Shown here in pieces: positions 1 through 36,871 of a DNA stretch of 36,871 bases. How positions within the stretch are numbered: the stretch's first letter is position 1; every line of letters starts with the position of its first letter. The translations under genes and the position numbers were made by a program. Source of the DNA: a virus; IMG/VR virus record IMGVR_UViG_3300030331_005937, positions 1 to 36,871 of that record; one strand, 5' to 3'. Under the pieces are notes generated by a model that saw only the letters and a list, made by a program, of their open reading frames with translations, made no database searches and was not told where the DNA came from.

Positions 1-2
1 GC

Positions 3-275
3 CGACGTTCAAATCAATCACAATATAATTCTGAAAAGACAAAAAGTACATCTAGAAATGTATTTCCCGGCTATGCCGATGGCCTAAAAAGCCTCGGAAA
101 AGGATTTGTACCCACTTCAGAAAGTATTTATCCAAGTGAGGAACCTACTTACTCATTGAGTGAGCAACAAGAGGAAGACAATTTAATTTCAATTAATGAA
201 TCTATGAGGTCTTTGGTTGAAGAATTAGAATTAAAAGATAAGAATCTTATGACGGAGCAAAAAAATGAAAATTAA
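3..275 (+). CDS. C-terminal end of an unidentified phage protein (5' truncated)
   Basis: An open frame runs in from the left edge and stops with TAA at 273-275, giving about 90 residues. The visible part has a Tyr/Gly/Pro-containing stretch (FPGYADGLKSLG) followed by an acidic, Glu-rich tail, with no motif I recognise. It overlaps the next gene by 11 bases, which suggests translational coupling in one operon. In T4-type genomes the genes ahead of the prohead protease are portal and small prohead proteins, so a head-associated role is plausible, but that is inference from position only. The start lies outside the window. Confidence 0.6.
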   Translation, partial: RRSNQSQYNSEKTKSTSRNVFPGYADGLKSLGKGFVPTSESIYPSEEPTYSLSEQQEEDNLISINESMRSLVEELELKDKNLMTEQKNEN

Positions 276-1095
276 ACATAATAAGAAAAGAAATACCGCG
301 TTTGTTTATGAAGCACTTATCAAAGAAGCCACAGAAGCAATTGTAAAAAATGATTTAGAAAAAAAACAAAAGATTGTTAAGATTATAAAAAACTACTTTG
401 CACCATTTTCTGAATTAAAAAGAGATTTAGATTGCTACCGCTCGTTATATGAGACACGTGGCCTAGATTCTGAAACAAGTGAAAAGATTATTAAAGAAGC
501 AAAATTATCTAAGATGCTTATCGACCCAGCTAATTTATTTAAACAACAAACAAGCTTGATAAACGATATTAATAAAGATTTATCTCCTGATATATTCAAT
601 AACTTTGTTCCCAATTACAAAACTTTAGCAACTATATTTCAAATGTTTAATGGCTCCAATCCTAAACAACAAATTATGCTTGAATCTCAACTTACTGATT
701 TTATGTCAACCGCCGAAGAAGAAGTAGAGGAAATGGTGCCAATTGATAATATTGTTTACAATTCGTTTGTTAAGAAGTTCAATGAAAAGTATGGCGACAG
801 TTTATTAAAAGAACAAAAAGAGCTATTGATGCATTATATTACTTCGTTTGTCGACAATTCTCTCGAATTGAAGATTTTCTTAAACGAAGAAATTGGAAGA
901 CTTAAAGTTAAATTACAAGAAGCAAAAACAACTGATGAAATTAAATCGGATGCATCTATGATTAATAAAACTGATAGTGTCATTTCCAAACTTGATAATT
1001 ATTCTAAAGAAGTTGTAAGCGAGTCATTACTATTGACGGTCCTCAAGACTCAAAAATTAGTTAAGGAAATTTACTCAGATGTCAGTTCTAGTTAG
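265..1095 (+). CDS. Hypothetical head-region protein, 276 aa
   Basis: A 276-residue, Lys/Glu-rich, predominantly helical protein with no signal peptide or membrane segment. The N-terminus (MKIKHNKKRNTAFVYEALIK) is strongly basic, and the remainder alternates charged and hydrophobic residues as in helical bundles. The ATG at 265 lies inside the upstream gene, and the end overlaps the next gene by 17 bases. I recall similar proteins beside the prohead protease in marine T4-like phages, usually annotated as structural or hypothetical, but no function is established from the sequence. A virion or prohead-core component is the most likely role given the location. Confidence 0.75.
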   Translation: MKIKHNKKRNTAFVYEALIKEATEAIVKNDLEKKQKIVKIIKNYFAPFSELKRDLDCYRSLYETRGLDSETSEKIIKEAKLSKMLIDPANLFKQQTSLINDINKDLSPDIFNNFVPNYKTLATIFQMFNGSNPKQQIMLESQLTDFMSTAEEEVEEMVPIDNIVYNSFVKKFNEKYGDSLLKEQKELLMHYITSFVDNSLELKIFLNEEIGRLKVKLQEAKTTDEIKSDASMINKTDSVISKLDNYSKEVVSESLLLTVLKTQKLVKEIYSDVSSS

Positions 1096-1657
1096 ATTAA
1101 TACCAAAAAACGAGCCAATTAAAATTAAAGTAGGTGATGCTGCAAGAAAGCCATTACCAACAATTAGGCTTGAATTAAAAATCAGAAAAAGCCTTAGTGG
1201 TGATTTAATGATTTTCGACCATGCTGATATCGATATTGTGTTGTCCTCTAAAACCAACAAGGTGACTGCTTTTCCGAAAGAGACTATGACAGATATGGTC
1301 TACGGTGCGCAAAATAGATTGTTTGCCTTTCTTAGAAAAAAAGGCATCATTATTGCTGAATCAATTCAGGCCGGCTCTTTTTATGGTGCTTTAGAAGGTT
1401 CTATAGAAGAGTCTTATGATGATAAGATTAACTCTACAAAAATGACACTATTGAATATTTCTAAATTTATTGAAGAAGAGCGTCCTTACTTTGAGAACTT
1501 TGAGGCTCATGTTGCTGGCGTGGAAGATAATCTTTTAGAACCAGACAAAGCCGACTCCACAGAATTGGGTGAGGTTCCAGAAAAAGTTAAGCAAGGGTCT
1601 ATTCGCCCGGGCTACTTACGAGATCCTTATTCGTTCTCGTATATGTTTACAATGTGA
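1079..1657 (+). CDS. Hypothetical head-region protein, 192 aa
   Basis: A 192-residue soluble protein starting at an ATG inside the end of the upstream gene. The N-terminal half reads as alternating beta-strand-like segments (LELKIRKSLSGDLMIFDH, then DIDIVL). The middle holds a MTDMVYGAQNRLFAFLRKKG stretch, and the C-terminus is acidic then Pro/Tyr-rich (RPGYLRDPYSFSY). No catalytic motif is visible. The overlapping arrangement with both neighbours implies co-expression with the prohead genes. The TGA stop (1655-1657) partly overlaps a GTG that could also start the next gene. Function unknown; head assembly is inferred from context only. Confidence 0.75.
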   Translation: MSVLVRLIPKNEPIKIKVGDAARKPLPTIRLELKIRKSLSGDLMIFDHADIDIVLSSKTNKVTAFPKETMTDMVYGAQNRLFAFLRKKGIIIAESIQAGSFYGALEGSIEESYDDKINSTKMTLLNISKFIEEERPYFENFEAHVAGVEDNLLEPDKADSTELGEVPEKVKQGSIRPGYLRDPYSFSYMFTM

Positions 1658-1659
1658 TT

Positions 1660-2157
1660 ATGGAAACTATATTTGAAAATTGGAGTAAGTTTCTTGATGA
1701 GCAAAATAACTCTGAAGAACAAGAAACAATAGAGAAGATAAAAGATGACTCAGAAGAAGCTACTGATTTAATCAAGAAAGCAGCTTCTGCTAACAGTGAT
1801 CAGTTGCAAGCATTGCTTCAAAGCCTCTTAAAAGATCCAGAGATTTCAGCGACGGTAAAAGCACTTAAAGGCGCAGCACTTGAAGAAAACATTAGTGAAG
1901 GGGCACTTGCAGATAAAATGCTGCAAACATATATCCAAGGAGATATTGCGGTACAAAAATTTTTTAGTACACCTGCAGGACAAAAAGTGGCAAAATATGG
2001 CGGTCCTGTATTGGCGATGGCTTTGCTAGCATTGAAAATTCAAGACCCCCCGGCTGAAGCTGCTGATCTAAAGGCTATGATGAAGCTAGCTAGCCAAGGT
2101 TCACTAGAAGGAGGACTGGCTGCTGATTCAATTGCCACAGTCCTTGACGATAATTAA
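1660..2157 (+). CDS. Hypothetical small prohead-region protein
   Basis: About 166 residues. The N-terminus (METIFENWSKFLDEQ) carries the Trp-x-x-(Phe/Tyr)-Leu-(Asn/Asp)-Glu pattern common at the start of small T4-like head and prohead proteins. The following 60 residues are very acidic and helical. Near residues 105-130 there is an Ala/Leu-rich hydrophobic stretch (GGPVLAMALLALKI) that could be buried or membrane-associated. I chose the ATG at 1660; an in-frame GTG at 1654, overlapping the upstream stop, would add two residues, and neither has a clear Shine-Dalgarno. A prohead-core or scaffold-associated role is a guess from position. Confidence 0.65.
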   Translation: METIFENWSKFLDEQNNSEEQETIEKIKDDSEEATDLIKKAASANSDQLQALLQSLLKDPEISATVKALKGAALEENISEGALADKMLQTYIQGDIAVQKFFSTPAGQKVAKYGGPVLAMALLALKIQDPPAEAADLKAMMKLASQGSLEGGLAADSIATVLDDN

Positions 2158-2169
2158 TTAGGAGTTAAA

Positions 2170-2532
2170 TTGGAATTATTAACATTTATATTGTGTGCTT
2201 ACGGACTTACACAAATTATAGTATATGGCAAGATTTTTAGTAATATAAGACCAAAAAAAGGAAGGGCTGGCGAATTATTTAATTGCCCTATGTGCATGGG
2301 ATTCCATGTGGGTTGGTTTTTAATGCTACTTTCTCCATTTACAGAACTATTTAGCTATGACGTAACTGTAGCAAATTTCTTTCTTTTAGGATGGTTGTCT
2401 TCTGGCACGTCATATGTATTCAACATGATTTTTGGAGATGAGGGAATAAAATATGAACACAAACACACTGATAAAAACAACTGCCACTTGGACAAACAAG
2501 TGGATGCTTCAGCCAGTTCGACGTTGCTGTAA
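2170..2532 (+). CDS. Small membrane protein with CPMCMGFHVG motif (DUF1360-like)
   Basis: A 120-residue protein with an N-terminal hydrophobic segment (about residues 2-20), then a CPMCMGFHVG motif at roughly 39-48, followed by two further hydrophobic segments. The C-x-x-C-x-G-F/W-x-V-G pattern directly before a transmembrane helix resembles the DUF1360 family of small membrane proteins, whose biochemical role is unknown to me. The tail is hydrophilic and His/Lys-rich. The start is a TTG at 2170, supported by GGAG at 2161-2164; no ATG would retain the first helix. Its place directly ahead of the prohead protease hints at a role in membrane-linked prohead assembly, which is speculative. Confidence 0.7.
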   Translation: MELLTFILCAYGLTQIIVYGKIFSNIRPKKGRAGELFNCPMCMGFHVGWFLMLLSPFTELFSYDVTVANFFLLGWLSSGTSYVFNMIFGDEGIKYEHKHTDKNNCHLDKQVDASASSTLL

Positions 2533-2544
2533 AGGATCTTAGCT

Positions 2545-3156
2545 ATGAGTCAAGTACTTTTAAGAGAATATTACGAGTTATGCGATGGCGGCGTTTGTCA
2601 AGACCTACTCACAGAAGCTGAAAAGAAATTTGTTTCTGAAGGCGGCATGATTCTTTCTGGAATTATGCAAAAAGCTGACACTAGAAATGGAAACGGTAGA
2701 GTCTACCCGGCTAAAGTACTAATGAGGGAAGTAGAAACATACAAGAAGCTCGTAAAAGAAAGAAGAGCACTTGGTGAGCTTGATCATCCAGATGATTCGG
2801 TAATTAATCTTAAAAATGCATCTCACATGGTAACTGATATATGGACTGAAGGCACCGATGTAATGGGTAAGGTACAGGTTCTCAATACACCATCTGGAAA
2901 TATACTTAGGTCACTAGTAGAATCTGGCGTTAAATTAGGTATATCTTCAAGAGGTATGGGATCTGTATCTGAAAATAATGGTGCTACAATGGTTGAAGAT
3001 GATTTTCAACTTATTTGCTTTGACTTTGTTTCTGAACCATCGACCCCGGGCGCTTTTATGATGAAAGAGGCAAAAGATTTAAGTGCCCCAAATATTTTTA
3101 CAAAAGCTGATAAAATCAATAGGCTTTTAAATGAGGTTTTAAATGAAGAAAAATGA
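2545..3156 (+). CDS. 21: Prohead core protein and maturation protease (gp21-like)
   Basis: This is the T4 gp21-type serine protease that cleaves scaffold and capsid precursors inside the prohead before DNA packaging. At 203 residues it is close to T4 gp21 (about 212). Visible landmarks are the RNGNGRVYP stretch (48-55), the GELDHP motif with the likely catalytic His81, and GISSRGMGS (132-140) with the candidate nucleophile Ser134/135. These match the herpesvirus-protease-like fold of this family. The SEPSTPGA segment (163-170) is also typical. AAGGA at 2532-2536 supports the ATG at 2545. The gene overlaps the next one by 14 bases. Expected substrates are the gp22- and gp23-like proteins encoded 8-9 kb downstream. 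Confidence 0.93.
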   Translation: MSQVLLREYYELCDGGVCQDLLTEAEKKFVSEGGMILSGIMQKADTRNGNGRVYPAKVLMREVETYKKLVKERRALGELDHPDDSVINLKNASHMVTDIWTEGTDVMGKVQVLNTPSGNILRSLVESGVKLGISSRGMGSVSENNGATMVEDDFQLICFDFVSEPSTPGAFMMKEAKDLSAPNIFTKADKINRLLNEVLNEEK

Positions 3157-3544
3157 ATTGAAAGTTTTACTCAAGCCCTTGATAAAAGAATGTATTAACG
3201 AAGTTCTTTTAGAAGAGGGCATTCTTTCTAATGTAGTATCAGAAGTTGTTTCTGGTTTGCAAAGTAACGTTGTTGTTGAAAGTCCCGTAAAACAAAATAC
3301 TGCTCCTGTTATGTCTGAGCAACAAAAAAATAAAATTAATGAACAACGTCAAAAGTTAATGAGTGCAATTGGTGCTGATGCTTATAATGGTGTTGATTTA
3401 TTTGAAGACACGGAACCTTTATCATCTCGCGAAGCTTCCGGTACCTCTGCTGGTTCAGTTGATTTAGGGAATTCAAGTGACTCAGGTGTTGATATTAGTT
3501 CCCTAGTTGGAAATGCCTCACAAATATGGCAGGCGATGAAATAA
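3143..3544 (+). CDS. Hypothetical small virion-associated protein
   Basis: A 133-residue protein whose first 45 residues form an amphipathic helical region (LLKPLIKECINEVLLEEG). That layout is common in short T4-like head proteins. The rest is Ser/Gly/Asp-rich and probably disordered, ending in an ISSLVGNASQIWQAMK segment that looks like a short helical peptide. It begins inside the end of the gp21-like gene, so translation is probably coupled. No enzyme motif is seen. It might be a prohead-core protein or a protease substrate; the evidence is positional only. Confidence 0.7.
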   Translation: MKKNELKVLLKPLIKECINEVLLEEGILSNVVSEVVSGLQSNVVVESPVKQNTAPVMSEQQKNKINEQRQKLMSAIGADAYNGVDLFEDTEPLSSREASGTSAGSVDLGNSSDSGVDISSLVGNASQIWQAMK

Positions 3545-3553
3545 GGATATATG

Positions 3554-3802
3554 ATGAATAAAAGACGCAGCGCGAATGTGCTTGTGACATCTAGAGAGTG
3601 TCGCGGAAATCATGAAAGAATGATTAGAAGATTTATTAAGAAATGCAAGAAAGAAAGAATTGTTGAATTATATAGAGAGAAGAGCAGATATAAAAAACCA
3701 TCCGTCGCAAAGAAAGAAAAACATATTCGTGCTTTGCGCGATAAAGCAAGAAGAGAATTAAAAAGAAAGAGGGCGCAAGAAAAACGCCAAAGAAAAAAAT
3801 AA
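3554..3802 (+). CDS. rpsU: Ribosomal protein bS21-like basic protein
   Basis: About 82 residues, extremely Lys/Arg-rich. The segment RMIRRFIKKCKKERIVELYR followed by a YKKPS motif aligns by eye with bacterial bS21 (E. coli: [20 protein letters not shown], then YEKPT). The tail is a basic helix, as in bS21, but somewhat longer. bS21 binds the 30S subunit near the mRNA anti-Shine-Dalgarno region, and phage-encoded bS21 homologues are known from marine phages, including SAR11 phages. AAGGA at 3543-3547 is better spaced for the ATG at 3554 than for the ATG at 3551. It sits among head genes ahead of a late-type motif. A small basic virion or DNA-binding protein is the main alternative. Confidence 0.7.
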   Translation: MNKRRSANVLVTSRECRGNHERMIRRFIKKCKKERIVELYREKSRYKKPSVAKKEKHIRALRDKARRELKRKRAQEKRQRKK

Positions 3803-3804
3803 AG

Positions 3805-3812
3805 ACTATTTA
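3805..3812 (+). promoter_or_regulatory. ACTATTTA octamer, candidate late promoter
   Basis: ACTATTTAC lies in the 43-base gap between the bS21-like gene and the virion protein starting at 3846. The same octamer precedes five other virion genes in this window. Assignment as a late promoter element is inferred from recurrence and position. Confidence 0.5.
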
Positions 3813-3845
3813 CAATGAACACATTATATTTTGGAGATTTTAGAA

Positions 3846-4280
3846 ATGGCTAATTATAATCCGGCCGGCTGGAAAAACGCCGATGTAGGAATTAATCACA
3901 CACCCGCCTATCAAGTTAGTGGCCGGCCCTTTGCTTCGGGTGGCATTGAAGCACTCAGCGTGGTAGAAGTTAAGTTCCCGTATGTAACAAGATGGGTTCA
4001 GGTTATCAATAAAGCTGGCACCCCACTAAAAGTGGCATTTTCTCATGAAGGCCTTAACGTCGCCGGCACCGGAAGCGAGAGCTTTTATTACACAGTTGAT
4101 GCGAGCGGCTCCAACGGATATGGAAAATCAGAAGTATACGAGATGAAAGTATCTAGTTTGTGGTTTGTTAAGTCTGGCTCCGCTGATGGCAGCAATGTAT
4201 TCAACGTAGTTGCTGGCCTCACCTCAATTGATAGTAGAAAGACCGCAAATAACTTTACCGGCTCATACGAAGGAGTTTAA
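3846..4280 (+). CDS. Putative virion structural protein, 144 aa
   Basis: A 144-residue protein rich in Gly, Ser, Val and aromatics, with an all-beta appearance: alternating hydrophobic strands such as YVTRWVQVINKAG and SLWFVKSG, linked by Gly/Ser/Asn turns. No transmembrane or catalytic motif is seen. I place the start at the ATG at 3846, since GGAG at 3833-3836 gives good spacing; an upstream in-frame TTG at 3831 would overlap that site. It follows an ACTATTTA motif and leads directly into the fibre-like array. A small surface, decoration or fibre-base protein fits, but I do not recognise the family. Confidence 0.65.
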   Translation: MANYNPAGWKNADVGINHTPAYQVSGRPFASGGIEALSVVEVKFPYVTRWVQVINKAGTPLKVAFSHEGLNVAGTGSESFYYTVDASGSNGYGKSEVYEMKVSSLWFVKSGSADGSNVFNVVAGLTSIDSRKTANNFTGSYEGV

Positions 4281-4286
4281 TAGTCT

Positions 4287-4982
4287 ATGGCTTCAGGATG
4301 GGCATTTGTAGATTGCACCGAAAGTGGTGGTGGTCAGGCAGCAGGGCCAACTGGCTCAGTTCAGTTTTTGACTGGTGCTAACGCCACTAGTGGCTCTACC
4401 AATCTTTTATACCATACTGCAAGCGCCGGCGGGCTTCCTGTTAGTACGCTAGTTTTATCTGGAACATTAATTGTTACCGGAAATATTAGTGCAAGTAGCT
4501 ATACAATTAAAAACATTTCAGAGATTGATGGTACTGGATCTACGTTCTTTGGTGATACAGCAGACGACATACATGTCAGAACTGGTAGTTTAGCTTTAAT
4601 GGGTGGCGGAGCAGCCACCTTACCTTATTTTATAGCTAATACAGCTGCAGGTAGTTTACCGGCAAGAGTCCGCGTGCAAAGTGCGTCTATACAAATGCAT
4701 TATAGTGCAGCCTTAGCGCATACAACATCTGTAGCAACAACGTGCACAATTGTTGGTGTACGCCGCACTGGTGAAGCAAGATTAGTATTACCAAACGCAA
4801 ATTCGTGGGGCTCTAAAGGCGGTGCTTTAATGACAATTAAAGACGAAGTTGTATATAGAACCGGCTCAATCACCATAGTTCCAACTGGCTGTACTATTGA
4901 CGGCGAATCTTCATATGAATTGTCAGGAACAATGCCTGCAATTAACTTGTATTCAAATGGTACGAATTGGTTTGTCTATTAA
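4287..4982 (+). CDS. Fibre-like virion protein, array member 1
   Basis: A 231-residue Gly/Ser/Thr/Ala-rich protein of beta-fibre character, the first of five consecutive genes sharing a C-terminal domain. That domain has a LPNANSWGSKGG stretch (about 164-175), an IKDE strand, ITIVPTGCTIDG and a closing NLYSNGTNWFVY. The recurring pattern is LP-(turn)-G-(strand)-IK-(gap)-IxI-(gap)-IDG-(gap)-W-x-hydrophobic. The N-terminal half contains short TGS/SGS repeats like those of trimeric phage fibres. GAAGGAG near 4269-4275 supports the ATG at 4287. A head or tail fibre, or a tip contacting the host surface, is inferred; no chaperone domain or enzymatic motif is visible. Confidence 0.65.
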   Translation: MASGWAFVDCTESGGGQAAGPTGSVQFLTGANATSGSTNLLYHTASAGGLPVSTLVLSGTLIVTGNISASSYTIKNISEIDGTGSTFFGDTADDIHVRTGSLALMGGGAATLPYFIANTAAGSLPARVRVQSASIQMHYSAALAHTTSVATTCTIVGVRRTGEARLVLPNANSWGSKGGALMTIKDEVVYRTGSITIVPTGCTIDGESSYELSGTMPAINLYSNGTNWFVY

Positions 4983-5021
4983 TATTTGTATTCTCTAATT
5001 AAACATGGGAGACAATGTTGA

Positions 5022-5774
5022 ATGGCGCGTAACAATTTATCGGGAACCGTAATTGCGCCGGCCTATTTCGGGCCCGGTATATCAGAGGGAACAAATATTC
5101 TCTCAGGGAATCTTAGCACATCTGATGCAGCTAATGTCATTAATGTTCCTCGCGTATCAAATGCTACCGACAATTCAATTGTAACTAATGTTGGTGGTGA
5201 TGCGAATAATTTAACTTGTGAATCGAACCTAAAGTTTGATGGTGGTACTAACACATTAAGCGTAACTGGTCATGTTACTGCCAGCATCAGCATGTCTTCA
5301 TCTTTCTTTTACGGAGATGGTAGATTTTTAACAGGCATCTCAGCCAGCGGCGGCGGCATATTTACAGAATTGGCTGCTAATAGAGCTTTCACAACTAGTA
5401 GTATTTCAGTTGGTGCCAATACAAGTCCGTCAAGTACTTTGTCAGTTGTGGGTTCTTCGTTTTTAAGTGGCGCTGTCATACATAAAAGACACGCTACAAC
5501 TGCAAATTACTTAGTTACAATTACAGATTACTACGTCGGTGTTGATTCTACATCTAATACTGTTTTACTTACATTACCAACCGCCAGTACAACCACTGAA
5601 GGCCAAACTTTTGTTATCAAAGATGAAGCCGGAAACGCTAACAATAACAATATAACGATCTCTTGCAGTGTCGGCGGCGATAAAATCGACGGTCAAAATT
5701 TTATTGTTTTGGAGTCACCCCGTGCATCAGTTCAGCTTTATTGTGATGGGGCGGCAAAATACTTCATCTGCTAA
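5022..5774 (+). CDS. Fibre-like virion protein, array member 2
   Basis: A 250-residue beta-rich protein of the same kind as its neighbours. The N-terminal part (to about residue 90) resembles phage fibre shafts with N/T/S-rich strands; the middle has FFYGDGRFLTGISASGGG, a motif widespread in phage fibres and appendage proteins. The C-terminal domain repeats the array pattern: LLTLPTAST, FVIKDEAG, NITISC, KIDGQ and a final aromatic strand. GGAG at 5008-5011 supports the ATG at 5022. It may trimerise, as shaft-like sequences usually do. No enzymatic residues are apparent. Confidence 0.65.
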   Translation: MARNNLSGTVIAPAYFGPGISEGTNILSGNLSTSDAANVINVPRVSNATDNSIVTNVGGDANNLTCESNLKFDGGTNTLSVTGHVTASISMSSSFFYGDGRFLTGISASGGGIFTELAANRAFTTSSISVGANTSPSSTLSVVGSSFLSGAVIHKRHATTANYLVTITDYYVGVDSTSNTVLLTLPTASTTTEGQTFVIKDEAGNANNNNITISCSVGGDKIDGQNFIVLESPRASVQLYCDGAAKYFIC

Positions 5775-5830
5775 GATTTTAGGCTTCAAAACGAACTAAT
5801 TATAGATGACGCAAAGTTTGCTTTGTGTTG

Positions 5831-5857
5831 TGTTGCATCAGTTTATACTATGCAACA
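5831..5857 (+). other. Hairpin upstream of the repeat-bearing fibre gene
   Basis: TGTTGCAT (5831-5838) and ATGCAACA (5850-5857) form a perfect 8-bp stem with an 11-base loop. It directly follows a weaker hairpin (ACGCAAAG/CTTTGTGT, about 5810-5830). No T-run follows, so it is not a clear intrinsic terminator. It occupies the 124-base gap between two fibre genes; mRNA processing or stability is a possible role. Confidence 0.4.
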
Positions 5858-5875
5858 AAACCATATTATTAAAAC

Positions 5876-5888
5876 TATAAATGGAGGG
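5876..5888 (+). promoter_or_regulatory. TATAAAT plus GGAGGG leader block
   Basis: TATAAATGGAGGG followed by a T/A stretch and CATGG occurs here and again at 13791-13803, both times just before a start codon. GGAGGG is a strong Shine-Dalgarno 10 bases from the ATG at 5899. The TATAAAT half resembles the T4 late promoter core TATAAATA, but it is so close to the start codon that a leader element is equally likely. Confidence 0.4.
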
Positions 5889-5898
5889 TTTTTAAAAC

Positions 5899-7341
5899 AT
5901 GGCTTACAAATTTCAATTAGACGATGCGATTTTAAGTGGATCGTTGGCTCAAGAAGGTAACATTGACATTATTGACAGTGGTGTACTTCAATTGGCTGGC
6001 AGCACTGCTATTGATGCATCCAAAAATGCTACTTTAGCAGCTGTCTCTGGTTCTGGTAACCTTAGTATCGCTGGTACTGTTAGTACTTCTAACGAGGGCT
6101 TCACTGTCGATGCTGATGGTGATCTTGTCGCTAAATCACTCACCGGGCTCGGATTGATTTCTGGCTCTAATAATCTTCATATTGCTGGCACTGTTAGCAC
6201 TTCTAACGCTGGCTTCACTGTTGATGCTGATGGTGATCTTGTCGCTAAATCACTTACCTCTAACTCTAATGTTTCAGGTTCTGGTAACTTTTTGATTTCT
6301 GGTAGCATTGCTGCTGGTGATTCTAGGTTTACTGTTAGCGATGCTGGTGCTGTGGCTACCACTAGCACTATTTCAGGAACGCTTCTTGCTTCATTTGGTC
6401 AAGTTCGTGCCGATGGTGGTTTAACTATGCAAGGTACCGATATTATTTCGGCTGCTAAAGCAATTGCAAACGTTACTAGTATTGACGCGTCCGGTGATCT
6501 TACCGTGGGTACAATTACAATGGATGAATTTACTGTTGCTGCAAACGGTAACACTGACATCGATGGTACTTTGAATGTTGAAGGTGTTCCTACCTTTCAA
6601 GCAGGTGCAGTCTTTTCTGGTGGTGTCACAACTGCTAACGCAATTGCTGGTGCAACCACAATCACTGGTTCTGGCTTGTTGACAATGAATGATCTTAGTA
6701 TCACTCAAACAGCATTGTTCTCAGGAGATGTTGCTCTTTCCGGTGCTTCAGAAGCTGTAGTTAGTGTTGCTGACGATAGCATTTATTTCTTGGATGCTAC
6801 ATCTGGTAAAGTTCGCAGAGATACTTTTGTAGATTATGCTGCTAAACTTGTAGAATCAGAGCCGGGTCTTGGCTCTGCAGGCGGTAAGATTCAATTTGAT
6901 CCAAACAGTCTTGCTTCTGGCTCTATTAATGTTGCTCAAGACTTCTTTGCTTTTGTTGATGCAGATGATACTGACATTCCTAAGAAAGATAGCATTGTTG
7001 ACCTTGTGGCAGCAATGGCTGGTGCTGGCCTTACCGCTACCGCCGGTGTTCTTTCAACTGATGGTGGTTCTGTTACAGTTGGTGCTGATGGTGGAACTCT
7101 TTCCGAGGGTTATAACTATTTCACCGGTACTGTAAATGCAACCGTCAAACTCCCAGCTGGGCCTAGTGTTGGTGATGTTGTTGTTGTTAAAGCAGGAAAT
7201 ACTGCTGCTGGACAGAACATTACTATTGAAGTACAAGGTTCGCACTTGATTGATGGTGACGCTACTAACATTCACCTTGAATCACCATTCGCAGCGGTTT
7301 CACTTGTGTACGTTGTTGCTAATGATTGGAGAATCGTATAA
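5899..7341 (+). CDS. Repeat-containing fibre-like protein, array member 3
   Basis: A 480-residue fibre-type protein. Residues about 50-163 consist of three tandem 38-residue units containing FTVDADGDLVAKSLT-like strands; the third is degenerate. Further FTV-x-x-x-G strands and T/S/G-rich beta repeats follow to about residue 280. The last 130 residues form a different region ending in the array's shared domain: VKLPAGPSVGD, ITIEVQGSHLIDG, LESPFAAVSLVY and NDWRIV. Such an architecture (repeat shaft plus small C-terminal domain) is typical of trimeric adhesins. The gene has a strong SD (GGAGGG) and is followed by a good intrinsic terminator. Receptor binding is inferred from architecture only. 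Confidence 0.7.
   Translation: MAYKFQLDDAILSGSLAQEGNIDIIDSGVLQLAGSTAIDASKNATLAAVSGSGNLSIAGTVSTSNEGFTVDADGDLVAKSLTGLGLISGSNNLHIAGTVSTSNAGFTVDADGDLVAKSLTSNSNVSGSGNFLISGSIAAGDSRFTVSDAGAVATTSTISGTLLASFGQVRADGGLTMQGTDIISAAKAIANVTSIDASGDLTVGTITMDEFTVAANGNTDIDGTLNVEGVPTFQAGAVFSGGVTTANAIAGATTITGSGLLTMNDLSITQTALFSGDVALSGASEAVVSVADDSIYFLDATSGKVRRDTFVDYAAKLVESEPGLGSAGGKIQFDPNSLASGSINVAQDFFAFVDADDTDIPKKDSIVDLVAAMAGAGLTATAGVLSTDGGSVTVGADGGTLSEGYNYFTGTVNATVKLPAGPSVGDVVVVKAGNTAAGQNITIEVQGSHLIDGDATNIHLESPFAAVSLVYVVANDWRIV
6047..6388 (+). repeat. Three tandem 114-bp coding repeats
   Basis: Units begin near 6047, 6161 and 6275, at exactly 114-bp (38-codon) spacing. The first two are highly similar at the DNA level, including the shared run GATGCTGATGGTGATCTTGT; the third has diverged. 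The repeat keeps the reading frame and adds shaft length to the fibre-like protein. Confidence 0.8.
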
Positions 7342-7375
7342 TCGTCTAACCAATTTTATTGGTTTATACACTACT

Positions 7376-7407
7376 GGATGCCTCTCAATGGGGGGCATCC
7401 TTTTTTT
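7376..7407 (+). terminator. Intrinsic terminator after fibre gene 3
   Basis: GGATGCCTCTC pairs with GGGGGGCATCC (11 bp including G-T pairs, AAT loop), followed by TTTTTTT at 7401-7407. It lies 34 bases after the stop at 7341 and should end transcripts from the upstream fibre genes. Confidence 0.9.
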
Positions 7408-7410
7408 ATG

Positions 7411-7418
7411 ACTACTTA
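7411..7418 (+). promoter_or_regulatory. ACTACTTA, variant of the late-type octamer
   Basis: ACTACTTAC differs by one base from the ACTATTTAC form of the recurrent octamer. It sits just after the terminator and 42 bases before the next gene, which is the expected place for a new promoter. Inference from position. Confidence 0.35.
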
Positions 7419-7452
7419 CTAACGAACGTTCAATTAAGGAATTAAATTTAAT

Positions 7453-8580
7453 ATGGCCTATAATGTTTTAAAGGGGCTCGTTGAGGGCTCTGTTGATCAA
7501 TATGGTGATCAAAGAATCGAAGGTGTAAAAGTATTCAAAAACACCATAAGCGCAAGTGTTTTTTATGATACGGATGCTGAAAGCCCATGCGCTACCATGA
7601 AAGATGTAGCAATTACTAAATTATCAGGTGGAAGAAAAAACGGTCTTATCAGCTACGATAGTAACGGAATAGCTAAGGTCAATCACAAGCTAGTATATAA
7701 AGATAACACTCTTGATGTTGAAAATGTTGTAGCTGCTACTTTTAACGGTTCCGCAGAGGGTTTATGCAATATACCAGTAACAGAATTTGCTGGTGAAATA
7801 AAAGCTAATTTTATTAAACATGGCCTCGGCCTACGTAATGTTGATGGAGAATTACAAGTATTTGCTGGTGATGGAATAAAAGTTGAAGACGGTAATGTCG
7901 ATATAAATTTAAATTCTAGAAGTGGCTTATCAATTAAAAGCAAACAACTTTATGTAGATCCGACGAAATCTCAGCCAATAACTCAAGGTGGACAAAATCT
8001 CAGCGACCAAGATTTGTTATTGGTTGCAGACATATCTAGAAATCAATTACAAAACACCACACTAAGAAACTTGTACGACAATTATATTGATGTAAAAATA
8101 CCAAAAGCAAGCGGCGGCAATGGACAATTACAAATTAAAAATGAAAGTGGTTTTGGTGCATCAGAAAAATTAACTTACGACATAGGTAAGAATAAATTGA
8201 ATGTTGATGGCTTAATTGTTGCTGATAGAATTACCACTGAAGGTAAATTTAAGTGCGAAGGCTCAGTATATAAAAGAATTATTAAAACAGATTCACCGAA
8301 TTATGTGGTTGCTGATGATGACTATACAATATTATGTGATACAGTAAAAAACAAGGTGACGGTTAAATTACCACCCGCATGTAATAATACTGGAAGAATA
8401 CTGATTATCAAAAAAGTTAATACCGATAAATACAGTATTAAATCTGAACCAATTAATATTGTAGCTAAAGATTCCATAATTGACAGAAAAGATGTTATGG
8501 TAATTAAAATGAATTATTCATCGAGAATGTTGCAGTCTGATGGAGAAAATTGGTGGTCGATTGGTTTATCGGGCACCTAA
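7453..8580 (+). CDS. Fibre-like virion protein, array member 4
   Basis: A 375-residue protein beginning MAYNVLKGLVEGSVDQYG, a start I associate with fibre or appendage proteins of marine phages. The central part is beta-rich with repeated GDG, VDG and DG turns (for example FAGDGIKVEDG near 137-148). The C-terminal domain follows the array pattern with VKLPPACNNTG, ILIIKK, a degenerate IIDRKD in place of IDG, and NWWSIGLSGT at the end. It is less Gly/Ser-rich and more Lys-rich than its neighbours, suggesting a different ancestry for the body. AAGGA at 7437-7441 supports the ATG at 7453. It follows a terminator, so it probably starts its own transcription unit. Confidence 0.65.
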   Translation: MAYNVLKGLVEGSVDQYGDQRIEGVKVFKNTISASVFYDTDAESPCATMKDVAITKLSGGRKNGLISYDSNGIAKVNHKLVYKDNTLDVENVVAATFNGSAEGLCNIPVTEFAGEIKANFIKHGLGLRNVDGELQVFAGDGIKVEDGNVDINLNSRSGLSIKSKQLYVDPTKSQPITQGGQNLSDQDLLLVADISRNQLQNTTLRNLYDNYIDVKIPKASGGNGQLQIKNESGFGASEKLTYDIGKNKLNVDGLIVADRITTEGKFKCEGSVYKRIIKTDSPNYVVADDDYTILCDTVKNKVTVKLPPACNNTGRILIIKKVNTDKYSIKSEPINIVAKDSIIDRKDVMVIKMNYSSRMLQSDGENWWSIGLSGT

Positions 8581-8592
8581 TATAATATAAGA

Positions 8593-8600
8593 ACTATTTA
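8593..8600 (+). promoter_or_regulatory. ACTATTTA octamer, candidate late promoter
   Basis: ACTATTTAT sits in the 39-base gap before the fibre gene at 8620 and 5 bases ahead of its SD (GGAGGGG, 8605-8611). It is one of six exact copies found before virion genes. Confidence 0.5.
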
Positions 8601-8619
8601 TGACGGAGGGGCAGTGTAA

Positions 8620-10524
8620 ATGGCCTATAATAAATCTAAGGGTAAACAAAAACATGGTGACGTAATCTATGATAAGGATACGGACACACAGATAGATTTC
8701 GAACAAAACGAAATTAAATTTAGAACGGGAGGATCTGTTAGAGGTTCTTTTACTGATGGAGGTTTATCTGTTACAGGCTCGCACATAATTGTTGGTGAAA
8801 TTTCTTCTTCACTTGGATATTCTGGCTCAACCGGATATTTTAACCGCGAAGTTATCGCGGGTGTAATCTCTGGTTCTCAGGTCGAAGCGCTAGGCGGATT
8901 CTTTGATATCATTGCGAGCCCCAATAACGGCGAAGCCAATGCAAGAACTCTCATTACAAATGGCGGAATACTTTCATCCTCCCAAACCACAGCATTGAAT
9001 GCTCTCGACATTGGTGAAGGAACATTTACCGTAAGTAAAGAAGGTGTTGTTGCCAGTTCTGGCAGTGTTAGTGTTGCCGGTGTGATTTCTGGATCATCAA
9101 CCGCTACCTTTGCTGGCATGCTTCAATCCTCGAACGAAAATTTCACAGTAAGCTCTGACGGCGTTATCAATGCTAAAAGATTAATCGCAACATCACACAT
9201 AGTTGGCGGTGGCAGTGTAACTGGCGCTTTTGGGTTTAGTGGCTCTGCAGGCCGATTTGATGAGCATGTTGTTTCTGGACACTTATCAGGAACTCTTATT
9301 CATGGTGGGACTGTCAACGTTGGTGAAGGAGTATTCACAGTAGCTTCAGACGGTGATGCCACCGCTAAAAGGCTGAACGCAACATCACATATAATTGGCG
9401 CCGCCACCATAACTGGCGCTTTTGGGTTTAGTGGCTCTGCAGCGCGCTTTGATGAGCACGTTGTTTCTGGGCACTTATCAGGAACTCTTATTCATGGTGG
9501 GACTGTTGACGTTGGTGAAGGAACATTCACCGTAAGCAAAGAAGGCGTTGTTGCCAGTTCTGGTAGTATTTCTGGCACTGTTCTATCTGGCTCAAGCACA
9601 GCTACATTACACAGCCTTAACGTTGGTCAGGGTATGTTCACGGTCAGCAACGAGGGCGCGACCGAATTAGCTAGCCTTGATATTGTTAACGGCGGAATTA
9701 CTAATGCCGGCTCAATTGCTGGCGCTACAAGTGTCGATGGTTCTGGTGATCTTACAATGGGCACAATCACAATGACCGGATTTACGGTAGATGCTGATGG
9801 AGATACGGCTGTAAAAACACTTTCCGCATCTGCAAATATATTTGGCTCTGGATTACATCTTACAAAAGACGCGCCAACTGTATTTTTTACAAATAGTGCA
9901 GGCACCGGATTGGCTTCAATTGGAGTTAATGCTTCTCAAAATATTTTAATCCAAAATGATACGACAAATAAACATATTGTATTTAAAGCAAATGATGGTG
10001 GAACAATAAGAGAGGGACTAAGATTAGATGGCGCAATTCCTGAAGTCGTTGTAAATCAGACTTCTGATTCATTAATGGATTTTCGTGTTGAATCTGATAA
10101 CAATACTCACATGCTATATGTGTCGGGGGGAGCCGATAAGGTGGGGATTAACACCAGTGCCCCTACTCAAACATTTTCAGTAATTGGCTCAACTATAGTT
10201 AGTGGCTCAACCCACTCAAGTTATACAGTTAGGGACACTGCTGGTGGATATGCAATTAGTGCTCTCGATAACGTTATAGTTTTTAATAATGCTAGTGGTC
10301 AAACTGCAACACTACCTCAAATCACAACAACTAATCACGGAATTCAGTATTACATCAAAAATATAGGTAGTGGCGTTGTTACAGTGACTGGCTCAACAGG
10401 TCATGAAAATTTTATCGATGGTCAGCAAAGTTTGTCACTTTCTCAAGGAGATAGCGCTAAGGTTATGGGAATCGCTCTTGTAACTGGCTTCGAATGGTTA
10501 GTACTGTCATATTATAACGTATAA
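8620..10524 (+). CDS. Large repeat-containing fibre-like protein, array member 5
   Basis: A 634-residue protein, the largest of the array. A short N-terminal region (MAYNKSKGKQKHGDVIYDKD) may attach it to the virion. Residues about 130-400 hold repeated FTV-(S/A/D)-x-(D/E)-G strands, including a near-exact 64-residue duplication (about 175-302) with GAFGFSGSA and SGHLSGTLIHGG. The strand motif matches that of array member 3, pointing to common origin. The C-terminal 110 residues carry the shared domain: ATLPQITTTNHG, YYIKN, VTVTGS, FIDGQQ and EWLVLSYYNV. A long trimeric fibre shaft with a small tip is the best structural guess; the receptor cannot be predicted. Confidence 0.7.
   Translation: MAYNKSKGKQKHGDVIYDKDTDTQIDFEQNEIKFRTGGSVRGSFTDGGLSVTGSHIIVGEISSSLGYSGSTGYFNREVIAGVISGSQVEALGGFFDIIASPNNGEANARTLITNGGILSSSQTTALNALDIGEGTFTVSKEGVVASSGSVSVAGVISGSSTATFAGMLQSSNENFTVSSDGVINAKRLIATSHIVGGGSVTGAFGFSGSAGRFDEHVVSGHLSGTLIHGGTVNVGEGVFTVASDGDATAKRLNATSHIIGAATITGAFGFSGSAARFDEHVVSGHLSGTLIHGGTVDVGEGTFTVSKEGVVASSGSISGTVLSGSSTATLHSLNVGQGMFTVSNEGATELASLDIVNGGITNAGSIAGATSVDGSGDLTMGTITMTGFTVDADGDTAVKTLSASANIFGSGLHLTKDAPTVFFTNSAGTGLASIGVNASQNILIQNDTTNKHIVFKANDGGTIREGLRLDGAIPEVVVNQTSDSLMDFRVESDNNTHMLYVSGGADKVGINTSAPTQTFSVIGSTIVSGSTHSSYTVRDTAGGYAISALDNVIVFNNASGQTATLPQITTTNHGIQYYIKNIGSGVVTVTGSTGHENFIDGQQSLSLSQGDSAKVMGIALVTGFEWLVLSYYNV
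9142..9525 (+). repeat. Near-exact tandem 192-bp coding duplication
   Basis: Two 192-bp (64-codon) units begin at about 9142 and 9334; the next FTV-type codon falls at 9526, again 192 bases on. Long stretches are almost identical, for example the CTGGCGCTTTTGGGTTTAGT blocks at 9221 and 9413. Flanking sequence at 9020-9070 resembles 9521-9570, so the region is a mosaic of repeated modules. Confidence 0.85.
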
Positions 10525-10566
10525 GCACTGTGGTCATTAAATAAATGGATTTTCAATTGTGTCAAC

Positions 10567-10574
10567 ACTATTTA
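10567..10574 (+). promoter_or_regulatory. ACTATTTA octamer, candidate late promoter for scaffold and capsid
   Basis: ACTATTTAC lies in the 83-base gap before the scaffold gene at 10608. As only a ribosome-binding site separates scaffold from capsid gene, this element could serve both. Confidence 0.5.
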
Positions 10575-10607
10575 CATTGAAAAACTGTTTTTATAGGAGT
10601 CATATAA

Positions 10608-11807
10608 ATGTCATCTTTATTGGAGCAAGCAATCGTTGATGCGAGTGCCCTTAAGGAAGCAGCGCTTAAAAACGCTGAAGCTTCTGTCATTGAAAAATAT
10701 TCTGACGAAGTTAAAAAGAATCTTGATCAAATTTTAGAACAAGACGATATGGGGTTAGGAGCCCTAGCCGGCGATGCTGCCGCTGCAGCCGGCCCAGACG
10801 CTGGTGTTGACGTACCTCTTGGTGCCGCTGAAGGTGAAGATCTTTGTCCGTGTCCCGATGAAGATGAAGAAACCGAAATTGAAATTAACTTCGATGAACT
10901 TGCAGAAGCTTTAAAAGCCCTCAATGAAGAAGTAGAAAACTTGGAAGAAGACTCCGAGGAAGAAATTAACGAAGTGGAAGTAGAATTAGCCGAAGAAGAA
11001 GAAATCGAAGAAGAAACCGAAATGGATTCACTCGTCGCAGCTATTATGGAAAAACTTTCCGAAGAATTAGAAGAGCCAATCGAAGAAGGTGGTGGTGCTG
11101 AACTTGCAGGTTCTGCTGCAGCCTCTGTCGCTGATAAAGAATCTCTTGAATCCGAAGAGGGTGAAGATTCTAAGGGTGATGGCGATGACGATCCGGGTTC
11201 TTATGCTGGCGAAGAAGGCCAAGCAACTAACGAAGATATTGATATTGATTCTCTTGTAGACTCTATTGTAGAGAAGCTTACTGTTGATATGGGTGCTGAA
11301 TTGGCTGGATGGGCTGGGCGCTCATCTGAAGACCAAAAATTCCAAATGGAAAAAGAAATCGCACACCGCAGAAGCACAGAAGTCCAAGAAGAATTAGAAG
11401 ATTTGAAAAAAGCTCAAGAAGAGTTGGTTTTTGAGAATAACCAACTTAGCGAGAAAATTCAAAACTACGAAAACGTAGTTGAGCAATTGAAAGAAACCGT
11501 CTATGACGTTAATCTTTCTAACGCTCGTTTATTATACACGAACCGCGTTCTAAGAAATAACTCCTTGAATGAGCGACAAAAAACCAAAATTGTCGATGCA
11601 ATTTCCAAAGCTGGTTCTGTAAATGAAGCGAAGACCATTTTTGAAACACTTCAAAGCACAGTGGAGTCGAAGCCCAAGCGTCGACCAGAAACACTTGGCG
11701 AAGCAATCAGAAGTCCGTCTTCTGTCATTCGTGCTAGCAGAAAGGCTGAAACCCAAAAGGTTGATCCTGTATCTGAGCGAATGAAAAAACTAGCAGGTAT
11801 AATTTAA
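10608..11807 (+). CDS. 22: Prohead scaffold core protein (gp22-like)
   Basis: A 399-residue, highly acidic protein placed immediately before the capsid gene, as gene 22 precedes 23 in T4. It would form the internal core around which the capsid assembles and then be degraded by the gp21-like protease. Residues about 80-215 are rich in Glu/Asp; about 244-310 form a heptad-like coiled coil. Residues about 304-340 (ARLLYTNRVLRNN, then SLNERQKTKIVDAIS) match the conserved C-terminal region of gp22 proteins. It is longer than T4 gp22 (269 residues), mostly through the acidic region. A CPCP motif near residue 82 is unusual. The SD is ATAGGAG, spaced for the ATG at 10608. Confidence 0.88.
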   Translation: MSSLLEQAIVDASALKEAALKNAEASVIEKYSDEVKKNLDQILEQDDMGLGALAGDAAAAAGPDAGVDVPLGAAEGEDLCPCPDEDEETEIEINFDELAEALKALNEEVENLEEDSEEEINEVEVELAEEEEIEEETEMDSLVAAIMEKLSEELEEPIEEGGGAELAGSAAASVADKESLESEEGEDSKGDGDDDPGSYAGEEGQATNEDIDIDSLVDSIVEKLTVDMGAELAGWAGRSSEDQKFQMEKEIAHRRSTEVQEELEDLKKAQEELVFENNQLSEKIQNYENVVEQLKETVYDVNLSNARLLYTNRVLRNNSLNERQKTKIVDAISKAGSVNEAKTIFETLQSTVESKPKRRPETLGEAIRSPSSVIRASRKAETQKVDPVSERMKKLAGII

Positions 11808-11829
11808 TAATTTAAAGGAGAAATTAAAA

Positions 11830-13671
11830 ATGGCTGGTATTATCGACAGACTCACCGAAGGTGTAGTCAACCGTGATATGCGTGCCGAAGGTCACGCCCT
11901 ACTCTCTAAGTGGGAAAAAACCGGACTTCTTGAAGGAATCAATACAGATCGCAACAAGCAATCTATGGCTCGCCTTCTTGAAAACCAAGCAAAAGAATTA
12001 CTTCGCGAGCAAAGCTCTATGAGCGCTGGTGATGTTGAGGGCTTCGCAGCCGTCGCATTCCCAATTGTCCGTCGTGTATTCGCAGGATTGATTGCAAACG
12101 ATCTCGTTAGCGTTCAGCCCATGAGCCTTCCAAGTGGACTTATCTTCTTCCTTGACTTCGTGTTCTCGCCCGATGCGGCTGGTGCTCAAGAAGCTGATGA
12201 TGGAAGATTAGGTAACCTCCGTAACAAGTCAATTTATGGTACAAACCAAGTTGGTGCACAAGTTACCGGTGGTGTTGATCTTCTTGGTGCCCGCACCGAA
12301 GACCTTTCAGGTCCTCGCACCGCAACCGCGCGTGGTTATGGCTATGCAGCCGCAACCGCTTCCGCAGGAACTAAGGGAATTATTAAGACTTCTTTCTCGC
12401 TTACGTCTTCCATGACTGAAGCACAAAAGAAGCTTCTTCAATACGATCCTGATATTCTTTCGAAGATTACTCGCAACGGAACAGCAGCGACTCATGCTGT
12501 TTGTATTGCTGCAATTAGTGCCTCTGGATTAACTCAATTAGATCGAGAGAATTTGGCTGCAATTACAGCAAGTAACGCAGCGACCGCATTAAGTGGTTGT
12601 CTTCAAAGCACTGTTCCTCAGTTGGTTCGTCGACTTACGCGCTTGGACCCAGATGCGGCCGATACCGCTGATAACGCCCAAATTCTTCTGACTTATGTTG
12701 GATTGACTGGTTCAGGTACCGACGAAATTCGAGTTGCTAACAACAATGCTACTGGCCGTGGTGGTGGTGCTACCGATGAGATGCCAATTCCATCTCTTAC
12801 GTGTTCTTTCCCACAGCGTGATAATATTACTAAGGCAGATACCCTTGGTGCTGTTGTAGGCGCAAGCCCGTTCGCGCTTGAAGCAGAAGAAGCGATTCCA
12901 GAAATCGACATCAAGGTCGATTCGATCGCCGTGACCGCTATCACCAAGAAGCTCAAGGCTAAGTGGACTCCAGAGTTAGGTCAAGACCTTAACGCTTACC
13001 ACAACCTTGATGCTGAAGTTGAGTTGACTAGCATCCTTTCGGAACAAATCGCTCTTGAAATTGACCGCGAGATCCTTGCAGACCTCGTTAACGGTGCAAC
13101 TGCCGGTACTTACTACTGGTCGCGTAACCCGGGACAATTCCTTGACCGCACTACTGGTGAAGAAGTTGGCGCTAGCTCTGCTGCTCCTGACTTCACCGGT
13201 ACTGTTTCCGAGTGGTACGAAACTCTCGTTGAAACCATCAACGATGTTTCTGCACAAATTCACCGCAAGACTCTTCGTGGCGGCGCTAACTTTATCGTCT
13301 GCGGACCTGAAGTTGCCAACATTCTTGAGTTCACTGCTGGATTCCGTGCTTCTGTCACTCACGATGATGAAACCGGTTCGGTCGGTGCAGTCAACGTTGG
13401 TTCGTTGAGCAAGAAGTTTGATGTAATTGTTGATCCTTACTTCCTTCGCAACGTAATCCTCGTTGGACGTCGCGGTTCCTCTTTCCTTGAAAGCGGATAT
13501 GTGTACGCACCGTATGTACCACTGCAAACTACTCCTACGATCTTCGGACCAGAAGACTTCGTGCCACGTAAGGGTGTTATGACCCGTTACGCGAAGAAGA
13601 TGGTTCGTCCAGATATGTACGGATTAGTCGTGTGTCGTGGTCTTAACGGCTCATCGGGTGCAACTAGCTAA
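11830..13671 (+). CDS. 23: Major capsid protein (gp23-like)
   Basis: The 613-residue main shell protein. The C-terminal region contains the hallmark strings SGYVYAPYVPLQ and PRKGVMTRYAKKMVRPDMYG of T4-type capsid proteins, and VSVQPMSLPSG (about 96-106) matches the region following the cleaved N-terminal peptide in gp23. Candidate gp21-type cleavage sites (Leu/Ile-x-Glu) such as LLRE lie near residues 57-60; the exact site cannot be read from sequence. It is about 90 residues longer than T4 gp23 (521), with an enlarged Thr/Ala-rich middle. SD AAAGGAG precedes the ATG at 11830. Codon choice (CGC/CGT, AAC, TTC, GAC) differs from the AGA/AAT-rich neighbours, consistent with very high expression. 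Confidence 0.96.
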   Translation: MAGIIDRLTEGVVNRDMRAEGHALLSKWEKTGLLEGINTDRNKQSMARLLENQAKELLREQSSMSAGDVEGFAAVAFPIVRRVFAGLIANDLVSVQPMSLPSGLIFFLDFVFSPDAAGAQEADDGRLGNLRNKSIYGTNQVGAQVTGGVDLLGARTEDLSGPRTATARGYGYAAATASAGTKGIIKTSFSLTSSMTEAQKKLLQYDPDILSKITRNGTAATHAVCIAAISASGLTQLDRENLAAITASNAATALSGCLQSTVPQLVRRLTRLDPDAADTADNAQILLTYVGLTGSGTDEIRVANNNATGRGGGATDEMPIPSLTCSFPQRDNITKADTLGAVVGASPFALEAEEAIPEIDIKVDSIAVTAITKKLKAKWTPELGQDLNAYHNLDAEVELTSILSEQIALEIDREILADLVNGATAGTYYWSRNPGQFLDRTTGEEVGASSAAPDFTGTVSEWYETLVETINDVSAQIHRKTLRGGANFIVCGPEVANILEFTAGFRASVTHDDETGSVGAVNVGSLSKKFDVIVDPYFLRNVILVGRRGSSFLESGYVYAPYVPLQTTPTIFGPEDFVPRKGVMTRYAKKMVRPDMYGLVVCRGLNGSSGATS

Positions 13672-13694
13672 TAGTTAGCCCATAGCTGCAGTGT

Positions 13695-13722
13695 AAAGCC
13701 TCCGTTTTTTGACGGGGGCTTT
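13695..13722 (+). terminator. Terminator-like hairpin after the capsid gene
   Basis: AAAGCCTCCGT pairs with ACGGGGGCTTT over 11 bp (one G-T pair) around a TTTTTG loop. The downstream T-tract is weak (TTCCTG), so termination may be partial. Confidence 0.7.
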
Positions 13723-13735
13723 CCTGTATCTGAAA

Positions 13736-13743
13736 ACTATTTA
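13736..13743 (+). promoter_or_regulatory. ACTATTTA octamer, candidate late promoter
   Basis: ACTATTTAT follows the post-capsid hairpin and precedes the gene at 13812 by 69 bases; exact copy of the recurrent octamer. Confidence 0.5.
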
Positions 13744-13774
13744 TGGTGCGAGAATATAAATTATTCCGTACCAT
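13743..13774 (+). other. Leader hairpin downstream of the late-type octamer
   Basis: ATGGTGCG-(A)-GAATA pairs with TATTC-CGT-ACCAT over 13 bp with a single bulged A and a TAAAT loop. It begins at the end of the ACTATTTA element, so it would lie at or near the 5' end of the transcript for the gene at 13812. mRNA protection is a possible role; this is inference. Confidence 0.45.
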
Positions 13775-13811
13775 ATGTTTTTGACATGATTATAAATGGA
13801 GGGTTTTAAAC

Positions 13812-14432
13812 ATGGGAAGTAAAAGAATAGGCTTAGCGAGAGTTGAGGCTTTAATTGAAAATTTAAAAAGAGATCTTGATATTAGTCAGAGCACCCTTTC
13901 AGGATTGCAAGCTCAAAAAAAGGCTGAAGATCCAACATACGGCGCCGGACTTATTAGCACTGAAGTTGCACCAGCAACATATGTTAGTAAATTAGCAAAT
14001 GGCGATATTGTAACCACTATTGATATCGATCTTACTGGCTTGAAAAAGGCCAGCGACGTCGGTGATGTAATTGGTCTTGACGGTGTTGCAGGCGCATATG
14101 CGCTTCAGTATGCTACCGCAACACACGGTATTCTCTACAGAGTAGAGCTTACTTGTCTTGAATTGCCTACAGGTACTAACGTATTGAAAGACTTTGACTT
14201 GATTTTACACTCAAGTTCAACTTTAGCTTACGACGGTGATGCATCCGGTGGTGAATCTATCTTTGCGGCAACTGAAAATATTGCAAAAGGGCAAACCATG
14301 ACTAATGAAACAGTTGGCACCGTAACATCTGGAAATTACCTCTACCTTTGCGAAGGGGCTACTTCTACCGGTGCTGCAGTGTTCACAGCAGGTAAGCTTA
14401 CAGTTAGACTTTATGGAAGAGCATCTTTCTAA
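13812..14432 (+). CDS. Putative capsid-associated structural protein, 206 aa
   Basis: The protein starts with MGSKRIGLARVEALIENLKR, an amphipathic, coiled-coil-like helix (residues 5-35) that I have seen at the start of proteins next to capsid genes in marine phages. The remaining 170 residues are beta-rich: TIDIDLTGLKKASDVGDVIG, FDLILHSSS, YLYLCEGATS and LTVRLYGRASF. There is no enzyme motif. It lies directly after the major capsid gene with its own candidate promoter, hairpin leader and strong SD (GGAGGG, 13798-13803) and is followed by terminators, so it forms a one-gene unit with signs of high expression. A decoration or head-fibre protein is the most likely role, unproven. Confidence 0.65.
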   Translation: MGSKRIGLARVEALIENLKRDLDISQSTLSGLQAQKKAEDPTYGAGLISTEVAPATYVSKLANGDIVTTIDIDLTGLKKASDVGDVIGLDGVAGAYALQYATATHGILYRVELTCLELPTGTNVLKDFDLILHSSSTLAYDGDASGGESIFAATENIAKGQTMTNETVGTVTSGNYLYLCEGATSTGAAVFTAGKLTVRLYGRASF

Positions 14433-14460
14433 TTTAAACTGTAGTGACTTCATAATTTTA

Positions 14461-14491
14461 AACCCTCATCCATCTTGGTTGGGGGTTTTTT
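14461..14491 (+). terminator. Intrinsic terminator
   Basis: AACCCTCATCC pairs with GGTTGGGGGTT (one mismatch) around ATCTT, followed by a run of six T. It lies 28 bases after the stop at 14432. Confidence 0.85.
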
Positions 14492-14508
14492 ATTGAAAAT
14501 GTCGATCC

Positions 14509-14538
14509 CTCAAAAATTTTTCCCAGTAATTTTTTGAG
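14509..14538 (+). terminator. Second AT-rich hairpin between two genes
   Basis: CTCAAAAA pairs with TTTTTTGAG around an AT-rich loop. It is nearly symmetrical in A/T runs, so it could act on either strand or simply reinforce the terminator at 14461. Confidence 0.4.
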
Positions 14539-14560
14539 ATTTTCGTTTTTCAAAAAAGAT

Positions 14561-14568
14561 ACTATTTA
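14561..14568 (+). promoter_or_regulatory. ACTATTTA octamer, candidate late promoter
   Basis: ACTATTTAT sits after two hairpins and 22 bases before the ATG at 14591, with an SD (TATAGGAG) between them. Confidence 0.5.
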
Positions 14569-14590
14569 TTATGTTATATAGGAGACCCTA

Positions 14591-14917
14591 ATGGGCAAAA
14601 AACGCAGACTTATTAATAGTCAAAAATTTAATCTTAAACATCGAAATCATCCATTATACAGAGACAGTGTTTCTGAAATTGAAGTAGAAGAAAACGTCGT
14701 AGAAAATCAACCAACAAAAGTTGAAGTTGCTGCAGAGGTTGTAACACCCGTTGTAGAAGAAAAACCAGTTGTGAATTCAACCGTAAAAGAAAAAAAATCT
14801 ACAAATTACACTAAAACTAAAAACACATTAAAAAGTACAGCCAAGACCACAAAAACAGCGAAAACAACACGTACACGCTCCAGAAAAAGTAAAACCCAAG
14901 TATCTAAGTCGGTATAA
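14591..14917 (+). CDS. Small basic protein with histone H1-like Lys/Thr tail
   Basis: A 108-residue protein in three parts: a basic N-terminus (MGKKRRLINSQKFNLKHR), an acidic, Val/Glu-rich middle (about 27-60), and a low-complexity tail (about 67-108) of Lys, Thr, Ser and Arg (for example TKTKNTLKSTAKTTKTAKTT). Such tails resemble bacterial and eukaryotic H1-type DNA-binding tails. It has its own candidate promoter and SD and sits between capsid and neck genes. The tail suggests binding to nucleic acid, perhaps packaged DNA, but no structured domain is recognised. The alternating charge blocks would also suit an intrinsically disordered linker of the head. Confidence 0.6.
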   Translation: MGKKRRLINSQKFNLKHRNHPLYRDSVSEIEVEENVVENQPTKVEVAAEVVTPVVEEKPVVNSTVKEKKSTNYTKTKNTLKSTAKTTKTAKTTRTRSRKSKTQVSKSV

Positions 14918-14950
14918 AACGCTAATAGACTTGGGCTTTGTGTTTTGCTA

Positions 14951-14958
14951 ACTATTTA
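14951..14958 (+). promoter_or_regulatory. ACTATTTA octamer, candidate late promoter for the neck operon
   Basis: ACTATTTAT lies 20 bases before the GTG start of the neck gene, with AGGAGG at 14965-14970 between. It could drive the neck genes. Confidence 0.5.
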
Positions 14959-14978
14959 TTTAGTAGGAGGATCCGTGC

Positions 14979-16256
14979 GTGCCGGCCAATTTATTACCAA
15001 GATCGCAACAAAGCGCGATCGTATTACCTTCAACGGGTACATTTAGTGACGTAGCCAGTTCTTTACCTTTTGGTATGTATACTGGCTCCGCTGATTTCTT
15101 ATCGGGTGCCACAGCACAAGTTGCTTACACTTATAAAAAGCTTGGTGGTGATGTAGTAGACATTGAATTGACTCCATCTAACGTTTATTCAGCATATGAA
15201 GAAGCAGTGCTTGAGTATTCATACATTGTTAATTTACATCAAGGTAAAAACATCTTATCAGATGCTTTGGGTAATACCACGGGTACGTTTGATCATAAAG
15301 GTGACTTAACTGATGGTCCTTCTGGCGCTAACTTGAAATTTCCAAAATTTCAATTGGCATATGCAAATAAAGTTGGTGATGGTATGTCTACTATGGCCGG
15401 CCAAGGCGGAACTACTAGATTCTATTCCGCATCTTTTAAGGCTGTAAACAATCAACAAGATTACAATATACAATCTATAATTTCTAGTTCGTCTGCTTCT
15501 GGTCTTAACGACGCAGGGGCGCCAGTTGACTACACTGGCAAAGTCAAAAACAACAGAATCATCATTGACAAGGTTTATTATAAGTCACCTGTTGCAATGT
15601 GGCGTTTTTTCGGGTATTATGGTGGAATTGGCGTTGTTGGAAATTATTCAACTTATGGTCAATACGCCGATGACTCAACTTTTGAAGTTATACCTACGTG
15701 GCAAAACAAAATGCAGGCTATTATGTACGAAGATTCGCTTTATACGCGAACATCTCACTATTCATATGAAATTATGAATAACTTTATTAGGTTGTATCCG
15801 ACGCCATCCAGCCAAGAGCATTTTACAGGCCATTTAAGCAGAATTTACGTAAGATTTAGAATTGATACTGATGCCTATGAAAGCGACAATGACTATGATG
15901 ATGGTATGGAAGGTGTTAATAACTTAAATACGCTACCATTCGATAATGTGCCGTTCGAAAACATAAATGCCATAGGTAAGCAATGGATTCGCAAATATGC
16001 ACTAGCATTATCAAAAGAAATGTTAGGTCAGATTCGTGGTAAATTCGCTTCAATACCGATTCCGGGGGAGAGTGTAACACTTAATGCATCTGACTTGCTT
16101 TCGCAAGCAAAAGACGAACAACAACAACTTAAAGATAAGCTAATGGAGATGCTTGATAGCACCGAATATTCAGAATTAGCGAAGAGAGATCAAGAAAAGG
16201 TCGCAGCAGTTGAAGAAACTTTACGTAGAACACCGCTGCCAATATTTGTGGGGTAA
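14979..16256 (+). CDS. 13: Neck (head completion) protein, gp13-like
   Basis: A 425-residue protein that I assign to the T4 gp13 neck family, which closes the packaged head and joins it to the tail. Supporting signs are the region LTPSNVYSAYEEAVLEYSY (about 68-86), the WIRKYALALSKEMLGQIRGK helix near residue 337-356, the Glu/Lys-rich C-terminal helix and the closing PLPIFVG, all typical of this family in marine T4-like phages. It is longer than T4 gp13 (309). The start is a GTG with AGGAGG eight bases before; no ATG is near. It is followed after 5 bases by the gp14-like gene, matching the T4 order 13-14-15. Confidence 0.8.
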   Translation: MPANLLPRSQQSAIVLPSTGTFSDVASSLPFGMYTGSADFLSGATAQVAYTYKKLGGDVVDIELTPSNVYSAYEEAVLEYSYIVNLHQGKNILSDALGNTTGTFDHKGDLTDGPSGANLKFPKFQLAYANKVGDGMSTMAGQGGTTRFYSASFKAVNNQQDYNIQSIISSSSASGLNDAGAPVDYTGKVKNNRIIIDKVYYKSPVAMWRFFGYYGGIGVVGNYSTYGQYADDSTFEVIPTWQNKMQAIMYEDSLYTRTSHYSYEIMNNFIRLYPTPSSQEHFTGHLSRIYVRFRIDTDAYESDNDYDDGMEGVNNLNTLPFDNVPFENINAIGKQWIRKYALALSKEMLGQIRGKFASIPIPGESVTLNASDLLSQAKDEQQQLKDKLMEMLDSTEYSELAKRDQEKVAAVEETLRRTPLPIFVG

Positions 16257-16261
16257 TGTGA

Positions 16262-16762
16262 ATGGCATACGATGATGAATGGTCCAGACCTAAAAACCCA
16301 CCCCCGCCATTATTTTTAGGTGAGAAAGAAAGAAACCTAGTTAAGCAGGTTAACGATGAGTTAATTGAAAAAGTTATTGGGCAACAAATCCTTTACTATC
16401 CAATTGACATAGATAGAACCAATTTTCATGATGTTTATGGGGAGTCAATTCAAAAAAACTTTCTGTCTCCTATACGTGTTTATGTCTTAGTTGATTGGGA
16501 TGAGTCTGCGTCTACTTTTGGATACGTTGATGGATTGCACGTTGATTTTAGTTCTGATATTGTGGTTCATTTTCACAAAAGAAGACTTTCAGAAGATCAA
16601 AATCTTTACACAAGAGTGGGCGATTTCATATATTATGGAGATCAGTACTATGAAATTACAACACTGAAAGAGCCTAGGCCATTATTTGGTCAAGTAGATC
16701 AATCTTTTGAGATTACTGCAGTATGTACTAGAGCAAGAGGAAGTTATTTCGATGCCAACTGA
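16262..16762 (+). CDS. 14: Neck protein, gp14-like
   Basis: A 166-residue protein with LFLGEKERNLVKQVNDELIE near residues 17-36 and QILYYPIDIDRTNFHDVYGE (about 42-61), strings I associate with gp14-family neck proteins. These form a ring with gp13 and complete the head before tail joining. It is shorter than T4 gp14 (256). The C-terminal half is beta-rich and aromatic (DFIYYGDQYYEIT). It directly follows the gp13-like gene, and its last 11 bases overlap the gp15-like gene. The ATG at 16262 has a weak SD (GGGGT). Confidence 0.8.
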   Translation: MAYDDEWSRPKNPPPPLFLGEKERNLVKQVNDELIEKVIGQQILYYPIDIDRTNFHDVYGESIQKNFLSPIRVYVLVDWDESASTFGYVDGLHVDFSSDIVVHFHKRRLSEDQNLYTRVGDFIYYGDQYYEITTLKEPRPLFGQVDQSFEITAVCTRARGSYFDAN

Positions 16763-17597
16763 TAAAACAGAACAATGTCCCATAACAGTTCCAAGATCAA
16801 CTTTGGAAACTATTGATAGGGCACTTTACGAATGGGTCACAGAGACTTTAAATATTCAGGCAACATATCCTGATGGCTGGAAACAAGTTCCAATTCTCTG
16901 GGCAGGCGCAGAAAGAGCTTTTCAATCTAAAAATGATGTAAATCTTAGAGACAGTAAGGGAAATATAAATTTACCTGTTATGACAATTGAACGAACATCT
17001 GTTAATAAAGAAGAAAGAGGTTCATTTTATAGTAATATACCTAGAGATTCTAAAGGGGGCACCTCAACTGCATTTGTTGTAGGTAAAAAAATTGATCAGC
17101 GTAATACTACAAAGTATTCTGCTGCTAAAAATACAATTGAAAATACAAAGTCGCCGTTCAATATCAGAAGAGATAACAAAAAAGTTGTTTATGAATTTTA
17201 CACTATCCCCGCACCTGTTCATGTTAACGTTTTATATAAAATTCAAATAAAAGCACAATATCAACAACAAATTAATGAAATATTAACTCCTTTTTTAAAA
17301 TATCCCGGCCAAATTAATGGATTTATGATCGGCCAATCACCACACCGCTACGAAGCATTTCTTCCAAAAACTTATGATGCTGCTAACAATGTCACATCTA
17401 TAGGTGATGATGAAAAAATGTATGAAACTAACATTGAGATAAGGGTCTTAGGATATTTGCTTAATGATGATAAAAATTCTGAGTACTTAGAGATAGAAAA
17501 AAGGCAGTCAGTAGTCGAGGTTCGATTACCGCGAGAAAGAATATTGATTGGCGACAAGCATCCCAATGAGGATGATGGAAGATTTTATAAAGAGTGA
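16752..17597 (+). CDS. 15: Tail sheath terminator / proximal stabilisation protein, gp15-like
   Basis: About 281 residues, close to T4 gp15 (272). gp15 caps the finished tail and sheath and links it to the neck. The recognisable section is YEFYTIPAPVHVNVLYKIQI (about 145-164), followed by QQQINEILTPFLKYPGQING, HRYEAFLP and ETNIEIRVLGYLL, ending in VVEVRLPRERI, a pattern I recall from gp15-type proteins of T4-like phages. I start it at the ATG at 16752, preceded by AGAGGAAG; a longer in-frame version from 16707 would read far into gp14. A 69-base gap then separates it from the sheath gene. The T4 terminase genes 16 and 17 do not lie between here. Confidence 0.78.
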   Translation: MPTDKTEQCPITVPRSTLETIDRALYEWVTETLNIQATYPDGWKQVPILWAGAERAFQSKNDVNLRDSKGNINLPVMTIERTSVNKEERGSFYSNIPRDSKGGTSTAFVVGKKIDQRNTTKYSAAKNTIENTKSPFNIRRDNKKVVYEFYTIPAPVHVNVLYKIQIKAQYQQQINEILTPFLKYPGQINGFMIGQSPHRYEAFLPKTYDAANNVTSIGDDEKMYETNIEIRVLGYLLNDDKNSEYLEIEKRQSVVEVRLPRERILIGDKHPNEDDGRFYKE

Positions 17598-17620
17598 AGT
17601 GTCTTTTAGATTATATTGTA

Positions 17621-17628
17621 ACTACTTA
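17621..17628 (+). promoter_or_regulatory. ACTACTTA, variant late-type octamer before the sheath gene
   Basis: ACTACTTAG differs by one base from the octamer seen before six virion genes; it lies in the 69-base gap before the sheath gene. Tentative. Confidence 0.3.
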
Positions 17629-17666
17629 GATAGTGAGATTTACTGTTACGAAGGAGCCACAAAACC

Positions 17667-20600
17667 ATGGCAGTTGAAAAATTCAAATTTTTATCCCCCG
17701 GCGTTTTTATCGCAGAAGTGGATGAATCAATTAGAGATACCCCCCGTCCTGAAGACGGCCCGATTATCATTGGCCGCACGGAACATGGGCCCGCAATGCG
17801 CCCTGTTAGTGTGGATAACTGGAGCGATTGGACTACATTTTTTGGAAACCCAATTGATGGAACCGGTAAACCAGCCTCAGAGGTATTAAAATCAAGAACT
17901 GGCGGAAAAGCAGATGTTTACAGGCTTGGAAATTATCAAGGCCCAACATATGCAGGATACGCAGCAGAAAGTTACTTAAAGTCAGGAGCGTCACCTGCTA
18001 CCACTGTTCGCTTATTAGGTATGGGTCCTTCTGGCGCTAGCACGGATGCCGCAAAAGCCGGATGGTACACAGAAACTACTGGTGGAGCAGCCGCATATCC
18101 GAATACTGTTGAGTCCGCCAACGGTGGAGCTTGGGGATTGTTTGTTTTCCAATCTGCATCAGTTGGGCCACAACGCGGTGGCGCTGGCGGCTCTGGTGTT
18201 GGCTACAATATGAGCGGTACACTAGCTGCTATTTTCTATCTTTCTGAAGGTAACGTAAGAGTCTCTGGTTCTATTTTAGCAAATGAGGATTATGGAACAA
18301 CTTTAACAAGTAGTGCTTACACGCTTATATCGTCACTGAATACTACGCTTGGTGGTGCTGGTGCGACTTCAAATACGTTTGCATTAGAATTTAGAGATCA
18401 ATCTGGAACTGTTTATAAAAAAGCAGTTGTTGATTTTACTAAAGGCTCAACCAATTACATTCGCAACGTGTTGAACGTTGATCCAGTAGCAACAAATGCT
18501 AATCTTGTTGGTTCATCTAATCAACAAAAATATTTCTTAGGTGAAACTTACGAAGAAGCAGTTGCTCGAATTGTCGGCGCTGCAGGTGCTGGTGCGCAAT
18601 ACGGAGCAATTATGTGCTTACAATCTGGTTCCGCACTCGCTACAGCCGAGGGCCACCACAGAATGTTGTCGGATTATCAATACGCAAAAACTGGCTATAT
18701 TTTCTCACAAGATCTTAGTGCGGATAGAGCTACTTTCGATCCGGCTAATGGTGAAAGAGCAGAAAGATTATTTAGATTCTGTGCGACTGATGCTGGTGAG
18801 TATATTCAGAAAAATATCAAAATTTCAATCTCTAACATTACTGATGCATCATATGAGGGTGGATACCCGACTTTTGATGTCGAAGTTAGAACAATTGGTA
18901 GTCGAGATAGCAAACTTGCAACTGAAGGTCGTCTTGAATATTTCCAAAGATGCAATTTAGATAGAAACTCTAATAAGTTTATTGGTCGAGTTATTGGTGA
19001 TTATTACTACGAGTATGATAAGGCTAATGAAAGATTAGTTAGATACGGAGAGTTTCCTAATCGCTCCAGATATATTCGTGTAGAAATGTATTCTGACGCT
19101 ACTCCGATTAATAAGGGTGCCGTACCATTTGGATTTGAAGGCCCACTTAAGCCGAGAGACTTTGCAACTATATCTGGATCAAATCAGATGTTTGCTTATG
19201 ATCTTGCTGCCAAAGATACGCTTGTTCAAGCATCTGAACAAGTTAATACCATGGTTCAATTTCGTACAAAGTTTAGTTGGCTATCCTCTGATCAAGAGTC
19301 TTTGTTAAGAGCCAAGGAGTTTGCATCAGCCACAGGTGTTGATTACACTGCGTCAATTCAATTTCCTTCAACCAGACTTCGAAGCACTAATTCAGATGCT
19401 GGAGATTCTACCACTAAAACTAAGGGCGCCTATTTTGGCTTCTCAGCACTTAAGGTAGGAAGCGACCAGCTTGACCCGGGCGTTGTTGACTATTTACGTC
19501 CGCTACCATTTGGTCTTCAATCTGATTCATTTACGCCCGGTGATGCATCAGAAATTTCATACTACTTTACTCTTGACGATATTGTTGGTACCGCTGACTC
19601 AGCGACATATACATCAGGCTCTAGAAAAGCTGGAACATCTCGAAGTGCGGTGGGTTCAGAAGGCTGGAAGTCTACAGTTGGCATCGGCGCGAAGAATTTC
19701 TCCTTGCCTCTTTATGGTGGGTTTGATGGTCTCAGAATCAACGAAAAAGAGCCATTTAACAACTCGGATCTCGCTGGTACCACTAAGGCAAGCTATTATG
19801 CTAATTATAGTCTTCGCACTGCTCTTAAGACAGTCGAAGATGCGGAAGTTACAGAGGCCAACATTCTTACAATTCCGGGTATTACGGAAACTACTATTAC
19901 CGATGAAGTTATCAGAACTGCTGAAGAACGTCAAGATGTTCTGGCGATTATTGATGTTGAGGGCGGCTATGTTCCAGCCACTGAAAATTCCAATAGTAAA
20001 GTCACTAGAACTCCTAAGAGCGTGGCCACTGCAGTTAGCAACATAAAATCGCGCCAGCTTGACTCATCTTTCGCTGCATGCTACTATCCGTGGGTATACA
20101 TTACCGACACGCGCACAGCCGCGACCGTATACCTTCCACCATCAGTTGTGGGTCTCGGAGCCATGGGTCGTTCAGACGCCAGTACAGACCAAGTTTGGTT
20201 TGCTCCTGCAGGCTTTAACCGCGGTGGAATTAGTAAAAACCAAATTAATCTTCAAGTTGGGGGCGTTACTCAGCAACTTAACAGAGATGACCGTGATGAA
20301 CTTTACGAAGTCGATATTAACCCAATTGCTAACTTTACTCAAGAGGGTATTGTGGTCTTCGGCCAAAAGACCTTGTTAGCCGATCCATCAGCGCTTGACA
20401 GAATTAACGTTAGAAGAATGTTGATTTACGTCAAGAAGAAAGTTAGATTAATTGCCAATGGTATCCTTTTCGACCAAAACGTAGAGGATACATGGAATAG
20501 ATTCAGAAATCAAACCGAAGATTTCCTCAGAGGTGTACAAACTAACTTAGGTATTTCAGAATATCTTGTTAAATTGGACAACACCACAACGACCGCCGAT

Positions 20601-20717
20601 CTTATCGATCAAAACGTTTTGTATGCCAAGGTCTACATCAAGCCGGCTCGCGCAATCGAGTTTATTGCACTTGACTTTGTTATTACAAGAACTGATGCAG
20701 ATTTTTCAACATACTAA
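17667..20717 (+). CDS. 18: Contractile tail sheath protein, gp18-like
   Basis: A 1016-residue sheath subunit, much larger than T4 gp18 (659). The N-terminus (FLSPGVFIAEVDES, residues 7-20) and the C-terminal domain (RRMLIYVKKKVRLIANGILF, then the NVEDTWNRFRNQ region and IEFIALDFVITRT at the end) are characteristic of sheath proteins of myoviruses. Other family-like strings are WVYITDTRTAATVYLPPS and VWFAPAGFNRGGI. The extra length lies in the middle (about 130-600) and probably forms added surface domains. SD AAGGAG at 17651-17656 sets the ATG at 17667. Its tube partner follows after 29 bases. Several open frames inside it in other phases are shadows. Confidence 0.95.
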   Translation: MAVEKFKFLSPGVFIAEVDESIRDTPRPEDGPIIIGRTEHGPAMRPVSVDNWSDWTTFFGNPIDGTGKPASEVLKSRTGGKADVYRLGNYQGPTYAGYAAESYLKSGASPATTVRLLGMGPSGASTDAAKAGWYTETTGGAAAYPNTVESANGGAWGLFVFQSASVGPQRGGAGGSGVGYNMSGTLAAIFYLSEGNVRVSGSILANEDYGTTLTSSAYTLISSLNTTLGGAGATSNTFALEFRDQSGTVYKKAVVDFTKGSTNYIRNVLNVDPVATNANLVGSSNQQKYFLGETYEEAVARIVGAAGAGAQYGAIMCLQSGSALATAEGHHRMLSDYQYAKTGYIFSQDLSADRATFDPANGERAERLFRFCATDAGEYIQKNIKISISNITDASYEGGYPTFDVEVRTIGSRDSKLATEGRLEYFQRCNLDRNSNKFIGRVIGDYYYEYDKANERLVRYGEFPNRSRYIRVEMYSDATPINKGAVPFGFEGPLKPRDFATISGSNQMFAYDLAAKDTLVQASEQVNTMVQFRTKFSWLSSDQESLLRAKEFASATGVDYTASIQFPSTRLRSTNSDAGDSTTKTKGAYFGFSALKVGSDQLDPGVVDYLRPLPFGLQSDSFTPGDASEISYYFTLDDIVGTADSATYTSGSRKAGTSRSAVGSEGWKSTVGIGAKNFSLPLYGGFDGLRINEKEPFNNSDLAGTTKASYYANYSLRTALKTVEDAEVTEANILTIPGITETTITDEVIRTAEERQDVLAIIDVEGGYVPATENSNSKVTRTPKSVATAVSNIKSRQLDSSFAACYYPWVYITDTRTAATVYLPPSVVGLGAMGRSDASTDQVWFAPAGFNRGGISKNQINLQVGGVTQQLNRDDRDELYEVDINPIANFTQEGIVVFGQKTLLADPSALDRINVRRMLIYVKKKVRLIANGILFDQNVEDTWNRFRNQTEDFLRGVQTNLGISEYLVKLDNTTTTADLIDQNVLYAKVYIKPARAIEFIALDFVITRTDADFSTY

Positions 20718-20746
20718 TAATTAATACTAAAGGGAGACAATGAAAA

Positions 20747-21376
20747 ATGTCATTTTGGACAACAGAAAAAGGCAGTGAGCCAAAAAGAAATTACAGGTTT
20801 AAGGTTCAATTTCCGGGCTTTCAAGCCAATCAAGGTGCTTCGGGGCCCGCCGGTACCGATATTGTTTGGTGGGCAAAAAAGGTTACCAAGCCTGCATTTA
20901 CAGTTGGTGAGACAACTCATAAGCTTTTAAATCACACTTTTCATTTTCCCTCTACTGTTACTTGGGAGACCGTAACACTTACTATGGTTGATCCAATTAA
21001 TCCCAGTACCACTAATTTAATGTTGAATCTTCTTCAAACTGCCGGCTATAAACTTCCCGGCCAAACTTTGTCTGAAGGAACTGTAAATAAAGCACTAATG
21101 GGTGTTGCTTTGGGAACAGTAAGCATCATACATTTAGATGCTGACGGTAGCGCACTCGAAACTTGGTCACTTAAGAACGCATTTATTAAGTCTGTTAAAT
21201 TCTCTGATTTAGATTATGATTCCGAGGATCTTTCAACATGCGATCTTGAACTTAGATACGACTGGGCAGAACTGGTCACCGCCGCCGGCACCACAAAGGT
21301 CACTGGGACCGAAACCCCAGCTGGTCCGGCCCAAACGTGGAACTGGGGTGCTCCAAGCACAGCAGAAACCGAATAA
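20747..21376 (+). CDS. 19: Tail tube protein, gp19-like
   Basis: A 209-residue tube subunit following the sheath gene, as in all T4-type phages. The N-terminal part (SEPKRNYRFKVQFPG, and WWAKKVTKPAFTVGE at about 45-59) and the motif VTWETVTLTMVDPINPS fit the tube fold shared by gp19, gp48 and gp54. ALETWSLKNAFIKSVKFSDLDY followed by DLELRYDWAELV is the typical late beta-region. It is longer than T4 gp19 (163), mainly at the Pro/Thr-rich C-terminus. An out-of-frame ATG at 20740 is ignored; AAGGGAG sets the ATG at 20747. Confidence 0.93.
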   Translation: MSFWTTEKGSEPKRNYRFKVQFPGFQANQGASGPAGTDIVWWAKKVTKPAFTVGETTHKLLNHTFHFPSTVTWETVTLTMVDPINPSTTNLMLNLLQTAGYKLPGQTLSEGTVNKALMGVALGTVSIIHLDADGSALETWSLKNAFIKSVKFSDLDYDSEDLSTCDLELRYDWAELVTAAGTTKVTGTETPAGPAQTWNWGAPSTAETE

Positions 21377-21405
21377 TCAAACAAACGACAAACGTGAGGT
21401 AAAAA

Positions 21406-22269
21406 TTGTCAGTTAGAAACAACGAAGACAGAACAGCTTCTGTCGCAGGTGCAAATTCTCCCGCACCTACACAATCAGGGGGAGATCTACTTTCATTTGT
21501 AAATCCAACTGAATTAGTAGAGCTTCCATCGAAAGGTCTTTTCTATCCCGAGAATCATCCTTTACATAAGGCTGAGTCTATCGAGATTAGACAGATGACT
21601 ACAAAAGAAGAAGAGATTCTTACATCTCAGACACTTTTGAAAAAGGGCGTAGCTTTAGATCGTCTATTGAGCAGCTTAATGCTTGATAAGACAATTGATC
21701 CGGGTACGCTTTTAGTAGGCGATAAAAACGCCATGCTAATCCAAGCCAGAAGAACTGGTTATGGCTCTGATTATAAAACTCAGGTTACATGCCCAAATTG
21801 TAGCACACAATCATCACTAACGTATGATCTTGATAATTGCCAAAATTATGATGGTGGTACCGATTCCGACACTTTGACAGAATTGGGCGCATTGTCAACA
21901 GATAGGCTTACATTTAGAGTTAAATTGCCAATAACTAAAGTTGAGGCAGAAATCAGATTAATGTACGGATACGATGAAAGTGAAATTGTACGAAATCAAA
22001 GAAATAAGGCGAAGAACAAAGACCTTAATTCTGCGATAACAGACAATCTCAAAAGAATTGTGATCGCATTAAACGGCATCGAAGATAGAGCCCAAGTTGA
22101 AGGCTTTTTAGAACAGATGCCAGCGGCTGACGCGCGATATTTAAGAAGAACTATAACACAGCTTACTCCAACAACAAAAATGATGCTTGATTTTGATTGC
22201 TCATCCTGCGGCCATAGTGATGAATTGGAGGTGCCGATTACGGCAAACTTTTTTTGGCCTGACCTCTGA
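21406..22269 (+). CDS. 26: Baseplate hub / tail assembly factor, gp26-like
   Basis: A 287-residue protein of the T4 gp26-type 'base plate protein' family. Key strings are ELPSKGLFYPENHPL (39-53) and IRQMTTKEEEILTSQTLLKKG (61-81). Two CxxC pairs, CPNC (129-132) and CSSC (265-268), probably bind one zinc ion. The start is TTG at 21406 with a GAGG element just upstream. The gene lies between tube and tape measure, the usual place of tail assembly chaperones, and its last 50 codons overlap a +1-frame ORF. In T4, gp26 is needed for hub assembly; a chaperone role here is inferred from position. Confidence 0.82.
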   Translation: MSVRNNEDRTASVAGANSPAPTQSGGDLLSFVNPTELVELPSKGLFYPENHPLHKAESIEIRQMTTKEEEILTSQTLLKKGVALDRLLSSLMLDKTIDPGTLLVGDKNAMLIQARRTGYGSDYKTQVTCPNCSTQSSLTYDLDNCQNYDGGTDSDTLTELGALSTDRLTFRVKLPITKVEAEIRLMYGYDESEIVRNQRNKAKNKDLNSAITDNLKRIVIALNGIEDRAQVEGFLEQMPAADARYLRRTITQLTPTTKMMLDFDCSSCGHSDELEVPITANFFWPDL

Positions 22270-22438
22270 GTATCTTGAGCAAATATACGAGCAATTCTTT
22301 TTCTTAAAATATCATGGTGGCTGGAGTTTTATAGAATGCTATAATTTACCAGTCGGACTGCGAACATGGTTTGTAAAACGACTAATAAAGCAGTTAAAAG
22401 ACGAAAAAGAACAAATGGACAAAGCTTCCAAAAGATAA
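22220..22438 (+). CDS. Overlapping +1-frame ORF, gp51- or chaperone-like C-terminal part
   Basis: The frame encodes SEYLEQIYEQFFFLKYHGGW followed by SFIECYNLPVGLRTWFVKR and a Lys/Glu-rich tail. The composition and the conserved-looking aromatic core suggest a real protein, like short ORFs that follow gene 26 in T4-like phages. The protein-like part starts only at about 22250; no ATG, GTG or TTG lies at or after that point in frame. Upstream starts (TTG 22187, GTG 22217, ATG 22220) lie inside gene 26 and lack a Shine-Dalgarno. The ORF may therefore be expressed as a +1 frameshift extension of the gp26-like protein. The start given is only the nearest ATG. It is far shorter than T4 gp51 (249), so that identity is weak. 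Confidence 0.6.
   Translation: MNWRCRLRQTFFGLTSEYLEQIYEQFFFLKYHGGWSFIECYNLPVGLRTWFVKRLIKQLKDEKEQMDKASKR
22249..22255 (+). other. Candidate +1 frameshift slippery run of seven T
   Basis: In the gp26 frame the run reads AAC TTT TTT TGG. A +1 slip on TTT keeps perfect Phe codon pairing and moves into the GGC CTG ACC TCT GAG frame. A GGAGG lies upstream at 22227-22231. A second possible +1 site is the CTC TGA stop (22264-22269), similar in form to the prfB CTT TGA site. Confidence 0.4.
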
Positions 22439-22446
22439 TATTTACT

Positions 22447-22474
22447 AAGACCGTAAGAAATTACGGTCTTTTTT
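22447..22474 (+). terminator. Strong intrinsic terminator before the tape measure gene
   Basis: AAGACCGTAA and TTACGGTCTT form a perfect 10-bp stem with a GAAA tetraloop, followed by TTTTATT. It begins 8 bases after the +1-frame ORF's stop and should end the sheath-tube-gp26 transcript. Confidence 0.95.
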
Positions 22475-22508
22475 ATTGTGAACTAATTAATATAACGAGG
22501 GCAGACCT

Positions 22509-25238
22509 ATGGCTGAAGATGATGGCAGTAAGCTTGATAAAATTAAAGCTAGTTTAGAAGGCGCTAAAGATTCATTAATTAATTTTAGTAAAAGTCTAAA
22601 AGATGCCCTTAAAAGTACAGAAGAGCTTACTGATGCGGATCGCATACAGGCCGAGGCCATTAAAGACCTAATTGGTGGTTTTGAGAATCTTAAACAAGTA
22701 CAAGATGCAATCAAAGAAAGCACAGGCGATAATTCTGCTGAAGCAAAAGAATATAGAGCAGAATTAAATAAAATTGCAGCAGCCTTTAAGGAGGCTGAAG
22801 CTGCAGCAAAAGAAATGGAAGGCACCTTTGGTGGCTTGCAATCATCAATGTCAGAACTAGGCTTAAAAGGCTTAGGTGATGCCACCGATGGTGTTGCAAA
22901 ATACATGCAAGCTCAAGAAGAATTAAGAGTAGCACTTGAAGCCGGAACAATTACTCAAGAAAAATATAATAATGCTTTAATGCGGGGAAGAATTCAAATG
23001 GCCCAGTTTGCATTGAGCCCCGCAACCCGTGCTTTTGAAAAAATATTTTCTCAAACTGTAAAATTAGCAACCGCCACCATAGACACTACTAAAGGTCTTC
23101 AAAGATTTTACGGTGCTTCTGATGAGGTAGCCAAAGGTTTGATAAACATGCAGGATCAGACTGTTGGAGCGAATATTGATCTCAGTCGTCTAGGTGTAAC
23201 TTCTAATGAAATTTATAAAGCTTTTGAAACAATGAGAGGTGAATTTGTTTTGTTATCTGGTGATACTATGAAAGCAAATCAAGATTTTATAAAATTTGGT
23301 GCCACATTAGAAAAAGTTGGAGTTGAAACAGCACAATTTGGTAAAACTTCTAATACTCTAAACCGTGTTTTTGGTCAAAACGCCGAAGCTACTAGAGATT
23401 TTGCTTCAGGCTTAAATGATATAGGTGTCGCTCAAGGTCTTGGTCCGGGTGAATTAGTATCAACTTTTAACGAATTATCACCACAAATATTAAAAATAGG
23501 AAAAGATACCTCTGATTTAACTAAAACCATGAATAATTTAGCTTATGCTTCAAGGCAGACTGGAATAGAAATGGGAAGAATTGCAGACTTTGCCGCAGGC
23601 TTTGATACTTTTGAGGGCGCAGCAGATAGAGTGGGTAAATTAAATGCTATCTTAGGTGGAGATTTCTTAAATGTTATGGATCTAATGGCTGAAGAAGATC
23701 CAGCAAAAAGATTTCAAATGATAACTGACGTTCTTAAAGATCAAAATAAAACTTTTCAAGACATGGCATATTATGAAAGATTGGCTATAGCCGAAGCCGG
23801 CGGCTTTAAAGATGTTGGTGAGTTGGCATTAGCAATGTCTGGTAATTTTGATCTAATGAGCAATGCAGTTGTCCAGTCACAAGATTCATTCGTGGAAGCT
23901 GCAAAAAGAGCAAGAAATTTTCAAGAAGTGCAAGAAGAGCTTCAAAATATGTTGGTACAAATTGCCAATACGCCGGGATTCCGTAAATCTGTAATCGGCG
24001 GTATTGAAATGTTTATTGGATTTGTGGATTTTATTGCTCGTCAAGGCAAATTAGTTATTGGAATATTAGGCACTTTAACCATTGTCACTAAAACTTTGGC
24101 CGCGGCCAATCTTTATTTGGCATTTTCAGCAAAAGCTGCGAGTGCCGGCCTAGGCGGTGGTCCAACAAAAATGGGATTAGGCGGAATTGGTGTTATCGGG
24201 GCTTTAATATCTGTCGCTTTTATTATAGCTGTGATAGCATGGGGCTCTAACCTTATTGATGTGGTTTATGCGTTATCTTTTGCGATGATAGCAATTGGTG
24301 TTGCTTCTCGCATTGCTGGCAAAAGTATGAATATGGGAATGGTGAAAGTTCTTCTTGCTCTTGGCGGCGCTGTTCTGCTAGCCATGGCCGGAATTGCCCT
24401 CGCAGCAGAAGGTATTGCATCAATGGCAGACTCTGTATCAAATCTGAATGCAGAACAATTAGCAGGGTTTAATAACGCTCTAATAGGCCTTGTAGGGACT
24501 TTGGCGCTGTTTACGATTGGTATTGTAGCTCTCGGCTTATTCGCCACTGGGCCGCAAATGCTGGGGATTCTCGGCATTGGAGCTGCATTTTTAATGATTG
24601 GAGCCGGAATTGGTGTAGCAGCCGCTGGTATGGGTGTATTTGCGGAAGGAGTCGGAACAGTTGTCGAGGCGGTTGGCTCTCTTGTAGAATCAATGGCTAC
24701 AGGAATTGCAACCATGACAGACAGCTTTGTTAAACTGTTTGATTCAGGAGTCGGTGGTGGTGCACTAATTGGCATGGCTGCTGGATTATTCGCCATGGCC
24801 GCTAGTTTGGTGGTATTTGCAGCGGCACTTGCAATTCTGACACCGGCTGTGTTAGTATTCCAAGGAGTGACAGCTGTTGGTAGGTTATTTGGTGGTGGTC
24901 CAGATGCAGGCGATATGGAATCATTTACAGGAATGATAGAAAGTTTAGCTAACATTAATCCAGACAATTTAACCAAGACAGTAGAGCAGGTTTCGAAATT
25001 GAGAAATGAAATGAGCAATATGATGGAATCTCCAGATATGATTAAAGACTTCACAGACATGCTCAAGGTATTTGAAAGAGATATGCAATTAGCGGCTACG
25101 ATTAATATGCAAGAAAAAGAGCAAAAAGCTGAACTTACAATTACCTCTCCAATTACTATCAAGGTAGATGATAATACACAACTGATAGGTAAGATCGACG
25201 AAAGAGTGTTGGCTAAGCTTAATTTTACTAGAACGTGA
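22509..25238 (+). CDS. Tail tape measure protein
   Basis: A 909-residue protein with the layout expected of a tape measure: a long helical, charged N-terminal half (residues 1-500, many Glu/Lys heptads) and a strongly hydrophobic Ala/Gly/Ile-rich region from about 513 to 790 with several candidate membrane segments (for example GVIGALISVAFIIAVIAWG). The C-terminus is charged and beta-like (LTITSPITIKVDDNTQLIGK). It would set tail length and enter the cell envelope on infection. It lies after a strong terminator, so it needs its own promoter; none is obvious in the 34-base leader. GAGGG at 22497-22501 supports the ATG. The long antisense open frame opposite the hydrophobic region is a shadow. 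Confidence 0.9.
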   Translation: MAEDDGSKLDKIKASLEGAKDSLINFSKSLKDALKSTEELTDADRIQAEAIKDLIGGFENLKQVQDAIKESTGDNSAEAKEYRAELNKIAAAFKEAEAAAKEMEGTFGGLQSSMSELGLKGLGDATDGVAKYMQAQEELRVALEAGTITQEKYNNALMRGRIQMAQFALSPATRAFEKIFSQTVKLATATIDTTKGLQRFYGASDEVAKGLINMQDQTVGANIDLSRLGVTSNEIYKAFETMRGEFVLLSGDTMKANQDFIKFGATLEKVGVETAQFGKTSNTLNRVFGQNAEATRDFASGLNDIGVAQGLGPGELVSTFNELSPQILKIGKDTSDLTKTMNNLAYASRQTGIEMGRIADFAAGFDTFEGAADRVGKLNAILGGDFLNVMDLMAEEDPAKRFQMITDVLKDQNKTFQDMAYYERLAIAEAGGFKDVGELALAMSGNFDLMSNAVVQSQDSFVEAAKRARNFQEVQEELQNMLVQIANTPGFRKSVIGGIEMFIGFVDFIARQGKLVIGILGTLTIVTKTLAAANLYLAFSAKAASAGLGGGPTKMGLGGIGVIGALISVAFIIAVIAWGSNLIDVVYALSFAMIAIGVASRIAGKSMNMGMVKVLLALGGAVLLAMAGIALAAEGIASMADSVSNLNAEQLAGFNNALIGLVGTLALFTIGIVALGLFATGPQMLGILGIGAAFLMIGAGIGVAAAGMGVFAEGVGTVVEAVGSLVESMATGIATMTDSFVKLFDSGVGGGALIGMAAGLFAMAASLVVFAAALAILTPAVLVFQGVTAVGRLFGGGPDAGDMESFTGMIESLANINPDNLTKTVEQVSKLRNEMSNMMESPDMIKDFTDMLKVFERDMQLAATINMQEKEQKAELTITSPITIKVDDNTQLIGKIDERVLAKLNFTRT

Positions 25239-25262
25239 TAGTTATGTTAAAGGAATATAATA

Positions 25263-26285
25263 ATGGCTAAAAATGGAAATAATGACGACGATAATCCTTC
25301 TGTAAGCACCAGTGGTGAGGGCGTATTAAGAAAAATTTATGAAAGATATAATACTAAAACTTTCAATTCTAAAGCCACAAGGCAAGATCCCTCCGATGCA
25401 TTTTCAAATAATTTATTTTTAGAATTTTATCATGTCGCATCAAAAAACAGTGTTAAATTCATGGCTTATTTAGATGATTATAATGAAAATTATGATGTTA
25501 ATACAACCCCAACTGATGTTTATGGCCGCGCTGATCCTATTATGACCTATAGAAGCACAAAAAGAAATATTTCGGTTAGCTTTACAATTCCAGCTAGAGA
25601 TCGAACAGAGGCTATTGAAAATGTCAATAGATTAGCTACACTTATCAAGTTTTTATATCCTGCGTATAAACCAATAGAACATCTTTTGGGAGAAGGAGAT
25701 CAGCCATTAAAATATTTCAGCTCTGCTACCACATTATCAAAGCCACCGCTGATTCGTATGAAGTATGCAAATATAATTTCAAACAACATTACCTCACAGC
25801 AATCTTCAGCAAAAAACTCAGGATTATTGGGATTTGTTACAGGCCTAAATCATACTTATAACAACGATTCTGGAGGTTTTGATACTATCGGTGAAGATGG
25901 ATCTCCATTTATTCTACCAAAAATCATAACTGTGACGGTAAATTTTGCACCGATTCATGAGCACCCAATTGGGTGGACCAGTGATGATAACCTTTGGATT
26001 GGTACATCAGAGAATCACAAGATTTACGAACCGGATCAGGGCCCAAGAGATTTGGATATTAATGAAAGAGCACTACCTACGTTTCCGTTTGGAATTGGCC
26101 CCGAGATGCTTGGCATAGAAGAGCCTCTTACAGAACCCATCGGAATCGGTGGCCTCGGGCTGACCGACACCGCTGGCGATGAGATACCAGACACAAGTGA
26201 TAGTGCCACTGGCGACAAAGAGGATGCTCTTCTCGCAGGTAGTGGAATCGTAGGTGTTGAATCACAAAACACAGGAACAAATTAG
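25263..26285 (+). CDS. 48: Baseplate tail tube cap / tube initiator, gp48-like
   Basis: A 340-residue protein, near T4 gp48 (364), which begins tube assembly on the baseplate. The section VYGRADPIMTYRSTKRNISV (about 82-101) and RMKYANIISNN (165-175) fit the tube-like fold of gp48/gp54 proteins, as does PKIITVTVNFAPIHEHPIGW (about 220-239). The N-terminus is acidic and disordered, and the last 80 residues are Gly/Pro/Asp-rich. It is preceded by AAAGGA (25249-25254) and lies between tape measure and wedge genes, the expected setting. A second cap protein (gp54) is not seen in the window. Confidence 0.82.
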   Translation: MAKNGNNDDDNPSVSTSGEGVLRKIYERYNTKTFNSKATRQDPSDAFSNNLFLEFYHVASKNSVKFMAYLDDYNENYDVNTTPTDVYGRADPIMTYRSTKRNISVSFTIPARDRTEAIENVNRLATLIKFLYPAYKPIEHLLGEGDQPLKYFSSATTLSKPPLIRMKYANIISNNITSQQSSAKNSGLLGFVTGLNHTYNNDSGGFDTIGEDGSPFILPKIITVTVNFAPIHEHPIGWTSDDNLWIGTSENHKIYEPDQGPRDLDINERALPTFPFGIGPEMLGIEEPLTEPIGIGGLGLTDTAGDEIPDTSDSATGDKEDALLAGSGIVGVESQNTGTN

Positions 26286-26295
26286 GAATTGACAA

Positions 26296-26637
26296 ATGGC
26301 AAGATATAATGTAAGATCACCAATAGCTTTATCGAAAAATGACGACAGATATGAATATTTGTTTAAAAACAGAGATGCTAGAATAATTTACAAAACTGCG
26401 ATGGTAGAAATGAGTGCTATGACAGATGCTGAGAGAGCAGCTGTTGACACCAGAGTCTATACTTGGAGATCTTCAGACATGTATTGGAAAGTAGCTAAGC
26501 GTTTTTATGGAGATCCAAGACTTTGGTTTGTAATTGCGTATTATAATAAAGCACCGACTGAATTTCATTTAACGCCGGGACAAAATATACTAGTTCCCGC
26601 CTCACCAAGATTTATTTTGGATAAATTAGGAGTCTAA
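26296..26637 (+). CDS. 53: Baseplate wedge protein with LysM-like C-terminus, gp53-like
   Basis: A 113-residue protein, shorter than T4 gp53 (196). The C-terminal 60 residues have the LysM-like layout of gp53: YWKVAKRFYGDPRLWFVIAY (about 65-84) then PGQNILVPASPRFI. LysM domains in baseplate proteins stabilise the baseplate and need not bind peptidoglycan. The N-terminal half is helical and charged. It is packed between the gp48-like gene (10 bases upstream) and the large hub-like gene, whose SD lies within its end. Confidence 0.82.
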   Translation: MARYNVRSPIALSKNDDRYEYLFKNRDARIIYKTAMVEMSAMTDAERAAVDTRVYTWRSSDMYWKVAKRFYGDPRLWFVIAYYNKAPTEFHLTPGQNILVPASPRFILDKLGV

Positions 26638-26638
26638 A

Positions 26639-29600
26639 ATGGCAGATAGCGGTGTTATAAAATTAGATGAAGGGCTAATTCAAAGAATAACTGAAAGTGG
26701 ATTTCCAAAAACTGGAATTAGAGATAAACTTAAAAAACCTGTAGATAGCTCAATTGGTAACCAAAGCTTTGCTGCAAGTCCGATCTACCTTGCGAGAGGC
26801 GCCGGCGGCACAATTAAATTAACCGCCGACCGGGGGATCAAAAATTCAATTGTATATCCGGTCAGCCCCGGTGCAATTCCAATTGCCAAGGCAGGCGCCT
26901 TTGTGAGGGCGGCTAGTCAATCCACCGACGCCGGAAAATGGAATACAAGCAAACGTGTGCTTAATGCATTATACAGTGGTGGCGATATTGAAAGAATTAT
27001 TAATATTCTCATTAAAGAGGGTCTTGAAACCGTGGCTCACTCCGAAGCTGGTACAGTAGCTGGACAAAAGACTGGTACTGAATCAGAAGATGAAGTTGCA
27101 AAAAAAGCTGCAGAATCTACTATTGACGCTTATCTTCCGCCAGCAGGAGGCAATTTGCCTAATGGTTTTGATCCTGCACAAAAAACTGTTGTTGCTAATT
27201 TCTTGAAAGATACTTATAAAATTTTTAATTTATATAAAAGTATATGGGGTGGTCTTGGTCAGGCGCTTATGTATGGACAGCTAGAAGAAAACAGCGCCGC
27301 GGCATACATTGAAGAAGTATATGGTGTGGGCGGCACTTTTGAGGGTCTTGTGACTGGCGCAAGATCTAAGGATTTTATCGTTGATGATATTGAATCAAAA
27401 ATTAATTTTGTTTTAGATAGAAAAAATGTTATTTTAGTTGGACCTTTGGGCTTTGCAAGGCCTGTAGACACCTCTGTCGATTTTGACAGCTTGATTGATT
27501 ACAGTAGTGCAAGTTTTACATCTGGCTTAACCGATGCCAAGGGCCAGCAAATTTATTCTTTTGGTACAAATGTGGGTGTCACGTCAGCCAATAAAGCAGT
27601 TGAACAAATTAAAAATATGGAGTTATATCAAAATTATTTTGAGTTATTAAAACTTTATGCTGAAGTTGTTGCAACACTAGACGGCCTCCGTGATGATGGC
27701 GAGCTTGATTACGATGAACAGTTAGCTATTTCCGAGGCTCAAAATGCCACTAATTTAAATGACTTAAAGGATATTATAGAAGCTGCGACAGCTGCAGCCG
27801 GCGGCTCCGCACCGATTAGACCTCGAACACCACCAGCAGGGAAAGAATCGGCTACTGAATTACAAAAACAATCAGCAGCCAATATCAGGACAAGCATTAG
27901 AGATTATCTTACAATAAATACCCCATTATTCGCCGCGATTAAAGAAAAACGAAGAGAAATAGCATACGACGAACATGCATCTTCAGAAACAGATGTTGAA
28001 CAAACTTTTCGAGGTGTTTATCCAATTGAAGGAAAGCCTGAGTGTGGAGTTAGTCAATTATTATATAACGAAAATCAACAAAAGCTTTTAGATTTAACAC
28101 CGGCAGAAGTGTCATCGCTGGTTCCGATGGTGCGACTGTTTAAGATAGGTAACGATTTTGAACAAGAGATTCCTTTTGAAAGTAATGCGATTAACAATAT
28201 CGAAAACGATAAATCAAGAGAAATTAATTCAGGAAATTTTATAGAAAATTACAATCGTGGAAATTCAGTCGGTATTAGAAGTTTAGAGTGGTCTTATCAA
28301 GGTACAAACCCGGCGAATGATACAAAAGATATATCACTGACTTTAACATTATTTTTTCAAAGTTTTTCAGATATTTTAAGAAACAGGCACATTGGTATAC
28401 CGGGCCCAGAATTTTCTGCCGGTAAAAATAAGCCCGGTGTAAATACATTTTCTTATGCTGATTTAATTACAAGACCCCGAAGATTAGCCAGCAGCACCGA
28501 CCCAAGTATAAGTCAATCAGAATATGATCCAGAATACTATAGAATTAAATTTTTGATCGGTTACGCATATTCTGACCCAATTAACGGTGCTGGTGACATT
28601 ATACCAAATAATAAACGATTAGCAATTGACACAACTGTTCTTCCAATCATAGCAACGTTGATTGACCATCGTTTTGATATCCAAGAAGATGGGTCTGTTA
28701 ACTTAGTAATAACATACAGAGGTTATCTAGAAGCTGTGGCACACTCTGAAGGAGCCAATATTTTCTCAAGCCCTGAATTAGAAATAACTTATCATAAGGC
28801 TCGAAATGTTTTAAAAACGGTTCTTGCTAATTGTGAATCTGGTCAAACCGCGGAGAACCTTAGAAAAAATTTAACTTCCGAGCTTGATTGGTTTGGTAAA
28901 GAAATTCAACAACTAGTTTTTTCAAAAATTTTAACTGAATTACGAGCCGAAAATAAAATTTATACAACATATCCTAGAGTCGAAGATTTAATATCTAGAA
29001 AAATTGTAACTACTGATTTAGATTTGTATCCTCCGTCAGAGCCAAATACATACAGCGTTATTTCTGAGATTATTGATAATGCTAGAAAAGCTGCAAGCAA
29101 GTGTGAGCATGCTGATAAAGAAAAATGTGTTGAAGATATATTTTCCAGAAATGTCACTCCACAATCTATTATTTCTGAAGGCAAGCGAGTAGTGACATTT
29201 TTTTATGTTAGTGATTTAATTAAAATTGTTAAAGGCCTTGTTAATGAAAATTATTCAAAAAATCAGGAAAAGAAAGGAACGGGTACTGCTGCACAAACAG
29301 CTTTTAAAAATACTAGAATCGTCCTTACGGATATTAGAATGACACAAAATCCTGAAGATCCTGTATATGATTTAATTGTTAATATGGGCGATATACCAAT
29401 TTCAGTTGAAACTTTCTCAATTTGGTTTGTTAAACATATTACAAAATATCAAGGAAATAAAAAATTCCCTGAGTATAGTTTTGGATTGTTTCTAAGAGAT
29501 TTATTAAGTACAACATTAAGCAAATTTAAAAATTATACTGATGAGTCTGGTACATCTCATACTTTAACTGATACCACTTCTATTCAAAGAGCACAAGTAT

Positions 29601-30529
29601 ACGCACCGGTGGATGCAATAGGTGAATGTGCACAAAAAAACAAAAAATTAAATTACAATTTATTTATTCCCGGCGCCGAATGTAAGAGCATTACAAGAAT
29701 AACACAAAATAGTAAACATGGCCCCGGCGAAAGCGAAGAAACAATGCAGTTTTACTCCAAGCAAGCAGCCGAAAATTGGTTTAATTATTTTATATTTTAT
29801 CCAAGAACTGCGGCGCTTAAATCTGATCCATGTGAGAATTTTCCCAAGCCTACTAAAGAAAACTTAGACAAAGGCTTTTATCAATTTAATTTTGGTGTCA
29901 ATAGTGGGATGGTTCAAAAAGTTTCATTTGAAAAAGATGATCAGCCATATGTTCGCGAGGCTAGATTTTTTGCTGCTGAAACAAATTATAAGAAAAACAA
30001 ACTTTTACAATTGCGTGAGCCATACAAAATAACAATAGAAACATTTGGACTGCCTAGTATTTTTCCCGGCTCTATATGTTTTGTGGACTCCAGATGTATT
30101 GATTTGGCACTTGGTAATATTTCGGATAGAACTTCATTATCGTATATGCTAGGTTTTGGGGGCTATCATTTAATAACGCACGCTAAAAATACGATAGGCC
30201 CGGGTGAATTTAGGACTACACTGACCGCTAAATGGACATCGCACGGCACAATTGATACTTTAAATGATGCCCTTGCTAGAAAGCCGGCAAATGCCCCAAC
30301 TACCCCTGCGGATAATTGTAATTTGCGCTCAAAAGAAGATAATAGTTCTAAAGATGCAATCCAAAAAGCATTTGAAGATCTTGGTTTTGAGGGTCAGGTT
30401 TTCGGTGCAGGTACAACTGGTCTTGATCCTAATAGAGCTAGATTAGGAGAAGAATACCCAGAAATTCCTGTTTCTGAAGCATTTGCAAATATTTTACATG
30501 ATAAAGTTAAGGATTTCGGTTCAAAATAA
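26639..30529 (+). CDS. Giant baseplate or hub-like virion protein, 1296 aa
   Basis: A 1296-residue protein, largest in the window. The N-terminal 450 residues are mixed helical/loop with no recognised family. The middle (about 494-700) has RLFKIGNDFEQEIPFE and SLEWSYQGTNPANDTKDIS, then LTLFFQSFSDILRNR and a RGYLEAV segment, resembling beta-rich baseplate or tube-like domains. The C-terminus (about 1080-1200) contains GSICFVDSR and FGGYHLITHAKNTIGPGEFR followed by TTLTAKW, like the end of gp27/gpD-type hub proteins, where a barrel domain closes with a G-x-(Y/F)-x-V/I-x-x-x-x-H pattern. A fusion of hub and other baseplate functions is my best reading. It meets the next gene with a one-base stop-start overlap (TAATG). 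Confidence 0.6.
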   Translation: MADSGVIKLDEGLIQRITESGFPKTGIRDKLKKPVDSSIGNQSFAASPIYLARGAGGTIKLTADRGIKNSIVYPVSPGAIPIAKAGAFVRAASQSTDAGKWNTSKRVLNALYSGGDIERIINILIKEGLETVAHSEAGTVAGQKTGTESEDEVAKKAAESTIDAYLPPAGGNLPNGFDPAQKTVVANFLKDTYKIFNLYKSIWGGLGQALMYGQLEENSAAAYIEEVYGVGGTFEGLVTGARSKDFIVDDIESKINFVLDRKNVILVGPLGFARPVDTSVDFDSLIDYSSASFTSGLTDAKGQQIYSFGTNVGVTSANKAVEQIKNMELYQNYFELLKLYAEVVATLDGLRDDGELDYDEQLAISEAQNATNLNDLKDIIEAATAAAGGSAPIRPRTPPAGKESATELQKQSAANIRTSIRDYLTINTPLFAAIKEKRREIAYDEHASSETDVEQTFRGVYPIEGKPECGVSQLLYNENQQKLLDLTPAEVSSLVPMVRLFKIGNDFEQEIPFESNAINNIENDKSREINSGNFIENYNRGNSVGIRSLEWSYQGTNPANDTKDISLTLTLFFQSFSDILRNRHIGIPGPEFSAGKNKPGVNTFSYADLITRPRRLASSTDPSISQSEYDPEYYRIKFLIGYAYSDPINGAGDIIPNNKRLAIDTTVLPIIATLIDHRFDIQEDGSVNLVITYRGYLEAVAHSEGANIFSSPELEITYHKARNVLKTVLANCESGQTAENLRKNLTSELDWFGKEIQQLVFSKILTELRAENKIYTTYPRVEDLISRKIVTTDLDLYPPSEPNTYSVISEIIDNARKAASKCEHADKEKCVEDIFSRNVTPQSIISEGKRVVTFFYVSDLIKIVKGLVNENYSKNQEKKGTGTAAQTAFKNTRIVLTDIRMTQNPEDPVYDLIVNMGDIPISVETFSIWFVKHITKYQGNKKFPEYSFGLFLRDLLSTTLSKFKNYTDESGTSHTLTDTTSIQRAQVYAPVDAIGECAQKNKKLNYNLFIPGAECKSITRITQNSKHGPGESEETMQFYSKQAAENWFNYFIFYPRTAALKSDPCENFPKPTKENLDKGFYQFNFGVNSGMVQKVSFEKDDQPYVREARFFAAETNYKKNKLLQLREPYKITIETFGLPSIFPGSICFVDSRCIDLALGNISDRTSLSYMLGFGGYHLITHAKNTIGPGEFRTTLTAKWTSHGTIDTLNDALARKPANAPTTPADNCNLRSKEDNSSKDAIQKAFEDLGFEGQVFGAGTTGLDPNRARLGEEYPEIPVSEAFANILHDKVKDFGSK

Positions 30530-31797
30530 TGAGTTTTAAAGGAAAAAATAGTCTCGGAACGTTTGAAGGGTTTTTAAATCGGCTTAATTTTAAAGTCAAT
30601 ATTGACGCTCAAGTTAAAAATAGATCAGAATTAAATGCAGAAAATTCTAGATTTGCAAAATGTATAAAAGACTTTAGATTTGCTGAAAATTCAATGTATG
30701 GAAAAATTGATTTGAATGGGATGGCTGTCGTGTTAGATCCAAGTGAAAACGACAATATATTAAAAAAAGCTGGCTCATTCAATGAAATAGGTCAAATATT
30801 TGTTGTAAATTTTGTAGCAGATGCTTTTTCTGATATGGAAAAATATTTTAAGGCTGCTAGACAAAACGGTAAAATATTATTAGATGATCCATATCTTTCT
30901 ACACCAACGCCGTATAAAGGCTATGCAAGCTTTGAAGATATTAAAAATACTGCTAGACAAGTAGTTTATAATAAGCCATTTATTGATTTTGTTTTTGAAA
31001 TGGAAGAATACACTAATCAAAACCTTAGCAGTTTTCATGTTTTTATGAACAATTTTTTATTTTATGTAGAGCAATTCTCGTCAGAAACACCATTTACAAA
31101 GCCTGAAATGGTAAAGAACAAGTTTATACCGATTCGTGCTTCGGGACTTGTTATTGAATTAGCAGAGGGAGATTTTTCAAAAGATAACCCAATCGATCTT
31201 TTATTTTATCAGAATCCTAATTTCGATTATTATTTGAACGTGGCGATGAAAGTGGGGTTTTCAGTAGACAAAAACGCACCATGGCGCTTAGTAGCAGACT
31301 TAAGTTCACCAACGATGAGAAAATATATGGCAAATTACAACATAAATGGCCCTGCAGATTTTTTTAATAATTATTGTAGAATGGCACACACTAATGATTT
31401 TCAAGAATTTATTGATTTTACATTAAATGCGTATGCACAATACGTTGATAGAAAAAATTTAACAGCACGACCACTTCAGCGGGGTGATATTGTTTTAACT
31501 AAAAAATATAATTTAGAAAAACTTGACGAGACAAAGGTTTATCAAAATTATGGTACTGATTATTTTTTAAAAAAATACATTGAGTTGAAAAATTTACAAA
31601 ATCAAAATTTTGTTGGTAAACGAGAAATGAAAGTTTTAAAAGAAGAAATGAATGAAATTCTAAAATTGAAACAAACAAAATTTGAAAGACATAACAAAAT
31701 TTCTTCTATTGTTGATGAAAAATTTAAAGGTATCCGTGGTAAAGGAACCTTAAACGATATTAAGAAAACTTTTCTTGACAATCAGCGTAAGAAATGA
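30529..31797 (+). CDS. Unidentified virion-module protein, 422 aa
   Basis: A 422-residue Lys/Asn/Phe-rich soluble protein whose ATG shares one base with the stop of the giant baseplate gene, so it is translationally coupled to it. Strings such as FNEIGQIFVVNFVADAFSDM and FPxIRASGLVIELAEGD-like segments suggest a compact mixed alpha/beta fold, and the last 80 residues are highly charged helix (LKEEMNEILKLKQTKFER). I do not recognise the family. Its end contains a sigma70-type promoter for the polymerase gene. A baseplate-associated or virion-entry role is suggested by coupling only. Confidence 0.7.
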   Translation: MSFKGKNSLGTFEGFLNRLNFKVNIDAQVKNRSELNAENSRFAKCIKDFRFAENSMYGKIDLNGMAVVLDPSENDNILKKAGSFNEIGQIFVVNFVADAFSDMEKYFKAARQNGKILLDDPYLSTPTPYKGYASFEDIKNTARQVVYNKPFIDFVFEMEEYTNQNLSSFHVFMNNFLFYVEQFSSETPFTKPEMVKNKFIPIRASGLVIELAEGDFSKDNPIDLLFYQNPNFDYYLNVAMKVGFSVDKNAPWRLVADLSSPTMRKYMANYNINGPADFFNNYCRMAHTNDFQEFIDFTLNAYAQYVDRKNLTARPLQRGDIVLTKKYNLEKLDETKVYQNYGTDYFLKKYIELKNLQNQNFVGKREMKVLKEEMNEILKLKQTKFERHNKISSIVDEKFKGIRGKGTLNDIKKTFLDNQRKK

Positions 31798-31803
31798 TAT
31801 AAT
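31775..31803 (+). promoter_or_regulatory. Consensus sigma70 promoter for the polymerase operon
   Basis: TTGACA (31775-31780), a 17-base spacer and TATAAT (31798-31803), with an extended TG at 31795-31796, matches the sigma70 consensus fully. It overlaps the 3' end of the preceding gene. The predicted start near 31810 leaves a leader of only about 8-9 bases before the GTG at 31819. Confidence 0.85.
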
Positions 31804-31818
31804 TTAGTTGAGGCACCA

Positions 31819-33006
31819 GTGTATTTTCAAACATTAGATGACAAAACAGAATGTGTGGGCGTATATACGTCTGGTAAGTTGAACTTTGATGATATTCCTG
31901 AAGGCCTTACAAGGACATGGAAGTTTACGGGTTCAATTTCCGACGATAGTATCGAATATGCATGGCTATATAGTGGTGGTAAGTCATTGGCCGAAGTTTG
32001 CCCAGAGCATCTTAGAGAAGAATTAGACACGGCTCAAAAAAAATTCCGTGCATTTATTAAGTCTTTTAAAATTGGTAAAGTAGATCTGAGAAATTTTTGT
32101 TTTTTCGATCTTGTTCCCCACGATTTCCTATTAGAATTTTGTGAGATTAGAAACAAAATTACAAGGCATGTATTTGAGAATTTTGAAAAACCCAAAAATT
32201 ATGATCACTTAGACGCTGCTTACAAGCTTGTCCATAAGATCAAGTTTCAAAATTTATTGATTAATAATGAAGATTGTAGGCACTTATTTGTTAATTCAAT
32301 AAATCGCAACAATGTTCAAAAGATTTTAGCTACATCACCACATGTTGATTATAATATTTTTGGAACAGCAACAGGTAGGTTCACAACCAGACCGGATACA
32401 TTTCCAATTTTAACCATGAAAAAAGAATATAGAAAACTTATTAAACCAACTAATGATTGGTTTTTGTCACTTGATTATAATGGTGCAGAAATTAGAACAC
32501 TTCTTGGTCTAAGTGGCCAAGAACAGCCATCCGGTGATATTCATGAATGGAATATGGATAATGTAATTAAGCGCTCAGATATTTACAGAGAAGAAGCTAA
32601 AACGCTATTCTTTTCGTGGCTTTATAATCCAGAGTCAAGAATTATATCAACAAATTATTATAATCGAGAAAAAGTACTTGACGATTGGTATGATGGCGAC
32701 TACATTAATACGCCATTTGATCGAAAAATCAAAATTGATGCACGTCGAGCATTTAACTACATCATACAAAGTACAACTTCGGATATTGTAATAGAACGCG
32801 CAATAGAAATCGATAAATTTCTATCAGATAAAAAAAGCTTTATATCTCACATTGTTCATGATGAGATTGTTATTGATTTGAGTAATGAGGATAGGGAATT
32901 GGTGCCTGAAATTAAAGAAATATTTGAAAAAACAAAACTTGGTAATTTTGTGTGCAATTTGGGTGCTGGTCAAAATTATTTAGAACTTCGAGGGCTTAAG
33001 CTTTGA
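31819..33006 (+). CDS. polA: Family A DNA polymerase, polymerase domain only
   Basis: A 395-residue protein with the palm and fingers motifs of DNA polymerase I. TATGRFTTRPD (183-193) matches the TGRLSS region. Motif A is LSLDYNGAEIR with catalytic Asp219. Motif B fits R257-x3-K261-x3-F265-x3-Y269 (REEAKTLFFSWLYN). The QSTTSD (317-322) equals the QGTAAD helix, and motif C is VHDEIVIDL with His347-Asp348-Glu349. There is no 3'-5' exonuclease domain: the N-terminal 160 residues lack its acidic motifs, so proofreading would need a separate gene. A comparable split enzyme is known in Rhodothermus phage RM378. It starts at a GTG with GAGG at 31810-31813. T4 itself uses a family B enzyme. Confidence 0.88.
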   Translation: MYFQTLDDKTECVGVYTSGKLNFDDIPEGLTRTWKFTGSISDDSIEYAWLYSGGKSLAEVCPEHLREELDTAQKKFRAFIKSFKIGKVDLRNFCFFDLVPHDFLLEFCEIRNKITRHVFENFEKPKNYDHLDAAYKLVHKIKFQNLLINNEDCRHLFVNSINRNNVQKILATSPHVDYNIFGTATGRFTTRPDTFPILTMKKEYRKLIKPTNDWFLSLDYNGAEIRTLLGLSGQEQPSGDIHEWNMDNVIKRSDIYREEAKTLFFSWLYNPESRIISTNYYNREKVLDDWYDGDYINTPFDRKIKIDARRAFNYIIQSTTSDIVIERAIEIDKFLSDKKSFISHIVHDEIVIDLSNEDRELVPEIKEIFEKTKLGNFVCNLGAGQNYLELRGLKL

Positions 33007-33863
33007 TATCATTAGTTGGAATAGGGACTGCTGGTTCAAATATCGTTGGTCAGTTTGCTGGCAATAAGGAATACAAACTTTATCAATTGTCTAATCAGTT
33101 TTCAAAGACGTCTGGTGGCCAATATAAGCTTAAAAAATATGATGAAATAGAGGATTACGAAAAAAACATTCCTAAGCTGTCAAAGTTCTTCAAAGGAATT
33201 AGCAACAATGTGCAGGCATTTGTTTGTGGCTCTAGCAAAAGCGCAGTGATGACACTGGGGATTTTAGAACAAATTAAACACACTAAAATAGATTTATTCT
33301 ATATTAGACCAGATACTGAATTATTAATAGGTGATTCTCGACTTCAGGAAAGAGCAGTTTTTGGTATCTTACAGGAATATGCACGTTCGGGTTTGATTAA
33401 CTCAATAACAATTTTCAGTAATCCGATCTTAGAAGAAACAATAGGAAATGTACCAATTAAAAAATACTTTGAAACTATTAACCAGACTATTTATTATAGT
33501 GTGCATTACAAGAATTTGTTTGACCACACACAGCCTATTATTGGCAACCTAAGTAAGCCTTCTGACGTACAAAGAATACGCTCTCTAGGTAGACTTGACA
33601 CCAACAAAGTTGAAGAAAAATGGTTTTTTGATCTTGACATGAGCCGGGACGTGTGTTATTATTTCTGCATATCTCAGGAAAAACTAGAAAAGGATGGCGG
33701 ATTACATCAAAGAATTATCGAAAAGTTAAAACAAAAACCGAAAAATGCTTTTAAAAATATAACGTATGCGATTTACGAATCTCCATACGATGAAGATTTT
33801 GGGTTCTGCGTTGCCCACACTAACGCAATTCAAAAAACTCTTGACAAGGTAGATCAAGAGTGA
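33003..33863 (+). CDS. Divergent FtsZ/tubulin-superfamily protein
   Basis: A 286-residue protein whose order of motifs follows FtsZ. The start MISLVGIGTAGSNIV (1-15) fits the first strand and T1 loop (GxGxxGxN). The segment VQAFVCGSSKSAVMTLGILE (70-89) lies where FtsZ has its GGGTGTG T4 loop, but that signature is degraded. RLQERAVFGILQEYARSG (113-130) matches the R-x-x-x-A-x-x-G-I helix, ITIFSNPIL (135-143) the IPN loop, and the FETINQTIYYS helix precedes a T7-like SDVQR (187-191) with Asp188. The C-terminal part resembles the activation domain. It starts at a TTG overlapping the polymerase stop by four bases. GTP binding and polymerisation are uncertain. Confidence 0.68.
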   Translation: MISLVGIGTAGSNIVGQFAGNKEYKLYQLSNQFSKTSGGQYKLKKYDEIEDYEKNIPKLSKFFKGISNNVQAFVCGSSKSAVMTLGILEQIKHTKIDLFYIRPDTELLIGDSRLQERAVFGILQEYARSGLINSITIFSNPILEETIGNVPIKKYFETINQTIYYSVHYKNLFDHTQPIIGNLSKPSDVQRIRSLGRLDTNKVEEKWFFDLDMSRDVCYYFCISQEKLEKDGGLHQRIIEKLKQKPKNAFKNITYAIYESPYDEDFGFCVAHTNAIQKTLDKVDQE

Positions 33864-33869
33864 TACATT
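33841..33869 (+). promoter_or_regulatory. Sigma70-type promoter upstream of gene 32
   Basis: TTGACA (33841-33846), a 17-base spacer ending in an extended TGA, and TACATT (33864-33869). It lies at the 3' end of the tubulin-like gene. Confidence 0.65.
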
Positions 33870-33886
33870 AGATGTCAAGGAACGCT

Positions 33887-33895
33887 TGATATACT
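33887..33895 (+). promoter_or_regulatory. Extended -10 element upstream of gene 32
   Basis: TGATATACT is an extended -10 sequence (TG-n-TATACT) 26 bases before the ATG at 33921; no good -35 lies at 17 bases. It may be a second, weaker start for gene 32 or an alternative to the promoter just upstream. Confidence 0.4.
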
Positions 33896-33920
33896 TTATT
33901 AACAAAAAAAGGAGAAAAAT

Positions 33921-34691
33921 ATGTCTATTAATATGGAACTAATGAGAAAGAAGCTCGCCGCACTTCGTGGCGATGGAAATGGAAATGATGGCCCGTCTAT
34001 CTGGTTTAAGCCAGATGAAGGTGACCAAGATATTCGGATCGTACCAACGAGCGATGGCGATCCGTTGAAAGAGTTTTTCTTCCACTATAACGTGGGAGAT
34101 CATAAGGGTGGTATCATGTGCTCAAAGCGTAATTTTAATGAGCGCTGTCCAATTTGTGACTTCGCTTCAACGCTTTGGCGCGAGGGTGTTGACAACAATG
34201 ATGAGGAAAGCAAAAAGCTGGCAAAGTCACTTTTTGTGCGTACCCGATACTTCTCGCCAGTCGTATTGCGCGGCAATGAAGCTGATGGAATTAAGGTATA
34301 TGGCTATGGCAAGCAAGCTTACGAGCTTCTGCTTGGCTATATTCTTGACCCTGAGTATGGCGACATTACCGACATTAAGGAAGGTACAGATATCACGCTA
34401 ACGTATACTAAGCCAAATCGTCCCGGGGCATACCCGCAGACTAATTTAAAAATGCGCCGAAATACATCGCCACTCTTGGAAGACCAAGAGTCTATCCCCG
34501 GAATGTTAGATAACATGCCTGACTTTGATAGCTTGTTTGAACGCCTCACCCCAGAGCAAATTGACGCTATCTTAGACGAACAAATGGCTGGTTCGGCTTC
34601 TGCAGAAGAGCGCTCATCTGAGAGCACTCATTATGCTAATGGTGCCAGCGATGTTGACAAGGCATTTAATGACTTGATGACTGGAACTTAG
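33921..34691 (+). CDS. 32: Single-stranded DNA-binding protein, gp32-like
   Basis: A 256-residue ssDNA-binding protein of the T4 gp32 type, which coats ssDNA in replication and recombination. The zinc site is visible: His55/His61, Cys67, Cys76 and Cys79 (MCSKRNFNERCPIC) match gp32's His-x-Cys-x-Cys-xx-Cys arrangement, with one fewer residue between the first two Cys than I recall for T4. The N-terminal basic motif (LMRKKLAALRG) resembles gp32's cooperativity LAST-like region. FLHY-like and RTRYFSPVV strings follow the OB fold. It is shorter than T4 gp32 (301), with a less acidic C-terminus. SD AAAGGAG precedes the ATG; it uses CGT/CGC codons, as strongly expressed genes here do. Confidence 0.93.
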   Translation: MSINMELMRKKLAALRGDGNGNDGPSIWFKPDEGDQDIRIVPTSDGDPLKEFFFHYNVGDHKGGIMCSKRNFNERCPICDFASTLWREGVDNNDEESKKLAKSLFVRTRYFSPVVLRGNEADGIKVYGYGKQAYELLLGYILDPEYGDITDIKEGTDITLTYTKPNRPGAYPQTNLKMRRNTSPLLEDQESIPGMLDNMPDFDSLFERLTPEQIDAILDEQMAGSASAEERSSESTHYANGASDVDKAFNDLMTGT

Positions 34692-34699
34692 TAGGCCGA

Positions 34700-34725
34700 T
34701 GGCACCCCGGCAAAATTGGGTGCCA
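34700..34725 (+). other. Hairpin after gene 32
   Basis: TGGCACCC pairs with GGGTGCCA over 8 bp around a 10-base loop. No T-run follows, so it may stabilise the gene 32 mRNA or attenuate rather than terminate. Confidence 0.5.
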
Positions 34726-34754
34726 CTATATTCTATACGGAAAAGGAGAATGTT

Positions 34755-35018
34755 ATGGAATGGTTAAAATCACAACTAGCTCGATGGAAGGTTCAAGTTA
34801 GTTTTGTTGCTGGAGCACTTGTTGTAGCGACTACTTACGGAACTTGTACCGTTGAGCCACCGGTGGCTGAAGTTAGTGAAGCTAGCACTGTCACCGAAAC
34901 AGTTGAGGTTGAGGCAACCACAAATACAGTCGAAGTTTCTGAAACTACTACCACAACCAATGAAAACACAGGTAATTCAACTGAGACAACAACCACTACT
35001 GAAACAATTTCAGAGTGA
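34755..35018 (+). CDS. Small membrane-anchored Thr/Glu-rich protein
   Basis: An 87-residue protein with a positively charged start (MEWLKSQLARWK), one hydrophobic segment (about 14-30, VSFVAGALVVATTYG) with Cys31 directly after it, and a low-complexity tail of Thr, Val, Glu and Ser to the end. A lipoprotein signal is possible but the residues before the Cys do not fit the standard lipobox. The tail resembles extracytoplasmic Thr-rich stalks. I start at the ATG at 34755 (AAAAGGAG upstream); a TTG at 34716 lies in a hairpin. It has gp32 before it and a terminator after it. A spanin-like or superinfection-related envelope role is guesswork. Confidence 0.6.
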   Translation: MEWLKSQLARWKVQVSFVAGALVVATTYGTCTVEPPVAEVSEASTVTETVEVEATTNTVEVSETTTTTNENTGNSTETTTTTETISE

Positions 35019-35020
35019 TT

Positions 35021-35059
35021 AAAGCCGCTGGCAGACCGGTGAAAAGTCTGCCGCTTTTT
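35021..35059 (+). terminator. Intrinsic terminator after the Thr-rich gene
   Basis: GGCAGAC (35030-35036) pairs with GTCTGCC (35046-35052); AAAGC further out pairs with GCTTT with a bulge on the left arm. A TTTTT run ends at 35059. Confidence 0.85.
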
Positions 35060-35068
35060 ATACCTATT

Positions 35069-35097
35069 TTGAATGACGATCGTTCTAATTATATAAG
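35069..35097 (+). promoter_or_regulatory. Sigma70-type promoter for the Asp-box gene
   Basis: TTGAAT (35069-35074), a 17-base spacer and TATAAG (35092-35097). An ACGATCGTTCT element lies in the spacer, so a factor binding it could repress the promoter. Confidence 0.6.
35076..35086 (+). promoter_or_regulatory. ACGATCGTTCT element, copy 1
   Basis: ACGATCGTTCT has a perfect palindromic core (ACGATCGT). The identical 11-mer occurs at 36172-36182, just ahead of the uvsX promoter. A related ACGAACGTTC is at 7422-7431. Candidate operator. Confidence 0.4.
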
Positions 35098-35116
35098 ATT
35101 ATGGAGAACATGAATT

Positions 35117-36169
35117 ATGACATATAAATTTACCCTTCCTGCACCTAGGCCTACAGCTGATTACTGGGTTATTGGAGAGGCTTCTGGCACGGGTGACATT
35201 GGCTATGCAGCCAACACCAATAGAGCCTCGTGGACATTTTATGATAAAAGCCCCGGTAATTCAGCATCACTCGACGGTGCTTATGGAAAAGATGGCAATG
35301 GGAATGGTATATATGTTTTTTCGCAATCTTCTAGTGAAACACCGGGCGAGCTTGCAATTAGTTCTGATGATATCACCGATGGTGTTCAGTGGACTGGGCT
35401 TAATTTGGTGGGAGGTGGCCAACAATTTTGTGATGCCGTAACGTGGTCTAATGATTCAACAAACTCTACATCGGGTGTATGGATGGTTGGACGACGAAAC
35501 GGGCATGTTTATCGCAGTACCGATGGCGCTTCATCTTTTAGTGAAATTACTTTGCCAAATGACAGTGGTGATCCAATTTTATCAATAGCAGGTAATGGCA
35601 GTGGAAAATTTGTGACAGGACAAGAAGGCAGATTATTAATTAGCACTGATGATGGCGCATCATTCTCTTCTTCAACACCTTTCACCGCCGAGCAAATAAA
35701 TGGCGTAGCTTATACTGGTGCAACATGGGTTGTGACATATACTAAAACCGGAGAGACTAATTTGTTTGCCAGATCAGCGGCCGACTCCGATCTCACCACT
35801 TGGAGTGCCGAGCGTAATTTAGGCATTCAAAAGCCTGCAAATAAGGATAACGTTAATACGCCCGATAAAAGAGCCAGCATAGCTGCTGCAAATGGTAGGG
35901 TGGTTATTGTCTCTAACAAAATTGAAGCAATTGCTACACTTGATATTAGCGGCACAACAACAAGTAATTTATTAAACCCAACATTCAGCCCCGGCATTGA
36001 AATACGTGATATTGCCACAGATGGTTTCACATGGATGATTGTGGGAGAAGGCGGGGATATCTACGAGAGTTCTAATGGTGGCGAAACCTTTGCGAGAACC
36101 GTTGATAACGTCCGAGGTACAGGTCGCGATCTGCAAGTTGTTGTCGCATCAAAACACTTACCTTTATAA
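35117..36169 (+). CDS. Asp-box (BNR-like) beta-propeller protein
   Basis: A 350-residue protein with at least three Asp-box motifs (S-x-D/N-x-G-x-x-F): YRSTDGASSFSE (about 131-142), ISTDDGASFSS (174-184) and YESSNGGETFAR (about 322-333). These mark the blades of propellers such as bacterial sialidases and Ycf48-type proteins. There is no signal peptide, and no complete sialidase catalytic set can be identified. The start MTYKFTLPAPRPTADYWVIG may be an attachment segment. The gene lies alone between gp32 and uvsX with its own promoter and a preceding terminator, which is odd for a virion protein. It may bind sugars or serve as a virion component. Confidence 0.68.
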   Translation: MTYKFTLPAPRPTADYWVIGEASGTGDIGYAANTNRASWTFYDKSPGNSASLDGAYGKDGNGNGIYVFSQSSSETPGELAISSDDITDGVQWTGLNLVGGGQQFCDAVTWSNDSTNSTSGVWMVGRRNGHVYRSTDGASSFSEITLPNDSGDPILSIAGNGSGKFVTGQEGRLLISTDDGASFSSSTPFTAEQINGVAYTGATWVVTYTKTGETNLFARSAADSDLTTWSAERNLGIQKPANKDNVNTPDKRASIAAANGRVVIVSNKIEAIATLDISGTTTSNLLNPTFSPGIEIRDIATDGFTWMIVGEGGDIYESSNGGETFARTVDNVRGTGRDLQVVVASKHLPL

Positions 36170-36171
36170 AA

Positions 36172-36182
36172 ACGATCGTTCT
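36172..36182 (+). promoter_or_regulatory. ACGATCGTTCT element, copy 2, at the uvsX promoter
   Basis: Exact repeat of the 11-mer at 35076, placed 3 bases upstream of the uvsX -35 hexamer. Position suits an operator or activator site; function is inferred. Confidence 0.4.
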
Positions 36183-36185
36183 TGC

Positions 36186-36214
36186 TTGACAATTGCAGTG
36201 TACAATGTTATTAT
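36186..36214 (+). promoter_or_regulatory. Sigma70-type promoter for uvsX
   Basis: TTGACA (36186-36191), a 17-base spacer and TATTAT (36209-36214), with TG at 36206-36207 forming an extended -10. A start near 36221 gives a leader of about 19 bases. Confidence 0.8.
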
Positions 36215-36239
36215 ATGAATACCACTATTAGGAGGGTAA

Positions 36240-36871
36240 ATGGCGAGAAAGAAAGCCGTGAAAGCGGGCCGTGTTGGTCTGCAAGATTTAATGAAGCTTG
36301 TTAATAAAAAAGCTGGGCGTCCTGTTGCGCATGATCTAACAGGTGAAAATCCGACCGAAGTTAAAGAATGGATTCCCACTGGCTCAAGGTGGCTGGATTC
36401 AATTATTTGCAAAGGTCAAAGAGCAGGTATTCCTGTTGGGAAGGTAACTGAAATTGCAGGCCTTGAGGCAACAGGAAAATCTTATATGGCAGCACAAATT
36501 GCAGCCAATGCACAAAAGACAGGTAAGCTAATTGTATACTTTGATTCTGAGTCTGCAATTGACCCGTCTTTTCTTGAGCAAGCAGGCTGTGACCTTGAAA
36601 ACCTTATGTATATTCAGGCGTCGTCAGTTGAGTTTGTGCTTGAAACAATTGAAGAATTATTAGGTGCAACTGATGAGCAGATGGTATTCATCTGGGACTC
36701 TTTGGCGCTCACGCCATCTGTATCCGATGTTGAAGGTGACTTTAATCCACAGTCAACCATGGCAATGAAGGCTCGTATTCTTGCAAAGGGCATGTCTAAA
36801 CTTGTAATTCCAATTGCTGATAAGAAAGCCACGTTCATTGTTCTGAATCAATTGAAGACAAATATCCCGCA
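36240..36871 (+). CDS. uvsX: UvsX/RecA-type recombinase (3' truncated by window edge)
   Basis: About 210 N-terminal residues of a RecA-family strand-exchange protein. The Walker A sequence GLEATGKS (about 74-81) and the Walker B-like MVFIWDSLAL (about 147-156) are plain, as is the FDSESAID segment with the catalytic-type Glu. The layout (WIPTGSRWLDSIICKGQRAG before Walker A) fits T4 UvsX, which loads with UvsY on gp32-coated DNA; gp32 lies 1.5 kb upstream. AGGAGG at 36230-36235 is only about four bases from the ATG, a tight spacing. The reading frame is open at the right edge, so the DNA-binding loops and C-terminus are outside the window. Confidence 0.93.
   Translation, partial: MARKKAVKAGRVGLQDLMKLVNKKAGRPVAHDLTGENPTEVKEWIPTGSRWLDSIICKGQRAGIPVGKVTEIAGLEATGKSYMAAQIAANAQKTGKLIVYFDSESAIDPSFLEQAGCDLENLMYIQASSVEFVLETIEELLGATDEQMVFIWDSLALTPSVSDVEGDFNPQSTMAMKARILAKGMSKLVIPIADKKATFIVLNQLKTNIP

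Follow-up and report, generated by a model that had tools for sequence, protein, structure and literature searches.

The DNA stretch analysed here (the window), a virus fragment of 36,871 bases from IMG/VR, carries a gene of the gp26 family (T4_baseplate) in the order tube, gp26-family gene, tape measure, which is the position given to it in the preliminary description. The gene matches PF12322 (T4_baseplate) with E=1.6e-16 and 61 bits (cut-off 24.5) as well as PHROG 150 ('baseplate hub'), so that its original designation as a gp26-like protein holds. Its 3' end is overlapped by a second open reading frame in the +1 frame (22187–22438). The locus comprises the following features:

20747–21376, + strand: tail tube (gp19-like) gene, the upstream neighbour (PF06841, E=3.3e-7; phrog_4542, E=3.7e-25)
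21406–22269, + strand: gp26-family (T4_baseplate) gene in the zero frame, 287 aa, TTG start; putative short chaperone form (TAC-N)
21406–22438, + strand: putative frameshift product, 343 aa, long chaperone form (TAC-NC), with TGGC translated as one step
22181–22183, + strand: +1-frame TGA located 5' of the overlap; this frame opens at 22184
22227–22232, + strand: SD-like GGAGGT, 16 nt 5' of the T-run, candidate stimulator (conserved as TGGAGGT)
22232–22245, + strand: small hairpin (TGCCG-ATTA-CGGCA), candidate stimulator; 3 nt separate it from the T-run
22249–22258, + strand: putative shift site TTT TTT T GGC (Phe-Phe, skipped T, +1-frame Gly codon)
22256–22438, + strand: +1-frame extension domain, 60 aa plus stop, three predicted helices (HMM, phase switch, AlphaFold2)
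22267–22269, + strand: zero-frame stop TGA ending the short form; in relatives, the zero-frame stop lies a few codons past the site
22509–25238, + strand: tape-measure gene, the downstream neighbour (phrog_10613 tape measure, E=4.7e-6)

The end of the gp26-family gene reads AAC TTT TTT TGG CCT GAC CTC TGA and includes the run of seven T's (22249–22255) that had been noticed in the overlap. The zero-frame A-site codon at the putative shift site is TGG (22255–22257), and the extension domain begins (GLTSEYLEQIYEQFFFLKYHGGWSF...) exactly at this TGG. The predicted fusion of 343 aa contains ...ITANFFGLTSEY..., and the window version of the junction peptide is ITANFFGLTSEYLEQ. As first described, the potential starts of the +1 frame (TTG 22187, TTG 22193, GTG 22217, and ATG 22220) are all located inside the gp26-family gene, and none of the four is preceded by an SD 5–12 nt upstream in the window.

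Relatives of gp26 were collected from annotated phages, IMG/VR, and genome contigs, and all frames were scored with HMMs of gp26 and of the extension. The 115 extension-bearing loci were reduced to a non-redundant set of 95 loci (<85% nucleotide identity). In 114 of the 115, two Phe codons close to the gp26 stop are followed immediately by the extension in the +1 frame, and the junction is common also to the cultured phages Mel-JY01 (Microcystis), immuto (Flavobacterium), SP-15 (Bacillus), and RM378 (Rhodothermus). The overlap is far beyond chance, and the recurrence of the +1 junction supports the +1 frameshift that had originally been proposed. A comparison with relatives, which had been suggested as a check, came out in favour of this proposal: the T-run (or a TTTC/CTTT variant) is kept, and in 25 of the 95 loci the +1 frame has no ATG, GTG, or TTG from its preceding stop up to the site. 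Fifteen of the 95 lack a canonical start both before the site and in the first 14 codons of the extension, 13 do not possess even near-cognate starts before the site, and in about fifteen loci a +1-frame stop is located no more than 11 nt from the site. Because no start codon is available, the extension in the start-less loci cannot be made by ordinary initiation.

The reading frame under selection was followed across 83 relatives that align without gaps. Variability is highest at the zero-frame wobble position before the site and at the +1-frame wobble position after it. Substitutions counted among 185 close pairs are distributed over the three phases as 693/516/1485 upstream and 3625/1312/302 downstream, and the change is located between the site and the gp26 stop. 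This switch of the substitution phase at the site indicates that the reading frame under selection changes there, and the view that the +1 frame becomes protein-like only past ~22250 is borne out. After the site, the +1 frame is under strong purifying selection; before the site, it shows no coding constraint.

The codons of the site itself are also constrained. Among the 95 loci, the site reads TTTTTTTGG in 84, TTTCTTTGGC in 4, and TTCTTTTGG in 3, and is of the TTTC/TTTA type in the rest, which belong to distant relatives from Bacillus, Listeria, Streptococcus, and huge phages. When the following bases are included, TTTTTTTGGY accounts for 83 and TTTTTTTGGG for 1 of the 95 loci, and the remainder are TTTCTTTGG, TTCTTTTGG, or TTTY/TTTA variants. 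The second codon is TTT in 90 loci, CTT in 4, CTA in 1, and TTC in 0. All 90 second-codon Phe residues are encoded by TTT, compared with a background of 73% TTT among the Phe codons of the gene (p = 8e-13 on the assumption of independent loci, which is only partly true). The A-site codon is TGG in 91 of the 95 loci, and an in-phase YUUY is present at the first or second codon in every one of them.

The same preference is seen in exact-pattern scans of the whole IMG/VR collection, which used the same flanks throughout (GGYCT was permitted in the TTC.TTT scan, and GGCCT in the others). The seven-T run (T7) had at least 120 matches, TTC.TTT had 91, and TTT.CTT had 37; the patterns TTT.TTC and TTC.TTC had 0 matches each in these scans. 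The slip-site rule is a YTT codon followed by TGG, with the wobble base fixed as T, and such a fixed wobble fits a P-site tRNA that would advance by one base from YUU to UUU. In codon terms, the conserved putative shift site is the Phe-Phe pair plus TGG.

Two other signals were considered and rejected. A −1 heptamer (X XXY YYZ) is not available because a C precedes the T-run in the window and in 72 of the 83 relatives (T in 2), and the extension is in the +1 frame. The preliminary description had also pointed to the CTC TGA at the end of the gene as reminiscent of the prfB shift site. This sequence is present (22264–22269), but its interpretation as a prfB-like shift site did not stand, as both the stop and the codon in front of it differ among the relatives (ATC TGA, AGA TAG, CAA TAA, CGA TGA, and others).

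A conserved nucleotide element precedes the site. TGGAGGT is found at a fixed offset in 64 of the 83 marine relatives, and its Glu codon is GAG in 67 cases and GAA in 1, compared with a gene background of 997 GAA and 616 GAG. GGAGGT is positioned downstream of the candidate +1-frame starts and does not serve them. A role as ribosome-binding site of the +1 ORF was likewise rejected, since at the spacing expected of such a site the +1 frame mostly has TTA, TCA, CGG, or a stop, and few loci have a canonical start there.

Strong constraint on the choice among synonymous codons is confined to the stretch from about −24 to +9 relative to the site. For the 30 nt 5' of the site, folding is more stable than in synonymous shuffles (mean z −1.65, against −0.06 to −0.37 in other segments) and also than in shuffles preserving per-column codon usage (z −4.5, against −1.1 to −1.9 in control segments); the case for a hairpin rests on these energy comparisons with synonymous and position-specific shuffles, which remove the relatedness of the sequences only in part. 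A hairpin of −3 kcal/mol or lower is present just 5' of the site in 65% of the T7 loci, compared with 7% of the control positions, and in 84% of 55 non-redundant loci with a broken run, compared with 5% of the controls. No excess structure (pseudoknot or stem) was found 3' of the site in the relatives, and RNAalifold on the ungapped rows returned no single consensus structure, with both the shape and the sequence of the hairpin varying. Together, GGAGGT and the hairpin would constitute a frameshift stimulator. The least secure point is the spacing of GGAGGT, which at about 20 nt from the slip codon would be too far away for contact of the prfB type if the hairpin did not bring the two closer together.

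Two-frame coding, an exact junction, a constrained slip codon, and a 5' nucleotide element are evident from the comparison of sequences. Very probably, a ribosomal +1 frameshift gives rise to two tail assembly chaperones from one gp26-family gene. Most ribosomes would read gp26 to the TGA at 22267 and release the short form of 287 residues. With tRNA-Phe on the second TTT (22252–22254) in the P site and TGG waiting in the A site, a fraction of the ribosomes would slip one base forward to TTT 22253–22255 and continue with GGC CTG ACC..., yielding a fusion of 343 residues with the C-terminal three-helix domain. In analogy to lambda G/GT, coating of the tape measure would fall to the N-part, and recruitment of the tube protein to the C-domain; the function of the gp26-family gene as a tail assembly chaperone is likewise suggested by analogy.

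An identical fusion would result if RNA polymerase, aided by the nascent hairpin, slipped on the T7 and produced mRNAs that are one U short. The hairpin (22232–22245) followed by AAC and the T7 resembles a weak terminator, and its location beside the T7 is like that of known sites of stem-loop-stimulated transcriptional slippage, a phenomenon reportedly described by Penno (2015; cited in PMC5009743). However, the run is broken (TTC.TTTT or TTT.C.TTT) in at least 128 IMG/VR matches; all of the 117 that were read carry gp26 and the +1 extension, most keep the hairpin, and 18 of the 55 non-redundant loci among them have no start before the site. Moreover, the wobble base of the second codon is T in all Phe cases whereas the first codon varies, which fits the slip of a codon better than that of a homopolymer. 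The retention of the hairpin in run-broken relatives argues for ribosomes rather than RNA polymerase as the slipping machinery, and transcriptional slippage appears unlikely. It is decidedly improbable that the second ORF is a separate gene that is translated from a start of its own (ATG 22220, GTG 22217, or TTG 22187) or by reinitiation after the gp26 stop. The window sequence, with ATG 22220 and GTG 22217 in frame, would by itself be compatible with weak separate initiation, in-frame starts are present in 70 of the 95 loci (accompanied by an SD-like element in 16), and the domain of one huge phage (LR756511) is a coupled ORF of the TAATG type. Such initiation is contradicted by the 25 loci without a start before the site, 15 of which have none early in the domain either, and by the lack of conserved start positions. 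The +1-frame codons after GGAGGT (TTA, TCA, and even stops) and the absence of coding constraint in the +1 frame before the site point in the same direction.

The new frame would also be reached by a −2 slip, which is used by phage Mu (PMC5009743) and would add one Phe. Although the T7 permits TTT to re-pair two bases back, the second codon of TTC.TTTT.GG would land on TCT (a mismatch), whereas a +1 slip would land on TTT; in TTT.CTT.TGG, a +1 slip would again land on TTT (CUU-to-UUU), and a −2 slip must be regarded as very improbable. Short ORFs are common in the DNA of the window, but the chance that the overlap is a fortuitous open frame or an assembly error is negligible: both are excluded by the presence of the same junction in cultured phages and in 95 non-redundant loci and by the strong purifying selection in the +1 frame.

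The N-part and the extension were folded separately with AlphaFold2. When the model of the N-part (pLDDT 88) was compared with the PDB, the HK97 tail assembly chaperone (2ob9) was the sole row above Z 5 (Z 5.8 over 87 residues, rmsd 6.0), a comparison in which middling Z values are common. The extension gave a three-helix model of high confidence (pLDDT 93.5). Viral folds matched it weakly, with no E-value below 0.001, but among them are a tape measure chaperone, a tail assembly chaperone, and Gp51 of cyanophage P-HM1 (TM 0.70/0.77).

Relationships within the family connect the window to the T4 proteins. Both T4 gp26 and T4 gp51 belong to PF12322, and the C-terminus of T4 gp26 (...KEFFELL) contains the same Phe-Phe as the putative shift site. 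In P-SSM4, S-PM2, HTVC008M, Cr30, phiM12, and KVP40, a homologous extension follows gp26 in the −1 frame at T TTT TTY. The window-type extension domain matches these −1-frame extensions of T4-like phages with an HH probability of 96%, and the −1-frame extensions in turn match positions 211–243 of gp51 (E=6e-7 in a single-sequence search); a direct comparison of the extension-domain HMM with the whole of gp51 gave no match. The extension is related to the C-terminus of gp51 by the indirect route of the cyanophage-type sequences, and the link to gp26/gp51 envisaged in the preliminary description is upheld in this form. In the tree, the +1 loci and the T4/−1 group fall on opposite sides of well-supported branches (100/99), with T4 and RM378 on long branches. 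The shared Phe-Phe hinge and the homologous extensions therefore suggest three uses of the same arrangement: T4 relies on two genes, cyanophage-type sequences on the −1 frame, and the clade of the window on the +1 frame.

In several of the −1-frame phages an ATG coincides with the gp26 stop or lies close to it, and a GAGGG-type sequence is present about 10 nt before the T-run in S-PM2, Cr30, and HTVC008M. Affiliation of the window sequence with DUF6760 (PF20546) was rejected at a score of 19 bits, below the cut-off of 27; weak matches to DUF6760 at E≤0.1 are found in 34 of 42 members (best 4.1e-5). A search for relatives in bacterial injection systems via DUF6760 gave no useful matches in 192 genomes of one phylum.

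Frameshifted tail assembly chaperones, lambda gpG/gpGT among them, were reportedly described by Xu, Hendrix, and Duda in 2004 and are reviewed in PMC5009743. The gene in the window resembles lambda gpG/gpGT in its position between tube and tape measure and in the combination of a short form with a frame-shifted C-terminal extension. Its clade displays traits of the lambda G/GT type, namely a conserved extension without its own start (25 of 95 loci) and a conserved slippery site (YTT.TGG). By contrast, lambda shifts by −1, whereas the window gene would shift by +1 with its signal on the 5' side (GGAGGT and hairpin), and its protein belongs to PF12322 and has two CxxC pairs. PF12322, the Phe-Phe at the end of gp26, and the C-terminal extension of gp51 are shared with T4, which uses two genes for the two forms where the window would use one gene and a shift. 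The −1-frame T4-likes (P-SSM4 and others) have the same gene, the same Phe-Phe hinge, and a homologous extension, but the extension is in the −1 frame at T TTT TTY and their clade is separate from the +1 group.

The slip of prfB (RF2) proceeds from CUU to UUU, with a stop codon in the A site and an SD about 3 nt 5' of the slip codon. In both cases a YUU codon would slip one base forward onto UUU, but the A-site codon in the window is UGG instead of a stop, and GGAGGT is located about 20 nt away with the hairpin in between. An anti-SD contact of GGAGGT that is shortened by the hairpin would, in combination with YUU.UGG, represent a new +1 stimulator in a lineage that changed the direction of the shift (−1 vs +1) at the same codon pair; this interpretation is possible but doubtful. 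In the IS630 element of Roseiflexus, a 5'-adjacent stem loop at U5C5 yields transcripts that are one base short (PMC5009743). The window is similar in that a hairpin lies directly 5' of a slip-prone run, but differs in that its family breaks the run in many relatives that keep the hairpin.

A treatment of T4-like chaperone genes by Vladimirov, Gautam, and Davidson in 2022 is said to argue, to judge from its title, for a non-frameshifting mechanism. As indicated by this title and by later papers that cite the work (PMC10274946, PMC12846349), the same authors apparently proposed genes of the gp26/gp51 type as tail assembly chaperones of T4, and this assignment does not appear to be new in itself. 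PMC12846349 also attributes poly-T −1 signals in T4-like chaperone genes to Vladimirov 2022. Frameshifted tail chaperones with shifts of −1, −2, or +1 are already known, with T4 as the named exception among long-tailed phages (PMC5009743). What is new for the gp26/gp51 family is the candidate +1 signal together with its conserved 5' element, and no other papers on the +1 clade were found in the literature searched.

A large clade of PF12322 has a clear +1 signal at the codon pair where T4 gp26 ends, indicating that a lambda-style strategy of tail assembly, thought to be absent from T4-like phages, is very probably present in an uncultured T4-type phage and many of its relatives. The family permits a comparison of three solutions to the problem of making two products (two genes, −1 frame, and +1 frame), and its SD-like element and 5' hairpin belong to a candidate +1 signal that adds to those known. 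The putative long form of the chaperone is absent from many annotations.

Several additional observations concern the gene and its surroundings. The residues C129, C132, C265, and C268 of the window protein form two CxxC pairs that are nearly invariant among gp26-family relatives, which suggests that the chaperone may bind zinc. A strong terminator-like hairpin (AAGACCGTAA-GAAA-TTACGGTCTT, followed by TTTT) is located between the stop of the extension and the tape-measure gene (22447–22470). Terminator-like structures are found 3' of the extension in 35 of 93 relatives, and chaperone and tape measure may therefore be transcribed separately. Neither phage-encoded tRNAs nor Rfam matches were detected within the window. 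Rhodothermus phage RM378, a cultured phage of a thermophile, has TTT TTT TGG with a +1-frame continuation after gp26. The only exception among the 115 loci, the uncultured huge phage LR756511 (595 kb), has a longer gp26 and encodes the extension as a coupled ORF in the −1 frame whose ATG overlaps the gp26 stop (TAATG), which represents another route to two products. In NHDW01000006.1, a contig of 306 kb from a MAG labelled Methylococcaceae, copies of the same gp26 gene lie close to the two ends and point the same way, as expected for a circular or terminally redundant jumbo phage that was binned into a bacterial MAG.

Follow-up and report, generated by a model that had tools for sequence, protein, structure and literature searches.

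A gene that we call B encodes a divergent protein with a predicted tubulin/FtsZ fold, and in uncultured phages it lies between the genes for a family A DNA polymerase (PolA) and a single-strand-DNA-binding protein (SSB). We studied B in a viral contig that is 36,871 bases long (the window). As judged from predicted structures, B is a widespread and divergent phage branch of the tubulin fold. IMG/VR contains many copies of it, and its carriers are a common, uncultured group of ocean bacteriophages. B would be a further kind of phage tubulin, in an abundant marine lineage, that Pfam and PHROGs do not detect, and its fixed place between DNA polymerase and SSB would link a tubulin fold directly to the replication machine. 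Some B-bearing genomes also encode a canonical tubulin (A), which raises the question of whether these phages have a two-component cytoskeleton or have recruited a tubulin fold as a subunit of the polymerase. To our knowledge, either would be new.

The B ORF begins with TTG, and its start overlaps the stop of the PolA ORF by four bases (Table 1). The ORF, its length, and the overlap are as given in the original prediction, which was made from the sequence without database searches. The motifs that it quoted are also present: GIGTAGSNIV (amino acids 6–15), VCGSSKSAV (amino acids 74–82), RLQERAVFGIL, IFSN, and SDVQR. PolA is unusually short for family A, and the corresponding frames in six large relatives have 399–435 amino acids; Pfam and PHROG searches recognized no separate proofreading domain in the window's PolA. 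The other genes in the window encode the head and tail of a contractile-tail phage, including a head maturation protease, the major head protein, the tail sheath, the tail tube, a baseplate hub, and a tape measure. (We also noticed several long, repetitive, tail-fibre-like proteins at 5899–10524, flanked by the genes for the head protease and the major head protein. Just past the replication genes, the ORF at 35117–36169 has weak matches, under the cut-off, to BNR-repeat or YCF48-like Pfam families.)

Table 1. Features of the PolA-B-SSB region of the window. Amino acid (aa) positions are those of B, and conservation was counted over 115 distinct B proteins.
Feature	Coordinates	Strand	Evidence
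Compact family A DNA polymerase (PolA), 395 aa	31819..33006	+	PF00476 E 1e-14; phrog_17 E 9.2e-22
B, divergent protein of predicted tubulin/FtsZ fold, 286 aa	33003..33863	+	ORF, predicted fold, conservation
T1-like loop GIGTAGSNI, aa 6–14	33018..33044	+	G6 and G8 each in 110/115; named by alignment to FtsZ
T4-like position VCGSSKSAV, aa 74–82, degraded	33222..33248	+	GGGTG[ST]G in 0/115
T6-like loop, aa 137–144, with N140	33411..33434	+	N140 in 114/115; aligns with FtsZ N165
Long helix taken as H7, aa 152–174, with N160	33456..33524	+	Helix in model; N160 in 115/115; aligns with FtsZ N186, beside D187
T7-like region, aa 181–192 (GNLSKPSDVQRI), with acidic D188	33543..33578	+	D/E at 188 in 101/115
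gp32-like single-strand-DNA-binding protein (SSB), 256 aa	33921..34691	+	PF08804 E 4.5e-12; phrog_1192 E 1.9e-24

The original prediction called B a divergent FtsZ/tubulin-like protein, and this is borne out by two predicted structures from different clades and by fold comparison with the PDB. The AlphaFold2 model of the window's B, which was built with 25 relatives, has a pLDDT of 81.3 and a pTM of 0.79; the remaining four models reached only pLDDT 59–64. As a check, we modeled the B of a locus from the other clade (L054, with 34 relatives). Its best model has a pLDDT of 93.4 and a pTM of 0.91, and all five models are at 91.9–93.4, although the window and L054 models are not fully independent because their alignments share relatives. 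Foldseek ranked FtsZ at the top for both (E = 2.3e-11 for the window's B and 3.8e-14 for L054). With VIA-align, the window's B has Z-scores of 21.9 to CetZ (rmsd 3.5, 265 residues aligned), 20.7 to TubZ, 20.5 to FtsZ, and 19.8 to tubulin, and L054 has 24.1 to CetZ (rmsd 3.0, 262 residues aligned), 23.0 to TubZ, 22.4 to FtsZ, and 21.9 to tubulin; because Z-scores within 1 of each other are ties, these values do not assign B to the CetZ, TubZ, FtsZ, or tubulin family. The L054 model aligns with chains from the tubulin superfamily over 262–280 residues that span both domains. The best match in a library of viral structures comes from an uncultured phage and is annotated as FtsZ (E = 5.0e-11, TMq 0.73).

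The models contain an N-terminal nucleotide-type domain, a long H7, and a C-terminal activation-type domain, and they support a two-domain tubulin/FtsZ fold across nearly the whole chain. They do not contain the H11 of PhuZ-type proteins: the last element is a strand (266–273 in the window's B, 264–271 in L054), with no helix beyond it. We considered a dehydrogenase or another Rossmann protein and rejected it, as both domains fit the tubulin fold.

B is not recognizable as a tubulin by its sequence. The original prediction had suggested a fold search and a tubulin-family profile search as checks; the first put FtsZ at the top (by Foldseek), whereas the second gave no match at the cut-off to PF00091 or to any other tubulin model for any B that we tested. 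PF00091 matched three of the 35 A6 members under the cut-off (best E = 0.048), and FtsZ_C is absent from the Pfam matches listed for B (for the A6 members, 25 of 35 families were listed). With hhalign, B against a profile of 11 FtsZ proteins gave E = 0.035 for the second clade, 0.098 for the window's clade, and 0.044 for both together, none of which is significant. Against a profile of A-type proteins, the corresponding values were 0.012, 0.045, and 0.18, also not significant. (Reversed and unrelated controls gave E = 0.11–0.68.) The longer alignments of B to FtsZ are weak but collinear across T1, T4, T6, and H7. In a search of PDB sequence profiles, the T6-H7 stretch of FtsZ appeared at E = 0.77 and 1.6, and unrelated chains ranked higher. 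We therefore rejected the idea that B is an FtsZ that can be detected from its sequence, and because the sequence profiles are not significant, it is the fold that carries the claim of a tubulin. Since B lacks the GTPase signature and no family profile matched it at the cut-off, we classify it by fold only and not as FtsZ, PhuZ, or TubZ.

Could the fold match be misleading, and B be some other Rossmann-type protein? Besides the low pLDDT of four of the window's five models and the insignificant hhalign results, individual B proteins have weak matches to Rossmann-type Pfam families, such as F420_oxidored (E = 0.0018, with 19.3 bits against a cut-off of 21.6) and GARS_N (E = 0.0009, the best among the Pfam matches listed for single members). 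However, all five L054 models agree, their Z-scores of 21–24 span both domains, and the similarity to FtsZ is collinear, so we consider this explanation very improbable. The original prediction named two findings that would refute it: a model lacking the tubulin Rossmann fold, and a clear profile match elsewhere, for instance to a dehydrogenase. Neither turned up, and the Rossmann-type matches are below the curated cut-offs where these are shown.

The original prediction also described the T4 loop as degraded, and its signature is indeed absent from all 115 distinct B proteins (Table 1). In the window's clade, the T4 position is mostly CGSS or similar, and part of the second clade has forms that resemble GGSGxxSGAS. 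We saw no counterpart of the T3 motif of FtsZ by eye in the B alignment. In the T7 motif NxDxx[D/E], the first acid is not seen at positions 184–185 in most of the 115 proteins; by spacing only, position 188 would correspond to the catalytic acid of FtsZ. We had considered a total loss of the T7 acids and dropped it, given the D or E at 188. Besides N160, the residues H168, N171, and F173 are invariant in all 115 proteins. FtsZ N165 and N186 (in E. coli numbering), which align with N140 and N160 of B, are presumably at or beside the guanine-contacting positions of FtsZ and tubulin. To judge from the alignment, the phosphate side of B's pocket is altered, and loss of GTP binding is possible. 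Since the T1 glycines, the T6 and H7 asparagines, and a mostly acidic residue in the T7 region are kept, we are cautious about calling B simply nucleotide-dead.

The residues that remain could mean that B is a working tubulin of the PhuZ/TubZ kind, which would bind GTP by way of its altered T4, polymerize, and position phage DNA. The models have the complete fold, C-terminal domain included; the T1 glycines, N140 and N160, and usually the acid at 188 are kept; and part of the second clade retains a glycine-rich T4. Yet GGGTG[ST]G is found in none of the 115 proteins, 14 of them lack the acid at 188, and T3 has no visible counterpart. We think that a self-sufficient tubulin is unlikely. The original prediction also mentioned an inactive mimic, which would poison or redirect the host's FtsZ. 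An FtsZ-like fold with a degraded pocket would suit this role, but B sits in a replication cassette, overlapping PolA, and not among early host-takeover genes, which makes a mimic quite improbable.

The window's B protein has no match in Pfam or PHROGs at E up to 1. With this protein alone, a search of IMG/VR found 50 related loci; with alignment A1, at least 599 stretches matched, at least 593 of which encode a relative of B. A second and more varied clade was reached through distant members. Among cultured phages, tblastn of 50,697 phage records with two B queries found no relative, and a third query had only two matches, both at E = 9 and to a stretch of 47 residues, in a single Pseudomonas phage that is represented by two records. 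Neither B nor A was found in a collection of species genomes by scans for short patterns, which distant members may escape. The dN/dS of B is 0.028 against L001 (98% identical) and 0.05–0.08 in the 12 other pairs for which it could be computed (of 28 pairs in total). B is a real, constrained gene of uncultured viruses, under purifying selection.

The gene order around B is strongly conserved. We examined 145 loci (L001–L145); among these, L051 is the stretch from the window itself, and L052 duplicates L050. PolA is directly upstream of B in 123 loci and lies past a longer gap in 13; in the other 9, the contig ends. SSB is downstream of B in 139 loci, and the contig ends in the other 6. Because each locus was fetched for holding B, these counts are silent on how often PolA-SSB cassettes lack B. 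The PolA-B-SSB order is common to both clades. The original prediction had proposed a coupling of B to the polymerase gene, and the pair is indeed conserved and mostly overlapping: the start of B overlaps the stop of PolA by four bases in 111 of the 135 loci counted. Such an overlap of stop and start is a usual sign of translational coupling. (About 0.3–1.4 kb separates PolA from B in 13 second-clade loci: L123–L128, L130–L133, L135, L137, and L138.) In L050, the cassette continues with ORFs that, as named from their translations, are RecA/UvsX-like, deaminase-like, 5' nuclease-like, and DnaB-like.

The cultured phages with the most similar capsid protein are immuto and Mel-JY01, and their cassettes of PolA, SSB, recombinase, nuclease, and helicase lack B. 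(The PolA of Mel-JY01 is an ORF annotated as hypothetical, which we assigned by reading.) A sensitive hmmsearch for a hidden B in 10.0 and 14.6 kb of these phages gave a best E of 0.29; the whole records were searched for B by tblastn only. Because these PolA-SSB cassettes lack B, a PolA of this type is able to function in its absence. We also noticed a small gene directly past the PolA ORF in Mel-JY01 (L151:4867-5256, 129 amino acids) and in immuto (L152:1346-1801, 151 amino acids). The two small genes share a stretch around LVHRKKESNT and occupy the interval that holds B in the marine phages.

The cassette raises the possibility that B is an accessory subunit of PolA, such as a processivity factor or a scaffold, in which the tubulin fold was reused and filaments were lost. 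This is a close rival of the adaptor role that we propose below, and we regard it as somewhat doubtful. It would explain the overlapping start, the shared gene order of the two clades, the missing signature of a polymerizing GTPase, and the persistence of B in phages where A was not found. In all six large records, PolA is the sole polymerase of family A or B above the cut-off. The T4-type clamp family PF02916 was found in none of these six records, although the control for this search was weak (one of 14 control genomes gave a match, below the cut-off). On the other hand, immuto and Mel-JY01 have the cassette without B. Furthermore, we know of no tubulin-fold polymerase subunit, which we count against this explanation, and of no replisome-subunit function that has been assigned to the tubulin superfamily.

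Relatives of the window's phage encode a second tubulin-like protein, A, directly past an SbcC-like gene. PF00091 is above its cut-off of 33 bits in three of the six large B-bearing records (33.5–43.6 bits). Scored as proteins, the A of L229 has 39.6 bits and that of L156 has 32.4, just under the cut-off. By reading, A has the motifs VGVGGGGNK, AGGGGGTGSS, and SFDSKDLE, which are intact T1, T4, and T7-like motifs. The profile of A matches the profile of FtsZ with a probability of 97.4 and E = 1.3e-11. With a PF00091 match above the cut-off and an intact T4, A is by its sequence a canonical phage tubulin. A scan of IMG/VR found 119 A-type stretches, and the best 80 of the 119 are 85–100% identical. 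Among phage records, only gp138 of Bacillus phage G, annotated as putative FtsZ-like, is a match (E = 3e-6).

B is present in six of the 16 A-bearing records that we searched; the other 10 could not show B because the sequence that follows A is too short in each of them (34.3 kb or less). In all nine contigs that are long enough (these six plus G001–G003), A and B occur together and on the same strand, with A about 38–43 kb upstream of B. (In one of these, the distance runs across the ends of the record, and for G002 the Pfam match, and not the end of the gene, served as the reference point.) Both main branches of the window's clade contain B sequences from records that also bear A. Since these relatives bracket the window's B in the tree, the window's own phage probably has A as well, past the left end of the window, which is too short to show it.

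In the second clade, we found no A in G006 or G007, either with PF00091 or with the FtsZ profile, which did detect matches in three other records. (G006 and G007 are 186 and 204 kb and are classed as 'linear', so they may be incomplete.) We also considered a degraded A at the syntenic site, and reading the two records revealed none; other genes follow the SbcC-like gene. Nor was A found in 15 B-bearing records, in a scan without its own positive control; seven of the 15 are from the window's clade, and their sequence upstream of B, 37.6 kb at the longest, does not reach the position that A has in their kin. Because A was not found in G006 and G007, B does not need A everywhere. Across nine records (36 pairs), the median identity is 88.7% for A and 55.0% for B, and these very different rates give no sign of tight co-evolution.

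We propose that B serves as an adaptor or a co-filament through which the replication machinery is tethered to a filament of the tubulin type; we consider this possible, if not yet probable. B would belong to the phage's replication machinery, be produced together with PolA, and act at the replication centre. As a tubulin-family adaptor, it would dock on the end or the side of a tubulin-type filament and tether the PolA/SSB complex, and hence the replicating phage DNA, to that filament. For phages of the window's clade, the A-type tubulin encoded upstream would form this filament; in the second clade, B would assemble alone or with another partner. We infer the contact of B with A, its contact with PolA, the formation of filaments, and the positioning of DNA. 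Our proposal draws on the predicted fold, the conserved and overlapping cassette, purifying selection, the altered T4, and the presence of A in the contigs where it could be tested. Several findings argue against it: A and B are about 40 kb apart and do not share an operon, A was not found in the second clade, the two genes evolve at very different rates, and the sequence similarity of B to FtsZ or to A is insignificant.

Because relatives carry B as well as the ordinary tubulin A, they may surround their DNA during replication with a cytoskeleton of two parts. In such a two-tubulin system, the fast-diverging and possibly GTPase-dead B would recruit or cap filaments of the slowly evolving A, and form a minimal spindle or a scaffold for the replication centre, outside of the nucleus-forming jumbo phages. 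We think that this more elaborate scheme is rather doubtful.

Tubulins of phages have been described in jumbo phages that form a nucleus and in plasmid-like phages. The placement or segregation of phage DNA is reported as the role of PhuZ and TubZ (PMC7950403, PMC3678025, PMC4244570). Like PhuZ and the TubZ of phiKZ, B is phage-encoded and has the tubulin/FtsZ fold (as predicted); a role with DNA has been shown for PhuZ and is suggested by context for B. Unlike PhuZ, B lacks the T4 signature, has no helix past the last strand in the models, and is set between PolA and SSB. PhuZ-type proteins are described as binding and hydrolyzing GTP and as having the C-terminal helix H11 and an acidic knuckle (PMC3678025). 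The marine jumbo phages with tubulins that are reported in PMC9123017 belong to the PhiKZ type and have a polymerase of family B. TubZ, from plasmids and phage C-st, resembles the B models in its fold (Z = 20.7 and 23.0) and differs in that B lacks the GTPase signature; TubZ acts with TubR and a centromere site, according to passages of PMC7950403. CetZ and FtsZ likewise share the fold with B, with tied Z-scores and, for FtsZ, the weak collinear profile alignment, but B has no PF00091 match at the cut-off and is in a replication cassette.

FtsZl1 and FtsZl2 have diverged strongly from the rest of the superfamily and are usually found beside a conventional FtsZ, as PMC2875224 reports. This coexistence is much like that of B with A. 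However, FtsZl1 and FtsZl2 are cellular, have other gene contexts (vWA proteins and membranes for FtsZl1), and retain a recognizable PF00091-like core. Phages are not mentioned in the passages of PMC9871819 on divergent cellular branches. In a passage of PMC7824862, two representatives of the family are reported in jumbo phages, which we read as two families and not as two genes per genome. AlpC and AlpA, from prophage CGP3 of Corynebacterium, offer a precedent for an adaptor: the AlpC filament is reported to be tied to phage DNA by the AlpA adaptor and to be needed for efficient replication (PMC4446434). This phage filament with its adaptor resembles the proposed role of B, but AlpC is actin-like, and AlpA is not homologous to the filament protein. 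In the portions of the open-access literature that we covered, we found neither a phage DNA polymerase gene that is paired with a gene of the tubulin fold nor a phage in which a divergent tubulin accompanies a canonical one.

We also noticed a hairpin at 33872–33892, in the interval between B and SSB, with a stem at 33875–33879 and 33885–33889 and a loop at 33880–33884. Rfam has no match at 33700–34100. The loop is GAACG or GAAAG, and in the leaders of 72 of 140 relatives such a loop is closed by a perfect stem of 5 bp or more. (In base-shuffled leaders, such hairpins numbered 0.2 on average and at most 2.) Ten stem sequences vary on both sides, including TCAAG/CTTGA, GTAAG/CTTAC, CTGAG/CTCAG, and CTGTG/CACAG. 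The gp32 of phage T4 binds its own leader, and the hairpin may likewise help to regulate the SSB gene.
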